64,000 nucleotides of DNA, taken from positions 3,472,001-3,536,000 of the forward strand of contig NZ_CP024202.1 in NCBI RefSeq assembly GCF_003932755.1, written 5' to 3'. The notes beneath the pieces were generated by a model that was given only the letters and a program-made list of their open reading frames with translations, ran no database searches and was not told the origin of the DNA. The first letter of the stretch is position 1; each line of letters opens with the position of its first letter. The stretch comes from Methylomicrobium sp. wino1 (lineage in GTDB: Bacteria; Pseudomonadota; Gammaproteobacteria; Methylococcales; Methylomonadaceae). Below, in pieces: positions 1-64,000 of this stretch. A program made the position numbers and the translations under genes.

Positions 1-134
1 AGATTATTCATATCCAAAGCACATGGAGCGGCGCTAGACATTGCCATCCATGGCGGAATAACGTGTTTTATCCTTACGTAAATGCTGAACTGCGAGGGGT
101 AGACTTTAAAAAGATGTATTGTTTTTAAGCCGCG

Positions 135-449
135 TTATTTGAAATAAGAGCAGCAATAATCGGTAGGGTTTTTGATGTTAATTTTAAATTGCGCATTCGC
201 AGGAACGCCGAACGATTCGCCCCCCTTAACTTTTTGCCATTGCTCGGAATCCGGCAATAAAACCTCGAGTTCGCCGTCGATGATTTCCATCAATTCTTTA
301 TCGGCGGTGTTAAAAGTGTATTCTCCCGGCAACATAAAGCCTAAAGTTTTGATGCTACCATCGGCAAATTTAACGGTACGACTCGTGACATTACCGTTAT
401 GATAGGCGTTAGCTTTTTTGATGACAGAAACATTATGGAATTCCGACAT
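135..449 (-). CDS. ppnP: Pyrimidine/purine nucleoside phosphorylase PpnP
   Basis: This 104-residue protein matches the small single-domain cupin family PpnP (YaiE, DUF1255), which phosphorolyses a broad range of nucleosides to base and ribose-1-phosphate in the cytoplasm. The length is typical. Visible family features are the N-terminal NVSVIKKANAYHNGNVTSRT stretch, the central FMLPGEYTFNT-to-MEIIDGELEV cupin strands and the C-terminal FGVPANAQFKI strand. The start at 449 is preceded by a purine-rich aaggat. No operon partner is visible; the next gene on this strand ends about 220 bp upstream. The identification is by sequence pattern and is secure at family level. Confidence 0.93.
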   Translation of the reverse strand: MSEFHNVSVIKKANAYHNGNVTSRTVKFADGSIKTLGFMLPGEYTFNTADKELMEIIDGELEVLLPDSEQWQKVKGGESFGVPANAQFKINIKNPTDYCCSYFK

Positions 450-669
450 GGCGATCCTTTATTATGCGAAGTAAAAAGGGCGCAATTCTAGCAGACTTTC
501 GGGTTGCTCTAAATTAAAAAAGTGGGAGGGCTAGGGGAGAGCGGAGTCTCGGAAGGGAAGTTAACGCGGAAGGGGCTTTGGCTGCAAGAACCAAATTGGA
601 ATCTTGCGGTGTTTGGTTTTGGTCAAGCTTGGGCAACCTATAGTTGCCCAAGTGCCGGTTTAACGTAAA

Positions 670-1053
670 TTAATATTCGGCTTTAACTTCTTGGTAGCCT
701 TTAACTGCCTCGATTAAAGAAGCTTCAGCTTGAGCTTTGTCGCCTTTTCTGATGGCTCTACGCGCTTTTTTCAAATGAGCCGCAGATCGGGTTCTTTTGA
801 CATCCAATCTGCCGACTTCAATGCGTTTAGAGTCTTGACGAGCTCCTTTAATCAGATCCAGTACAGTTTCGTCAGCTTCGCCGTTTTTCAGTGCAGCCAA
901 AGCATCCTCTGACTTTTTCGCGGCGCCCGCAATAGATGCGGCGACTTCTTCCGGTGTTGCATTTTCAATCTTTCCTGCAGCCATGACTTGAGTAAAACTT
1001 CCTATGGAAAAAGTGATGGCGAGAGCGATGACGATCTGTTTTAAAAATTTCAT
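670..1053 (-). CDS. Small secreted helical protein of unknown function
   Basis: This 127-residue protein begins with a clear Sec signal peptide: MKFLKQ, then a hydrophobic stretch, with probable cleavage after VMAA near residue 25. The mature part is almost entirely charged and alpha-helical, rich in Ala, Lys and Glu, with repeated AHLKKARRAIRKGDKAQAEA-like helix turns suggesting a short periplasmic helical bundle. I do not recognise a named family, although small helical periplasmic proteins of this kind are frequent in methylotrophic gammaproteobacteria. A run of A and GTGAG-like sequence precedes the start at 1053. It stands alone between ppnP and hrpA, with no sign of co-transcription. 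No catalytic motif or metal-binding cysteine is visible. Confidence 0.75.
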   Translation of the reverse strand: MKFLKQIVIALAITFSIGSFTQVMAAGKIENATPEEVAASIAGAAKKSEDALAALKNGEADETVLDLIKGARQDSKRIEVGRLDVKRTRSAAHLKKARRAIRKGDKAQAEASLIEAVKGYQEVKAEY

Positions 1054-1378
1054 GTTCTAGTTTACCTTTTGTGAGTTAATAATTTTGGCTATTGCTAAAA
1101 CCTCAGGATTACGATCGCGGGTAAGGCGCGTGTTCCGCAAACCTGATGCGCAATAGAGCGTCTTGTCTAGCTTTAGCCAGTGTAGGGCCTTACCATAAGC
1201 AAGTCTTACGCAAAGACCTTACAAAATCCATAGTAACATACTCAGAAATATTTACTTAGTAATTCTTATAATGGACGCCAAAATCATGTTTTGATCCATG
1301 GATTAAAAAAGTAAACTTGGTCAAATCTCTAAAAAATCAAGATTAACGTTATAATGGTGTTTTTTATCGCCAAAGCGA
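1054..1378. other. Intergenic region between two divergent genes
   Basis: These 325 bases separate the secreted protein from hrpA. No ORF with a credible start or recognisable RNA gene is seen. An AT-rich stretch just before hrpA (1240-1378, with TATAAT-like sequences near 1267 and 1351) probably holds the hrpA promoter. Confidence 0.5.
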
Positions 1379-4300
1379 ATGTCCATATACGCACAATTCA
1401 AACAACTTGCCCATCGATTACCGGAATGCCTGAATCAAGACCGCCATCGTCTCAAACGCCAACTCGACCGTCTACGTCAAGATACCAAAAACGGCAAGGA
1501 CTCGGCTGACAAACTCGCTGACTTGAGCGTCCGCATCGAAAAATCAGCGGCATTGTTCTCGAAACGGCGCGCGTCGATCCCCGCCATCTCATTTCCCGAT
1601 TTACCGGTCAGCGGCAAAAAAGACGAAATCGCGCAGTTGATTCAAAACCATCAAATCGTGATCGTCTGCGGCGAGACCGGTTCCGGCAAGACGACGCAAT
1701 TGCCGAAAATTTGTTTGGCTATCGGTCGCGGTTCTTCCGGCTTTATCGGTCACACGCAACCGCGTCGCATCGCCGCGCGCACGGTGGCGGACCGCATTGC
1801 CGAGGAGTTGGGCGAGCCGGTCGGCAAATCGGTCGGTTACAAGGTGCGTTTTCACGATCAAACACACAAGGAATCGTTAGTTAAATTGATGACCGACGGT
1901 ATTTTGCTTGCCGAAACGCAAAACGATCCGTATCTGAATCGGTACGATACGATCATCATCGACGAGGCGCACGAGCGCAGCCTGAATATCGATTTTCTGC
2001 TCGGCTACATGAAATGGCTGTTGCCGAAGCGCCCCGATCTGAAATTGATCGTGACGTCGGCGACGATCGACCCCGAGCGTTTTTCGAAACATTTCAACGA
2101 CGCGCCGATCATCGAAGTTTCCGGGCGTACCTATCCGGTCGAAATCCGTTACAGGCCGATCGAACAGAGTGAGGAAGACGACGAAACGACGGCCGATCTG
2201 CAGCAAGCGATTCTCGATGCCGTCGACGAATTGTCGCGCGACATGCGCGGAGATATTTTGATCTTTTTGAGCGGCGAGCGGGAAATCCGTGAAACGACCG
2301 AGTCGCTGCGCAAGCATCATCCGACCGGCTACGAAATTCTGCCGCTGTATTCGAAATTGAGCGTTGCCGAACAGGAGCGGGTGTTCAAGCCGAAAGGCGG
2401 GCAGCGCATCGTGCTCGCGACCAACGTCGCCGAAACCTCGCTGACGGTGCCGGGCATCCGCTGCGTGATCGATACCGGACACGCGCGCATCAGCCGTTAC
2501 AGTCATCGCAGCAAGATTCAACGTCTGCCGATCGAGCGCATCTCTCAGGCCAGCGCGAATCAAAGGGCAGGGCGCTGCGGCCGCGTCGCCGAAGGCATCT
2601 GCATTCGCCTGTATTCGGAGGAGGATTTTCAAGCGCGTCCGGTATTTACCGAGCCGGAAATTCTGCGCACCAATCTGTCGTCGGTAATTCTGCAGATGAT
2701 TGCGCTTAAGCTTGGCGATATCGAGGATTTTCCGTTCATCGAGCCGCCCGAGGATAAGATGATCCGCGACGGCAAGACGATGCTGCACGAGATCCATGCG
2801 CTCGATAAACAGGGTCATTTGACCGAAGTCGGCAAGCAGTTGGCCAAATTGCCGACCGATCCTAAATTGGCCAGGATGCTGTTGGCAGCTGCCGAGTATC
2901 AATGCCTCCATGAAGTATCGATTATTGTCGCGGCGTTGAGTATCCAAGATCCGCGAGAAAAACCGGCCGACAAGATGCAGCAGTCCGATGCCAAACATGC
3001 CGTTTTTCGTCATGAAGAATCGGACTTTCTGACCTTGCTGAATCTGTGGAACCATTTCGAGGAGCAGAAAAAGCATCTGTCGAACAACAAGCTGCGCAAA
3101 TATTGCAAGGATCAGTTTCTGTCCTATGTGCGCATGAAGGAGTGGTTCGACATTCACGCACAAATCATGCAGGTGATCAAAGGCGAGTTGAAGCTCAAGC
3201 CGAACATGATCGAAGCCGGTTACGGCGAAATTCATCGCTCGTTGTTGCCGGGGTTGCTGTCGAATATCGGCTTCCGGCACGAACAATACGAATATCTCGG
3301 CGCCCGCGGACTCAAGTTTTTCATTTTTCCGGGTTCCGGCCTGCACAAGCTGCGTCCGAAATGGATCATGGCCGCCGAGCAGGTCGAAACCAGCAAGGTC
3401 TATGCACGCACGGTCGCGCGCATCGAACCGGAATGGATCGAGGCTTGTTCCGGACATCTGGTCAAGCGCAACTATTACGATCCGCATTGGGAGAAGAAGG
3501 CAGGGCGTAGCGGCATTTATGAACGCACGCTATTGTACGGTTTGACGCTGCAGGCGAAGCGCAAGATTCCATACGAACACGTCGATCCGAAGGCGGCGCG
3601 CGATTTTTTCATTCGTTTCGGGCTGGTCAATCAGGATTATCAAACCAGTGCGCCGTTCTTCAAGGCCAATCAGCAATTGCTCGAGGAGGTCGGCTACATT
3701 CAGCACAAGGGCCGGCGCGTCGATTTGATCGAGGACGAGGAATGGCTGTATCAATTTTATGATAAAAAAATTCCCGAATCGGTCGTCAACGGCATCACCT
3801 TCGATCAGTGGCGCAAGACCGTCGAACGAGACAATCCAAAAATTCTGTTGCTGACCAAGGAGGATTTGACGAGGGAACAGGATGATTTCATCAACGAATG
3901 GGATTTTCCGGACAGCAAAAAAGTCGGGCGTCTGACCTTCGATCTGCAGTACCGCTTCGAACCGGGGCACGACGAAGACGGCGTGACCGCGGTCATTCCG
4001 GTGCATCAACTCAATCAAGTGAATGCGCAACCCTTCGAATGGCTGGTGCCGGGCATGTTGGAGGAAAAAATCATCGCTCTGATCAAGTCACTGCCGAAAC
4101 AGCTACGCAAGCATTTCGTGCCGGTGCCGCAAACGGCCAAGCAGTGTCTCGAAATCGAGCCTGATTTCAAGGGTTCATTATATGAATGGCTCGGTATGCG
4201 CCTGCGCAAATTGACCTGCGAGGCGATCCCGTTAACCGAGTGGCATCCGGAAACCCTGCCCGAGCACTTGACGATGAATTTCCGTATCGTCGACGAGCAC

Positions 4301-5269
4301 GGCAAGTTACTCGACTACGGCCGTGATCTGAAAAAACTGCAGGATAAATACGCCGTCGAGGCCGGCGACAGTTTCGACAAGAAGGCCGCAGACGAGTTGA
4401 ATTACACGGGCTGTATTCAATGGGCATTCGACGATTTGCCGGAAACCTACGAATTCATGCATGAAGGACAATCGTTCATCGGTTTCCCGGCGATCGTCGA
4501 CGAAGGTGACGCGGTCGGCGTCAAGATATTCGATACGCGTGACAAAGCCGACCGATTGCACAGAGCCGGTTTGACCCGGTTGTTCCAATTGCAGTTAAAG
4601 AAGGAAAAGACCTATCTGACGAAAAATATGCCACATAAGCCGGCTGCGGAGCTCTTCGCCAATCAGTTACCGGAACATCCACTGTTGAAGGATTATCACG
4701 GCGTTTCATACAAGGAAGACTTGCTCTATACGGTGTTTTCGGAATTGTTCGTCGGCGATCGTTCGATCAGGTCGCAGTCGGCTTTCGAACAGAGCATTCG
4801 AGAGCACAAAGGCGAATTGGTGTCGTTTGCGAACGAAGCGGGCAGAATCGTGCTGGAAATCGTCGAGAGTATTGTTGCGATCAAAAACCGGCTATCTCGT
4901 TTGCAACAAGACAACGCAACCGTACTCGACATCAACGAGCAGTTGAGCCTGATGATTTATTCGGGATTCATTCGCAATACGCCGATTACGCAACTCAAGC
5001 AAATACCGCGCTATTTGAAGGCGATAGATTACCGCCTCGATAAAATCGCCGGCGATGCGCCCAAAATCCCGCTCGTGCAGCGTTATTGCACACGTTTCTG
5101 GAAAGACGCCGCGAACCGGGCCAAGAAAACCGTCGTGCTGCCGGAACAAGAAGCGTTCCGCTGGATGCTCGAGGAATTTCGCGTGTCGGTGTTCGCTCAG
5201 CAATTAAAAACGCCATATCCTATTTCGGAAAAGCGCATCGAAAAAGCCTGGGATCAGCGACAATCCTAA
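1379..5269 (+). CDS. hrpA: ATP-dependent RNA helicase HrpA
   Basis: This is a full-length (1296-residue) DEAH-box RNA helicase of the HrpA type, which in E. coli acts on mRNA processing and stalled translation complexes. Helicase motifs appear in order: Walker A GETGSGKTT (98-106), DEAH (195-198), SAT (227-229), and motif VI QRAGRCGR (395-402). They are followed by the helicase-associated HA2/OB region and the long HrpA-specific C-terminal DUF3418 domain. Length agrees with E. coli HrpA (about 1300). The start at 1379 gives a normal HrpA N-terminus. No operon partner is evident. A rearranged second copy is found at 14257-14520, on the other side of the siderophore locus. Confidence 0.97.
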   Translation: MSIYAQFKQLAHRLPECLNQDRHRLKRQLDRLRQDTKNGKDSADKLADLSVRIEKSAALFSKRRASIPAISFPDLPVSGKKDEIAQLIQNHQIVIVCGETGSGKTTQLPKICLAIGRGSSGFIGHTQPRRIAARTVADRIAEELGEPVGKSVGYKVRFHDQTHKESLVKLMTDGILLAETQNDPYLNRYDTIIIDEAHERSLNIDFLLGYMKWLLPKRPDLKLIVTSATIDPERFSKHFNDAPIIEVSGRTYPVEIRYRPIEQSEEDDETTADLQQAILDAVDELSRDMRGDILIFLSGEREIRETTESLRKHHPTGYEILPLYSKLSVAEQERVFKPKGGQRIVLATNVAETSLTVPGIRCVIDTGHARISRYSHRSKIQRLPIERISQASANQRAGRCGRVAEGICIRLYSEEDFQARPVFTEPEILRTNLSSVILQMIALKLGDIEDFPFIEPPEDKMIRDGKTMLHEIHALDKQGHLTEVGKQLAKLPTDPKLARMLLAAAEYQCLHEVSIIVAALSIQDPREKPADKMQQSDAKHAVFRHEESDFLTLLNLWNHFEEQKKHLSNNKLRKYCKDQFLSYVRMKEWFDIHAQIMQVIKGELKLKPNMIEAGYGEIHRSLLPGLLSNIGFRHEQYEYLGARGLKFFIFPGSGLHKLRPKWIMAAEQVETSKVYARTVARIEPEWIEACSGHLVKRNYYDPHWEKKAGRSGIYERTLLYGLTLQAKRKIPYEHVDPKAARDFFIRFGLVNQDYQTSAPFFKANQQLLEEVGYIQHKGRRVDLIEDEEWLYQFYDKKIPESVVNGITFDQWRKTVERDNPKILLLTKEDLTREQDDFINEWDFPDSKKVGRLTFDLQYRFEPGHDEDGVTAVIPVHQLNQVNAQPFEWLVPGMLEEKIIALIKSLPKQLRKHFVPVPQTAKQCLEIEPDFKGSLYEWLGMRLRKLTCEAIPLTEWHPETLPEHLTMNFRIVDEHGKLLDYGRDLKKLQDKYAVEAGDSFDKKAADELNYTGCIQWAFDDLPETYEFMHEGQSFIGFPAIVDEGDAVGVKIFDTRDKADRLHRAGLTRLFQLQLKKEKTYLTKNMPHKPAAELFANQLPEHPLLKDYHGVSYKEDLLYTVFSELFVGDRSIRSQSAFEQSIREHKGELVSFANEAGRIVLEIVESIVAIKNRLSRLQQDNATVLDINEQLSLMIYSGFIRNTPITQLKQIPRYLKAIDYRLDKIAGDAPKIPLVQRYCTRFWKDAANRAKKTVVLPEQEAFRWMLEEFRVSVFAQQLKTPYPISEKRIEKAWDQRQS

Positions 5270-5563
5270 AGTCGGTAGTTTAACCATGAAGTTCATAAAG
5301 TAATTCAAAGGTTGCCCGGACATCCTCTCTAACCTCTCGGATGAGCGAAAGTTTTATACAAACGCGTAACGAGTTATTAAATTAAACTTCTTATTCTTCA
5401 TGCTCTTCGTGGTGAAATGCTTTTTCAAGCGTAATGGTTCAATGTCGTTACGTGAGTAACGTTCTGATCTGAAATCGAATCAGAACCGGCTTGAAAAAAA
5501 TCAGTATTCCTGTGTCAACAACTTGCTCGTTATATCGATGGTTTTCGAATTCCATCCTTGCAG

Positions 5564-5740
5564 TCAAAACTTCCGCAAGGCATGGCGCAGTATAGTTGCA
5601 ATTGGAATGGCCAAGGCAATCCAAGAAGCTACATCTAACGGTCCGTCTCCTATTAGAGCGGCGATGAGCCCGATCGCAGTAATCAAGCCTAGCAAGAGCG
5701 GAATTCCCCAAATTTGCCGCTTATTCAGTGTGCTGCGCAT
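5564..5740 (-). CDS. 58-residue small membrane protein at the end of the siderophore locus
   Basis: This short ORF starts at ATG 5740, only 13 bases after the stop of the PepSY gene, so it is probably co-transcribed with it. The 58-residue product begins MRSTLNKRQIWGI and has two hydrophobic segments (about residues 11-31 and 36-52), separated by GDGPLDVAS, with a basic tail LRHALRKF. That predicts two membrane helices with positive ends. Small two-TM proteins commonly follow PepSY genes in siderophore-uptake clusters, but I cannot assign a function. The DNA in the other frames looks like shadow sequence, whereas this frame has clear membrane-protein composition. Confidence 0.68.
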   Translation of the reverse strand: MRSTLNKRQIWGIPLLLGLITAIGLIAALIGDGPLDVASWIALAIPIATILRHALRKF

Positions 5741-5753
5741 GACGACTTTTCAA

Positions 5754-6938
5754 CTAAGCCGGTTCGCGAGATTGAGCCGGTAACGGCGCTAAACCGAAGC
5801 GGGCTTCGAAGGAGACATGGCGTTTTTTTATCCACAGATATAGACCGCTGATCAAGACGACTATGGCGATGAGATCCAGGAGCGCCCAGAATATCTTCAT
5901 CGGCAGGCCGCCGTAATCGCCGAAGTGTAGCGGCCGGGAAAGCAATAGAGTGCTAACGTAAACAGGTAACTCGCGTCTGTCTACCACTTTGCCGGTTTCG
6001 GCATCGATGAGCAGCGGCTTGAGCAGTTTGGAGGTCAAGGGCGTGTCTCCTTGCATGAATGCGACGAAATGACGAGGCCCTGCAAAGCCGTTGCCGGGAA
6101 ACGCCATGAAACTGAGTGTCATCCCGGGTTCGTTTGCGTAGGCGGCGGCTACGGCGCTCCCGGTGGCAAGACTGCCGGCCATTATCGGCAGGTTCTTGTA
6201 CGGTGCAGTCATATCGGCCAGTTCGGTCGCCTGCCAGCGATTGAAGATCGGTTCCGAGAGAGTGTTGACAACGCCGGTCGCGCCGACGACCGACAGCCAA
6301 ACCAGGGTGGCGATGCCGAGCAGGTTGTGCAAATCGAGCCATTTGACCCGGTGCGATCTGTTCCGACGGACCGTGCCGAAGCGCAGCTTGCGCATGTAAA
6401 AACCGTACAGCACCGTGCCCGAGACGAGCGAGATCAGAAGCAGCACGCCCATGAAACCGAGAAACAGCATGCCGGGGAGCCCTGCGAACAGGTCGACGTG
6501 CAAACGAAGCAGCACGTTCATGACGCCTTTCCCGAGCGGATATTCCTGAAGAAACTCGCCGGTGCGCGCATCGTAGCTATAGAACGCGGAGGCTTCCGCT
6601 GCATTCACCGTCTCGCTCATTCTGACATGCCAAAGGTTCGGCTCGTCCGCATCGCCCACCAGGAACTGTACGGCATGCCCCGGCTTGCGCGCCAGCGCAT
6701 CGGCGACGATCCGGTCGAGATCCACCCGTTGCCCTGTTTCGGGCAGCGCCGGAGCTTCGGTACGATAACCCAGCGCATGGTCGATCTCTTCGGTGAAGAT
6801 CAGAGGCAGCCCGGTCAGGCACAACAGCAGCATGAATAGAGTGCAAATCAAGCTGGTCCACTTGTGCAGCCAGTACCAGATCTTTATAGACCGGTGGCCC
6901 GGCATGGCGGTCGCGGCACCCGATTCCCGCCCGGTCAT
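5754..6938 (-). CDS. PepSY-associated transmembrane protein (siderophore-utilisation type)
   Basis: This 394-residue protein has the PepSY_TM layout: a cytoplasmic N-terminus with an HKWTSL motif leading into TM1 (about 25-50), a large periplasmic loop with PepSY sequence, paired helices around 165-185 and 205-230, a second periplasmic PepSY-like part and a last helix near 350-375 ending in LYLWIKKRH. Such proteins accompany TonB receptors and hydroxamate siderophore clusters and are thought to help with inner-membrane ferric-siderophore reduction or transport. Its ATG overlaps the stop of the synthetase frame (ATGA, 6935-6938), suggesting translational coupling. It appears intact although its biosynthetic neighbours are broken. 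Confidence 0.88.
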
Positions 6939-9324
6939 GTGCCGGCCTCCTTCGATTCGTGCCGCATCGCTTCGGGCCTGAATTCGGCGATGGGGTTTTC
7001 CAGGGTGCCGACAAACTTCAGATTTTTCGCCGGGTCGGCCAAATCGATCATCTGCTGAGGGTTTCCGAGCTGCAACCGGTTCAGGCAGGAGCGGATGAAC
7101 TCAGGCGCGAACAGGTCGTGGCGTGCGAATTTGTCCGCCAGCTCGGGATGGCGGCTCTGATAGGTCAGGATGCAGTCGGCCACGAGTCGCCAGAACTTTT
7201 TTCCGGATAGTTATCATGGGAAGATAGGATGTGCGCCAGGTAGCGGAAGATCAAGTCGAAGAAGTCGGTGAAGATGGACAGGATCTTTAATTCTTCCGGC
7301 ACGTGCACTGCTAGCCGCTGCACTTTTTCCGACAAAACCAGATCCTTGTTCATGATCGCCGCTTCTTCGGCGATATCCTTCATGATAGCCCGCACCGGTA
7401 CATGGTTTTCCAATACCAGGATCAGGTTTTCGCCGTGTGGCATGAACACCAGGTCGTAGGCGTAAAAACAATGCAACAGGGGGCTCAGATAGCAATCCAG
7501 GTAGCGTCGCAGCCACGCTTCCGTGTCGATGCCGGAGGCTTTGATCAGTTCAGGCAGCAGGGCCGTTCCGCGGACATCGACGTGCAGCAGTGCGGCCATG
7601 GTCATCAGCCTCATGCCGGGTTGCAGCCCGGGCACGGGGCTTTCCCTCCACAATGCCGCCAGCATTTTCCGGTAGGGGCTATGCTTGTCTGCGGCCCCCT
7701 CATAATGGCGGTTGCGGTAGCCGACCGCCGCGACCTCGCGCAGGATGCTGAAACGTTTTTCCGAGAGATAGGGATCCTGCTCGATCAGATCGTTGATGCA
7801 GTCATTGATGGCGGGGGTTGTGCTCATGTAATAGGGAGACAGCCCGCGCATGAATCCCATGTTGAGGATGGACAATGCTGTTTTCACATAACGCTTGTGG
7901 GGATGGCTGGTATTGAAGAACGTGCGGATCGACTGCTGGGCTAGATACCGGTCGTCTCCGTAGCCCAGACAGACCAATTCGCGCGCGGCGATGTCGGCGG
8001 CGAAAACCACCGCCAGCTTGTTGTACCACTGCCAAGGGTGAACCGGCATGAACCAATAATCGTCGGGCGCCAGGCTTTGTCGTTCCAGTAGGCGGCTGAA
8101 TTTTTCCAGGGCTTTGGCGCCCAGTTCCTGTTCCATTAGCTGCGGATAAGATAGGTCCTCCGTGCATGAGAACTCCGCCTTGCTTTTGTGCGCTGCAAGC
8201 CAGATCAGCCTAACCGGCGAGGCAGCCTCGGGCGCATAGGCATGATAGTCGGCGGCATCGAAACCGATGCGGCCGTTGTTGGCGAGAAAGGCGGGATGGC
8301 CTTCCATCATGGCGGTTTCCAGGGTCTGAAAATCGGCATGAAGCAAGGCCGGGACATCGACGCCGGTCTTGGCGTGCTTGAAAGCGCTGCTGTACAAGGT
8401 GCTGCAGATTTCCTCCATGTAAGTGGGCAGCATGGCGGGAGCGATTCCCAGCCGGTTGCGGATTTCGACGATGAAACTCAGGGAGTCCGGTTCCGCAGGC
8501 TCGCCGTTGACGAATTTCTCCAGGGAATCCGGATCGATGTGCCAATGCTCCAGGCTCAACACCCGCGCGCGGAAACGATACTCGATTCCGGGCATGTCGG
8601 TGGAGACCCGGTAGCATCCCCAATCGCCTTTGTGCTCGAGCAGCTCCGGCTCGATCAGCGATTCGTGGGCGAACTCACTGATGGCCTTGCGCAGGTGATG
8701 TTTGTTCGCTCGAGTCCACAGATCGGGCTGCAGGTGCGAAACAAGCTCCTCGGGTTTTGAAGCTTTGTCCAGTGCGCATCGAAACTGCTCCCGGGTACAG
8801 AACGCCAAGTGCGCCTGCTTGCCGGGTAGTTCTATGATCTTCCGGTATTCGAAGCCCGCCCACCTGTTCAGCGCATGAATTTTCTTGTTGTTGATATCCG
8901 GTTCGACAATGACCCTTTGCACCGCCGGGTCGCTGAACATGAAATCCATGATCACTGAGAACACTGCTCGAGTGAAATTGGGGATAGGGCGCACGGCCGG
9001 CGCTACCAGGATATGCATGCCCAGATCTCCCGGTTGCGGAGCATAGTGTTCGCCGACCGGATCGAGTCTCGGATCATAGCATTCCAGTAGAAACGCCGGC
9101 GTTTCGTCGCAATAGCCCAGATAGACCGAAGCCTGCTCGCAGATCTGCCGGTATTCCTCTTCGACCCGTTGCAAAGAGAAACCCTGCATTCCCCAGTAAC
9201 AGGCATAGTCCAGACTGACCCAGCGGTGGATCAGGTCGATGTCGTTAGGAATAGTCAAAGGACGCAAACGGAAAGTGCCTATCGACGCTACGAATCTGTT
9301 GAAATTTTGGAATTCTGTGTTCAT
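6935..9324 (-). pseudogene. Siderophore acyltransferase-NIS synthetase fusion (BibC-like), frameshifted near the 3' end
   Basis: Residues 1 to about 175 form a GNAT acyltransferase like IucB/RhbD (N-hydroxy-diamine acylation). The rest is an IucA/IucC (NIS) synthetase of the DesD type, with GHPAFLANNGRIGF, HPWQW, NTSHPHKRYVKTA and PHGENLILVLENH motifs. Fused DesC-DesD enzymes are known for bisucaberin (BibC), so a macrocyclic or linear dihydroxamate is a plausible product (inference). I chose ATG 9324 because the acyltransferase fold begins there. The reading frame breaks in a run of six A (7197-7202 on the + strand): the main frame stops at 7165. One added A, or a -1 slip, restores [15 protein letters not shown] and the family's expected C-terminus down to 6935. 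It could be a real mutation, slippage-dependent expression or a base-calling error. Confidence 0.85.
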
Positions 9325-9368
9325 GGTGGTTCGTTTTCGTTGATAATTTGAATATAGGATCATGGGGG

Positions 9369-9980
9369 TCAGAGCGTTTCGAGCACGGCCGCGGTCGATT
9401 TCGCCCTGGCCTTGAAGAGCAGCGCATACAGGCAGGCCGTGCCCGCCAACCCGATCGCGCCGGCGAGAAAGGTCGCCTGCAGGCCATACTCCGCCACGAT
9501 GGAACCGGCGGCATAGGATGCGACCAGGGCCCCGAGGCTTTGGAAAAAATAGATTTTGCTGAAGTCGGCGGCATAGGAATGTGAACTGGCGGATTCGAAT
9601 AACAACCAATCCAGGCGCACGGTCGCTTTGAACAACGCCCAGCCGAACAGGCAGCGCCCCGACAGCACCAGCGCCTCCTGCCCGGAAGCCTGAAGCAGCA
9701 GACCGGTAGTGCCCGCAAGGATCGCCGGAATGATACCGTTTTTAGCCGTCGTGCCGCTTTTCAGGCACAAGGCCAGGAGTGCCATCGCACCGGGTATGGC
9801 GAAAACTAAGCCCGAGACGATCTCGCCGTCCCACGAGGAAATCGATTTCCAATAGCTGGCGAAAAAGGGGCGTGTCAGAAATACGCTGAAATAAAACAGC
9901 AGCATGATCAGGCCGAGTCTCAAGATAATGCCGGAGGGAACTCCGGCAGGTTCCGGCCCGCCCGGAGTTTTCGACGTTCC
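9369..9980 (-). pseudogene. C-terminal half of an MFS siderophore exporter, 5' part lost
   Basis: The frame is open from the edge of the insertion sequence (9980) to its stop at 9369 and encodes about 200 residues: a linker rich in Pro and Gly, then six hydrophobic helices starting LGLIMLLFYFSVFLTRPFF. That is one half of a 12-helix major facilitator protein, and the upstream half is missing. MFS exporters are normal members of NIS siderophore clusters, and this one lies directly upstream of the synthetase gene (44-base gap), as expected. The break coincides exactly with the inverted repeat of the IS1595-family element, so truncation by that element, or by a deletion it caused, is the simple reading. 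Six helices alone are unlikely to transport. Confidence 0.8.
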
Positions 9981-11036
9981 TGATTAGCAAGTTTCTTCAG
10001 CTAAAGCCCAAAAACCAGGATATTCACGGCCAGAAGGCGCATACTGGCGACTTAATTACCAAGGGGTCCAGCTCATGGCCATGAATAAAATTCAGTTTTA
10101 AGCAGGCCTGTCACTACCTGCCTTTTTAGCGCAATTCGGCACCGAAGCGGAATGTGAAGCTAGCCTGGAACAGTCCCGTTGGCCCCAAGGCTTTCGCTGC
10201 CCCGGCTGCAGCCATGCCGAACACTATGTGCTTAAATCAGGCGGACGCAAAACCTTCCAATGCCGATCCTGCCGGTTACAGACGTCGCTGATTGCGGGCA
10301 CTTTATTTCAGGGCACCCACCTTAAACTGACAGTCTGGTTTCTGGCGATCTACTTGATCAGCCAGGCCAAGACCGGCTTGTCCGCCCTGGCTTTGAAACG
10401 ACAGCTGGGCGTCAGTTACCCCACGGCATGGTTGATCCAGCAGAAACTGATGCAAGCGATGGTCGAACGGGATGCCCGGTACACCTTGGACGGCGACATC
10501 CAGGTAGACGATGCCTATCTCGGTGGCGAACTAGCGGGCGGCAAGGCCGGGCGCGGTTCGGAGAACAAGGTACCTTTTGTCGCGGCACTCTCACTCAACC
10601 CCGAGGGACAACCGAAGTTTATCAAAATGGCGCCGATTCCCGGTTTTACCCGCAAAGCCATTGCCAATTGGGCACAAGATAATCTCAGCTCCGGCTGTGT
10701 CGTGCGGTCCGATGGCTTGGCCTGTTTTGCCGGCGTGACCGATGCCGAGTGTCAACACCAGGTGATCATCGCCGGTGGCCGAAAACCCAAGGACCTGCCG
10801 GAATTCTGTTGGATCAATACGGCGCTGGGAAATCTCAAAACCAGTCTAGGCGGCGCCTACCATGCTTTCGATTTCGCAAAATACGGCACCCGTTACTTAG
10901 GTGCGTTCGCCTACCCTACCGCTTTAACCGACGCTTCCAACTCGATACCATTACTACCCGCCTTATCGTGGCTGCGGCTATGACTGGCCCCCGCTCGGAC
11001 ACTTGGCTTAGGCAAGCTGAAGCATCTTGCTAATCA
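9981..11036. mobile_element. IS1595-family (ISXO2-like) insertion sequence, 1056 bp, inactive
   Basis: The ends carry inverted repeats: TGATTAGCAAG followed closely by CTTCAGCT at 9981-10007, and the reverse complement at 11013-11036. The element encodes one ISXO2-type transposase, now broken. The 8 bases outside each end differ (ACGTTCC-type on the left, TGTATCGC on the right), so the usual target duplication is missing. Moreover the two flanks belong to different genes, an MFS exporter and a decarboxylase. This points to loss of the DNA that once lay between two copies or beside one copy. Confidence 0.85.
10081..11033 (+). pseudogene. ISXO2-like transposase with a nonsense codon and a 5-bp duplication
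   Basis: The protein can be followed from MNKIQF (10081) through a zinc ribbon (CPGC then CRSC), the catalytic region with VDDAYLGGE and VRSDG, and WINTALGNLKTSLGGAYHAF to the C-terminus at 11033. Two lesions break it. Codon 7 is TAA (10099-10101) where the family has a sense codon. Later, CCTAC is duplicated in tandem (10910-10919), shifting the frame; removing one copy restores AYRFNRRFQLDTITTRL and the remaining 30 or so residues. A shorter product starting at an internal GTG near 10228 would lack the first half of the zinc ribbon. The element is therefore probably immobile. Confidence 0.85.
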
Positions 11037-11317
11037 TGTATCGCCTTGAGCTCAGCCAAGGCATCGGCAACTTCGTCGTGAGGACGATTCATGTCGATAG
11101 CGTCGATCTCTGTTGCCAATTCCCCAGGCAGAACGCCGCTGAACGGTTTGGCTGCCGTTGTCAAAGTATTTCGAACCAATTTGATGCCTTGAAGCAGACT
11201 GCTTTCGTAAAAGTCGAGATTCTTGTCAGTGAATATGTGCTCTCGATAGTTGAAGTTACCTTCATTTTTTCGATTGTCTGCCGGGACGAGTGTTAATAAT
11301 GTTGAGTCGCTGTTCAT
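11030..11317 (-). pseudogene. N-terminal fragment of a siderophore-pathway PLP decarboxylase (DesA/RhbB type)
   Basis: From ATG 11317 (with a GGGAGTAAG ribosome-binding site) the frame gives about 93 native residues. They include HIFTDKNLDFYESSL, AAKPFSGVLPGEL and ALAELKAI, which match the start of PLP-dependent amino-acid decarboxylases that make the diamine for hydroxamate siderophores. The protein then runs into the inverted repeat of the IS element and stops after two foreign codons. The PLP lysine and all catalytic parts are missing. Together with the halved exporter this shows that the rest of the decarboxylase, and very probably an N-hydroxylating monooxygenase gene, were lost. The assignment rests on a short stretch and is fairly, not fully, secure. 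Confidence 0.72.
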
Positions 11318-11379
11318 GTTCTTACTCCCGTTGAGAGTCAAATTTTCAGAAGATCAAACCGCATGATTCAAGACTTTCG

Positions 11380-13560
11380 TCAAAAGTTGTAAGCTATGGA
11401 ACCCGTAACAGCGCGCCTTGGACCGAACGTGGCGAATTCGCCGCCGCTGGTGAAGGCGGTGGCAATGTATTCCTTGTCTAAAGCGTTGTGCAGATTGACG
11501 GCCAATTGAAAATTCTTCCATTCGTAATGAACCGCGGCGTCGACTAAAACCGCCCCCGGTATCCGAATGTCGTTGCGGGCGGCGAAGCTGTTGCCGTATG
11601 ACGGCCCAAGGAAGCGAACCCCGCCGCCGAAGCCAAGCCCTTGGGCGATACCGGTCCAGATGGTGTAATCGGTCCACAGGGACGCCTTGTGTTCGGGTGC
11701 GTATTCCAGGGGCTCGCCGATTTCCGCAGCAAACGAACTCTCGGTGACTTCAGCATCCGTGTAGGTATAACTGGCGGTCAGGTTCAGGCCGTTTTCCAAG
11801 CTGGCGACGCCTTCCAGTTCGACGCCGCGGGAATGCGCTTCGCCTCTTTGCACATTGATGAAAGTCATCGGATCGGGCGTGAGAAAATTTTTCCGCGTCA
11901 GATCGAAATAGGCGACCGTGATGAAGCTGTTGTAACCGGCCGGCTGATACTTGACGCCGAATTCGTATTGCTCTCCGGTTTCCGGCACGAATGTTTTACC
12001 GGATGCGTCCGTGCCCATTACCGGCAGGAACGAACGGGCATAACTGAAGTATGGAGCCAAACCGTTATCGGCTAAGTAGACCAGACCGGCGCGGCCGGTG
12101 AATTCGCTGTCGTTCTGCCGAGTGCGAACGCCGGTGAGGCGATTGGTGGTTTCGCTGTCGGCGAAATCGTAACGGCCACCCAGGGAGACCCGCCATTTTT
12201 CACCGACCTTAATTTGGTCTTGCAAATAAAGACCGATTTGATCCTGAGTGGATAATTCATCCTTGAAGGTTGCTGCGGAGGCCACGGGCGCACCATACAC
12301 CGGATTGAAAAGATCCAGAGCGGGGGCAGCTCCGTAGGTCTGGAGGGATTCGGAGTCGGTATGTTGAAAGTCGACCCCCGACAGCAACATGTGTCCCAAC
12401 GGCCCTGTCGCGAATTCGAACTGTGCTTGGTTGTCCAGAGTGAAGCCTCGCACTTCGCCGAAGCTTTCGAATAGGGCGCGGCTGACCGTGCGCCGATCTC
12501 CCAGCAAGGCGGTCGGAAAGATGGTGCGGTCGTCCACTTCATTACTGTAATAGCGTGCGTTCTGCCGGAGTTTAACGGCCTCGTTGAGGCGGTGCTCCAA
12601 CAGATAGGCAATGGAGAATTCTTCTCTCTGGTAGCCGTCGACATCGGGTTCGCCGGTGAACCGATTCATCGGAATCTCTCCGGCCGCATTGGAACGCAAG
12701 GTTCCTTCTGCCGGAAGCCGCTGCGACGCCTTGGTGTCATCCTTCTGATAGTGGCTCAAGAAGGTCAGAGTGGTGTCCTCGGTGAGCTTCCAGGTGAGGG
12801 CCGGCGCGACGTAAATACGGTTGTCCTCGACGAAATCGACCTGCGTGTCGCTGTCGCGTACCAAGCCGGTCAAGCGGTAAGCAAGCGTTTTCCCTTCGTC
12901 GAACGTTCCACCGACATCGACTTCGCCTTGCAGCCGTTCGAAAGTACCGGCCTCGAATCTGATTTGGCCAAACGAATCGAAGACAGGCCGCTTGGTTACA
13001 TAATTAACCATGCCGCCCGGACTGGCTTGGCCGTAAAGAACGGAGACCGGACCTCGGGGTACCTCAACGCGTTCGGCTCCGTAAGGCTCTAAGCTGTAGC
13101 CCACGGAAAAACCCGGATTACTGAGTTTGAGTCCGTCTCGGTAAACACCGGTATCGGTAGCGTCGAAGCCGCGGATTTTAATGAATGTCAATCGCGGTTC
13201 GAAGCCGAAAGTTTCACTCTGAATACCCGGGGTATAGCGCAGTGCTTCCGCTAAGTTGCTCACGTTTTGTGCTTCCATCTGGGCGTTGGTGACGACAGAG
13301 ATGGACTGCGGCGTTTCGAGCAGCGGCGTATCGGTCTTGGTGCCGACGCGGCTATCGATTGCCCGGTAACCCACGGCATCCGAGTTTTCGGTTATTTTCA
13401 TTTCCGGCAAGACAATTGCCTGGACTTCAGTCGTTTTATCTTCAGATTTTTCCGGTTCTTCGGCCAATGCCACTGTGCTGAGCGCAGCGCTCAGCGGCAC
13501 GAGCGCGATTAAAGCGGCAGCTGCGTTTGATCCTTTTGCAGGCGAATACTGTTTCGGCAT
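11380..13560 (-). CDS. TonB-dependent siderophore receptor (FhuA/FoxA-like)
   Basis: This 726-residue outer-membrane receptor has a signal peptide (cleavage near ALAEEP, residue 34) and a probable TonB box around AIVLPEMKIT. It has a plug domain with DTPLLETPQSISVV, ALRYTPGIQSE, RGF and RVEVPRGPVSVLYGQASPGGMVNYVTKRP, then a 22-strand barrel with the usual final FGPRRAVTGSIAYNF ending in aromatic Phe. These are marks of the hydroxamate-siderophore receptor group (TIGR01783 type). It lies upstream of the decarboxylase fragment in the same direction, as the first gene of the siderophore operon. It is intact, so the cell may still take up a siderophore it can no longer make. No strong Fur box is visible in the 280 bases upstream. 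Confidence 0.93.
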   Translation of the reverse strand: MPKQYSPAKGSNAAAALIALVPLSAALSTVALAEEPEKSEDKTTEVQAIVLPEMKITENSDAVGYRAIDSRVGTKTDTPLLETPQSISVVTNAQMEAQNVSNLAEALRYTPGIQSETFGFEPRLTFIKIRGFDATDTGVYRDGLKLSNPGFSVGYSLEPYGAERVEVPRGPVSVLYGQASPGGMVNYVTKRPVFDSFGQIRFEAGTFERLQGEVDVGGTFDEGKTLAYRLTGLVRDSDTQVDFVEDNRIYVAPALTWKLTEDTTLTFLSHYQKDDTKASQRLPAEGTLRSNAAGEIPMNRFTGEPDVDGYQREEFSIAYLLEHRLNEAVKLRQNARYYSNEVDDRTIFPTALLGDRRTVSRALFESFGEVRGFTLDNQAQFEFATGPLGHMLLSGVDFQHTDSESLQTYGAAPALDLFNPVYGAPVASAATFKDELSTQDQIGLYLQDQIKVGEKWRVSLGGRYDFADSETTNRLTGVRTRQNDSEFTGRAGLVYLADNGLAPYFSYARSFLPVMGTDASGKTFVPETGEQYEFGVKYQPAGYNSFITVAYFDLTRKNFLTPDPMTFINVQRGEAHSRGVELEGVASLENGLNLTASYTYTDAEVTESSFAAEIGEPLEYAPEHKASLWTDYTIWTGIAQGLGFGGGVRFLGPSYGNSFAARNDIRIPGAVLVDAAVHYEWKNFQLAVNLHNALDKEYIATAFTSGGEFATFGPRRAVTGSIAYNF

Positions 13561-13844
13561 AAACTTTCTCTCAAAATTGCTCGATTCATGATTCTGGCTG
13601 CCTGGCGGGAAATTGCTGGGTGGCTGATAGGTTTGGGGTTGAAATGCATATTAATCGTGTTGCGCGGCTTAGCCATACACAGCACTCGGTATTATTGCAA
13701 GTCGCGAATACTCGACGTCGCAGGTTACGGCTGACGGAAGTTTTATTTTTAATCCAATCATAATCCTCAAAGCATGTCTTCAATGTCAATAGAACACACG
13801 GTGGGTTCTCGTGTAGCCATATGGCGAATGAATCGACGCAGATA

Positions 13845-14030
13845 TCATTTGGTCAAAATCAATTTGCCGTTGTTGGTGATACGCAGGCGATACACGTCAT
13901 CTGAGTGGGTAATCAGAATTTCTCTCTGGGAACCGAAGAGAGCCTGACTGCTGATTCTGCGCTTTTCGATCTCGGTCGTTTGTTTCGTTTGCGCGTCGCT
14001 CAACAATGGCGTGTTGAATTCGTTGTTCAT
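13845..14030 (-). CDS. hemP: Hemin uptake protein HemP
   Basis: This 61-residue protein has the HemP/HmuP signature: an arginine-serine element (RRISSQALFGSQREI) followed by YRLRITNNGKLILTK at the very C-terminus. HemP proteins accompany haem or siderophore uptake genes and can act as positive regulators of the receptor gene. I chose ATG 14030 because it has a perfect TAGGAGG ribosome-binding site 5 bases away and gives the normal family length; an upstream in-frame ATG at 14114 lacks one. It reads toward the TonB receptor gene in the same direction, with 280 bases between. A Fur-box-like sequence lies about 110 bases upstream. Confidence 0.9.
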   Translation of the reverse strand: MNNEFNTPLLSDAQTKQTTEIEKRRISSQALFGSQREILITHSDDVYRLRITNNGKLILTK

Positions 14031-14139
14031 GATCCTCCTATGACGATGCTTTGAAGATATATCGATTGTCTCTACGTCTTCAATGCGAATCATCGATTTG
14101 AGTAGATATTGCAAAATAAAATCATATCATAATACAAAC

Positions 14140-14158
14140 GATAATGATTCTTATTTGT
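14140..14158 (-). promoter_or_regulatory. Candidate Fur box upstream of hemP
   Basis: The sequence GATAATGATTCTTATTTGT matches 13 of 19 positions of the classical Fur consensus, with the first nine bases identical. It lies in very AT-rich DNA 110 bases upstream of the hemP start, where an iron-regulated promoter is expected. A fur gene is in the same window. Confidence 0.6.
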
Positions 14159-14256
14159 AAAAATTTTAATTAATGCCCCTCTACTTGTCAATATAGCTAT
14201 ATCTGATTGCGTAAAATTGTCAGCCAAATTAAGAGCCAAGCTGTAACTGTTTATGC

Positions 14257-14520
14257 GCGGACGAATATCAGTATCTAAACGAAGTATCGATCATCGTCGC
14301 AGCATCGAGCATTCAGGACCTGCGTCATGAGATGCCTGCCGAAAACTACAGCAGGCCGGATTCAATTAAATCGAGGCCGGTTATGGCGAAATTGATTGTG
14401 CGTTGCTGCCTGCTAAAGATGCGTCCGAAATGGATCATGGCAGCCGAACAGGTCTCAACAAACAAGGTCTATGCGTGCCCGGTCGCCTGCATCGAAAAGG
14501 CTTGGGATCAGCGGCAATAG
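14257..14520 (+). pseudogene. Internally deleted remnant of a second hrpA
   Basis: Segments of HrpA follow one another in order with the middle parts missing. They are DEYQYLNEVSIIVAASSIQD (compare residues near 505-525 of the intact HrpA), then an IEAGYGEI-like piece in a shifted frame, then MRPKWIMAAEQVSTNKVYA (near 660-680), then IEKAWDQRQ and the stop. The DNA is similar to but clearly diverged from the intact gene at 1379-5269, so this is an old paralogue or a copy from another strain, not a fresh duplication. It lies just beyond the siderophore locus, which is therefore bracketed by hrpA sequence on both sides in the same orientation. Confidence 0.85.
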
Positions 14521-14705
14521 TTCGGAGTCGCTACGAGTTGTGCACAGCATAAATCAAGGACTTATCCAGCTTGTTTCCATAAGCCATTGAAACATCAAGT
14601 TTCAATGTAAGTTATTGATTTTTGGTTTAATAAGCTGCCTGTATCGATTTTGGACAATTTAACCGAAGCGCAATAAAACCGGTACTTTAGCGATTAAAAA
14701 AACAA

Positions 14706-14741
14706 TCAATCCACAGAGTTATCCACAGCTTTTGTGGGTAA
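14706..14741. other. Cluster of DnaA-box-like sequences
   Basis: Within 36 bases there is a perfect DnaA box TTATCCACA (14719-14727), an inverted near-match whose complement reads TTACCCACA (14733-14741), and a weaker CAATCCACA (14706-14714). The rest of the 295-base gap from 14521 to 14815 holds only the terminator described separately and no gene. No dnaA, dnaN or gidA is nearby, so this is not evidence for a chromosomal origin. Confidence 0.5.
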
Positions 14742-14773
14742 CTTTTTAAGGAAAAATTGAGATCGGAAAGGAC

Positions 14774-14804
14774 AAAAAAACTCCCCCGAAGAATTTCGGG
14801 GAGC
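14774..14804 (-). terminator. Rho-independent terminator of the TIGR04073-type gene
   Basis: Read on the minus strand, a stem CTCCCCGAAA/TTCGGGGGAG with a short loop is followed by seven T. It begins 12 bases after the stop codon at 14816. Confidence 0.88.
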
Positions 14805-14815
14805 AGGGTTGGAGA

Positions 14816-15178
14816 TTACTTGAAAGTACCGCCGTAGGTTGTGGTTTGATCGAATTCCGACCAAACATATTTGGGTTTTACCATGCTTTTGGTTAGAATC
14901 GGACTGGTTATCACGTCAAAGACTCCGGATGCGGTTCTTCCCAATGTATGCAATGTACCGTTGATCAAACCTCCGGTTGAACCGACGACCGGATTGGTTT
15001 TTTTACTGGCATCGACGATATTTTTAGGTACTTCGCCGATACCGGTAAAAATGTTTGCAAACCCGGTTAAAAACTTATCGCCAACTTGTGAAAAATAGCT
15101 TTCCTCCGCATGACTGCTTGGAGCATAAGCACCGAATGTCAACACTAAAGCCATTGCGATGGGTTTGAATTTATACAT
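14816..15178 (-). CDS. Exosortase system-associated protein, TIGR04073 family
   Basis: This 120-residue exported protein starts MYKFKPIAMALVLTFGAYAP, a signal peptide cleaved near SSHAEE. The mature part has FLTGFANIFTGIGEVPKNI, a small-residue linker NPVVGSTGGLINGT, and TLGRTASGVFDVITSPI, as in TIGR04073 proteins, which occur in genomes with an exosortase/PEP-CTERM system and are probably lipid-associated. Function is unknown. The large VanZ/O-antigen-ligase gene at the right end of the window independently points to an exosortase system in this organism. It has its own terminator and is monocistronic. Confidence 0.85.
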   Translation of the reverse strand: MYKFKPIAMALVLTFGAYAPSSHAEESYFSQVGDKFLTGFANIFTGIGEVPKNIVDASKKTNPVVGSTGGLINGTLHTLGRTASGVFDVITSPILTKSMVKPKYVWSEFDQTTTYGGTFK

Positions 15179-15301
15179 TGATTCTCTCCGTTGTAGTTAT
15201 AAATAGTATCGTATCGCTATTAAATTATAGAGGAATCGATATGACCGGTCAAAGGCCAAACATATAAAACTTAAGTGACGCTTAACTCGAGTTCTAGAAT
15301 T

Positions 15302-15874
15302 TCAGATTGGTCTAACGAGGTATAGACGGGGCGTACTCGTTTGATTTTCCTGACTGTTGATGCATGACTTATCGTGACGGGAACCCTCCAATCCGGCGCA
15401 CCATTTGTCGACTTCATCCGCTTCTTGATCGCCGCAGGGATGGCCCGGATAGGCAAGTATCGTCAATAATCCATCCGGTGCAAGCATTCGAAGAGCCTGA
15501 TTCAGTGCGGCAATCGTCGTATCGGTTCGAGTGATCAGCAATTTGTCGCCGCCTGGAAGATATCCCAGATTGAACATAACCGCTTTGATGCGCCCGTGAA
15601 ATTGCATGGGAATTATGTTTGTCATTTCCGCATGACTCACCCTGAACAGCTCAACCGGCGTGTCGACTTTTCCCTGTTCGAGTCTGCACCGCGTTTGATC
15701 GATCGCGCTTTGTTGAATATCGAAACCGAACACGATCCCGCCGGGGCCGACTTGTCGAGCCAGAAACAGCGTATCGTGCCCGTTGCCGACCGTGGCATCG
15801 ATCGTGTAATCGCCGGCTTGCAATACAGTCTGTACGGCTTTATGCGCTTCGTGAACCAAAGAAATGCGTTTCAT
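15302..15874 (-). CDS. Class I SAM-dependent methyltransferase, YtqB-like rRNA/tRNA methylase family
   Basis: The 190-residue protein has a Rossmann methyltransferase core: YTIDATVGNGHDTLFLA (motif I), GFDIQQSAI (motif II), and MFNLGYLPGGDK, the typical family motif. Also present are TTIAALNQALRMLAPDGLLTI and YPGHPCGDQEADEV. These match the YtqB/MnmM family (putative rRNA methylase; the Bacillus member methylates the wobble mnm5s2U intermediate of tRNA). I prefer ATG 15874 because the family begins at ISLVHEAHK; it overlaps the end of the upstream FAD-oxidoreductase gene by 35 bases, suggesting one transcript. Confidence 0.85.
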   Translation of the reverse strand: MKRISLVHEAHKAVQTVLQAGDYTIDATVGNGHDTLFLARQVGPGGIVFGFDIQQSAIDQTRCRLEQGKVDTPVELFRVSHAEMTNIIPMQFHGRIKAVMFNLGYLPGGDKLLITRTDTTIAALNQALRMLAPDGLLTILAYPGHPCGDQEADEVDKWCAGLEGSRHDKSCINSQENQTSTPRLYLVRPI

Positions 15875-16919
15875 AATAACGTTGGATGTTGCAGTGGTTA
15901 TCCAAGTCTGAGCCGTTAAGTAAGGCATCGGCTAAATGACGGCTGTACCACGGAATTTGCAGGCTGCCCTTGGCGCCGAAACCGTTGAATACCCAAAGCT
16001 TGGGATTTGCGGGATGCCTGCCTAGAAAAGGCATTCGGTCCGGCGTGCAGGGGCGGATGTTGGCTTGTTGATCGACGATGCGCGTTTTGGACTCGAAACG
16101 TGGATCTATCTTGGCAAGCGATTGAATCAATTGATGCTTGGCCTGCTCTGTAATGGCTGTATCGGTGCAATGCCTGTCGAATGTCGCACCGGTCCGGCAA
16201 CGATTTTTCCCGATGGGAATCAGCCAGTTGCCGAAATTGATGATCTGTTCCGGTAAGGCAAAATCGCTTTCGATGGTCAGTATCTCGCCTTTGACCGCTT
16301 GCAACGGTAGCCAGGAAAACCATGGGTTATAGATTAAACGGTATCCTTCGCAAAAAATGACCCGTTTCGGCTTGAGTCCTTGCCGGTAGAAAGACTCAAA
16401 GACTTGTGTGCCGCGAAAATCGATCGAGATTTTTCGATAACTGTCGAGTCCGATAAAGAAGTCCCGCAAAGCATTGAGCAGCGGACGAGTATTTAGATAG
16501 CCGGTTTGTTTTTGCTCCAATAGCCAGCAGCAGTCTTGGAACGGATAAGCGAATGACTCTCGTGGATGTATTTTCGATAGGTAGGCGCCATATTCCGGGG
16601 CATTCAAGCGTTTTTGCGATTGTGCGACTTCGATCTCGTTGCGCAACAGGCGAAACATCGTTTTTTCTACGAAGAAAGTCCGGTCGAAAATTTTCGACAG
16701 GCGGCTGTAGAGCGCTTTCGCTTCCGGCAAACAATCGTCGACCCGATCGGATTTGACCAAGCGCATGCCGGTAACAGGATTAATGAGGCCGGCCGCGACT
16801 TGCGAAGCATTTTCGCGGCCGTCGTCGACGACCATGACCCGTGCGTTGCGTTGTATCAGTTCAAAGGCAAGCAGGCTTCCGGCCAGTCCTTGTCCTACGA
16901 TCAGAAAATCGATATCCAT
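15840..16919 (-). CDS. FAD-dependent oxidoreductase (DAO superfamily)
   Basis: This 359-residue flavoprotein begins with a dinucleotide-binding fold, FLIVGQGLAGSLLAFELIQRNARVMVVDD, and continues with AAGLINPVTGMRL, a DAO-family flavin-contact motif. Its C-terminal part contains NIRPCTPDRMPFLGRHP and FGAKGSLQIPWYSR, typical of glycine/D-amino-acid oxidase-like proteins including MnmC-type domains. The substrate cannot be told. The gene is coupled by overlap to a YtqB-like methyltransferase, which makes a role in tRNA wobble modification worth considering, but that is inference. It is a normal complete gene with no lesions. Confidence 0.82.
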   Translation of the reverse strand: MDIDFLIVGQGLAGSLLAFELIQRNARVMVVDDGRENASQVAAGLINPVTGMRLVKSDRVDDCLPEAKALYSRLSKIFDRTFFVEKTMFRLLRNEIEVAQSQKRLNAPEYGAYLSKIHPRESFAYPFQDCCWLLEQKQTGYLNTRPLLNALRDFFIGLDSYRKISIDFRGTQVFESFYRQGLKPKRVIFCEGYRLIYNPWFSWLPLQAVKGEILTIESDFALPEQIINFGNWLIPIGKNRCRTGATFDRHCTDTAITEQAKHQLIQSLAKIDPRFESKTRIVDQQANIRPCTPDRMPFLGRHPANPKLWVFNGFGAKGSLQIPWYSRHLADALLNGSDLDNHCNIQRYYETHFFGSRSA

Positions 16920-16958
16920 TTTGTTATTAGACGCGACGCAGGCATCGCTCCGAAACGG

Positions 16959-17312
16959 CTATTTGAGCGTGAGCGGCATACTCTTGAATTGTATGCCTTG
17001 CCAGCCGTAGTGCATGAAATTTCGGATGTTTTGATGGCCGGTTCCGGTCGGATCGTTCAACACGTCCAAGCGGTAATAATCGCCGAATAGATTGAGGGTT
17101 TGCTGCGCGTCGAGTCCGTTCATTTTTGCGAATGCGAAAATTTTGCAGGACCCTTCGTTTGTACCGGCTTTATTGATCAATTCATTATCATCAAGGCCGT
17201 TGCTAAATTCGGCTGCTTGATATTCGTAGTGTTCGGCAATCACGGCCATCGTTTCATCGAAACCGACCGGTTTATTGGATTTTAATTTGTCGAGAAATTC
17301 AATCAAAGTCAT
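16959..17312 (-). CDS. HopJ family protein
   Basis: The 117-residue product matches the HopJ family (named after a Pseudomonas type III effector, but widespread in free-living gammaproteobacteria). Conserved features seen are FDETMAVIAEHYEYQ, FSNGLDDNELINKAGTNEGSCKIFAFA, LFGDYYRLDVLNDPTGTGHQNIRNF and the final GWQGIQF. Length is normal. It is probably a cytoplasmic protein; its biochemical role is not established. No secretion system is nearby, so an effector role is unlikely. It lies 39 bases upstream of the FAD oxidoreductase in the same direction. Confidence 0.9.
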   Translation of the reverse strand: MTLIEFLDKLKSNKPVGFDETMAVIAEHYEYQAAEFSNGLDDNELINKAGTNEGSCKIFAFAKMNGLDAQQTLNLFGDYYRLDVLNDPTGTGHQNIRNFMHYGWQGIQFKSMPLTLK

Positions 17313-17633
17313 TGTTATCGATTGTTATGTTAACCCAGTATTAATATTTTCTGGATATAAGTTTTTGAATATTAGAAAAATAATAAATTTTATAGCGCTA
17401 TGGTGCCATTCCAACTTTATTTGTAAAAACTGAGAGAAAAGCTGTTTCCAAACTCTTGTTTGAGCGACCCTTCACGTAAGCTCTTGCTTACCGGTTTCGA
17501 GAAGCTCATGCCCTGAGCTTTTGTCGAAGGGGGAGCATCTCGTACCCCATTCCCCAGCAATGAGCTTGGGAACGAGCGACAGGCCGAAGTACTTCCGTCC
17601 GCTCACTGCTGACAGTTAACCGCTAACTATTTT
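17313..17633. other. Intergenic region with a REP-like segment
   Basis: No gene is seen in these 321 bases. Around 17495-17530 there is a common interspersed-repeat motif: GAAGCTCATGCCCTGAGCTT, followed by TTGTCGAAGG, with GCTCA/TGAGC forming a small hairpin. AT-rich DNA at 17330-17410 may hold the promoter of the HopJ gene. Confidence 0.45.
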
Positions 17634-18119
17634 TTAAGCGTGTTTCATCAAGCGTTCTTTTTCACGTTGCCAATCTCGGTCCTTCGACGCTGTCCGCTTG
17701 TCATGTAATTTTTTGCCTTTGGCCAAGCCGATTTCAATTTTGGCTCGACCGTTTTTCCAATACATCGATAAGGGAATCAACGTATACCCTTTGCGCTCGA
17801 CGCTACCTATCAATTTGTTCAGTTCTTGACGATGCAGCAGAAGCTTTCTACCGCGTATGGAATCCGGATTGACGTGTGTGGAAGCGGATAATAGCGGCGA
17901 GATATGCGCACCATACAACCACGCTTCGCCTCGCTTGATTTGCACATAACTTTCCTTTAGTTGCGCACGGCCCTCTCTCAGGCTTTTGACTTCCCAACCC
18001 TCTAAAACTAAACCCGCTTCGAAGCGTTCTTCAATAAAATATTCGTGCGTAGCCTGGCGATTTGTAGCGATGGTATTGTTTTGCGACTTGTTTTTTTTCT
18101 TCGATTTTTTATCGGCCAT
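17634..18119 (-). CDS. smpB: SsrA-binding protein SmpB
   Basis: A 161-residue SmpB, the tmRNA partner that delivers SsrA to stalled ribosomes for trans-translation. Family motifs are all present: [88 protein letters not shown] and the basic C-terminal tail. The N-terminus is lysine-rich ([15 protein letters not shown]). It is transcribed alone and is divergent from the NSS transporter. Confidence 0.97.
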
Positions 18120-18222
18120 GGCGTGTTAAGTGGATTTATAAACTGACGGGATCTAATAATTTTGGTATTTTACTCGATTTATTAATAATTATTTAGCTTT
18201 ATAGCAAAGAACAGGCACGGAA

Positions 18223-19584
18223 ATGACGCAAACAAAGAAATCAATTCATGGTGAATGGTCGTCGCGCTTAGCATTCATTTTAGCAGCGACCGGTTCGGCG
18301 GTCGGTTTAGGCAATATCTGGAAATTTCCTTATATTGCGGGAGAAAACGGTGGCGGAGCTTTTGTTATCGTTTATCTGCTATGTATTCTGTTGATCGGCC
18401 TTCCGATTATGATGGCGGAAACGCTCATAGGTCGCCGCGGACGGCAAAGCCCCATTAATACGATGTCGGATTTAGCCGATGAGGCGAATGCCGATCCTAA
18501 ATGGCATTATGTGGGTTGGTTGGGCGTTATTTCCGGATTTTTGATTTTGTCTTATTACAGCGTAATAGCCGGTTGGGGTATCGCCTATGTTTTCAAAGCT
18601 TTTTTAGGTAGCTTTTCCGGTGCGGACGGCACAGCAATCAAGAATACTTTTAGCGGTCTAATGAGCAGTCCGCTGCAACAGATTTTTTGGCATAGTATTT
18701 TTATGCTGATGACCATGCTAGTGGTATCGAGAGGGGTAGCCGGCGGCTTGGAGAAAGCAGTCAGATTTTTGATGCCCGGTTTGTTTGTTATTTTAATGTT
18801 GCTGGTTGCATATGCGATGACGACCGGGTCTTACCAACAAGGCATTAACTTTTTGTTCAATCCGGATTTTAGCAAAATTACCGGTCAAGCCGTTTTAACC
18901 GCAATGGGGCATGCGTTTTTTACATTGAGCCTAGGCATAGGCGCGATCATGGTGTACGGTTCTTATTTACCGAATAGCATTTCGATTACACGGACCAGTA
19001 TCTTGATCGCCGGAGCCGATACCGCTGTTGCTTTGCTGGCCGGTATCGCGATTTTTCCAATTGTTTTTGCAAATAACCTGGAAGTCGCTGCCGGACCAGG
19101 GTTGATTTTTCAAACGCTACCGATTGCATTCGGCAATATGACCGGCGGCTGGCTGTTTGGCATTTTGTTTTTCGTTCTGCTGGTTTTTGCGGCGCTTTCT
19201 TCGTCAATTTCACTAATCGAACCGGCTGTTGCATGGCTGGTCGAAAACAAAGAAGTCGATCGCAAGAAAGCATGTGTCTGGGCCGGGCTTGCCACGTGGG
19301 TGGTAGGATTAGGCACGGTATTTTCTTTCAATGTTTGGTCGGATTTTAAAATTTTCGACCGATCCATTTTCGATTTATTGGATTATTTGACGGCTAATTT
19401 ATTGTTACCCATCGGCGGTTTCTGTGTGGCCGTTTTTGCCGGTTGGATCATGAGACCCGAAGATAGCGAGCATGAATTGCGCAGTTCCAAACCAATATAT
19501 TACCAAGGCTGGTGGTTTCTGGTTCGATACGTCTCTCCCGCAGCAGTTTTTCTGGTGTTTTTGAACGTGGTCGGAGTGCTTTAA
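18223..19584 (+). CDS. Sodium-dependent transporter, NSS (SNF) family
   Basis: This 453-residue inner-membrane protein has the LeuT-type hallmark in TM1, WSSRLAFILAATGSAVGLGNIWKFPYIAGENGGGAF, where the broken helix forms the sodium and substrate site. Eleven or twelve hydrophobic helices follow; FFTLSLGIGAIMVYGSY is the TM6 region. The substrate is probably a neutral amino acid or related compound, but cannot be deduced. It is followed at once by ratA and rnfH, with only two bases between its stop and the ratA start, so the three may share a transcript. Confidence 0.92.
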   Translation: MTQTKKSIHGEWSSRLAFILAATGSAVGLGNIWKFPYIAGENGGGAFVIVYLLCILLIGLPIMMAETLIGRRGRQSPINTMSDLADEANADPKWHYVGWLGVISGFLILSYYSVIAGWGIAYVFKAFLGSFSGADGTAIKNTFSGLMSSPLQQIFWHSIFMLMTMLVVSRGVAGGLEKAVRFLMPGLFVILMLLVAYAMTTGSYQQGINFLFNPDFSKITGQAVLTAMGHAFFTLSLGIGAIMVYGSYLPNSISITRTSILIAGADTAVALLAGIAIFPIVFANNLEVAAGPGLIFQTLPIAFGNMTGGWLFGILFFVLLVFAALSSSISLIEPAVAWLVENKEVDRKKACVWAGLATWVVGLGTVFSFNVWSDFKIFDRSIFDLLDYLTANLLLPIGGFCVAVFAGWIMRPEDSEHELRSSKPIYYQGWWFLVRYVSPAAVFLVFLNVVGVL

Positions 19585-19586
19585 AA

Positions 19587-20018
19587 ATGGTGTTGGTACA
19601 AAAAAGCGCGTTGGTTAAATACTCCGCGCAAAAGATGTTCGATCTGGTCGATAATATCGAAGCGTATCCGGAGTTTTTACCCTGGTGCTCAGGCAGCAGG
19701 ATTTTGTCTCGCAAGGACGATGTTGTCGAAGCCGAATTGATGATTGCTAAGGGAGGTTTCAAAAAGTCGTTTGCAACCCGTAACCAACTGGACCATGGCG
19801 GTCGGATTACGATTGAACTACTGAACGGGCCATTCACGCACCTGGAAGGCAAATGGGACTTTATGCCTCTGCGTGAGGATGCGAGTAAAATTTCATTGGA
19901 TCTTGAATTCGAAATGTCCGGAAAATTGGCGAGTCTGGCTTTCGGGGCTGTCTTTAATCAAATATGCAATACTATGGTGGCCTCGTTTACCGAGCGTGCA
20001 AAGGAAATATATGGCTGA
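19587..20018 (+). CDS. ratA: RatA-family START-domain protein (ribosome association toxin / coenzyme Q-binding COQ10-like)
   Basis: The 143-residue product is a START/polyketide-cyclase-like domain with VQKSALVKYSAQKMFDLVDNIEAYPEFLPWC, then SKGG-like KGGFKKSFATRN, LNGPFTHLEGKW and AFGAVFNQICNTMVASFTERAKEIYG, all typical of RatA/YfjG. In E. coli it was reported to block 70S formation; homology to COQ10 suggests lipid/ubiquinone binding. I chose ATG 19587 because family members begin just before the Ser-Ala-Leu strand. It overlaps rnfH by eight bases (ratA-rnfH), the conserved gammaproteobacterial arrangement next to smpB and bamE. Confidence 0.93.
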   Translation: MVLVQKSALVKYSAQKMFDLVDNIEAYPEFLPWCSGSRILSRKDDVVEAELMIAKGGFKKSFATRNQLDHGGRITIELLNGPFTHLEGKWDFMPLREDASKISLDLEFEMSGKLASLAFGAVFNQICNTMVASFTERAKEIYG

Positions 20019-20295
20019 AAAATTCATTAGAGTAGAAGTCGCTTATGCTAAACCGGAAAACCAGGTTATTTTAAATACTACAGTACCGGAGGGTGCAACA
20101 GTCGAGGAAGCTATTATAAAATCCGGGGTTATAACGCGCTTTCCTGAAATCGATTTGTCTCAAGCCAAGGTTGGTATTTTTAGTAGCGCCTGCAAACTGG
20201 ATCGGGTGTTAAAGGAGTTTGACAGAGTAGAAATTTACCGACCATTACTGCACGACCCTAAGGAGTCAAGAAGAAGCAAGGCTGCAAAAGAATAA
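20011..20295 (+). CDS. rnfH: RnfH family ubiquitin-like protein
   Basis: A 94-residue RnfH/YfjF protein with the beta-grasp pattern: FIRVEVAYAKPENQVIL, VPEGATVEEAI, AKVGIFSSACKLDRVLKEFDRVEIYRPLLHDPKE. Its exact role is not settled. It starts inside the end of ratA (ATG 20011; ratA stop 20016-20018), indicating coupled translation. Family length normal. The final basic tail RRSKAAKE is usual. Confidence 0.93.
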   Translation: MAEKFIRVEVAYAKPENQVILNTTVPEGATVEEAIIKSGVITRFPEIDLSQAKVGIFSSACKLDRVLKEFDRVEIYRPLLHDPKESRRSKAAKE

Positions 20296-20351
20296 GTGAT
20301 TGGCTTGTAAAATTCCTTCAGAAAGTTCAACTCTCTGAGGGAATTCTTGAT

Positions 20352-20885
20352 CTAATTGACCCTGGAAGATGAAGTGAGCGGATCATTATCGATTGTGTTG
20401 TCGTCCGCCGGTTTTTTGAACTCAATCGTGCTACTTGATGTTTCATCGCTACCAAAAACACCGGTTATTTTTTCCCAAACTGTTTTTTCTAATTTGCGCT
20501 TGGGTAACACAAGTGTTGTCTCGTGCGAAACTCGTTCTGTGGGTTTTGAGCTGGGTCTGAAATCGCCTTGTACGCCTATCAATTGATCCTCATCAAAGAG
20601 CAGCGTCACTTTTTTTTGCAGTCTAGGTCCGCCTTCCAATTGTTCAGAAAAAATATAATCCCAACGTTGCTGTTGAAAAGGGTCGAGCAACATGGGCGAA
20701 CCCATGATGTATAAAACCTGGCGTTTATTCATGCCGGGACGCAACTGATCGATGATTTCCTGGTCGATCATATTGCCTTGTTGAATATCCAAAGTATAGA
20801 CACCCGGCAAGTTTTCCATGATGGTTGTACATGAGGCGAGTATAAAGCTTGCTAGGAAGCATGAAAAGACAAGCGGCTTTTTCAT
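20352..20885 (-). CDS. bamE: Outer membrane protein assembly factor BamE (SmpA/OmlA)
   Basis: A 177-residue lipoprotein: signal peptide MKKPLVFSCFLASFILASC with the lipobox LASC, then the BamE fold with QGNMIDQEIIDQLRPGMNKRQVLYIMGSPMLLDPFQQQRWDYIF and LLFDEDQLIGVQGDF. It is part of the Bam complex that inserts beta-barrel proteins into the outer membrane. The C-terminal 60 residues, polar and Ser/Thr-rich, are longer than in E. coli BamE but common in other gammaproteobacteria. It converges on rnfH and diverges from fur, which is the conserved order in gammaproteobacteria. Confidence 0.95.
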   Translation of the reverse strand: MKKPLVFSCFLASFILASCTTIMENLPGVYTLDIQQGNMIDQEIIDQLRPGMNKRQVLYIMGSPMLLDPFQQQRWDYIFSEQLEGGPRLQKKVTLLFDEDQLIGVQGDFRPSSKPTERVSHETTLVLPKRKLEKTVWEKITGVFGSDETSSSTIEFKKPADDNTIDNDPLTSSSRVN

Positions 20886-21030
20886 TTAGCGTCTAAAGGA
20901 TAAGCAAAACGGCAATCTTACATCAATTGCAATAATTATCCTAGAATGCAGTTCTACACTGTTAAACTGTATGCTCATTACTAATAAAAAAGGCTACAAT
21001 AGCTTTTTGATTTTAGTTCGCTGCTTTTTA

Positions 21031-21200
21031 TACCTTTCGCACTTCAAATTTCGGCATTAGCCTGAGGAGGTGCCGGGGTGTTAGGCCCCTCACCTAACGC
21101 TAGGTGAGGAGATGACATGGATGCTGTCACAGAGCCTACATGGACGTATTTACAGTGTCTTTTGACGGGCACCCCGGCACCGAACTTTGACTAGCAAAGG
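21031..21200. repeat. Dispersed repeat, intact copy, in the bamE-fur intergenic region
   Basis: A 113-base core bounded by perfect 12-bp inverted repeats (GGTGCCGGGGTG at 21069-21080, CACCCCGGCACC at 21170-21181) contains a second hairpin CACCTAACGCTAGGTG. The outer parts TTCGCACTTCAAATTTCGGC and CCGAACTTTGAC also recur. The same sequence, inverted, is found split at 38307-38353 and 60071-60170 on the two sides of the Tn3-family transposon. It carries no ORF. The rest of this 386-base gap (20886-21271) holds a TACAAT-type -10 near 20994. Confidence 0.85.
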
Positions 21201-21271
21201 ATATAGGTACCGAACAGATTTAATTTATCCCGGACAGCAAAACGATCCATTTATTAATAGGAGATTTTATT

Positions 21272-21688
21272 TTGGAAAAACAAGATTTAAGGGACGCAGG
21301 CTTAAAAGTCACTCTACCTCGCGTTAAAATTCTTGAAATTCTTGAAAGCCAAAAAGACGATCGTCATCTAACTGCCGAACAGGTCTACAAAATCCTGTTG
21401 AGTGAAAATGAAGAAATCGGGCTAGCCACTGTTTATCGAGTTTTGACTCAATTTGAAGCCGCTGGTTTGGTTGCAAGACATCATTTCGAAGGTGGAAATT
21501 CGGTCTTCGAACTAAATACAGGCGGTCATCATGATCACATTGTTTGCGTCAAATGCGGAAAAGTCGACGAGTTCACCGACCCGGTCATCGAAAGCAGGCA
21601 AAAAGAGATTGCCGACAAGTTGGGGTATGAATTAACCGATCACAGCTTGTATTTATATGGATTGTGCGTTAATTGCAAAAAATCCTAA
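21272..21688 (+). CDS. fur: Ferric uptake regulator Fur
   Basis: A 138-residue Fur repressor. The N-terminal winged helix includes DLRDAGLKVTLPRVKILEIL and ATVYRVLTQFEAAGL. The metal-binding C-terminal part has HHFEGGNSVFEL, GGHHDH (86-89) and two CxxC pairs (92-95 and 132-135) for structural zinc. It uses a TTG start at 21272, supported by an AGGAG site 7 bases away and by the family N-terminus MEKQDLR-type; no nearer ATG fits. Its likely local target is the hemP/siderophore locus. Gene order bamE-fur is conserved. Confidence 0.96.
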   Translation: MEKQDLRDAGLKVTLPRVKILEILESQKDDRHLTAEQVYKILLSENEEIGLATVYRVLTQFEAAGLVARHHFEGGNSVFELNTGGHHDHIVCVKCGKVDEFTDPVIESRQKEIADKLGYELTDHSLYLYGLCVNCKKS

Positions 21689-21715
21689 TTCCGTCCATCC
21701 TCTATCCATCACTGA

Positions 21716-22963
21716 ATGTTTAAACCTCTCATTTTGTATATTGGCCTGCGCTATACGCGGGCAAAACGCCGCACGCAATTTATTTCATTCATCACGCTGA
21801 CATCCATACTCGGCATCGCTTTGGGAGTGACCGCATTGATCACCGTCTTGTCGGTGATGAACGGTTTCGAAGCGGAATTGCGCGAACGGATTTTGGGCAT
21901 GACCTCGCACGCCACCGTTACGGGACTCGATGGCCAATTGGATGACTGGCAAAAACTAAATGGCTTGATTGAAAGCTATCCTAATATAGAAGGGACAGCG
22001 CCATTCATTAATGGCCAAGTCATGATTAATGCGGACCGACGAGTCAGCGGCTCGATGTTGCGTGGCATCTTGCCGAATGTGGAGCATCAGGTCTCCGAGG
22101 TTGCTGAAAAAATGAAAGCCGGTTCTCTCGAACAACTGGTACCCGGCGAATACAATATCGTTTTAGGTGCGGAATTGGCCGCCTATCTCGGTGCGATGGT
22201 CGGAGACAAAATTACTGTAATCACCCCTCAAATTACGTCGACGCCAGCCGGAATATTGCCTCGTATGCGCCGATTTACCGTCAGTGGTGTTTTCGAAGTC
22301 GGTATGTATGAGTATGACCGAAATATGGCGATTATCCATTTAGATGATGCATCAAGATTATTCAGAATGGGGGAGGCGGTTTCCGGCCTACGCTTAAAGC
22401 TTGACGATTTGTTCAATGCACCGCAAATCAGTCGATCTATCGCTCAAGCATTGTATGAAGATTATCGAGTTAGCGATTGGACGCAAGCGCACAGTAATTT
22501 TTTCCGCGCGATTCAAACCGAAAAGCGGGTCATGTTTATCATTTTACTGTTAATCGTTGCGGTTGCCGCTTTCAATATTGTATCGACGCTGGTCATGGTT
22601 GTAACGGATAAACGCGGTGATATCGCTATTTTGAAAACTCAGGGTCTGTCTTCGCCTTCGGTCATGGGGATTTTCATCGTTTTAGGTGGAATCATCGGTG
22701 TAGTCGGCACTTTGTTGGGTACCGCGGGAGGTATTGCCTTGGCGCTGAATGTAGAAACCATTGTGCCCGCGATAGAACAATTTTTCGGCGTGCAGTTTAT
22801 GGCGGCCGATGTCTATTACATCAGCGAGTTGCCTTCGAAACTGGAATGGGAGGATGTGTATACAATCGCTGGGATGGCTTTTTCGTTATCGTTACTCGCA
22901 ACCCTTTATCCGGCCTGGCAAGCATCAAAAATCAATCCCGCGGAAGTTTTAAGATATGAATGA
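21716..22963 (+). CDS. lolC: Lipoprotein-releasing ABC transporter permease LolC/LolE
   Basis: A 415-residue LolC/E-type permease. It has TM1 after the characteristic N-terminus [34 protein letters not shown], a large periplasmic MacB-like domain (about 50-265), then three C-terminal helices ([16 protein letters not shown] to [16 protein letters not shown], and two more), ending NPAEVLRYE. With LolD it extracts outer-membrane lipoproteins from the inner membrane and hands them to LolA. Its stop overlaps the lolD start by eight bases. Only one permease gene is present, so it may work as a homodimer (LolF-like). Confidence 0.94.
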
Positions 22964-23639
22964 TTCGACTATTTTACAGTGCCGCGACTTGACCAAAAGT
23001 TTCAAGCAAGGCGGACTCAATGTCGATGTATTGAAAGGCGTCGATTTAAGTATCGGCATTGGCGAACGTGTGGCTATCATGGGCGCTTCCGGTTCCGGTA
23101 AAAGCACCTTGCTGCATATGCTTGGCGGGCTCGATAAACCCGATGGCGGCGAGGTCGTTTTGGACGGCGTCAATCTCAATAAAGTCAATTCGACTAAATT
23201 AAATAAACTGAGAAACAGCTCATTGGGTTTCATTTACCAATTTCATCATTTGCTGGGCGAATTTTCAGTATTGGAAAATGTGGCGATGCCGTTGTTGATC
23301 GGCGGTGAAACGGTCGGTCAAGCTCGTTATAAGGCCGATGAGCTATTGCAACGAGTCGGTTTAGGGCATCGAGTGGAGCATAAGCCCGGCGAACTTTCCG
23401 GTGGAGAGCGGCAGCGGGCCGCAGTTGCTAGGGCGTTGATCAATCAACCGAAATGCGTATTAGCCGACGAGCCGACCGGTAATCTAGACAGTAAAACGGC
23501 CGAGCAAATTTATCAACTAATGTTAGAGTTGAATCGTGAACTTAAAGTGAGCTTCCTAATTGTCACTCATGATCCGGATCTGGCTCAGCGCATGGATACC
23601 GTGTTGCATATGGAAGATGGTCTGATCGTCAATCACTAG
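22956..23639 (+). CDS. lolD: Lipoprotein-releasing ABC transporter ATP-binding protein LolD
   Basis: A 227-residue ATPase with Walker [11 protein letters not shown]-loop [21 protein letters not shown] (the LolD/MacB-type Q-loop and LLGEF motif), signature LSGGERQR, and Walker [13 protein letters not shown]. It starts within the end of lolC (translational coupling). Energises lipoprotein release. The stop is followed immediately by a short tandem repeat. Confidence 0.96.
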
Positions 23640-23641
23640 AA

Positions 23642-23676
23642 ATGGTGAATGGTGAATGGTGAATGGTGAATGGTGA
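23642..23676. repeat. Five tandem copies of a heptamer
   Basis: ATGGTGA is repeated five times without error, starting three bases after the lolD stop. This is a slippage-prone microsatellite outside coding sequence. The remaining gap to 23933 has no gene. Confidence 0.9.
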
Positions 23677-23933
23677 AATAATGTGGCTTTTCAATTGCTT
23701 GTCAAGACCGCATCATTCATATTCCATCGACTTTCACTTATTCGCACGAAACTAAAAAAGGTCGGTTTTTTGGAACCACATCCTAAATAGACCTTGCCAT
23801 CCCCGACGATCCCAGACGGGGTAGCAATGGGTGGGCATTTAAACCAACGAATGAATCATGAGGCCAAAACAAGCCATTAATCGAGCACTTTTCGTGACTT
23901 TTGGCGAATCAAGGTATTTTTTTAGCAAATAAA

Positions 23934-24440
23934 CTAGCGCTTCTGCCGCTTAGTCCAGCGTTTACCGACATGATAGCGCCACAGATTGCTCATGCCGAAA
24001 TAGCCGGCAGCTGAACTTATTGTACCGATGACCAAGCAACCCAACAAAAACGGAGCCCAAATATCGCCTAATTCCGCCATGGCATTTTCAAAGGTAAATT
24101 CAACATCTTCATGCGGCTTTCTCGCTAACAGTAGCAGTCCGACTCGATAGGCAAAATAAAACATCGGCGGCATCGTAAATGGGTTAGTGATCCACACCAA
24201 CGCGACCGACAAAGGTAAATTGGCCCGAAAATAAAAAGCGCCAACCGCGGCGATTGCCATCTGGCCGGGGACAGGAATCCAGGCTGTAAATAAACCGATT
24301 GCAAAAGCCAGCGCTACCGAACGGCGGTTTAAATGCCATAAATTCGGCTCGTGTAAGCGCTCACCCAAAAACTGTAGGTTTTTGTGTTCTTTGATTTTAT
24401 CGGGATGAGGCAGATACTTTTTGATGAGCTTTTTAGGCAT
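23934..24440 (-). CDS. DUF2062 family membrane protein
   Basis: The 168-residue protein carries the DUF2062 core: RRSVALAFAIGLFTAWIPVPGQMAIAA, LPLSVALVWITNPFTMPPMFYFAYRVG and a C-terminal helix FLLGCLVIGTISSAAGYF. Three or four membrane helices and basic ends are predicted. Family members are small inner-membrane proteins of unknown function, sometimes next to glycosyltransferases. Start at 24440 gives the common MPKKLIKKYLP N-terminus. It is divergent from comEC. Confidence 0.88.
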   Translation of the reverse strand: MPKKLIKKYLPHPDKIKEHKNLQFLGERLHEPNLWHLNRRSVALAFAIGLFTAWIPVPGQMAIAAVGAFYFRANLPLSVALVWITNPFTMPPMFYFAYRVGLLLLARKPHEDVEFTFENAMAELGDIWAPFLLGCLVIGTISSAAGYFGMSNLWRYHVGKRWTKRQKR

Positions 24441-24523
24441 GATCTTTGTAATTATAGTTTTTCAGACCTTTAGTTTATCAGGTTTTTTAAAAGCCGAAAA
24501 AGCATAAATAACTCAGAGAACTG

Positions 24524-26797
24524 ATGGCTAGATCCGCGTTTTTCTTCGCAGCCGGCATTTGGATTGTTCAACAATTTCCACAATTACCTGATGATTGGCA
24601 TTGGCTGGCCTCTGCTTGCGTTCTGATCGGAATTTTACTCAGACTAAAATTTCGAAAAGCCGCGACCTTTTTGTTCGGCATGCTATGGGCGATTGTTTTT
24701 GCTTCGATTGCTTTATCGAATCGACTCCCGATCGATTTGGAAAGCAAGATAATACCGATACAGGGACGCATTACCGGTCTGCCCCGTCAAAGCGATAGGC
24801 GTGTTCGTTTCAACCTAACCGATATTCAAGGTCCTGAAGGCATCCCTAAGAAACTGCGCTTGAGTTGGTATAATCCCAAGGACGAAATTAAAGCCGGCCA
24901 GTATTGGTCGTTTTCGGTCAAGCTAAAACGACCGCATGGCAATATGAATCCGGGCGGTTTCGATTATGAGCGTTGGTTACTGAGCGAAAGTATCGGGGCA
25001 ACCGGTTATGTTCGTGAGAAACCGCCACCTGTAATGTTTTCGGACAAGTCGTCGTTTTTTACTATTTCAACTTGGCGTCAACAGCTTTCGGATAAGCTGA
25101 ATAATGCAGGTGTTTCAAGCGACACAATCGGCATTATCAAGGCTCTGGCAATCGGCGAAAGGCGGGAGCTTAGTTCAGCGCAATGGAATATCTTCCGTAA
25201 CACCGGAACCGTTCATTTAATAGCGATTTCCGGTTTGCATATCGGGCTGATTTCAGGATTGATTTATTTAACGGTCGTTAAATTCTGGGCCAGAATCGGA
25301 ATGTTGAGATGGTCGCCCCATCATGCCGGAGCACTTGCGGCGCTGACTATCGCTGCGCTCTATGCCGGTTTGGCCGGGTTTTCGGTGCCTACACAACGCG
25401 CCTTGATCATGTTGGCAGCAGTTATGTTTTCGGTCATTTGGCAAAGAAACGTCAGTCTCTCCAATACATTAGCGTTAGCTTTATTTGCCGTACTGTCGAT
25501 GGATCCCTTGGCGATATTATCCCCCGGTTTTTGGCTCTCGTTTTTGGCGGTTATCTTTATAGTCTTCATTGCAGGGGGGCGACTTCAGGAAACAAACCGT
25601 TGGCTGGCGGCGCTAAAAATTCATTGGGCGATGGCATTAGCACTTGCGCCGGTATTGTTATTCTTTTTTCAGCAAACGTCATTAATTGCGCCACTGGCAA
25701 ATTTAATCGCAGTTCCTGTCGTTAGCTTTCTGGTTGTACCCATTCTGCTTCCTTCCATGTTTCTTCTCGGGCCGATACCTGAGTTAGCGGAACCTTTATT
25801 GTTGGCAGTCGACACAATATTAAAAGGATTGTTTTGGTTTTTAGCTGAATTAGCCGATTGGCCATTCGCGACAGTATCTTATCCTCAGCCTACGTTGATT
25901 GCCGTGGCTTTTTTTGTGCTGGGTGTTTTTATGTTATTGATGCCGCGGGGATTAACCGGACGCTGGTTGGGATACCTAATGCTTTGTCCATTATTTTTTC
26001 CGAGCTTGGATCGCCCGGAAGATGGAGAGGTCAAACTAACCTTGCTCGATGTCGGTCAAGGCTTAGCTACCGTAGTGCAAACCGCAAAGCATGTGTTGGT
26101 ATTCGACACCGGAATTCGTTTCGATTCCGGAGCGGATAGCGGCGCATCGGTCTTGTTGCCGTTTTTACGTTATCAAGGCATCGATCGAGTCGATAAGCTT
26201 ATTATCAGTCACGGCGATAACGACCACATCGGCGGCGCGGCTACATTACTCAGGGGTATTAGGACGGATGCAGTTTTGAGTAGTGTACCGGAGCGAATTG
26301 ATGATGTATCGGCCGATTTTTGTAGAACCGGTCAAAGTTGGTCATGGGACGGCGTCTCGTTTATTATGTTGGCGCCCGGCGAAACGGCCAATTTTCGTTC
26401 GAGCAATGATAACTCCTGCGTACTCAAGGTTGTTACAGAACAAGGCAGTATCTTGTTGACCGGCGATATTGAAAAAAACGTTGAAGCTTGGTTAATTGAA
26501 AAATACGCTTACGATTTGCTTGCCGATATTTTGATCGTTCCGCATCATGGCAGTAAGACATCTTCGACGCATGCATTTTTGCAAGCCGTTTCCCCAAGTT
26601 ATGCGCTAATTCCATCCGGCTATAAGAACCGTTTCGGATTTCCTCATCAAGAAGTCATCGAACGTTTGGATGATTTAAACATTAATTGGTTTGATACTGG
26701 GCGCCATGGAGCTTTGACCGGAACGACGACAAAACACTCGCTAAAATTGGAAGCACAACGCCTAGTTCATCGGCGCTATTGGCATGCGGCCCCATGA
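24524..26797 (+). CDS. comEC: DNA internalization protein ComEC/Rec2
   Basis: A complete 757-residue ComEC: N-terminal DUF4131 region, the central Competence domain with LAIGERRELSSAQWNIFRNTGTVHLIAISGLHIGL, several TM helices, and a C-terminal metallo-beta-lactamase-like domain starting KLTLLDVGQGLATVVQT with SHGDNDHIGGA and VPHHGSKTSSTHAFL. It forms the inner-membrane channel for single-stranded DNA in natural transformation. No other competence genes are in the window, but the gene is intact, so uptake capacity is possible. It would fit the abundance of acquired DNA here. Confidence 0.94.
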   Translation: MARSAFFFAAGIWIVQQFPQLPDDWHWLASACVLIGILLRLKFRKAATFLFGMLWAIVFASIALSNRLPIDLESKIIPIQGRITGLPRQSDRRVRFNLTDIQGPEGIPKKLRLSWYNPKDEIKAGQYWSFSVKLKRPHGNMNPGGFDYERWLLSESIGATGYVREKPPPVMFSDKSSFFTISTWRQQLSDKLNNAGVSSDTIGIIKALAIGERRELSSAQWNIFRNTGTVHLIAISGLHIGLISGLIYLTVVKFWARIGMLRWSPHHAGALAALTIAALYAGLAGFSVPTQRALIMLAAVMFSVIWQRNVSLSNTLALALFAVLSMDPLAILSPGFWLSFLAVIFIVFIAGGRLQETNRWLAALKIHWAMALALAPVLLFFFQQTSLIAPLANLIAVPVVSFLVVPILLPSMFLLGPIPELAEPLLLAVDTILKGLFWFLAELADWPFATVSYPQPTLIAVAFFVLGVFMLLMPRGLTGRWLGYLMLCPLFFPSLDRPEDGEVKLTLLDVGQGLATVVQTAKHVLVFDTGIRFDSGADSGASVLLPFLRYQGIDRVDKLIISHGDNDHIGGAATLLRGIRTDAVLSSVPERIDDVSADFCRTGQSWSWDGVSFIMLAPGETANFRSSNDNSCVLKVVTEQGSILLTGDIEKNVEAWLIEKYAYDLLADILIVPHHGSKTSSTHAFLQAVSPSYALIPSGYKNRFGFPHQEVIERLDDLNINWFDTGRHGALTGTTTKHSLKLEAQRLVHRRYWHAAP

Positions 26798-26866
26798 TTA
26801 ATCTAACCCCATAAAAAAGCCTAATGAAAAAAAATAATAACCAAGTACTTTACTATGGTATTAAAT

Positions 26867-26883
26867 AGGACTAAAATAGTCCT
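26867..26883 (+). promoter_or_regulatory. Candidate operator for the SUF-operon Rrf2 regulator
   Basis: The palindrome AGGACT-AAAAT-AGTCCT lies 18 bases upstream of the regulator start and resembles type 1 Isc boxes, which carry a GACTAAAATAGTC-like centre. A TTTACT -35-like element lies about 15 bases before it. Position over the promoter suggests autoregulation of the whole operon by Fe-S status. Confidence 0.6.
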
Positions 26884-26901
26884 GAATTTTTGGAGCAGGG
26901 T

Positions 26902-27351
26902 ATGTTGCGTCTAGGCAAGTTAACAGATTATGCGACAGTGATTTTAAGCTATATGGCAAAAAACCGCTTCCAGATGCATGCCGCCAATGAAATCGCCGAT
27001 ATCACCGGTATTGCACCGGCAACGGTTAGTAAACTTTTAAAACAACTCGCCAAGGCGGGTCTAGTTTACTCGACTCGAGGTGCGAAAGGCGGTTATGAGC
27101 TGGCGAACGTACCCGAACAGATTACTGTAGCGAGCATTATTAGCGCCGTAGAAGGCCCTATTGCTTTAACCGAATGCAGTATTTCGCAACAAAACTGCGA
27201 ACAGGCCGGCGGCTGCGAAATCCGCGGCAGTTGGGGAAAAATCAATCAAGCCATCTTTAATGCGCTTGATTCAATTACACTAGCGGATTTGATTTTGCCG
27301 GCATCGAAGCCGGAAGAATTTTATGTGCCGGTAGCGAGTCTTTACCGGTAA
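26902..27351 (+). CDS. SUF system Fe-S cluster regulator, Rrf2 family (IscR-like)
   Basis: A 149-residue Rrf2 regulator: winged helix with [47 protein letters not shown], and three cysteines C92, C99 and C105 ([14 protein letters not shown]) placed as the [2Fe-2S] ligands of IscR-type sensors. I chose ATG 26902 because it has a GGAGC site 5 bases upstream and the family begins [10 protein letters not shown]. It heads the sufBCD operon, 14 bases ahead of sufB, so it very probably represses the operon when clusters are plentiful. Confidence 0.93.
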
Positions 27352-27365
27352 CGACGGAGAACGAA

Positions 27366-28814
27366 ATGTCAGCAAGCGCAAAAGAAATCGAACAACTGAT
27401 CGGAAAAGAATACAAGCAAGGCTTTGTCACGGAATTGGAAACCGACACTTTTCCGCCCGGTCTAGACGAAGAAGTGATTTATAAACTCTGGAAAATCAAA
27501 AATGAACCCGAGTTTATGTTGGAGTACAGACTAAAGGCGTTTCGTCATTGGCAAACGATGAAGTCGCCCGAGTGGGCATTCGTCAAGTTCGATCCGATCG
27601 ATTACCAGGCAGTGAGTTACTATTCGGCGCCTAAGCGCAAGGAAGATGGGCCGAAAAGTCTCGACGAGGTCGATCCGCAAATTCTTGAAGCTTACAAAAA
27701 ACTCGGCATTCCTCTCGACGAACAGGAACGCCTGGCCGGTGTTGCGGTCGATGCGGTATTCGACAGCGTTTCGGTTGCGACGACGTTTAAGAGTAAGTTG
27801 AAAGAGGCCGGAGTAATTTTTTGCCCGATTTCCGAAGCCTTGCGCGAATATCCGGAGTTGGTTCAACAGTATCTCGGCTCGGTTGTGCCGACCGGAGATA
27901 ATTTTTTCGCTGCACTGAACTCCGCCGTGTTTACCGACGGTTCTTTCGTTTATATTCCGAAAGGCGTGCGCTGCCCGATGGAATTGTCGACTTATTTTCG
28001 AATCAATGCAGCTAATACCGGACAATTCGAAAGAACCTTGATTATCGCCGACGAAGGCAGCTATGTCAGTTATCTCGAAGGCTGCACAGCGCCAATGCGC
28101 GACGAGAACCAATTACATGCCGCAGTCGTCGAATTGATCGCATTGGATAATGCCGAAATCAAATATTCAACTGTACAAAATTGGTATCCCGGCGACAAGG
28201 AGGGTAAGGGCGGTATCTATAATTTCGTGACTAAGCGCGCCGATTGCCGTGGTGAAAACTCCAAGGTATCGTGGACGCAAGTCGAAACCGGATCGGCGAT
28301 CACCTGGAAGTATCCAAGCTGTGTATTGACCGGCAATAATTCGATCGGAGAATTTTATTCTGTCGCGTTGACTAACAATTATCAACAAGCCGATACCGGC
28401 ACGAAAATGATTCATATCGGCAAAAACACGCGCAGCACGATCATTTCTAAGGGCATTTCGGCGGGCAGGGCGCAGAACACTTATCGCGGCTTGGTCAAAG
28501 TCTTGAAAGGTGCCGAAAATGCGCGCAACTATACGCAATGCGATTCGCTCTTGGTCGGCGACAAATGCGGCGCGCATACGTTCCCTTATGTCGAGGTCAA
28601 ACAACCTTCAGCGCAGGTCGAACACGAGGCGACGACATCGAAAATCAGCGAGGATCAATTGTTTTTCTGCCAGCAGCGCGGACTTTCGGCCGAAGACGCG
28701 GTTTCCATGATTGTCAACGGTTTCTGTAAAGAGGTCTTCAAGGAATTGCCGATGGAATTTGCAGTCGAGGCGCAGGCTTTGTTAGGGCTTAGTTTGGAAG
28801 GATCGGTAGGTTAG
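27366..28814 (+). CDS. sufB: Fe-S cluster assembly scaffold subunit SufB
   Basis: A 482-residue SufB, the scaffold component of SufBC2D. Family stretches are seen throughout: [25 protein letters not shown]-like [67 protein letters not shown]-like [31 protein letters not shown] and the C-terminal [22 protein letters not shown]. The cysteine in SVLEGCTA-type YLEGCTA and the conserved C in NYTQCDSLL are present. First structural gene of the operon. Confidence 0.97.
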
Positions 28815-28878
28815 CGACGATCATCTAATGAACGCGGCTTTATAACGATCAAACCATATAAATTTTTAGGAAATCAAC

Positions 28879-29631
28879 ATGCTCAACATTGAAAATCTCC
28901 ACGTTAGCGTGGTCGACAAACCAATTTTGAAAGGTATTAATCTTCAAGTGAAACCCGGCGAAATTCATGCCATCATGGGGCCTAACGGCTCCGGAAAAAG
29001 CACCCTATCCCATGTTTTGTCAGGCAAGAGCGGTTATACCGTCACCCAAGGTCAAGTAACTTATGAAGGCAAAGACCTGACTGAAATGGCGCCTGAAATC
29101 AGAGCCCGCGAAGGCGTGTTTTTGGCCTTTCAGTATCCGGTCGAAATACCGGGAGTCAGCAATATTTATTTACTCAAAGCGGCGCTGAACTCGATCCGCA
29201 AACACCACGGCTTGTCCGAAGTCGACGCGATGGATTTTTTGACGTTGATCAAAGAAAAAGTCCGTTTGCTCGAAATGGATGAAAGATTCCTGTACCGGGC
29301 CGTTAACGAAGGCTTTTCGGGCGGTGAGAAGAAACGCAACGAAATCCTGCAGATGGCGGTGTTGGAACCGAAACTGTGCATTCTCGACGAGACCGATTCC
29401 GGTCTCGACATCGATGCATTGAAAGTCGTCGCAGAGGGCGTCAATTCAATACGTTCGCCGGAGCGTTCGTTCGTGATGATTACGCATTATCAACGGCTGC
29501 TCGATTACATTAAGCCGGATTTCGTGCATGTCTTGGCGCACGGACAAATCGTCAAATCGGGCGGGCCGGAGTTGGCATTGGAGCTCGAAGAAAAAGGTTA
29601 TAGCTGGGTTGAAAACAAACAGGCCGCTTGA
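28879..29631 (+). CDS. sufC: Fe-S cluster assembly ATPase SufC
   Basis: A 250-residue ABC-type ATPase: Walker [11 protein letters not shown] (34-43), Q-loop [20 protein letters not shown] typical of SufC, signature [15 protein letters not shown], and Walker [16 protein letters not shown]. It pairs with SufB and SufD. The AGGAAATCAAC ribosome-binding site precedes the ATG. It lies 64 bases after sufB and one base before sufD. Confidence 0.97.
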
Positions 29632-29632
29632 T

Positions 29633-30955
29633 ATGACTACGCAAACCGCTAGCCGTTATACGGCAGAATATTCGAAAATCGAAGCGAAGTTGCCCGGAGG
29701 ATCGCTGCCGTGGCTGCTCGAATTGCGCAATGATGCGCTGAAACAATTTTCCGGGCGCGGTTTTCCGTCGCTGCGGGAAGAAGAATGGCGCTATACGAAC
29801 GTATCCAGCATCGAGAAAAATTTGTTCGAACCTCGTCTTGAGCCGAGCGATCAACAAATAGACAAAGATTGGCTCAAAAATTATTGTTTGGCCGATTGCT
29901 GGCAAATTGTGTTAGTCGACGGCTATTACTCGGCTGAATTGTCCAACCTAGCAGGCATTCCGAAAAACGTCACGATAAAGAGCCTAAACGAACTACTTGA
30001 CGCCGATGCCGAGCAAGTCGAATCTTACTTCGGCAAAGCGGTTAGCATTGATGAGCACAGTTTCGTCGCGTTTAATACCGCTTGGTTCGGCGATGGCGCA
30101 TTCATACGCATACCGGCCAAAACCTTGCTCGACAAGCCCGTGCAATTGCTGCATGTCGTCACCGACCCGAATCGCTTGGCGGCGACGCGTAATCTCGTGA
30201 TTGCCGAATCGATGGCGCAGGCGCAAATGATCGAAACCTACGTCGGCGTCGATCAAGCCTATCTATCGGCGGCGGTCACCGAAGTGTTCGTCGAGCCGAA
30301 CGCCGATTTGACTATGTTCAAACTGCAATGCGAATCGGAAAAAGCGTATCACTTCGGCGGTACTTATGTGAAACAGTCTCGTGACGCACGTTTCAGTCAT
30401 CACAATTTCGCCTTCGGAAGCCTATTGGCGAGAAGCGATATTCATGTCGACCTCGGCCATGCGAGCGAATGTAATTTGAACGGTTTGTATCTGGGTATCA
30501 AACGGCAGCATCTCGACAACCATACGCGCATCAATCACCTTGAACCGTATGCAGTCAGTCGCGAAGTTTATAAAGGCGTGTTGGACGACAGAGCGCGCGG
30601 CGTGTTTCAAGGGCGTGTCGTTGTCGCCGAGGATGCACAAAAGACCGATTCGGAAATGAACAATCGCAATTTATTGTTATCGAACGATGCTGAAGTCGAC
30701 ACCAAGCCGCAGCTGGAAATCTATGCCGACGATGTCAAATGCGCGCATGGCGTGACGGTCGGACAGCTCGACGAAAAGTCGGTGTTTTATCTGCAATCGC
30801 GCTGCGTCGATGAGGAAACCGCCCGTAACATGCTGACTTTCGCGTTCGCGAACGAGATGGTTACTAAGATAAAGCAAAAAAGCCTACACGACCTGGTGCT
30901 TGCCGAAGTGCTGAAGCGCTTTCCGCAGCGAGGGATCACGCAAGATTGGCTGTAA
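29633..30955 (+). CDS. sufD: Fe-S cluster assembly protein SufD
   Basis: The 440-residue SufD starts at ATG 29633, two bases after the sufC stop; a longer in-frame reading from 29528 would overlap sufC by 100 bases and is not the family start. Features: GRGFPSLREEEWRYTNVS near the N-terminus, HVDLGHASECNLNGLYL, QHLDNHTRINHLEPYAVSREVYKGVLDDRARGVFQGRV, and QTDS-type AQKTDSEMNNRNLLLSNDAEVDTKPQLEIYADDVKCAHGVTVGQLD with the conserved Cys and His. It completes the SufBC2D scaffold. Confidence 0.96.
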   Translation: MTTQTASRYTAEYSKIEAKLPGGSLPWLLELRNDALKQFSGRGFPSLREEEWRYTNVSSIEKNLFEPRLEPSDQQIDKDWLKNYCLADCWQIVLVDGYYSAELSNLAGIPKNVTIKSLNELLDADAEQVESYFGKAVSIDEHSFVAFNTAWFGDGAFIRIPAKTLLDKPVQLLHVVTDPNRLAATRNLVIAESMAQAQMIETYVGVDQAYLSAAVTEVFVEPNADLTMFKLQCESEKAYHFGGTYVKQSRDARFSHHNFAFGSLLARSDIHVDLGHASECNLNGLYLGIKRQHLDNHTRINHLEPYAVSREVYKGVLDDRARGVFQGRVVVAEDAQKTDSEMNNRNLLLSNDAEVDTKPQLEIYADDVKCAHGVTVGQLDEKSVFYLQSRCVDEETARNMLTFAFANEMVTKIKQKSLHDLVLAEVLKRFPQRGITQDWL

Positions 30956-31040
30956 GGGGTATTTGCCGGGATTTCGCTTTGTTTCATCCCAGCCGACCAG
31001 TTCAAAACACGGCGTAGGCTGGGGTTATACCAAGGCTGGG

Positions 31041-31601
31041 TTAAAGTATGTCGCCGATATCGATTGTGATTTCAGGGAGTTCGGACAAGGCGATCGAATC
31101 ACCGAACGTCAATGTTCGCTTCTCTGCATAAAGATCGCCGGCCGGCTTTCGGTAAATTTCGACACAGGAATCTTTCAGGTTGAGAAGCCAGTACTCGGGA
31201 ATTCGGTGTAAGGCATAAAGATGCATTTTCTGGTTACGGTCGAAATCGAGCGACGAATCGGCAACTTCGATCAGCAATAAGACATCGTTGGCGACAGGAT
31301 GACGGGTCGAGTAAAAATCCGGGTTCGGCTTCAAGAGCATGAAGTCAGGTTCCGGTTCGGACAGATCGCAGAGTTGCAACGGGTTTTGCGCATTCATGAT
31401 AGCCTTTCCCGCTACGCGCATGGCAAAGAAATTCATTAGCCGAATGACATGACCGGCATGATTGCAGCCTATTGGGGACATTTCCAAGATTTCTCCGTTG
31501 ATCAGTTCGAGACGGCTGTCGGGCGGGAAAATGCTGGCTTCGCCCAATCTGCGCCATTCGTCGATATTGGTCAGATGTTTTCGAGGATTCGCGATCACCA
31601 T
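31041..31601 (-). CDS. Uma2 family (DUF820) PD-(D/E)XK endonuclease-like protein
   Basis: A 186-residue protein of the Uma2 family: LELINGEILEMSPIG, EPDFMLLKPN, DVLLLIEVADSSLDFDRNQKMHLYALHRIPEYWLLNLKDSCVEIYRKP. The E-x-D...E-x-A/K arrangement fits the restriction-endonuclease fold found in cyanobacteria and many gammaproteobacteria; the biological role is unknown. It lies on the opposite strand inside the SUF run, between sufD and sufS, so it probably inserted there. A second member is at 60421-60981, clearly diverged from this one. Confidence 0.88.
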   Translation of the reverse strand: MVIANPRKHLTNIDEWRRLGEASIFPPDSRLELINGEILEMSPIGCNHAGHVIRLMNFFAMRVAGKAIMNAQNPLQLCDLSEPEPDFMLLKPNPDFYSTRHPVANDVLLLIEVADSSLDFDRNQKMHLYALHRIPEYWLLNLKDSCVEIYRKPAGDLYAEKRTLTFGDSIALSELPEITIDIGDIL

Positions 31602-31661
31602 AATTGAAACCGGTTGATTTTAAAAAAGATGTAATTATTCAGCATAACTCATGTATGAGAA

Positions 31662-31762
31662 GGTGTCGGGCATTGCTTTATAAGTCTGTCTGCAACAGGA
31701 CGTTGCAGTCAGAGATTACAGGGATGTATTCACGCGTGCTTAGAAATCAATGCCTGACACCA
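31662..31762. repeat. REP-like inverted repeat upstream of sufS
   Basis: Outer arms GGTGTCGGGCATTG (31662-31675) and CAATGCCTGACACC (31749-31762) pair with one mismatch; inside, CTGCAAC-AGGAC-GTTGCAG forms a second hairpin. It shares the general design (GC-rich arms, inner hairpin, GGATGTATT/GGACGTATT motif) of the dispersed repeat near fur, but is a different sequence. No ORF. Confidence 0.7.
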
Positions 31763-31830
31763 ACCTACCGCATGCGCTGAATAGTTACAAAAAGATAAAA
31801 TATAAAGAATATACGCCAAACTAGCAAACC

Positions 31831-33054
31831 ATGACTCAATTTCCTATCGATAAAATACGCAACGATTTTCCGATCCTGAACGAGAAAATCCGTAATAAAC
31901 CGCTGGTCTATCTGGACAATGCGGCCTCAAGCCAGAAACCGAACGTCGTGATCGATTGCATCAGTCACGTCTATCGCCATGATTATGCAAATGTGCATCG
32001 CGGAGTGCATACGCTCAGCGTACGCTCGACCGATAAGTTCGAAGGAGCTCGGGAAAAGATCAAAGATTTTATCAATGCCGAATCGGGCAAGGAAATCATT
32101 TTCACAAAGGGCACTACCGAATCGATCAATCTGGTCGCGCAAAGCTATGGGAAAGCCAACATCAAAGCCGGCGACGAAATTCTGATCAGCGCGATGGAAC
32201 ACCATTCCAACATCGTGCCATGGCAAATGTTGAGCGAGCAGACCGGCGCGATACTGAAAGTCGCTCCGATCAATCTTCGCGGCGAACTGATTCTCGACGA
32301 ATTCATCAAATTGATCGGCGATAAAACGCGTCTGATCTCGATCGCTCATATGTCTAATGCCTTGGGTACGATTAATCCGGTCAAACAAATCATCGCAGCC
32401 GCGCATCACAAGAACATTCCGGTATTACTCGACGGCGCACAAGCGATACCTCACATGCCTGTCGATGTGCTCAATCTCGACTGCGATTTTTATGCTTTTT
32501 CCGGCCATAAGCTATACGGCCCATCCGGCATCGGCGTGTTGTACGGCAAACAAGCCTTGCTCGAATCGATGCCTCCGTATCAAGGCGGCGGCGACATGAT
32601 TCGTAAAGTCACGTTCGAAGAAACCGAGTACAATACGCTGCCTTATAAATTTGAGGCCGGTACGCCGAGCATCGCCGACGCAATAGCCCTTGGCGCAGCA
32701 ATCGATTATCTGAACGAAATCGGCATGGGCGCTGTCGCCGTATATGAGGCCGAGCTACTCGATTACGCGACCGAACAGGCTAAGAAAATCAAAGGCCTTC
32801 GAATCATCGGCGAAGCAGCCGAAAAAGGCGCTATCCTATCCTTCGTACTGGACAAAATCCATCCGCACGATATCGGCACGATGCTGGACAGCCTAGGCAT
32901 CGCGGTGAGAGCCGGGCATCACTGTGCAATGCCGGTCATGGACTTTTTCGAAGTGCCCGCAACCGCGCGAGCGTCGTTCGCGATATATAATACGAAGCAA
33001 GAAATCGATATATTGATGAACGGCATAGAATCTTTAATAGAGGTATTTGGTTAA
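31831..33054 (+). CDS. sufS: Cysteine desulfurase SufS
   Basis: A 407-residue group II cysteine desulfurase. PLP-lysine motif AFSGHKLYGPSGIGVLYG, AMEHHSNIVPWQ, DGAQAIPHMPVDV and the active-site cysteine in VRAGHHCAMP (residue 365) are present. It supplies sulfane sulfur for SUF cluster assembly through SufU. Its stop overlaps the sufU start by one base (TAATG), indicating coupling. Confidence 0.96.
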   Translation: MTQFPIDKIRNDFPILNEKIRNKPLVYLDNAASSQKPNVVIDCISHVYRHDYANVHRGVHTLSVRSTDKFEGAREKIKDFINAESGKEIIFTKGTTESINLVAQSYGKANIKAGDEILISAMEHHSNIVPWQMLSEQTGAILKVAPINLRGELILDEFIKLIGDKTRLISIAHMSNALGTINPVKQIIAAAHHKNIPVLLDGAQAIPHMPVDVLNLDCDFYAFSGHKLYGPSGIGVLYGKQALLESMPPYQGGGDMIRKVTFEETEYNTLPYKFEAGTPSIADAIALGAAIDYLNEIGMGAVAVYEAELLDYATEQAKKIKGLRIIGEAAEKGAILSFVLDKIHPHDIGTMLDSLGIAVRAGHHCAMPVMDFFEVPATARASFAIYNTKQEIDILMNGIESLIEVFG

Positions 33055-33506
33055 TGTTTGACGATTTAAGAGATCTCTACCAAGAGGTCATTTTCGACCA
33101 CAACCGCAATCCGCGTAATTTCAGGATCATCGAGAATGCAGATAGGAAAGTGGACGGTTTCAATCCGCTGTGCGGCGACCGCCTGACGCTCTACTTAAAA
33201 ATGAACGGCGATGTGATCGAAGACGCGAGCTTTCAGGGTTCAGGCTGCGCCATTTCGACCGCGTCGGTTTCATTGATGACCGAAATCGTCAAAGGCAAAA
33301 CCGAAGCCGAAGCCGAAGCCTTGTTCAAGACTTTTCACGAAATGACGACCGGCAAGGACGAACAGATCAATCTCGAAGCCGTCGGCAAGCTGGCCGTGTT
33401 GGCCGGCGTCAGAGAGTATCCTGCCCGCGTCAAATGCGCGACTCTGGCTTGGCATACGCTCGACGCCGCGCTGAAGAACGAAAAACAAGCGGTTTCGACC
33501 GAATAA
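33054..33506 (+). CDS. sufU: SUF system sulfur-transfer/scaffold protein SufU
   Basis: A 150-residue SufU/NifU-like protein with C40, D42, C64 and C128 (NPLCGD, GSGCAIS, VKCATLAW) and the SufU-specific insertion between 80 and 105. Those residues bind zinc and accept sulfur from SufS in characterised systems. Presence of SufU here rather than SufE or SufA is of interest for a gammaproteobacterium. It is directly coupled to sufS. Confidence 0.94.
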   Translation: MFDDLRDLYQEVIFDHNRNPRNFRIIENADRKVDGFNPLCGDRLTLYLKMNGDVIEDASFQGSGCAISTASVSLMTEIVKGKTEAEAEALFKTFHEMTTGKDEQINLEAVGKLAVLAGVREYPARVKCATLAWHTLDAALKNEKQAVSTE

Positions 33507-33512
33507 GCGCCT

Positions 33513-34292
33513 TTGTCCGAGCAACTTTTTATCGGTAAACTCGCGGTGCTTTATGAAGGGCAGGGCGATGCCGCTGATTTTAAGCGATTGGCCGAAAGAT
33601 TGGGCGTTCCGCTTAGAGTGCCGTCCGAACCCAACTTCGATCCGCTTGAATCATTTTATTTGACCTGGCGCGACGGTGTGCTGAAACTGCTCGATCGTGA
33701 ACTGCTGAAAAAAGGCGGTCTGGCGGTCGATATCGAACCACGGCCCGGCGAGCAAAGGTCCTGGCCCGCGCCGAAAAACACGCCGCTCGGTCAGTCCTTG
33801 GGGCGAAAAACGCAGACCGTCGTCGACGCGACGACTGGTTGGGGCCAGGACAGCCTGCATATTTTCAGAATGGGCTACCGGCTGCGCTGCATCGAACGTT
33901 CGCCGGTCATGGTTGAGCTATTGCAAGATGCTTTTCGACGTTTAGGCGAATTGAAGTGGGTCAAAAACCTATCGCTCGAATTACCCGAATTGATCGCCGG
34001 CAATGCCATACAAATTCTCGCTGGGCTCGACCCGAAGCCCGACTGCATCTATATCGATCCGATGTTTCCGCCGAAACGCAAAAAATCGGCGTTGGCGAAA
34101 AAATCGATGACAATCTTGCACGAACTACTCGGCGATGATCCGGATAAAGACGCCTTGTTTGAAATCGCGATGCAGGCAGCAGAGAAAAAAGTGGTCGTGA
34201 AGAGTCCCGATTATGCGCAGCCGCTCGGCGGGAAACCGAGTCAGAGTTTTCATGGCAAACTGTTGCGTTACGATGTGTATATCAAAAGCTAA
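33513..34292 (+). CDS. rsmJ: 16S rRNA (guanine-1516-N2)-methyltransferase RsmJ
   Basis: A 259-residue protein of the RsmJ family: LGRKTQTVVDATTGWGQDSLHIFRMGYRLRCIERSPVM (SAM-binding) and CIYIDPMFPPKRKKSALAKKSMTILHELLGDDPD (catalytic DPMFP plus family loop). It methylates G1516 of 16S rRNA. It uses a TTG start (33513) seven bases after sufU; the N-terminal IGKLAVLYEGQGDAADFKRLAERLGV is normal. It is carried along in the suf transcript without an obvious Fe-S role. Confidence 0.92.
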   Translation: MSEQLFIGKLAVLYEGQGDAADFKRLAERLGVPLRVPSEPNFDPLESFYLTWRDGVLKLLDRELLKKGGLAVDIEPRPGEQRSWPAPKNTPLGQSLGRKTQTVVDATTGWGQDSLHIFRMGYRLRCIERSPVMVELLQDAFRRLGELKWVKNLSLELPELIAGNAIQILAGLDPKPDCIYIDPMFPPKRKKSALAKKSMTILHELLGDDPDKDALFEIAMQAAEKKVVVKSPDYAQPLGGKPSQSFHGKLLRYDVYIKS

Positions 34293-34307
34293 AACTCAGG
34301 AGTTATC

Positions 34308-34628
34308 ATGTCCGATTGGATAGATGTCGTCGATCAAGATGCATTGGCCGATGGCGAACATGTCGTTGTTGAAGTCGATGGCGCCGATGTCGCGATATTC
34401 AAAATAGACGGCGAATTTTTCGCGATTGAGGATGTATGCACGCATGACGGTGCAGAAATCGCCAGCGGCGAACTCGACGGAGACGAAATCGTTTGTCCGA
34501 GACACGGCGCTCGATTCTGCGTCAAAACCGGCGCAGTCAAGTCCGCGCCGGCTTATGAAGACATCGCATGTTTTCCGTTGCGTATCGAAAACCACCGTCT
34601 TCAAGTTCGCGACGATCGTTGGGGTTAG
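34308..34628 (+). CDS. Rieske-type non-haem iron [2Fe-2S] protein
   Basis: A 106-residue Rieske ferredoxin with the two ligand boxes C44-T-H46 (DVCTHDGAE) and C63-P-R-H66 (VCPRHGARF), as in BphF-type ferredoxins. It sits at the end of the suf run with an AGGAG site 6 bases before ATG 34308, a common arrangement where small Rieske proteins follow SUF genes. Its partner enzyme is unknown; an electron-transfer role in cluster assembly is inference. Confidence 0.93.
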   Translation: MSDWIDVVDQDALADGEHVVVEVDGADVAIFKIDGEFFAIEDVCTHDGAEIASGELDGDEIVCPRHGARFCVKTGAVKSAPAYEDIACFPLRIENHRLQVRDDRWG

Positions 34629-34760
34629 CCGTTCAATCGTTTTTCGTTTATGAATGAAACGCGCTAATCGTATATAATCTAATGTTTTTCCATGAGGCCG
34701 ATTAATTGCGAGTCAATGTTCGGCCAATGGTCTTTCGGTTTCATTAGATTATAAAAATTC

Positions 34761-35859
34761 ATGCAAGAAATTAATCCTATCAAAAACAAAATCACCGACC
34801 TCAAAAGCCGCGGCGACGCGCTTAGGAGGTATCTTTGACTTCGATATCAAAAGCGAACGCCTCGTCGAAGTTCTGAAAGAACTCGAAGACCCCTCAATTT
34901 GGAACAACCCCGAACAGGCTCAAGCTATGGGTAAGGAACGGGTGCAACTCGAAAAAGTCGTCAATACGATCAACGAATTGGATCACGGCCTCGCCGACGC
35001 CGAAGAGTTACTAGTGATGGCAGTAGAAGAGGGAGACGAAGAAACCGTCGATACGGTTGCGAACGACCTTGATCAACTCGAAAGAAAAGTCGCCGAACTC
35101 GAATTTCGGCGCATGTTCTCCGGCGAAATGGACGCGAATAATGCCTTTCTCGATATTCAGGCCGGTTCCGGCGGCACCGAAGCACAAGATTGGGCTTCAA
35201 TGATCGAACGCATGTATCTGCGTTGGGGCGAAGCGAAAGGTTTCAAGACCGAATTGATCGAAGAGTCGCCGGGCGATGTCGCCGGCATCAAGAGCGCAAC
35301 GATCAAGTTCGAAGGCGAATACGCCTTCGGTTGGCTGCGAACCGAAACCGGCGTGCATCGATTGGTAAGAAAATCACCGTTTGACTCCGGCAACCGCCGC
35401 CATACCTCATTTGCCTCGGTTTTCGTATCCCCCGAAATCGACGATGATATCGATATTGATATCAATCCGGCCGATTTGCGCATCGACGTTTATCGAGCCA
35501 GTGGGGCCGGTGGTCAGCATGTCAACCGGACCGAGTCCGCGGTCAGGATTACTCATGGGCCAAGCGGCATCGTCGTGCAATGTCAAAGCGATCGTTCACA
35601 GCATAAGAACAAAGACACCGCAATGAAACAGCTCAAGGCCAAGTTATATGAAATGGAAATCATGAAACGTAGCGAGCAACAGCAGGCGCTTGAAGATTCC
35701 AAATCCGATATTGGCTGGGGCAGTCAGATCCGCTCGTATGTCTTGGATCAATCGCGCATCAAAGATTTACGCACCAACGTCGAAACCGGCAACACACAGG
35801 CAGTACTCGACGGCGAATTAGATCAATTTATCGAAGCGAGTTTGAAAAGCGGGTTATAA
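34761..35859 (+). CDS. prfB: Peptide chain release factor RF2, expressed by programmed +1 frameshift
   Basis: The start ATG at 34761 opens a 25-codon leader frame ending at CTT TGA; shifting +1 there yields a 365-residue RF2. The SPF codon-recognition motif is visible (RKSPFDSGN) and so is the GGQ catalytic loop ([15 protein letters not shown]). The downstream frame taken alone would lack the N-terminal domain. RF2 releases peptides at UAA and UGA. It is followed by an unusual AT-rich gene and then lysS; prfB-lysS adjacency is ancestral. A TATAAT-type -10 lies at 34673-34678. Confidence 0.97.
34824..34839 (+). promoter_or_regulatory. prfB: RF2 programmed frameshift site
   Basis: AGGAGG (34824-34829), three bases, then CTTTGAC with the in-frame TGA at 34836-34838. 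The internal Shine-Dalgarno-like sequence and the slippery CTT before TGA C form the classical autoregulatory element: low RF2 favours the +1 shift. Confidence 0.96.
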
Positions 35860-35912
35860 CTAATATTTATTAAAGAAACAGTAGCACGCATGACTTAATA
35901 AGGAAATATACA

Positions 35913-36707
35913 GTGTACCCATCAGAAACTAAAAGATTCGCTTTATTAATAGATGCAGATAACGCCCAAGCTAAAGCAATAGAAGCAGTACTAAATGAAG
36001 CAGCAAGATATGGAGAAACAACGTCCAGGAGATGTTATGGAGACTGGACTAATTCCCAACTTAAATCTTGGAAAGAAGTATTAAATAGACATGCTATTCA
36101 GCCAATTCAACAGTTTGGTTATACCACGGGTAAAAATGCCACAGATTCAGCTTTGATAATCGATGCAATGGATTTACTTTATACGGGTAAATTTAATGGT
36201 TTTTTCCTTGTTTCAAGTGATAGCGATTTCACGAAATTAGCAACTCGAATAAGAGAATCAGGACTTGAAGTTATCGGAATAGGCCAAAGAAGAACACCAG
36301 AGGCATTTAGGGCTGCCTGTAACAAATTCATTTTTACCGAAACCATTATGGAAGAAGTGATTACTGAGCCCATTGGAAACTCTGCTATTAATAACGGCGC
36401 TGAACAAAAAACAAGCAGAAACGAAACAACAAAAACTACAGAATATTTATTGAATGACAAAAAATTAATGGAATTTATCAAAGAAGCTATCGATTCAGCT
36501 TCAGAAGATGATGGATGGGCAAATCTAGGTGGAGTCGGCTCTTATATCCAACGTGTAGATAGCTCTTTCGATGCTCGGAATTACGGTTATACCAAATTAA
36601 GTAAACTCATTACTTCACTTGACTATGTAAAAGTAGAGCGTAGAAATGGGGAAAATGGTAGCTCAAACACATATATCAAGTTTCAAGAAAAACAAAGTTA
36701 CAATTAA
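35913..36707 (+). CDS. NYN-domain protein with a C-terminal OST-HTH/LOTUS-like domain
   Basis: The 264-residue protein has an N-terminal NYN (PIN-like) nuclease domain with FALLIDADNAQAKAI, YTTGKNATDSALIIDAMDLLY and GFFLVSSDSDFTKLATRIRE, holding the acidic residues expected for metal binding. After a polar linker (about 150-185) comes a region with LMEFIKEAIDSASEDDGWANLGGVGSYI and SFDARNYGYTKLSKLITSLDYVKVERR, matching the OST-HTH/LOTUS RNA-binding pattern. It uses a GTG start at 35913 with an AAGGA site. The gene is much more AT-rich than its neighbours and interrupts prfB-lysS, which suggests acquisition. RNA cleavage or a defence role is inference. Confidence 0.85.
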   Translation: MYPSETKRFALLIDADNAQAKAIEAVLNEAARYGETTSRRCYGDWTNSQLKSWKEVLNRHAIQPIQQFGYTTGKNATDSALIIDAMDLLYTGKFNGFFLVSSDSDFTKLATRIRESGLEVIGIGQRRTPEAFRAACNKFIFTETIMEEVITEPIGNSAINNGAEQKTSRNETTKTTEYLLNDKKLMEFIKEAIDSASEDDGWANLGGVGSYIQRVDSSFDARNYGYTKLSKLITSLDYVKVERRNGENGSSNTYIKFQEKQSYN

Positions 36708-36792
36708 ATAATTAAATATATTCGTGCAATTCACTTTCAAAAAATCGCGCGATTTGTTTAAACACATTAAATTCGATCAAAAAAAATTTTAC

Positions 36793-38292
36793 ATGTCCGA
36801 AATCCAAATTCAAGACGAACAAGAACAAATCAGACAACGCCGCAGCAAATTGAACGAAATTCGCGAGCGCGGTATCGCTTTCCCGACCGACTTCAGACGT
36901 AATGTCGTGGTTGGCGAATTGCTGGCCGAATACGGCGAAAAAACCAAGGAAGAGCTCGAGACCGATCCGATCCGAGTCAAGGTTGCCGGGCGCATGATGA
37001 CTCGCCGCATCATGGGTAAGGCAAGTTTCTGTCATATCCAGGACATGTCCGGCAAAATGCAGCTTTATGTCGCGCGCGATCATCTGCCGGAAGGTTTCTA
37101 CAACGATCAGTTCAAGAAATGGGACATTGGCGATATCATAGGCACCGAGGGTGTATTGTTCAAAACCAATGTCGGCGAATTGAGCATCAAAGTTGACGAT
37201 ATTCGTTTATTGACCAAGGCGCTTAGGCCGTTGCCTGAAAAATTCCACGGTATCGCCGATCAAGAAATCAAATACCGCCAGCGTTATCTGGATTTGATCA
37301 TGAGCGAGCAATCGCGCAAGACTTTCCTGATCCGTTCGAAAATCGTTACATACATAAGAGAATTCTTGGTAGCGCGACAATTTCTCGAAGTCGAAACGCC
37401 AATGATGCAGGCGATTCCCGGTGGTGCAACCGCTCGCCCGTTCAAGACGCATCACAATGCCTTGGACATGGAGCTGTTTTTACGGATTGCGCCGGAATTG
37501 TATCTGAAACGACTGATTGTCGGCGGTTTCGAGCGGGTTTTCGAAATCAACCGCAATTTCCGCAACGAAGGACTGTCGACACGGCACAATCCGGAATTCA
37601 CGATGCTTGAATTCTATCAGGCCTATGCCGAGTATCACGACTTGATGGATTTGACCGAAGAAATGGTGCGAGGCATCGCACTCGAAGTACTCGGCCAAAC
37701 GCTAATTACTTACCAAGGCGAACAATACGACTTCGGCAAGCCGTTCGATCGCATGACCGTGGTCGAATCGATTCTGCATTTCAATCCGGATTTGGCGGTC
37801 GACGATTTGGCGACGCGCGAAGCGGCGGCGAAGGTGGCTGAAAATTTGAAAATCCCGGTCAAGGACGGCTACGGTCTCGGTAAGATTCAAATCGAAATCT
37901 TTGAAAAAACCGTGGAACATCGCTTGATGAATCCGACGTTTATTACCGCCTATCCGGTCGAAGTGTCACCATTGGCCAGACGCAACGATGACGATCCGCA
38001 TGTGACCGACCGCTTCGAATTTTTCGTCGGCGGGCGTGAAATTGCGAACGGTTTTACCGAGTTGAACGACGCCGAAGACCAGGCGGAACGTTTTCGTAAG
38101 CAGGTCGAGGAAAAAGAAGCCGGCGACGACGAAGCGATGCATTACGACGCCGACTATGTCACGGCATTGGAACACGGCATGCCGCCGACGGCAGGCGAGG
38201 GCATAGGCATCGATCGCCTGGTGATGTTGTTTACCGATGCTCCGTCGATACGAGATGTATTATTGTTCCCACATCTTCGGCCTAAGAATTAA
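36793..38292 (+). CDS. lysS: Lysyl-tRNA synthetase, class II
   Basis: A 499-residue LysRS: N-terminal OB anticodon-binding domain (about 60-170, [21 protein letters not shown]) and the class II core with motif 1 ([27 protein letters not shown]), motif 2 ([24 protein letters not shown]) and motif 3 ([18 protein letters not shown]). I prefer ATG 36793, where the family sequence [19 protein letters not shown] begins; the frame is open back to 36724 without a better start. No strong ribosome-binding site is visible. The stop is only 15 bases from the dispersed repeat that the transposon entered. Confidence 0.96.
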
Positions 38293-38306
38293 CCTATACC
38301 TATCGT

Positions 38307-38353
38307 AGGTCAAAATTCGGCACCGGGGTGCCCGTCAAAGGACGCCGTTAATA
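38307..38353. repeat. Left part of a dispersed repeat interrupted by the Tn3-family element
   Basis: GGTCAAAATTCGGCACCGGGGTGCCCGTCAAAGGACGCCGTTAATA-type sequence corresponds to the complement of the right end of the intact copy near fur (21150-21190). It ends in TAATA (38349-38353), the target duplication. The rest of the repeat continues at 60071. Confidence 0.88.
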
Positions 38354-38391
38354 GGGGTTCTAAGCCCAAACCCTCGGAATTTTTTGAATCA
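38354..38391 (+). repeat. Left terminal inverted repeat of the Tn3-family element
   Basis: Starts GGGGTTCTAAGCCCAAACCC; 23 bases are identical to the complement of the right end, then after one mismatch eight more (AATTTTTT). It lies 16 bases from the tnpA stop. Confidence 0.9.
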
Positions 38392-38406
38392 TTCTAAATC
38401 AATGTG

Positions 38407-41400
38407 TTAGTCAAATGTTATGCCAGCTAAAATATGATCAAAGTCGATTGGATTACGGTTATTTTTAAAGTCATAGTGACCCAGGAAGTGGATATGTTGC
38501 CAAGCCACAGGGGAAATTTTCTGGAGTAACGCAATCACTTTCTCGTTTCCGGCAGCTTTATACTTATCGAGCAGCTGCGATAATATGATCGAATTATAGG
38601 CAATTACCACATTGGCGATAAGCCTGCCACACTGATTGGTGATGCCGGCTTCCAAATCAGTTCTGCCGATTAGTTGCTTTTTGCCGCTGACTTGGGATGT
38701 AAATGAACGCAATTGGTGGTAGGATTCAATACGGTTTTGCGAACGGTGTACATCACGTTCTATCTGCGGATCACGCAAATACTTTAGGGTGTAAATGCTG
38801 CGCACCAATTTGTCGAACTCAAAAATTGCCTTCCGTGTTCGATTTTGTGCGGGTAATGCGCACAGTTTTCTAATCAATGTGCTTTGGGTCATTTCCTTAA
38901 GGCCCAGCGTGGCGATGATTTGATCGATGTGGGCTTGATCGGATTCAATCAGGGAGCGGTTAATCTGTCCGGCAGGCTTAATCAAAAACTTTTCGTAGTT
39001 TGCAATATCATCGGCACAATATAGGTGTTTCAGTTGATTTTGGAGACTAACGAATCGCGGCATCAGCTTCATGCCGAACCAATGTAAGATAGCGAAATTG
39101 GCCTTATTGATGCTGTGCATATCGCCAGTGATGGCCGTTGGCATGATATTTGAGGTATTGTTGTAGCAAATATCGAATAAAAAATTGCTTTCATGTTCAT
39201 GCGATCCGATCAATTCAGTTTGCAACGCGATATGATTGGCCAGCAGCGTATAGGCTGCAACACCTTTCCCCCGCCTAAAGTGCTTTTTAGAATGACGCGC
39301 TTTGAGGGTAGGTGTTCCCATTTCAAGATGTTGCCCATCAACACTCCCATAGAGTTGTTCCAGCCCGAATGAATAATAGGGAAAGATGCTTAACTCCGAA
39401 ATAAACTTGCTGATTCGATCATTGCTGGCCTTTAATGTTGATAGTCGTAAATATTGCTGATAGGTGACTTCCAGGACGTGATAGGGTATATCGCTTGTTT
39501 CGGACATACTCAGGTTGCCGTGATTCAGCGCCTGAGCAATAATAACGGCCATCAAACTATCTTCATCGGCGACTTTCTTGGCATAGCGCGGTTGTAACGG
39601 CGTTAACGCTGAGAGGAACTGACACTGCTCATTAACAAATCGGAAAATATCGGCAATATCATGCGATTGAAGTTTGGCATAGAAACCCAACTTTAAAGCC
39701 TCGTCTTTGTTGGCCTTGGGCTTATGCCAAGTCAAATGATTGCGAACCTCATCATACTCCAGATGCTTTAATTTACCTTGTCGCAACTCGCGGTCGAATA
39801 GTTTCCACTGTTGACTAAGTTCGGTATACAGCGCGTCAATTGACTCATCCAAAGGCTGACGCAACCAGGGGATGCCCAGCTTCTTCAGAACATCGGCTTT
39901 CTTTTCCATCGAAACCAGATCGTCACTAAATCGGCGATTCACAACGCTATCATTCAGATAAAGTTCATTAATGTCGAAGCGTTTTCTGATTTGGCGATAA
40001 ATCCAGAATTCGTATCGGTCGCCACGAATACCGATGGCTTTCCCTTCTTCATCCAATACCAACAGATGGGAGCGCAGGCGTTTAGGTATCGTGTTGGCAG
40101 GGATTTCACTAACAGGCCGCTGCGCCAAAGTTTGTTGACGGGAGAAAACGGTCTTCATCCAGCTCAGCGCCATTAGCCAGGGGTTCTGGGTATCGGTACT
40201 GGAAAAGTGGGTGGACATCGCCAGCGGACGCAAATTTTTCTTGCAACGGGCGGTGACTTTATCGACGGCCACCCAGCGAAAAGCCATTTGACTGGGCACT
40301 TTATCGCATAATCGTTGCCCCGCAGTGATTAGGGAATCCTTCGGCATGATGTTAAATGCCTGATCGCGTACTGTACCGAATAATGTAGAATCGTCTATCG
40401 CCTCATCAACATACAGTAAAATCAGACGGCCTACTTGTGGAGACTCTTGTTGTTTGCTGGATAAGGATTGATTAAACTGCTGCTTTGAATCGCTCTTGGT
40501 TTCTTCTTCCAGTTTTTTAAGCTGGTAACAAAAACTGCTAACCAGGTTATCGCTCAGTTGCTGGTAACGTTGCCAAGCGTAGCACAACAGATACAAATAG
40601 GTTTGCCCAGGCTTCAGTCGCCTTAAGTCATAGATGCTGTAAAAATTGGCGAGACTGGCGTAGTAATTTTTATTTTGCTGCGAAATTTCGAGTTTTGGCA
40701 GGAGTGTCTTCGCTATCTGGTACAAAGGCTCCAGCGTTGCCCGCTTCTGGCGTTCTACCACCATCATTTGGTAGCTGAAGTTCTTGGTATCTTGCTTGAT
40801 GGCCGCCAATCCAGACAAGGTATCTTCGCGAACGAGTAGTTTTTTAAGCTCAGTCCGTGCGGATTCATCTACGATTTCATCAATCAATTGCTCCAAACGG
40901 TTGCGTTCGGAAGTCAAGGCATCACCAATGATCGTTTGTAGGGTTGTATACCCTGGGCGCACAATTTTCTGATTGTTTAAGAAGACAATCAATTCGGTCA
41001 GGATAAATGTCGGTGTGACATCTTGTCTCGCCAGTTCAGTAGCTTTATCCAATAGCGTTGCCACATCGCTTTCTAACCAAAGCCGATAGCCAAATAATTC
41101 CGCGATTACGTTGCGTTGCAAATAATATTCAGTCATTTGCAAGGGCTGCAATGCCACATTCATACCAGGGAAATACCGCTGCATTATGAAGGTGATGTCT
41201 TCTTCTGGCACATCTTGAAGCGAAAACCGGAAAAAGGTTTGTTTCGCCTTAAAGTAACCCATCTGTAACAAGCAATAGAGCTGTGAGCGAAGGCCATTCC
41301 GTTGGAACACGATGCCATGTTCTTTCTCCGTCATCGCGAAAAACTCGGTACGTTGAAAATCATCGAAATCAGGTAAATCGTATAGCGCCTGTTTTTCTGC

Positions 41401-41442
41401 TTCTGACAAAACCGTTAACCGTTTATTGTTATTGGCACGCAT
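38407..41442 (-). CDS. tnpA: Tn3 family transposase TnpA
   Basis: A 1011-residue Tn3-type transposase. The N-terminal DUF4158 region (LSEAEKQALYDLPDFDDFQRTEFF, ELFGYRLW) is followed by the DDE_Tnp_Tn3 domain, where SVDGQHLEMGTPTLKARHSKKHF holds the first catalytic acid, TAITGDMHSINKANFAILHWFG the second, and the YHQLRSFTSQVSGKKQLIGRTDLEAGITNQCGRLIANVVIAYNS block near the C-terminus the third. Length and architecture are complete, so transposition by the replicative cointegrate route should be possible. It is transcribed toward the left repeat and is divergent from the DUF433 gene and resolvase. Confidence 0.96.
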   Translation of the reverse strand: MRANNNKRLTVLSEAEKQALYDLPDFDDFQRTEFFAMTEKEHGIVFQRNGLRSQLYCLLQMGYFKAKQTFFRFSLQDVPEEDITFIMQRYFPGMNVALQPLQMTEYYLQRNVIAELFGYRLWLESDVATLLDKATELARQDVTPTFILTELIVFLNNQKIVRPGYTTLQTIIGDALTSERNRLEQLIDEIVDESARTELKKLLVREDTLSGLAAIKQDTKNFSYQMMVVERQKRATLEPLYQIAKTLLPKLEISQQNKNYYASLANFYSIYDLRRLKPGQTYLYLLCYAWQRYQQLSDNLVSSFCYQLKKLEEETKSDSKQQFNQSLSSKQQESPQVGRLILLYVDEAIDDSTLFGTVRDQAFNIMPKDSLITAGQRLCDKVPSQMAFRWVAVDKVTARCKKNLRPLAMSTHFSSTDTQNPWLMALSWMKTVFSRQQTLAQRPVSEIPANTIPKRLRSHLLVLDEEGKAIGIRGDRYEFWIYRQIRKRFDINELYLNDSVVNRRFSDDLVSMEKKADVLKKLGIPWLRQPLDESIDALYTELSQQWKLFDRELRQGKLKHLEYDEVRNHLTWHKPKANKDEALKLGFYAKLQSHDIADIFRFVNEQCQFLSALTPLQPRYAKKVADEDSLMAVIIAQALNHGNLSMSETSDIPYHVLEVTYQQYLRLSTLKASNDRISKFISELSIFPYYSFGLEQLYGSVDGQHLEMGTPTLKARHSKKHFRRGKGVAAYTLLANHIALQTELIGSHEHESNFLFDICYNNTSNIMPTAITGDMHSINKANFAILHWFGMKLMPRFVSLQNQLKHLYCADDIANYEKFLIKPAGQINRSLIESDQAHIDQIIATLGLKEMTQSTLIRKLCALPAQNRTRKAIFEFDKLVRSIYTLKYLRDPQIERDVHRSQNRIESYHQLRSFTSQVSGKKQLIGRTDLEAGITNQCGRLIANVVIAYNSIILSQLLDKYKAAGNEKVIALLQKISPVAWQHIHFLGHYDFKNNRNPIDFDHILAGITFD

Positions 41443-41616
41443 GGATGAGCGGAAAATCCTTTTATAAGTTGTTCTTGAAAACGAGGGTTTCTGAGAAGCC
41501 TTGTTGCGTAATCGCTGGGGTACACAGGATCAAGGCTCTCCTATTCTCATAAATAGTTCTTGAAACTATATTCTCAATCCACTACTATGACAACGAGTTT
41601 TGATAAGGAGTCGAGC
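41443..41616. promoter_or_regulatory. Divergent promoter and probable res region
   Basis: The gap between tnpA and the antitoxin-resolvase side holds two direct copies of a GTTCTTGAAA-centred motif (AAGTTGTTCTTGAAAAC at 41466-41482 and AATAGTTCTTGAAACTA at about 41550-41567). In Tn3 elements this gap normally holds the resolution site bound by the resolvase. I infer that role from position; the sub-site pattern is not proven. Confidence 0.5.
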
Positions 41617-41847
41617 ATGGGACAACTAAACCGCATTACCCAAGCCCCCGAAATGATGGGCGGCAAAGCCTGTATCCGTGGGATGCGCGTCACGGTCGGT
41701 ACGGTTGTGGGACAAGTTGGTGCTGGTCACAGCATTGATGAAATTCTCGCCGACTACCCCTACCTGGAACGCGAAGATATTATGCAGGCACTTCGTTACG
41801 CTGCCTGGCTAGCTGAAGAACGTGAGGTCGTATTGGCCTCCGCATGA
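41617..41847 (+). CDS. DUF433 family antitoxin
   Basis: The 76-residue product matches DUF433: ITQAPEMMGGKACIRGMRVTVGTVVGQVGAG, HSIDEILADYPYLEREDIMQALRYAAWLAEER, a small winged-helix-like fold that acts as antitoxin to DUF5615 PIN-like toxins. I chose ATG 41617 because of the AAGGAG site seven bases upstream. It overlaps the toxin gene by four bases (ATGA). Placement between tnpA and the resolvase is typical for TA pairs in Tn3-family elements, where they are thought to stabilise the transposon. Confidence 0.9.
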   Translation: MGQLNRITQAPEMMGGKACIRGMRVTVGTVVGQVGAGHSIDEILADYPYLEREDIMQALRYAAWLAEEREVVLASA

Positions 41848-42221
41848 AGCTGATTGTAGATATGAACCTGTCCCCGCGCTGGATCGGATGGTTGGTCAAT
41901 GCTGGCATTGAGGCAGCACACTGGTCAACATTAGGTGCCAATAATGCGCCGGATTCTGAAATCATGGCCTACGCTAGCGCAAATAATTATGTCGTCCTTA
42001 CCCACGATTTGGACTTCAGCGCGATCCTTGCCGCCACGCATGGCGAGAAACCCAGTGTCGTGCAAATTCGCGCGGAAGATGTCAGTCCTGACGTAATAGG
42101 ATTGCAGGTCATCGCCGCTTTGCGGCAAATGGCGACCGAATTGGAGAATGGTGCATTACTGACCGTTGATCCGAATCGCACCCGAATGCGGCTACTCCCT
42201 TTGAACTGGTCTGTGGATTAG
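41844..42221 (+). CDS. DUF5615 PIN-like toxin
   Basis: A 125-residue PIN-like (DUF5615) protein: MKLIVDMNLSPRWIGWLVNAGIEAAHW, NAPDSEIMAYASANNYVVLTHDLDFSAILAATHGEKPSVVQIR. Conserved D6 (IVDMN), D in DSEI and THDLDF acidic residues form the PIN active site, predicting ribonuclease activity. Its ATG overlaps the antitoxin stop, so the two are translated together. It is the toxin of the pair by family. It ends four bases before the resolvase start. Confidence 0.9.
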   Translation: MKLIVDMNLSPRWIGWLVNAGIEAAHWSTLGANNAPDSEIMAYASANNYVVLTHDLDFSAILAATHGEKPSVVQIRAEDVSPDVIGLQVIAALRQMATELENGALLTVDPNRTRMRLLPLNWSVD

Positions 42222-42225
42222 ACAA

Positions 42226-42783
42226 ATGCTTATTGGCTATGCACGTGTCTCAACACAAGATCAAAACCTTGAACTTCAAATCGATGCCTTGACTAAGGCC
42301 GGTTGCAAGAAAATATTCGATGACAAAATCAGCGGTAGCCGCGCTGAACGCCCCGGCTTGACCAAGGCATTGGAAATGTTGCGCGAAGACGATACGCTGG
42401 TTGTCTGGAAGCTGGACAGGCTGGGTCGCAGTGTCAAGAATCTGGTTAATCTGGTTGGCGAGTTGCATAAGCAAGGCGTCCAGTTCAAAAGTCTCACCGA
42501 TGCGATCGACACGGGCACCACATCCGGCCGATTTTTTTTCCACGTAATGGCGAGCTTGGCCGAAATGGAAAGGGAACTGACCGTTGAACGAACTCGTGCC
42601 GGCCTTGAAGTCGCACGGCAACTTGGCCGAAAAGGAGGCCGTAAGCGGCAGATGACCGACAGTAAGATTGAGTCAGCCAAGAAACTGCTGGCCAACGGCG
42701 TACCGCCCCGGGATGTGGCAAAGAACCTTGGGGTTTCGGTGCCGACCCTATATCGATGGATTCCAGCATCCGCGAATCCATAA
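42226..42783 (+). CDS. tnpR: Serine recombinase (Tn3-type resolvase)
   Basis: A 185-residue resolvase: catalytic serine in YARVSTQDQNLELQIDAL (Ser9-Ser10 region), GCKKIFDDKISGSRAERPGL, LVVWKLDRLGRSVKNLVNLV, and a C-terminal helix-turn-helix with NGVPPRDVAKNLGVSVPTLYRWIPA. It would resolve cointegrates made by TnpA at a res site, probably in the 41443-41616 gap. It forms one transcription unit with the TA pair. Complete, with normal length. Confidence 0.95.
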   Translation: MLIGYARVSTQDQNLELQIDALTKAGCKKIFDDKISGSRAERPGLTKALEMLREDDTLVVWKLDRLGRSVKNLVNLVGELHKQGVQFKSLTDAIDTGTTSGRFFFHVMASLAEMERELTVERTRAGLEVARQLGRKGGRKRQMTDSKIESAKKLLANGVPPRDVAKNLGVSVPTLYRWIPASANP

Positions 42784-43189
42784 GTTGTGAGAGTCCGCTT
42801 TTAATTAGGCGAAATGTCACTTTCGACCCACAACTGTCTTCGGTTTCAAAGAACTGAACGTCCAGTTCCAATACAAAGCCGACAGTTATTCTTGCTAACC
42901 ACGAACATTGAAAAATCAAAACAACTGCGGGTGCTTGCCTAGAGAAACGCCTGTAACGATAAGGTAATAATCAAGATAGTTTTTCCACATCCCCTTCATG
43001 CTATTTATCCCGTTTCTTATTTATGGTTTATTGGTGTTGATGAGTGTAGCCAAGATGCCTTAGATTGAAGGCTTATTGACTTTCTAGGCCAATCCAAAAC
43101 GGCCAATGGGAATCTGTGCCGGACTTCACATAGCGCTCACTGATACTGAATTAATCGGTTCGTGCTAGCTCAATTTTTTTACTCAACCT
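42784..43189. other. Gap between the transposition module and the cargo
   Basis: No gene is seen in these 406 bases. Directly at the resolvase stop, AAGTTGTGAGAGTCCGCTTT (42782-42801) recurs inverted near the right end of the element (59955-59975, 19 of 21 bases). A motif like TCACTTTCGACCCA at 42816-42830 belongs to a family of short repeats common beside gammaproteobacterial mobile elements. Confidence 0.55.
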
Positions 43190-44482
43190 TTATAACCAGT
43201 TACCAAAAGGTTGCACGAAAACCGTTTCACCAGCTTCCACTCGGGTTTGATCAGTTGCTAAGATTATGAAGCAATTGGCTTGAGACATGGAAAGTAAAAT
43301 TCCAGAACCTTGCTCACCGGTCTTGCATACTGTCAACCCGCCATCAAACGCCTGACTCAAAATGCCGCGCTGATACTCTACTCTTCCCGCTCGTTTTGTT
43401 AAAAGCAAACTGTTCATCGCTTGTAAAATTAAAGGAGGACGAACGATTTCCCCACTTAAATGCTGTAGTGCCGGATGCACAAACTGGTTAAAACTTACCA
43501 TCATCGCTACTGGGTTACCCGGCAAACCAAAAAACAATGATTGTTCTAGACGACCAAAAGTTAATGGTCGTCCTGGCTTCATTGCCACCTTCCAAAAAAC
43601 AATTTCGCCTAATTCTTTCAACACTTGACGTATATAATCGGCCTCTCCGACCGAAACTCCGCCGCTACTAATAATGACATCATGGTTTTTCGCAGCTACT
43701 TGCAATATATTGTGTAGTTGTATATGGTCGTCACCAACCACGCCTAAATCAGTTATAATGCAATGCAAGCGGCTCAACATCCCAAACAAAACATTTCGAT
43801 TAGTATCGTATATCTGTCCAAGCTGTAAGGCTTCTCCTATTGGCTGCAATTCATCACCTGTGGAAAAAAAGGCTATCCGCAAGCGCGGCATTACAGCAAC
43901 ATTATTGATGCCTAAGGAAGACAACACCCCTAAATCTGCCGCCGTTAGCCTTCGACCACATGTCAATACTGTTTGTCCTAATCGTATATCCTCTCCAGAG
44001 AATCGAATATTATCTTCTAGTCTAGTACGACCATCAATTCTAATATCTGCTGCGCCGAGCATATCGACATGCTCCTGCGGGATCACCGTATTGCAACCGG
44101 CAGGAATTACTGCTCCTGTCATTATGCGGACACACTCGCCACTTGTGCATCTCCCAAAAAATGGATGACCGGCAAAACTATTCCCAACTACCTTTAATGT
44201 TGCAGTCCCATTCCGAGGTATATCATCGGCACACAAGGCAAACCCATCCATCGCCGAATTGTCATAAGGAGGAACATTCATTTCAGCAATAATATCTTCA
44301 GCCAACACACGATCAATGGATTGTCGCAAAGACAACCGTTCTTGCTTCGTAATAGCGAAGGGTTTTATGCAATCTATTATAAATTGCTGCGCAACATCAA
44401 CAGTTATTGCTGTCGGATCATGCTCGTCAGCGCAACTTGGTTTGCTTAGATGAAGTCTTCCGCTATCTATCTTATTAGGCAT
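43190..44482 (-). CDS. moeA: Molybdopterin molybdenumtransferase MoeA
   Basis: A complete 430-residue MoeA: MNVPPYDNSAMDGFAL (the MoeA signature), VRIMTGAVIPAGCNTVIPQEH, DIRLGQTVLTCGRRLTAADLGVLSSLGI, FFSTGDEL, YDTNRNVLFGMLSRL, IISSGGVSVGEADYI, FWKVAMKPGRPLTFG and FFGLPGNPVAMMVSF. It inserts molybdate into adenylated molybdopterin. A 25-residue polar extension precedes the usual start. It is separated from the moa operon by about 740 bases and its sequence style is more gammaproteobacterial than theirs, so it may have joined the island independently. It probably replaces the broken moeA at 45222-45556. Confidence 0.94.
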   Translation of the reverse strand: MPNKIDSGRLHLSKPSCADEHDPTAITVDVAQQFIIDCIKPFAITKQERLSLRQSIDRVLAEDIIAEMNVPPYDNSAMDGFALCADDIPRNGTATLKVVGNSFAGHPFFGRCTSGECVRIMTGAVIPAGCNTVIPQEHVDMLGAADIRIDGRTRLEDNIRFSGEDIRLGQTVLTCGRRLTAADLGVLSSLGINNVAVMPRLRIAFFSTGDELQPIGEALQLGQIYDTNRNVLFGMLSRLHCIITDLGVVGDDHIQLHNILQVAAKNHDVIISSGGVSVGEADYIRQVLKELGEIVFWKVAMKPGRPLTFGRLEQSLFFGLPGNPVAMMVSFNQFVHPALQHLSGEIVRPPLILQAMNSLLLTKRAGRVEYQRGILSQAFDGGLTVCKTGEQGSGILLSMSQANCFIILATDQTRVEAGETVFVQPFGNWL

Positions 44483-44952
44483 AACACCCCGAAACTATGA
44501 TGTTTTTTCACTGTTGCCGATACACTTCTGATTTGTTTCATATTGCTGATATGATTTATCATATTACTTTTTGCTAAAGTTACTACCATAGCCTGAAAAG
44601 AATAGATAAATGACCTCGATGGCGTTGATTAAGCCAACGTCCACCCAAAACTTCAACACTCTGCTTACGTTGGTTATTGTTAATAGTTTGTGTTTTTTTT
44701 AAATCGCAATACAAGTGTGTTGTCTTACTACTGATTAATTTTCTGCAATTTTCTATTGACGCATGTTAAAAAGACCCTCATCACCTTTTCGCTACTTAAC
44801 AAAAGAGTCGAAATTAACGTACTTCTTTTGGAGGTAAGAAAACGCCTGGGCAACAAGCACCCAAAACCAATACACGCGCATCAAATGTATTGGTATTATT
44901 GATGATGAAGGTCTGTAAGCTGTTTACACTATTTAATAGCATTTATTTCAAC

Positions 44953-45094
44953 AAACAGGATGGACGGTTAGCTCCACCAGTGTAACCATTAGCAATCAAT
45001 TACAGCCATCACCGCTTGAGGGGGCTAAGTTTATATGACCGGTAAATATTGCCAGTTGCATAGTTGCTGATGGAGCTAACCGTCACCCCTGTTT
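44953..45094. repeat. 142-bp inverted-repeat (MITE-like) element
   Basis: Two 28-base arms, 44953-44980 and 45067-45094, share AAACAGG..GACGGTTAGCTCC.CCAG with about three mismatches and enclose 86 bases without coding potential. The arms look like ends of a small non-autonomous element. The rest of the 740-base gap (44483-45221) shows no gene; hairpin-prone AT-rich sequence lies near 44550. Confidence 0.7.
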
Positions 45095-45221
45095 AACGTA
45101 ATTTTTTTCAAAGCAGGTTCTTGTTATATCAATTCAATTGATGTGCCCAAAAGGCACAAAAAATCGACAATCTATTTATACCGCCGAAGCCACAGCGAAT
45201 GCAGTTGATCTCCTTCGGAAC

Positions 45222-45556
45222 CTAAGTTTTATATTTCTTAGGCACAACCGAATCCAGCTCTTCAGGAACAATCGCACCATTGCTGATTCGGTAAGCAGAA
45301 TGGGGCACTATTTTTTCTCCAACCGGAAAACCTGCGCTGCTTTCTCTGGCAAAAGGTAGCACGACGGTTTTTCGACATCCTCCCAGGAGACAGCAAAGCC
45401 ATCCAAAGCACTGTTTTTATAACGGGGTGAAGAGATTATTGCTAGCGTCCTTTCGGCAAGAACATTGTCAAGGGATTCAGATGTTGAAATAACGCCTGCT
45501 TTTCTATCAGGTATATTTTCCTTCATTATTTCAATAGCTTGATTTATGGATATCAC
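45222..45556 (-). pseudogene. moeA: Remnant of a second moeA, frameshifted and truncated
   Basis: From ATG 45556 the frame gives MISINQAIEIMKENIPDR and SSPRYKNSALDGFAVSWEDVEK, a MoeA N-terminus. It then goes out of frame near 45370; in another frame the family sequence resumes with SSAGFPVGEKIVPHSAYRIS and NGAIVPEELDSVVPKKYKT before a stop at 45222. The remaining two thirds are absent. The ATG overlaps the stop of the moaC-mogA gene (ATGA-type, 45553-45556), so it was the last gene of the moa operon. The intact moeA 700 bases further on presumably covers the function. Confidence 0.85.
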
Positions 45557-46485
45557 TTTTTTACCCAGCGTTTTTCTTCATCATGTCCGCCACCCCACAG
45601 CATAGGGAAAGCATGCAAAAGTCCAGGGAAAAGTGCTTCCAAACTTTCCTGCGCACCTTTGGAACTTCCTGGTAAATTAATGATTAATGTTTTGTCGCAT
45701 ATGCCAGCCAGTTCGCGTGACAACATTGCATAAGGTGTGCGTTCTTTACCATGGCGGCGTATAGTCTCAGCCAGACCGGGTGCTTCTTTTTCGATGACTT
45801 TGGCCGTTGCTTCCGGAGTTATGTCTCTAGGGCCAAAACCCGTTCCACCGGTTGTAATAACCAGATCAAAATGTTCATCTACTAGTTGCCGCAAGCGATT
45901 TGATATTTGGTCTGAATCATCGGGTAAAATTTCATAGACCGTAACCGATAGGTCTTTATCTTCCAAAAATATTTTGATGATTTTTCCGGATGTATCTTCG
46001 CGGTTTCCGGCATATGTTGAATCAGAAATAACAAGAACAGCCGATTTTAATGGTTCGGCAAAATATTCTTTAAAACTGCTTTTGCCTCCCTTTTTCTTAA
46101 CCAGTTTTACATCGGAAAAAGAGATGTTTTCATCTAACGGTTTAAGCATATCATAGACGTTTAACAGCGCGCCCGTAACTGCAGCCATAGCTTCCATTTC
46201 AACACCGGTTTTCCAGATTGCTTTTACTTCCGCAGAAATTTTTATAGTGTCTTTGCCGATATCAAAACTTATACCCACCCAATCCAAAGGAAGAGTATGA
46301 CTAAAGACGATCCAGGCAGAAGCATTTTTCGCAGCGGTTATGCCTGCTGCCCGTGCAATCTGTAAAACATCTCCTTTGGGAACAGTTTTTTCAGCCACCC
46401 GTTTTATTGTTTCCGAATTAGCCGTTAAAATTCCTTCGGCTTTCGCATATCTTAATGTGCTGAATTTTTGACTAATATCGATCAT
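45553..46485 (-). CDS. Bifunctional MoaC-MogA (MoaCB) molybdenum cofactor protein
   Basis: The 310-residue fusion has MoaC first (1 to about 145: AEGILTANSETIKRV, GDVLQIARAAGITAAKNAS, VKAIWKTGVEMEAMAAVTGALLNVYDMLK), which makes cyclic pyranopterin monophosphate together with MoaA. MogA/MoaB follows (about 147-310: AVLVISDSTYAGNREDTSG, VITTGGTGFGPRDITPEATAKVI, NLPGSSKGAQESLEALFPGLLHAF), which adenylates molybdopterin. One difference from classical MoaC is IVFSHTLPLDWVGISF in place of the usual IPLCHPL. Such MoaC-MoaB fusions are known, chiefly in Bacteroidota and relatives. AT-rich Lys/Glu-rich composition supports a foreign source. Confidence 0.92.
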   Translation of the reverse strand: MIDISQKFSTLRYAKAEGILTANSETIKRVAEKTVPKGDVLQIARAAGITAAKNASAWIVFSHTLPLDWVGISFDIGKDTIKISAEVKAIWKTGVEMEAMAAVTGALLNVYDMLKPLDENISFSDVKLVKKKGGKSSFKEYFAEPLKSAVLVISDSTYAGNREDTSGKIIKIFLEDKDLSVTVYEILPDDSDQISNRLRQLVDEHFDLVITTGGTGFGPRDITPEATAKVIEKEAPGLAETIRRHGKERTPYAMLSRELAGICDKTLIINLPGSSKGAQESLEALFPGLLHAFPMLWGGGHDEEKRWVKK

Positions 46486-46594
46486 TTTGTATTTTTAAAC
46501 TATTTATTTTGTTTTTGCATTTAATTGAATAAATTACCAGAAAAATTACATTTTCAACTGACCTTGCATTTTCCGATAAAAATATTCTTACAAG

Positions 46595-48160
46595 CTATTG
46601 CTGAACCCAGTGCACAGATTTATCTTCCATGATTTCTTTTTTCCAGATGGGAACTTTGTGTTTAATACCTTCAACAATCTGTTCCATCGCTTTAATACTT
46701 TCTTTACGATGCCCGGAGGAGCAAAAAACAAAAAGAGATAGTTCTCCGGTTTTTACCAATCCGGTACTATGGTATATGTGCAGGCAATTTAACGGCCATT
46801 GTTCAAAAGCTTCTTCACGAATTTTTGAAAACGCTTGGTTGGCCATGTCTTCATAAGCCGAGTATTCAATTCCGGCCACATGTTTGCCCACTTTTTCATC
46901 AGCACGTACTTGCCCGAGAAAAATAGAATGGGCGCCTATGTCATGTTTAAAGCTATGTTTTGCTATCTGCTCACCGATAAAAACCGGATCGATAGCTCCC
47001 TGGATAAAATAATTTTTGGCGTTCATGGTTCTATTTTTTTCCTCTTTCAACCAGGCTACCAAACCGCCTGTAAGATTGAATACATTTTTAAGTGTTTGAT
47101 GATTTGGCAGCATTCTAATTGCCCGGATGCTGTTGATTCCGTGGTCACAATAAAAAACAACCTGGCAATCGTTTTTCAATATGTTATGAATATTAGCCTG
47201 CAAATTATTTAGCGGGATGCGAATAGCATTCGGCAATTCCTCTTGGAATTCGGGTATCGAACGAACATCAATCAATTGTATTTTTTCGTTGTTTTGTAAT
47301 TTTTTGTGCAGATCAACAGCGCTGATTTCATTTATTTTTTGCTGACTTGAACTGCAAAAACTTTCATAATCAAATGACTCAAAATCCGGGGCATTTTGCA
47401 AAGCCTGCTGCACAGCCTGTTCGTTTCGTTGAATGGAAAACAGCATTGTTTGATTGCTCAATGCATCGAACATCAAAACTTTTCCTGATAAAACTTCGCC
47501 TACTCCGCAGATCATTTTTATAACTTCGTTTGCCTGCAAATTACCGATAATTCCCGGAAGAACGCCAATGACACCATTTTGCGAACAATCTGGTGCTGTT
47601 TCGGGTGCCGGGGGGTTGGGAAACAGGCAGCGATAAGTTGGGCATTTATTGCCTTGATTATCTGTAAAATTTAATACACTCAACTGTCCCTGAAAGCGGT
47701 CTATTGATCCTGAAACAAAAGGTTTATCCAGGTAAACACAAAAATCGTTAATCAAATAACGGGTTGGAAAGTTGTCTGTAGCATCAACAACGACATCATA
47801 TTGGGAAATCAAATCGACAGCATTTTCCGGAGACAATCTTTGAGTGTATGCCTTTAAAACAATATTGGGATTGAGATCCTTTAAACGATTTACTGCGGCT
47901 TCGGCTTTGAATTCTCCAACCTGTGAAAAGCCATACAACACCTGGCGATGCAAATTAGAAACCGCAACTTTATCGGGATCTACAATACCAACCCTGCCGA
48001 CACCGGCTCCAGATAGATACATTAAAGTAGGGCAGCCCAATCCGCCTGCACCGATGACCAGTACTTTTGCTTTTTTTAAAGCCTGTTGTCCTGTTTTGCC
48101 AATCTGAGGTAAAATCAAGTGGCGGTGATAATACTGAATTTCCTCTTTATTTAGGTTCAT
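46595..48160 (-). CDS. MoeB-rhodanese-MoaE three-domain fusion
   Basis: Residues 1 to about 245 are MoeB/ThiF-like: RHLILPQIGKTGQQALKKAKVLVIGAGGLGCP, DATDNFPTRYLINDFC and CPTYRCLFPNPPAPETAPDCSQNGVIGVLPG. Residues 275-375 are a rhodanese domain with active cysteine in VVFYCDHGINSIRAI. From residue 379 (MNAKNYF) to the end is MoaE, the large subunit of molybdopterin synthase (GQVRADEKVGKHVAGIEYSAYEDMA, HRKESIKAMEQIVEGIKHKVPIWKKE). It thus activates MoaD, supplies sulfur, and carries out dithiolene formation. I chose ATG 48160, 17 bases after moaD. The join lies at an A7 run directly before TAGAACCATG; one more A would give two separate proteins. Confidence 0.9.
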   Translation of the reverse strand: MNLNKEEIQYYHRHLILPQIGKTGQQALKKAKVLVIGAGGLGCPTLMYLSGAGVGRVGIVDPDKVAVSNLHRQVLYGFSQVGEFKAEAAVNRLKDLNPNIVLKAYTQRLSPENAVDLISQYDVVVDATDNFPTRYLINDFCVYLDKPFVSGSIDRFQGQLSVLNFTDNQGNKCPTYRCLFPNPPAPETAPDCSQNGVIGVLPGIIGNLQANEVIKMICGVGEVLSGKVLMFDALSNQTMLFSIQRNEQAVQQALQNAPDFESFDYESFCSSSQQKINEISAVDLHKKLQNNEKIQLIDVRSIPEFQEELPNAIRIPLNNLQANIHNILKNDCQVVFYCDHGINSIRAIRMLPNHQTLKNVFNLTGGLVAWLKEEKNRTMNAKNYFIQGAIDPVFIGEQIAKHSFKHDIGAHSIFLGQVRADEKVGKHVAGIEYSAYEDMANQAFSKIREEAFEQWPLNCLHIYHSTGLVKTGELSLFVFCSSGHRKESIKAMEQIVEGIKHKVPIWKKEIMEDKSVHWVQQ

Positions 48161-48176
48161 GGTTGCCTTTAAAAAA

Positions 48177-48410
48177 TCAGCCCCCAGCAAAGGGGGGCAT
48201 AACTGCGACCGAATCGTTATCAAAAAGAAGGTAATTGTCTTCAACCATTTGCTGATTTACAGCCATTCTATACGTATAGTCTTTTAAATTCGGATAATTT
48301 GTGATTAACTTGCTTTTCAAGTCAGTCATATTGCCTGTGTCTTGAATCGTCAACATGTTTTTCCCCACCACATCACTCAGAACACCAAAAAAAATCACAT
48401 TAACCTGCAT
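48177..48410 (-). CDS. moaD: Molybdopterin synthase small subunit MoaD
   Basis: A 77-residue ubiquitin-like protein: MQVNVIFFGVLSDVVGKN, a beta-grasp pattern, and the C-terminal VAVMPPFAGG, whose terminal Gly-Gly is adenylated by MoeB and thiocarboxylated. Its large-subunit partner MoaE is fused to the next gene, 16 bases downstream. Confidence 0.93.
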   Translation of the reverse strand: MQVNVIFFGVLSDVVGKNMLTIQDTGNMTDLKSKLITNYPNLKDYTYRMAVNQQMVEDNYLLFDNDSVAVMPPFAGG

Positions 48411-48454
48411 AGTTTTTCCTTACGTTTTAATGGAAACGGGTTATGTTTCTCTGT

Positions 48455-48631
48455 TTAAATAAAATTTATAGCTTTTACTCTTATATCAATCCGGCTACCA
48501 GTGCGATCGTCAGGTGTGGCAAAAGAAATGAAACCAACAGCAAGCGCAACTGCCAGCGGTAATAGTGTTCTCAAGTCACCAATGGAGCCAGACCATTCCG
48601 AAAATAAAAATCTATTTTTAAGTTTTTCCAT
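48455..48631 (-). pseudogene. N-terminal remnant of a MOT1-type sulfate/molybdate transporter
   Basis: A 58-codon frame starts at ATG 48631, overlapping the moaA stop (TGATG). Its first 36 residues, including NRFLFSEWSGSIGDLRTLLP and LAVALAVGFIS, match the beginning of MOT1-like molybdate/sulfate permeases (E-x-SGslGDLgTllPlav). The frame then runs into unrelated sequence and stops at 48455; the remaining ten or so helices are missing. Position between moaA and moaD suggests the original operon carried its own molybdate importer, since deleted. The short match makes this probable, not certain. Confidence 0.7.
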
Positions 48632-49665
48632 CATCCACCTATCTGTGCCATTGAAAGATGATTTTTTGAAAAATGAATTATTTGCTGCGTACGCTGTTCC
48701 GATTCAAATCCGTCTTTTGCCCTTTTGGACACGGCATCTCTAATTGCCGTTTTTATTTCCTGATCACTTTTTCCTGAGCGCAGCATGTCTTTTAAATTTA
48801 CGTCGCCATGATCATAGAGACAGGTTTTGAATGTGCCGTCGGGAGTGAGCCTTAAACGGCTGCATGTTGAACAGAATGTTCTGGAATGACCGGCGATGAT
48901 GCCGACTTTTCCCCTAAATCCAGGGATTTCAAAAATCCGGGCAGTTGAACACATTTTAAGATGTTCGATCATTTCAGGAAAAGAATTCTGCAAAGTTTTG
49001 ATAATTTCTTCTGCAGAAAGTGTATCGTTTGAAAAGTGCCCGCCGTTAAAAGGCATTTGTTCAATAAAGCGGACTTCAACTTTATTACTTTTGGCCAACA
49101 TAGCAAAGTCAACAATTTCATTGTCATTGACGCCTTTGAGAACCACCATGTTCAATTTAACGTTCAGATCCGTTAGCAGAATTTTATCAATGCTATTCCA
49201 CACCCGTTCAAAATCATCACGTCGGGTAATTTTATAAAAAACGTCTCGCTTTAACGAATCAAGACTGATGTTAATACTGCCTGATTTTATTTTTTGAAAC
49301 AATGGAATAGTATCTTCTAAAAAATAGGCATTCGTTGTTAAATTGATTGTTTCCAGTTTTTCATATTGATTTATTCTGATTAAAAAATCAGGCAGGCCTT
49401 TACGCACAAAAGGCTCACCACCGGTAATGCGCACTTTGGTTACACCTAAATCCAAAAATAGTCCAAGCAGGTGTTCCATTTCCTGAAAACGCAGAATATC
49501 ATCACGTGCTTTAAGATCAATTCCCTCCTTTGGCATACAATAAGTACAACGGAAATTGCAACGGTCGGTAACAGCAAGCCGCAGATAATTTAAATGACGC
49601 CCCTGGGAATCAATCAGAAGGGAAGCTGTTGAATTTTTTTGGTGTGTAGTATGTAAATAATCCAC
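48631..49665 (-). CDS. moaA: GTP 3',8-cyclase MoaA
   Basis: A 344-residue radical SAM enzyme catalysing the first step of Moco synthesis from GTP. The N-terminal cluster motif is CNFRCTYCMPKEG, followed by VTKVRITGGEPFVRKG. The second cluster is in FCSTCSRLRLTPDGTFKTCLYDHGDVNL, and the protein ends MAQIGG with the conserved Gly-Gly. I chose GTG 49665 because an AAAAGGAGT site lies nine bases upstream; an ATG further out would need 27 extra residues without a binding site. It heads the operon moaA, permease remnant, moaD, moeB-moaE fusion, moaC-mogA, moeA remnant. Confidence 0.94.
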   Translation of the reverse strand: MDYLHTTHQKNSTASLLIDSQGRHLNYLRLAVTDRCNFRCTYCMPKEGIDLKARDDILRFQEMEHLLGLFLDLGVTKVRITGGEPFVRKGLPDFLIRINQYEKLETINLTTNAYFLEDTIPLFQKIKSGSINISLDSLKRDVFYKITRRDDFERVWNSIDKILLTDLNVKLNMVVLKGVNDNEIVDFAMLAKSNKVEVRFIEQMPFNGGHFSNDTLSAEEIIKTLQNSFPEMIEHLKMCSTARIFEIPGFRGKVGIIAGHSRTFCSTCSRLRLTPDGTFKTCLYDHGDVNLKDMLRSGKSDQEIKTAIRDAVSKRAKDGFESEQRTQQIIHFSKNHLSMAQIGG

Positions 49666-49851
49666 GCTTATTTTACTCCTTTTCAAGTTCGAGAAGCTTT
49701 GCTGTTTCTTGCAAAACCCTATCGAGGCCATGAACCCAACAATCATATTTAAATCGTCTGCAAGCTCGAAGTTAATTTAAATAGTGCGCTAAGATATACA
49801 AAACGTTTTTACTGATTTTTTATTTAATAAGGACAAAAAAATCATTAGCAT

Positions 49852-50118
49852 ATGCTGTATTTCTTTTTATTAAGATTTTGGCTCTTTGAGTTTTACACAA
49901 TTTCCGTGACCGTATTTTATAAGCAGCCGAAAAGGCTGATTTATACGAGTGTAGTCGGATCAATTACTGAACGAACTTCCACGCACGAGCTCATGTTTAT
50001 GTTTACAATTAAGGACGAGCAATCATTCCGCGCAAACTTTGGAAGAGTTGACGCTTTTACAGCCTATCGACTCGATGATTTTCATGACAGGTATAACGAT
50101 TTAGAATGTTTGTGGTAA
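49852..50118 (+). CDS. Uncertain 88-residue ORF
   Basis: This frame starts with a hydrophobic, aromatic-rich stretch (MLYFFLLRFWLFEFYTISV), followed by a polar part with no family I recognise. It has no good ribosome-binding site. Its stop lies inside the 41-bp palindrome at 50114-50154, and it converges on the molybdopterin enzyme gene. It may be chance; the only reason to list it is that it fills an otherwise empty 550-base gap (49666-50215). Confidence 0.3.
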   Translation: MLYFFLLRFWLFEFYTISVTVFYKQPKRLIYTSVVGSITERTSTHELMFMFTIKDEQSFRANFGRVDAFTAYRLDDFHDRYNDLECLW

Positions 50119-50154
50119 GGAGTCTATCGATTTAAAATCGATAGACTCCTTACC
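50114..50154. terminator. Perfect 41-bp palindrome, probable bidirectional terminator
   Basis: Two 20-base arms (GGTAAGGAGTCTATCGATTT and its exact complement) flank one central base. It lies 62 bases beyond the stop of the molybdopterin enzyme gene. No long U tract follows on either side, so attenuation of convergent transcription is likely but an operator or recombination site is possible. Confidence 0.55.
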
Positions 50155-50215
50155 TGATCTAAGCTCTATTTCAAACTACTATTAAGCCTGATTGCCATGT
50201 GCGCACCACAAAGGT

Positions 50216-52444
50216 TTAAGCCGAATAACTTGTTCCTTCGGTTCCATCCTCCACTTTATAGACCTTGCAAGCCAACCCTCTGAGTTGGAAGTTGCCTTGT
50301 TCCTTATCACAGTATTCGTCAGAGTCATGAAGTATGACCGCATCCGCCGATTTCCAGAGACTCGATAACGCCGCACCAGGTTCTTCACTTCCTGTTGTTT
50401 CCGGGTACCACCAGCCATGAGGAACCCTGACTACGTTAGGATGTGTGTCATTACTGAGCCACGACCTGAGTTTGATTCTTTTTCCGCTAGTTGATTCCAC
50501 CCATGCCCAATCCCCATCCGACAGGTCTATATCGTAGGCCGTATCCGGATGGATTTGCATGCGGGGATCCGGCTCGCGGCTACGCAGCTCTTTAGTGGAT
50601 CGGCCTAGGCCAAAACTGTGAAACCAATAGTTTTCGCGCATGCCGGTGAAAAAAGTCAACGGATGCGTCTTAGCCAACTCCGGTTTCCTCACATGGCTTT
50701 CCGGTGGTTCAACCCAACTAGGCAAGGGATCATAGCCTAGCTCTTCGAAAATGCTTGAATAGAGTTCAACTTTTCCGCTAGGTGTGCCAAAGCCGGTTTG
50801 TTCGTATTTCTTGAAAGTTATTTCAGGCGCGGAAGCCCGAACCTGGGTTGATAATTTTTCCCATGTTAATCCCGCAGGCTTTAACCGTTCATCGTACGCC
50901 TCTTCCATGCTTGCCGGCCAATCCTTCTCTTGTCCCAGACGAACGCCAAGCTCACGCCATAGCATCCAGTCGTGCATACATTCTCCTGGCGCCTCCACTG
51001 CTTGCTCTCCCCCTTGATAGATTGGAATCCAATCCCAGTAATTGAACAGGTTCGGTCTTTCCAGCCAATGTGTGGCCGGCAGAATATAATCGGCGAGTTG
51101 GGCCGTGGGCGACTTGATAAGATCCATAACCACTAACAAATCCAGGTTCATCAACCCTTCGTAAATGTGAGTGGTGTTGGGGTAACTGTTTAAGGTGTTG
51201 TTACATTGCGATATAAGTGCCCTCAAGCGGTAAGGCTTGCCTGTTTTCATCGCTTCCCACATGCTTGCAGGGTGCGCCATCGCGCCGCCGGATACCTGGT
51301 TTGAATATTTTTTGCCCCAAACCTTTTCCATTGCTGGGCCGGTCTTTTCGAGTGTTTCCCAGCTCAAGAGCTTAAAGCGGTCAACACCGAGTTGTTTCTT
51401 GCGTTGTTCAGGCGATAGCCTCTCATTGAGTTCGAATTCATCATCCGATGAAATTTCCGGATGGTACCCCATTAACAGTTCGCCCCCGGGTACATCGAGA
51501 TTACCGGTGATGGATCTCAATATGGTTAAGGCTCGTAAAGTCTGGGTGCTATTGGCATGGTGATCCGGTACTGCTCCCCAGGGGATCACAGCGGGACCAG
51601 TAGTGGCATACATTCTGGCAGACTCGCGAATCTTATCTGCTGGCGCTCCAGTAATTTCTGACGCCCACTCCGGAGTGTATTCCTTCACTCTTTCAGCGAG
51701 TTGTTCAAAACCAACCGTCCATTTTTCTACAAATTCTTTGTCATAGAGGTCTTCTTCGATGATCACATTAATCCAGGCCAGTAAATAGGCACTGTCCGTA
51801 GCAGGCTTAACCTGCAGAAAGATGTCCGCTTGATCACTATAGCTATTACGGCGTGGATCTGTGACGATCAGCTTTGCGCCCCTATCCAGGGCACCCTTAA
51901 TCCACAGGTACTCAGCCGTCCATCTTTGCGGACCCGGAGCGTGGCCTAAAAGTACGATGCATTTGGTATTATGAAAGTCTGGAAACTGCCAAAAGCCGTA
52001 AGTCGCTTTACTGGGCACCGTGGAATTGGCTAAACACACGTATCCCGTCCAAGTCCAGTTCGGACTCCCCAGTAAGTTCATAAATCTTCGTGAGGCCGCA
52101 CCGGCGTTAGAGCTCCAGCCATAAGTGCTGCCAATTGTTTCCGGGCCGTCTTCGGCTATCAACTGCTTCATCTTATCGGCAATCTCATCTAAAGCTTGCT
52201 TCATGCTAATTTGTTCCCACTGACCCGAGCCGCGCTCACCGATTCTTTTCAGCGCATGCGTTAATCGGTCTGGATGGGTAATGTACTTATTTGCGTTGGC
52301 CCCCTTGACACAGATCGAATTCGGCGTGAGGGCATGATCCGGATTTTTTTTGATCGATTTCACCTTACCGTCTTCAACGGTGACAAGAAGTCCGCAATTG
52401 ATATCGCAGGTACTACAGATGGCCCATTTCGTTTCTTTGCTCAT
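50216..52444 (-). CDS. Acetylene hydratase-like molybdo/tungstopterin enzyme (DMSO reductase superfamily)
   Basis: A 742-residue enzyme without Tat or Sec signal, so cytoplasmic. The N-terminal [4Fe-4S] motif is C10-x2-C13-x3-C17...C45, and D14 directly follows the second cysteine (CSTCDINC). That is the position of the catalytic Asp13 of Pelobacter acetylene hydratase. A probable metal-ligand cysteine is C137 (GYVCLAN; AHy Cys141). Residues matching the AHy hydrophobic ring and pocket are I15, W175, W289 and W470, with D294 for Asp298. The isoleucine at AHy 113 is not kept. TPTAQLADYILPATHWLERP and FGTPSGKVELYSSIFEELGYDPLP are also close to what I recall of AHy. That enzyme hydrates acetylene to acetaldehyde; the present substrate is unproved. 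Confidence 0.85.
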   Translation of the reverse strand: MSKETKWAICSTCDINCGLLVTVEDGKVKSIKKNPDHALTPNSICVKGANANKYITHPDRLTHALKRIGERGSGQWEQISMKQALDEIADKMKQLIAEDGPETIGSTYGWSSNAGAASRRFMNLLGSPNWTWTGYVCLANSTVPSKATYGFWQFPDFHNTKCIVLLGHAPGPQRWTAEYLWIKGALDRGAKLIVTDPRRNSYSDQADIFLQVKPATDSAYLLAWINVIIEEDLYDKEFVEKWTVGFEQLAERVKEYTPEWASEITGAPADKIRESARMYATTGPAVIPWGAVPDHHANSTQTLRALTILRSITGNLDVPGGELLMGYHPEISSDDEFELNERLSPEQRKKQLGVDRFKLLSWETLEKTGPAMEKVWGKKYSNQVSGGAMAHPASMWEAMKTGKPYRLRALISQCNNTLNSYPNTTHIYEGLMNLDLLVVMDLIKSPTAQLADYILPATHWLERPNLFNYWDWIPIYQGGEQAVEAPGECMHDWMLWRELGVRLGQEKDWPASMEEAYDERLKPAGLTWEKLSTQVRASAPEITFKKYEQTGFGTPSGKVELYSSIFEELGYDPLPSWVEPPESHVRKPELAKTHPLTFFTGMRENYWFHSFGLGRSTKELRSREPDPRMQIHPDTAYDIDLSDGDWAWVESTSGKRIKLRSWLSNDTHPNVVRVPHGWWYPETTGSEEPGAALSSLWKSADAVILHDSDEYCDKEQGNFQLRGLACKVYKVEDGTEGTSYSA

Positions 52445-52710
52445 TTTTAGCCTCTATAAATCATTTTTATTAAAAATCATCTTCAACCAGACTTAGTTAA
52501 TGCCGCTATTTCGCAGTGGCGATCTAACGCATGTATCAACATATAACCAGACATGCTGGCTTATTAGATACTGTTTGCCTATAGTTATATAGGAATAAAC
52601 TATGCATATGAATACGATCCATCGTTAATCACAACGGTAGAAAACTTAATATCCTTTTTAATATTGGATATAGCCTATCTTTTACAGAAATATTATACGG
52701 GGAATGTCAG

Positions 52711-52764
52711 CTTGTAAAATACTGATTAACTATGATTCAATAGGCAAAAGCTATTTATTAGATG
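52711..52764 (+). promoter_or_regulatory. Copy of the LysR-promoter sequence upstream of the acetylene hydratase-like gene
   Basis: CTTGTAAAATACT, CTATGA, AATAGG and GCTAT occur here with the same spacing as at 55504-55556 between the EthD gene and lysR, while the bases between differ. Conserved blocks with free spacers indicate protein binding. It lies 267 bases upstream of the molybdopterin enzyme start. The 372-base gap 52445-52816 also has a palindrome CCTATAGTTATATAGG (52578-52593) and no gene. Confidence 0.6.
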
Positions 52765-52816
52765 AGGTGTAACAGAGCTGTTTTTATATTTTTTTGGAGC
52801 TAGGGGTTTTTCTAAC

Positions 52817-53071
52817 TTAGAAAAAGACATCAGCAACCCTTTTAATACACCACTCTTTCGCTGAGATTGGCTTAGGTGTCCGCTTGGATTGCTTGATCAG
52901 TATTTTGGAATCACGAAAGTGACTAAGTGCGTGAAAATAGAGCTCGCGCTTTCTGTCATACTCCGCATAAAAACTTCCTTTTGATGCCCATAACAGTAAT
53001 TGATCCTTCGTTGGAGCGCTTTTTAACCTTGCCCTGTTTGTGTAATTGACGACAACACACGTTACCATCAC
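52817..53071 (-). pseudogene. Remnant of a TetR-family regulator
   Basis: The frame contains SKGSFYAEYDRKRELYFHAL and SHFRDSKILIKQSKRTPKPISA, which align closely with the DNA-binding domain and first linker of the intact TetR at 57858-58445 (GKGSFYAAFGSKRELYLQAL, SHFRDTKMLIKQPKR). The helices before it are scrambled and the ligand-binding domain is missing. It stands beside the intact hydrolase and CMD genes, just as the intact tetR stands beside their paralogues, so it is the decayed regulator of this copy of the module. The next 315 bases (53072-53386) contain no gene, only an ATGCAAACGATTTTGCAT hairpin near 53306. Confidence 0.85.
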
Positions 53072-53386
53072 GCCAATACAAGTTAAGACGTTTTAAAATC
53101 CAACAAGGTGAAATTATCCATTCCTTCCTGCCTATTTACCCGAATTGAATCCAGATGGTAGGTTTGGAACCCTGCTAAAAAAGTAGAGGTGGGCAAGTAC
53201 TCCATACAAAGATGAATCGGTTTAGAGCACTAAATCTTCGGTCATCCAGGCTATCCAACAAAAAGTCGTGCTGGTGAAAGCATTTTCAAATTACCAGATG
53301 ACCTTTATGCAAACGATTTTGCATAAAAATTATGCAATACTTTTTGGAAAGATTAATACGCCAATAATTAAGATAGAAAATACTTT

Positions 53387-54502
53387 TTACTCAATCCTTT
53401 TAACTGCCTTAAAGAAACTGATGATTTCCCTATTCCGTCCAGGCCATTCTGGGTGTGGACCGTTGCCTTCGCAATACCAAGTCTGTACGCCGTTCTTGCA
53501 GCCACTGTAAGCCATACAGCCTTCAACGCCTGGAACGGGGGTGGTAAAAGGTAAAGGTTGTCCCGGTTTGAGGTCTAGGGCTTTTTGTTCAAGTTCTTGT
53601 TTATAATAATTTTCCCAGCCCCAGGCTTTGCCGGATTCTGGTACTTTGCGGTCAGTGGCCTTGTAGGTTTTGGTCGTGCATTTATTGCATTTTGCCCACC
53701 ATTCAATGGCTTCTTTGCCGTAGTTGGGGAACAGTTTGTCGCGGCTGCTGTGCATCAGCATCACTGGCGTAGGTTTTACGCAGTTTCGGTCTTCCAAATC
53801 TTCGCCCCGCATACCGACTGCGCTGGGTGCAATAGCGGCTGGAATGTGTTTGGTGCCGTTGAAAAAGGCGGTTCCCATAGCCACTGTGCCACCATCGGAA
53901 TGTCCGGTCAGGAAAATACGTTTTTTATCAACGCACCATTTTTCTTGAATCATCTTGGGAATTTCAGCTAGTTGAACGGCAGATTCTGGCGATAATGGAC
54001 GGTGGTCGGCATACGCAATAACAAATCCCGCTGCGGTTGCCTCGCTGGTTAAGTAGACGTGTTCTTCGGCTTCTTCACGATCCCGTCCTGCTGGTGCATA
54101 AACCATCAACAAGGGATGGGCGATGGTGTCCTTATAGTTTGAAGGTGTCCTGACTGAAAAATGGATGCCGTCACCGGTTTTTTCATCGTCAGTGGAACCG
54201 GTTTCACCCGGTTTTGCTCCAGGTTGGCAACCCGCTGCTGATATATCATTAGTATAAGTCGCTTCACTTATGATGACACCCGCTTTTGATGCTTCGGTGA
54301 TATTGGCATCCGCCCTGTAGTACGTTTTGCTGGCACCGGTAAAACCCGCCATAAAAAGGCCAATTGCCATTACAAATGTCATCAGGAGATCGGGCTGTTT
54401 GCCACGATAGCGCAGCCATTCCGGCTTGAACAGGCCAATAAACAAGATTGCAATAGAGCCAATAATTAAGAACCTAAAAAAATACAGCAGTAACGTGCTC
54501 AT
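53387..54502 (-). CDS. Membrane-anchored alpha/beta hydrolase, PHB depolymerase/LpqC-like
   Basis: A 371-residue protein with two N-terminal membrane helices (about 5-24 and 40-57) and a large exported domain. The nucleophile elbow is G200-H-S-D-G-G205, preceded by KRIFLTG and followed by AIAPSAVGMRGEDL. A late GNGPHPEWPG carries the probable catalytic histidine. Many cysteines (GCQPG, DRNCVKP, KCNKCTTK, GCMAYSGCKNG, WYCEG) suggest disulphides in the periplasm. It resembles LpqC/feruloyl-esterase or PHB-depolymerase-like enzymes; the substrate is unknown. A truncated paralogue is at 57249-57770. It follows the CMD gene in the operon EthD, CMD, hydrolase. Confidence 0.85.
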   Translation of the reverse strand: MSTLLLYFFRFLIIGSIAILFIGLFKPEWLRYRGKQPDLLMTFVMAIGLFMAGFTGASKTYYRADANITEASKAGVIISEATYTNDISAAGCQPGAKPGETGSTDDEKTGDGIHFSVRTPSNYKDTIAHPLLMVYAPAGRDREEAEEHVYLTSEATAAGFVIAYADHRPLSPESAVQLAEIPKMIQEKWCVDKKRIFLTGHSDGGTVAMGTAFFNGTKHIPAAIAPSAVGMRGEDLEDRNCVKPTPVMLMHSSRDKLFPNYGKEAIEWWAKCNKCTTKTYKATDRKVPESGKAWGWENYYKQELEQKALDLKPGQPLPFTTPVPGVEGCMAYSGCKNGVQTWYCEGNGPHPEWPGRNREIISFFKAVKRIE

Positions 54503-54539
54503 GGCTTAACCTTAATAATTTCGTTAAACGGTTTTGTTG

Positions 54540-55067
54540 TCAAGAATGATACACGGCTGTCGTTTTGATGGCAGGCTGCGTTTGTTTACCGTTAACCGCT
54601 TTCTTGCCGATGCCTACCCCCATCGTAAAGCGGTTCATGCAATTCACGACTGCGCACAAACGTACCGTGTCTAGCAAGGCCCGTTCGTCCCAGCCAACTT
54701 CATAGATGAGGTTGACATCAGCTTGTGTTATTTGGTCAGGTGTCAAGGTAAGCTTCTTTACAAAGCGCAAGAGTGGCTTTATCTTTTCATCAACTTTTGC
54801 GCTGTCAATGTCCAATATTAATTGACCGTAGACGGATTCATCGATGCCCAATTCCTTAAGCAGCGACTTGTGTGCTGTATAACAGGATTCTGATTGGTTG
54901 AGATCGGAGGTATAAGTGATAATCAGTTCACGTGTCCCTTTGCCCAAAGGTGAAAAACACCCTTTAATGTCCTCCAATAATTTAAACAACAGGATGCCAC
55001 GGCGCGGGTATTTTGCCAGTAATCCGGCGATATTTTCCAAGTCAGGACTTGACGGTAAGTAAGACAT
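54540..55067 (-). CDS. Carboxymuconolactone decarboxylase family (AhpD-like) protein, CxxC lost
   Basis: A 175-residue AhpD/CMD-family protein. The active region reads LNQSESCYTAHKSLLKELGI: the second cysteine and the CYxAH motif are there, but the first cysteine of the usual CxxC is serine. The paralogue at 58611-59174 has an intact CGFC in the same place (LNACGFCYHSH). Peroxidase-type activity, which needs both, is therefore doubtful for this copy. Other shared features are KYPRRGILLFKLLEDI near the N-terminus and GWDERALLDTVRLCAVVNCMNRF. It is located between EthD and hydrolase genes on the same strand. Confidence 0.88.
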   Translation of the reverse strand: MSYLPSSPDLENIAGLLAKYPRRGILLFKLLEDIKGCFSPLGKGTRELIITYTSDLNQSESCYTAHKSLLKELGIDESVYGQLILDIDSAKVDEKIKPLLRFVKKLTLTPDQITQADVNLIYEVGWDERALLDTVRLCAVVNCMNRFTMGVGIGKKAVNGKQTQPAIKTTAVYHS

Positions 55068-55116
55068 TTTAATCTCTGGGCAAATGAAGGGGTATAGACC
55101 AAACTTTAGGGAAACC

Positions 55117-61002: not shown

Positions 61003-64000
61003 ATGAATAAAAAACTTCTTATCGGTGCAACGCTATATACCTTGTTCGTCGTCTACGGCAGTTTGGTTCCGCTCGATTACCGACCAATGCCTTTCGACGT
61101 TGCTTTGGAAAAATTCCGAAATATTCGTTATCTCAATCTAGGCATAGAATCGCGTGCGGACTGGGTTGCGAATATTCTGCTTTACATACCGCTGGCTTAC
61201 TTTTGGGCGGCTGGTTTTGGCGGTCAATTTCGCGAATACACCCGGCTACTGGTTGCGGTGCCGGTTTTGCTGTTTTGTTGGACTTTGGCTGTTTCGGTCG
61301 AGTTTGCTCAGTTATTTTTCCCACCCCGTACCGTTTCGATCAACGATTTGATCGCCGAGGCAATGGGCTCGGCCATGGGCGTAGGACTTTGGTTATTTTC
61401 AGGCGATTATTTCCGCCGTTTATCTCGTCATCTCTCGCTTGGTAATTTTCTATCGATCAAAGCGGCGATTATTTTCTATATCGCCATCTATTTTGCCTTA
61501 AGTTTTTTTCCGTTCGATTTTGTTATATCCCATCAAGAGCTTGACACTCGGTTGGCCTCGGGCAATCACAGCCTGTTTATGTCCATCGATACGTGCCGAG
61601 CCGATGGTATTCGCTGTGTGGTCAAGCTGGGGGCCGAAATAGTCGTATTGATTCCGTTAGGCATTTTACTCTGTTTATTGCCTTATATTTCGCACCCCAA
61701 ACTGGTTTGCATCTTAACCGGTTTTTTTATCGGATTGTTCGTCGAAATCGGTCAATTATTTTTGGCATCAGGCGTGGCGCAAGGCATTTCGGTGTTGACC
61801 CGTATGACCGGATTGGGGGTGGGCGCGGTTGTGTTTGCCTTTTTTTCTAAACACGACAAAGATTATTGGATCGCTTGTTTAAAACCCACGGTGTTAACGC
61901 TTCTTCCTCTTCATGTTTTTTTGGTAGCCGCACTGAACGGCTGGACCGGCGGGAATTGGATCGGTCTTGAAAAGGCGCTTGAAAAACTCGATACGGTTCA
62001 GTTTTTACCGTTTTACTATTTCTATTACACGACCGAATCCTTGGCCATGGTGAGCTTACTCAGCAACATCGGCATGTATTTTCCGATCGGCTTGGCATTT
62101 TGGTTGTGGAACTATGCGGACTCCAAACCTGAGCGAGTTCATTGGTGTTTAGTCGGATTATCTGCCGCTGTTTTTGCTACGTTGATAGAAACCGGCAAGT
62201 TGTTTTTAGCGCCTAAGCATCCCGATCCGACCGATGTGTTGATCGCATTTGCTTCGGCGGCATTGGTCTATGAATTGCTTAATCATGCGATGCGCTGGTT
62301 TTCAAATGGTAAGATCAAGCAGGGAAGGGGATTATCGATTGCCGAAGCATTCCACGATCACGAAAACTCTATTTCAGAGGATGATCCTATTCGGTCATCG
62401 GCAACCGTCAAACCGGAAGAAATCGATAAACGTTGGCGCGTATTATCGGGGATTCTTGCGTTGATTATTGGTTGGGCTTTATTGAATTATCCGATCGGCG
62501 CACCATTGCTATCGGCATTATTGATTGCTTACGCGGTTTTATTGTTTCGTTACCCCCATGCTTGGCTATTCGTCTTACCGGCAATGCTACCGGTTCTGGA
62601 TTTTGCCCCTTGGACCGGTCGGTTCTTTTTTGACGAGTTCGATCTGGTCGTCATGACAACCCTTGCAGTTTATTATTGGCAAAAATCCAGCATTCGATTA
62701 ACCCGACAGTTTTCCGGAACGGTTAAGTTATGTTTAGGGATGTTTGCGTTAATTTACCTAATTAGCTTATACAGAGGCTTATTTCCGCTGCAAGACATCG
62801 ATATCAACGCCTTTTCCAATTACTACAGCTACTATAATAGCTTACGAGTGGGCAAGGGGGTCATTTGGGCATTCTTTTTGTTTCATCTGTTAAAACAAAC
62901 ATTGCAGCAATACCCAAAGGCAAAACAGTATTTCGGTTACGGAGCATTGTTGGGATTGATCGGCGTCATTAGCGTTTCGATTTGGGAGCGCTTTTTGTTT
63001 TCCGGCTTGTTTAATTTTGAAAGCGATTATCGCATCACCGCAATGTTTTCAACCATGCATACCGGCGGTGGGCATATCGATGCCTATTTAGTCTTGGCAT
63101 TACCTTTTATTGCGATGCTGTTTCTCTACGCGCCTCGCAGATTGATAGGCGGAATGGCCGGCTTTGGAATTTTTGCTGCCGGCTTTTATGTCCTGATGGT
63201 GACTTTTTCCCGAGGACCTTATCTGGCTTTTGCGTTAGCTTTTATCGTTTTTTTGAGCAGTCTATTTTTTGCCGTTAACGCGAGGCATTTGCGTACTAAC
63301 CGAAAATCAATACCGCTGTTAAGCGTGTTATTACTCATTCCCGTAATGGCCATTCCTGTCTTTCAAGGTGGCTTTATTCAAGAACGCTTCAAGCGTATCG
63401 ATCAAGATCTGGATGTTCGGCTCCAGCATTGGCAAGCCATTCTCGACATGAGAGATGAGGATGTCATGACGACCTTATTCGGAATGGGTATTGGCAGTTA
63501 TCCAAGAACCTATTTTTGGTGGCATAGAGGCATTGGCATGCCGGCCACTTATACGATACAAAACGATGATGGAAATCGCTATTTGCGCTTAGGGGCAGGG
63601 GGGGCGCTTTATTTAGACCAACAAGTCGCGATAGAGCCTGACACCAAATATCGTTTGTCTGCAGATTTACGAACGGATTCGGGGCAAGGGGAGGTTACAT
63701 TCCCTATCTGTGAAAAATCGTTATTATATTCGTTTCGTTGCGTCTGGAGTATCTTACGAATCGATTCCGAGCCGGGCACCTGGAGCCGGACGGAAGAAAT
63801 CTTAAATACAAAATATGTCGGATCCGGTTTGGGTAAAACAGTGGGGGAATTGTCGAGACGTCCGGTTAAACTGGGTGTTTACAATAATAGCCGAGGCAAT
63901 GTCATTGACATCGATAATATCAGCTTAATTGATGCTAATAATAAAAATCTGCTTAGCAATGGCGACTTTTCCGAAGGTATGGATTATTGGTTTTTTACGA
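61003..64000 (+). CDS. VanZ/O-antigen ligase-type polytopic protein (exosortase-associated), 3' end beyond the window
   Basis: An unbroken frame from ATG 61003 runs at least 999 codons to the window edge. The N-terminal 330 residues contain repeated VanZ-like units (YGSLVPLDYRPMPFDVALEKF, DWVANILLYIPLAYFW, VEFAQLFFPPRTVSINDLIAEAMGSAMG; again LFVEIGQLF and YFPIGLAFWLW). A second block of membrane helices (about 470-800) includes TFSRGPYLAFALAF and RLQHWQAILDMRDEDVMTTLFGMGIGSYP, the Wzy/WaaL-like ligase part. The end carries a soluble carbohydrate-binding-like segment (YRLSADLRTDSGQGEVTF). Such proteins occur in exosortase/exopolysaccharide loci. It lies 22 bases after the Uma2 gene. Confidence 0.85.
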   Translation, partial: MNKKLLIGATLYTLFVVYGSLVPLDYRPMPFDVALEKFRNIRYLNLGIESRADWVANILLYIPLAYFWAAGFGGQFREYTRLLVAVPVLLFCWTLAVSVEFAQLFFPPRTVSINDLIAEAMGSAMGVGLWLFSGDYFRRLSRHLSLGNFLSIKAAIIFYIAIYFALSFFPFDFVISHQELDTRLASGNHSLFMSIDTCRADGIRCVVKLGAEIVVLIPLGILLCLLPYISHPKLVCILTGFFIGLFVEIGQLFLASGVAQGISVLTRMTGLGVGAVVFAFFSKHDKDYWIACLKPTVLTLLPLHVFLVAALNGWTGGNWIGLEKALEKLDTVQFLPFYYFYYTTESLAMVSLLSNIGMYFPIGLAFWLWNYADSKPERVHWCLVGLSAAVFATLIETGKLFLAPKHPDPTDVLIAFASAALVYELLNHAMRWFSNGKIKQGRGLSIAEAFHDHENSISEDDPIRSSATVKPEEIDKRWRVLSGILALIIGWALLNYPIGAPLLSALLIAYAVLLFRYPHAWLFVLPAMLPVLDFAPWTGRFFFDEFDLVVMTTLAVYYWQKSSIRLTRQFSGTVKLCLGMFALIYLISLYRGLFPLQDIDINAFSNYYSYYNSLRVGKGVIWAFFLFHLLKQTLQQYPKAKQYFGYGALLGLIGVISVSIWERFLFSGLFNFESDYRITAMFSTMHTGGGHIDAYLVLALPFIAMLFLYAPRRLIGGMAGFGIFAAGFYVLMVTFSRGPYLAFALAFIVFLSSLFFAVNARHLRTNRKSIPLLSVLLLIPVMAIPVFQGGFIQERFKRIDQDLDVRLQHWQAILDMRDEDVMTTLFGMGIGSYPRTYFWWHRGIGMPATYTIQNDDGNRYLRLGAGGALYLDQQVAIEPDTKYRLSADLRTDSGQGEVTFPICEKSLLYSFRCVWSILRIDSEPGTWSRTEEILNTKYVGSGLGKTVGELSRRPVKLGVYNNSRGNVIDIDNISLIDANNKNLLSNGDFSEGMDYWFFT

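Follow-up and report, generated by a model that had tools for sequence, protein, structure and literature searches.

Does this locus encode a genuine acetylene hydratase (AH) in a methane-oxidising bacterium and, if it does, what would the enzyme be used for? The window (the whole 64,000-nucleotide stretch of Methylomicrobium sp. wino1 DNA analysed here) holds a gene that the first-pass annotation had read, from the letters alone, as an AH-like enzyme in a probably aerobic host, possibly a methanotroph. That reading was supported, with the substrate, the metal and the protective role remaining inferences in the absence of any assay. Acetylene inhibits methane oxidation, according to the portion of PMC7858054 available. 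Clade membership, catalytic residues, gene linkage, mobility and purifying selection were established by computation. Taken as a whole, the locus is probably a mobile AH cassette whose likeliest use is the protection of methane monooxygenase, the substrate, metal, regulation and role being inferred.

The reading frame lies exactly at the coordinates given to it at first pass:
50216-52444, minus strand: acetylene hydratase-type enzyme gene, 742 aa, ATG to TAA, intact ORF
A PDB sequence search returned the AH structure 2e7z as the top match (E 2.4e-180, 605 bits, residues 6-730); the second-best match was a thiosulfate reductase (252 bits). The window hydratase and 2e7z are 44% identical (MAFFT pairwise). 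A structure predicted from a 35-row alignment, with 2e7z excluded and no templates (pLDDT 88.3, pTM 0.91), superposed on 2e7z with TM 0.93/0.95 and rmsd 2.1, and the next structure matched this predicted fold with TM 0.83/0.83 and rmsd 5.1. Among the 25 of 26 matched NCBIfam families that were listed, there was no AH model and none over its cut-off. The N-terminus lacks a Tat signal (by eye), and no partner or electron-transfer subunit gene was found among the scanned neighbours of the gene in the window. The 327-393 stretch, which we take to be the substrate-funnel region of 2e7z, was 67-68 residues long in the 13 AH-clade rows measured. Its length was rejected as an AH marker and is not diagnostic, because 17 of 78 non-AH rows also have at least 66 residues there.

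Active-site residues, numbered below as in 2e7z, were compared twice, in a first alignment and again in a 98-row alignment. The latter comprised the window hydratase and 2e7z, the 80 best-ranking loci among 445 relatives, two plasmid-borne relatives out of four found (Rhodococcus opacus and Rhizobium; two Caballeronia plasmid records were left out), the formate dehydrogenase of the same genome and 13 rows from other genomes. The scan for relatives used peptide seeds from one pair (A1), one of which held the Asp13 motif; the Pelobacter genome was not among its matches, and the Pelobacter row is the PDB chain. The numbering offset of 2e7z, and the residue numbers other than Asp13, Cys141, Trp179, Trp472 and the cluster cysteines, are our assumption; residue types matched. 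The available part of PMC12096430 names these last residues for AH, gives Asp13 as specific to the AH subfamily and states that its change to Ala abolishes AH activity.

The window hydratase keeps C9, C12, D13, I14, C16, C46, K48, C141, W179, W293, D298, W472 and R606. The catalytic Asp, ligand Cys, pocket Asp and three tungsten-site Trp listed at first pass are all there (D13, C141, D298, W179, W293, W472), and the equivalence of Asp13 and Cys141 (Asp14 and Cys137 in window numbering), whose loss would have refuted the reading, holds in both alignments. The reported absence of an Ile113 equivalent was also confirmed (Ser in one alignment, a gap in the 98-row alignment), and in the same pocket M140 is Val and I142 is Leu. 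Ile113, Met140 and Ile142 presumably form the hydrophobic pocket of 2e7z; at these positions R. opacus has a gap, Leu and Leu. The pocket thus differs at three positions in the window hydratase, and we do not treat it as defining AH.

D13 was found in 18 of 98 rows and W179 in the identical 18, each of which also has W293 and D298. Both D13 and W179 are missing from all the remaining 80 rows; L093, one of these, is a fragment that does not cover residue 13. This co-occurrence is beyond chance. The 18 rows are 11 methanotroph-type copies (several near-identical), 2e7z, R. opacus and five other proteobacterial proteins from four genomes. His13 with Glu298 is the state of 59 of the 80 non-signature rows; W293, W472 and D298 are not confined to the 18 and occur in some of the 80 as well. 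The [4Fe-4S] cysteines (9, 12, 16, 46) and Cys141 are all kept in 92 of 98 rows and are not diagnostic. W472 is kept in the methanotroph copies, 2e7z and R. opacus; in the five other proteobacterial members the residue is Phe (3), Tyr (1) or a gap (1), the protein with the gap (L148) having also Gly at 14 and Pro at 606, and the substrate may therefore vary within the AH clade. The Rhizobium plasmid relative has Tyr13 and lacks Trp179. A 39% relative (L015 in G077) was considered as a second methanotroph hydratase and rejected (His13, Glu298, no Trp179).

Placement outside the AH clade would likewise have refuted the reading. In a careful tree of 44 of the 98 rows with the signature columns removed, the window hydratase fell inside an AH clade of 12 rows with support 100/100 (five methanotroph proteins, 2e7z, R. 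opacus and five other proteobacterial proteins). A quick tree (62 rows; 29 of 91 dropped) gave an AH clade of 8 rows with SH-aLRT 100. Both trees contain AH-like MopB relatives only, not all characterised MopB families. Within the clade the methanotroph branch splits first and R. opacus is weakly placed (84/52). The methanotroph proteins and 2e7z as a clade of their own were rejected (p-AU 0.0006), in a test chosen after the quick tree was known. The tree thus makes the window hydratase a member of the AH clade and not the closest relative of the Pelobacter enzyme. Judged by descent and catalytic residues, it would very probably be a true acetylene hydratase. One genome (G840, L152) has two AH-clade genes about 10 kb apart; the first is L148, which shows the strongest departure from the signature and lies directly downstream of an aldehyde dehydrogenase gene.

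The host genome is one 5.06-Mb contig with a full-length PmoA, which supports the earlier guess of a probably aerobic host; the protective use had been proposed on condition that the host is a methanotroph, and this is met by the PmoA of the host and of all 12 family carriers. The gene is present in 12 of 237 family genomes (92-100% identical, 5 of 29 genera), including Methylomonas lenta R-45370, M. methanica NCIMB 11130, Methylobacter sp. KS41 and a Methylomicrobium MAG; the copy in G028 is split by an insertion. PmoA was found in 12 of 16 hosts of AH-clade genes, namely all 12 family carriers and none of the four other hosts. In wider draws, a hydratase match was found in 5 of 369 genomes of the class (E 1e-110) and 4 of 398 of the phylum (E 1e-140), own genome counted in each; in the 98-row alignment the matches in G238, G343, G840 and G627 were of AH type and those in G214, G413 and G632 were not. 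LysS was 85-89% identical in the eight other-genus carriers checked (G590 and G595 excluded), against 92-100% for the hydratase. In M. lenta the hydratase dS was 0.008 and the LysS dS 2.5; hydratase dS in the remaining comparisons was 0.32-0.84. The LysS dS values are only indicative because they are near saturation and one was not computable. Hydratase dN/dS was 0.023-0.116 (seven comparisons), and that of the moaA gene travelling with it 0.147-0.681 (six comparisons), indicating weaker constraint, the top value being at a dS of only 0.03. The hydratase gene is mobile and under purifying selection.

In the host, the vehicle is a transposon of 21,717 bp (21.7 kb), in which 23-bp terminal repeats and TAATA flanks enclose transposase, resolvase and cargo:
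38349-38353, no strand: left target-site duplication copy TAATA, 5 bp, direct repeat of 60071-60075
38354-38376, plus strand: left terminal inverted repeat, GGGGTTCTAAGCCCAAACCCTCG (repeat search; one genome match per orientation at no more than 2 mismatches)
38407-41442, minus strand: Tn3-family transposase, 1011 aa (PF01526 DDE_Tnp_Tn3, E 1.4e-97)
42226-42783, plus strand: serine resolvase (PF00239, E 2.9e-47)
60048-60070, minus strand: right terminal inverted repeat, 23 bp (repeat search)
60071-60075, no strand: right target-site duplication copy TAATA, 5 bp (read directly)
The features of the Tn3 family are all met (transposase, terminal inverted repeats, 5-bp target duplication, resolvase). 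The 23-bp repeat occurs once per orientation in the host and in G078 of the same genus, 21.7 kb apart in both, and the two genomes are 99.8-100% identical over 37700-38500 and 40871-61500, which looks like one shared insertion.

The repeat was searched, at no more than 2 mismatches, in nine of the 12 carriers (not G588, G590 and G595) and four same-genus non-carriers. It was absent from five carriers and all four non-carriers, and lies elsewhere than around the hydratase gene in G135 and G055. A single transposon common to all carriers was rejected, as the repeat brackets the gene in G000 and G078 only. In other carriers the cassette lies in differing surroundings with transposase-like ORFs (by eye, nine of 15 neighbourhood loci), suggesting that hydratase and cofactor genes are a recurring unit and the Tn3 element one vehicle. 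No clean empty site was found in the genomes compared: G060 has a different 123-bp insert there, and G010 and G037 differ at the place, G037 having a similar uninterrupted target-site sequence elsewhere in its genome. The G060 insert (L133, about 1316-1438), at the transposon site downstream of lysS, has CCCAGCACCTAAATT inverted ends. The LysS ORF of the window (36724-38292) starts with GTG; the open frames of its relatives are about 502 aa and the G010 and G032 hits contain stops, suggesting a true start further in. The exact 23-bp repeat was not found in the viral collection, and the plasmid collection held no near match to the cofactor-hydratase stretch; the transposase-resolvase stretch gave partial matches only.

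Inside the transposon and downstream of the hydratase gene lie genes for the pterin cofactor:
43190-44482, minus strand: moeA (NCBIfam NF007960 above cut-off)
45553-46485, minus strand: moaC-moaB fusion (NCBIfam NF002947 above cut-off)
46595-48160, minus strand: moeB-rhodanese-moaE fusion (PF00899, PF00581 and PF02391 on 46598-48151)
48177-48410, minus strand: moaD, 77 aa (PF02597 ThiS, E 8.7e-11)
48631-49746, minus strand: moaA (TIGR02666 above cut-off)
The moeB-rhodanese-moaE gene has its likely ATG at 48160, the listed ORF extending to 48244. The cassette showed no mobA-type gene. The host genome has two moaA copies over the family cut-off, the second outside the cassette. GC content is 39-44% in the cofactor genes and 50% in the hydratase gene, and from this gap the cassette looks assembled from two sources. 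DNA identity over the cofactor-hydratase stretch is 93-99% in KS41, the Methylomicrobium MAG, G055 and a contig labelled Thermoplasmata, and 78-93% in the other carriers, partly in pieces. The contig labelled Thermoplasmata archaeon (L026), whose cassette is 98-99% DNA-identical to the window, is probably a mis-binned methanotroph contig. The R. opacus gene is followed by moeZ at 3.3 kb and by a gene for a cofactor guanylyltransferase at 13 kb. In the partial neighbourhoods of other clade members, no cofactor gene was found among the neighbours scanned, 19 in L113 and L152 and a single one in L153.

Further cargo lies on the other side of the hydratase gene:
52579-52592, no strand: CTAT-N6-ATAG dyad upstream of the hydratase gene (motif search; second copy at 52730-52743)
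53387-54502, minus strand: alpha/beta hydrolase-like protein (PF02230, E 0.00023, and NF050058, both below cut-off)
54540-55067, minus strand: peroxidase-related (CMD-like) protein (TIGR01926, E 5.6e-19, below cut-off; no Pfam family)
55117-55443, minus strand: EthD-family protein (TIGR02118 above cut-off)
55523-55536, no strand: CTAT-N6-ATAG dyad between the divergent EthD and LysR genes (motif search; further copy at 56444-56457)
55568-56440, plus strand: LysR-family regulator (PF03466, PF00126)
57807-58445, plus strand: TetR-family regulator (PF00440)
The window contains six copies of the dyad where 0.5 would be expected, four of them being those listed here, and none of 100 shuffles reached six. 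In all 12 neighbourhoods compared, several near-identical (the window and 11 further loci, without L023, L026 and the duplicates L028-L031), a copy precedes the hydratase start by about 135-152 bp; in the window, L020 and L027 one also stands 45-80 bp ahead of the EthD-family gene. In L019, L020, L154 and L155 the LysR and hydratase genes are immediate divergent neighbours. A single LysR regulon holding the hydratase and EthD genes is inferred. The hydrolase-like protein has a hydrophobic N-terminus (by eye), and the scan of 15 ORFs of the transposon revealed no aldehyde dehydrogenase. The cargo also encodes, at 56720-56827 and 59421-59528, a pair of hydrophobic 35-aa peptides that resemble each other (MNDVKKLLLVL.. 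and MTDLKKLLLAL..). The stretches 52854-53923 and 57240-58102 are inverted and 75-80% alike, the pair holding a complete and a truncated alpha/beta hydrolase gene and a short piece of the TetR gene.

Three genomes of genus g11, the genus of the M. lenta and M. methanica records, have an extra CuMMO operon in the order A-B-C (G116, G590 and G595; loci L156:5438-8245, L157:409-3216 and L158:5176-7983). It lies 11-12 kb from the hydratase gene and 3.5-4.6 kb past moeA (families assigned in G590), accompanied by a TetR gene, to which the window TetR is 44% identical in L156, and in L156 by an AmoC fragment. PmoA of this extra operon was found at 96% identity or more in four of 237 family genomes, three of them with the hydratase (hypergeometric p about 4e-4 by hand, uncorrected for relatedness); the next best match was 71%. 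The three genomes belong to one genus and may represent one event, and the extra pmoA of G595 has an in-frame stop. The arrangement fits a link with monooxygenase protection without proving it.

On the proposed mechanism, the hydratase would be cytoplasmic, with tungsten or molybdenum bound by bis-MGD and a single [4Fe-4S] cluster; Asp14 would activate water at the metal held by Cys137, and acetylene in a Trp-lined pocket would be hydrated to acetaldehyde with no net redox change. It would travel with the pterin-cofactor genes as cargo of the 21.7-kb Tn3-family transposon, a LysR regulator acting at the CTAT-N6-ATAG dyads would probably switch it on, and acetylene would be removed before methane monooxygenase is inactivated, the likeliest use in a methanotroph. 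Protection of methane oxidation may be the main role, as the epoxyethane systems known in methanotrophs suggest by analogy (PMC11507031); on this proposal our judgement is evenly balanced. Several points count against the overall reading: the lost I113 with M140V and I142L, the deep methanotroph branch, the varied residue 472 in the other proteobacterial clade members, the patchy occurrence (12 of 237), the split G028 copy, the weaker constraint on moaA and the lack of an aldehyde dehydrogenase among the ORFs scanned in the transposon. The Pelobacter enzyme needs a fully reduced centre, according to the available part of PMC12096430, which is awkward in an aerobe, and acetylene hydration gives no explanation for the EthD, hydrolase and CMD-like cargo.

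The pocket changes and the deep placement of the methanotroph proteins in the AH clade would also suit an enzyme of the same fold and chemistry with a different small triple-bonded or unsaturated compound as its natural substrate, and the dyad before the EthD-family gene suggests a regulon beyond acetylene. We regard this as unlikely, with D13, W179, W293, D298 and W472 kept at 44% identity as a set common to R. opacus, and with the Pelobacter enzyme described as acetylene-specific in the accessible part of PMC4653830. The presence of PmoA in all 12 family carriers argues against the same enzyme serving growth on acetylene (acetylenotrophy) rather than protection, as does the absence of an aldehyde dehydrogenase among the 15 ORFs scanned, a scope limited to the transposon and not the whole genome. 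To our knowledge, PmoA-bearing methanotrophs usually do not grow on C2 compounds, and this was also counted against acetylenotrophy. Such growth is known in aerobic and anaerobic bacteria, as stated in the portion of PMC7858054 available, and one clade member (L148) adjoins an aldehyde dehydrogenase gene; we nevertheless hold it improbable here.

A transposon passenger without current function in the host would explain the patchy occurrence and the split G028 copy, yet hydratase dN/dS is low in all seven comparisons and all 12 neighbourhoods examined retain the dyad, making it very unlikely. We give scarcely any credence to the idea of a redox MopB enzyme from the wider AH-like group, such as a catechol dehydroxylase: non-AH rows, including the Gordonibacter row L102, lie outside the AH clade without D13 or W179, and no electron-transfer subunit was found among the scanned neighbours in the window, as against a ferredoxin gene near the R. 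opacus relative and the Fe-S protein genes that the available text of PMC7858054 reports near other acetylene hydratases. An acetylene hydratase that protects methane monooxygenase remains the preferred reading. That methanotrophs exchange an acetylene-resistance element made up of hydratase, cofactor-pathway genes and an inducible promoter is a tentative extension, in our view somewhat short of an even chance. If true, such an element would overcome an inhibitor in wide use for blocking methane oxidation, and acetylene-block assays would misreport methane oxidation where carriers are common. A second AH type in culturable aerobic methanotrophs would supply an aerobic comparison enzyme, throw light on the way in which a centre of this kind stays active in an aerobe, and suggest that selection by an inhibitor of methane monooxygenase has produced a mobile counter-measure. 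The named carriers M. lenta R-45370 and M. methanica NCIMB 11130 make this testable.

No description of a methanotroph acetylene hydratase was found in the open-licence literature, and a survey may exist beyond it. The Pelobacter enzyme is the only well-characterised acetylene hydratase, as far as the accessible parts of PMC7858054 and PMC6013536 go. The window enzyme resembles that of Pelobacter acetylenicus (2e7z) in fold, 44% identity, cluster cysteines, Cys ligand, the length of the 327-393 stretch and D13, K48, W179, W293, D298 and W472, and differs in the lack of I113, in M140V and I142L, in its methanotroph host and in its linkage to cofactor genes on a transposon. The molybdopterin-dependent oxidoreductase of an R. 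opacus DSM 44186 plasmid (WP_120661552.1) shares 45% identity and the D/W/W/D/W set; the plasmid is typed as mobilizable and has cofactor genes 3.3 and 13 kb downstream. Unlike the window protein, it has Lys at R606, and ferritin-like and ferredoxin genes adjoin. We take this strain to degrade acetylene; no paper on acetylene degradation by R. opacus DSM 44186 was found. The R. opacus acetylene hydratase is described as molybdenum-dependent and aerobic in the part of PMC7858054 available. Catechol dehydroxylases of Gordonibacter and Eggerthella are the nearest MopB superfamily relatives of AH in the available excerpt of PMC7028382; the one Gordonibacter row here (L102), taken for a dehydroxylase from its host alone and of unestablished function, differs in lying outside the AH clade without D13 or W179. 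The element shares with other cargo-bearing Tn3-family transposons the transposase, resolvase, terminal inverted repeats starting GGGG and 5-bp duplication, and differs from them in its cargo of hydratase and cofactor-pathway genes. A cluster proposed to detoxify epoxyethane is present in about 10% of methanotroph genomes, according to the available part of PMC11507031. This EtnE/CoM cluster, as described there, is likewise an accessory gene set of patchy occurrence, for which relief of C2-hydrocarbon toxicity in methanotrophs has been proposed; its enzymes are different, and it acts after the monooxygenase, whereas the hydratase would act before it.
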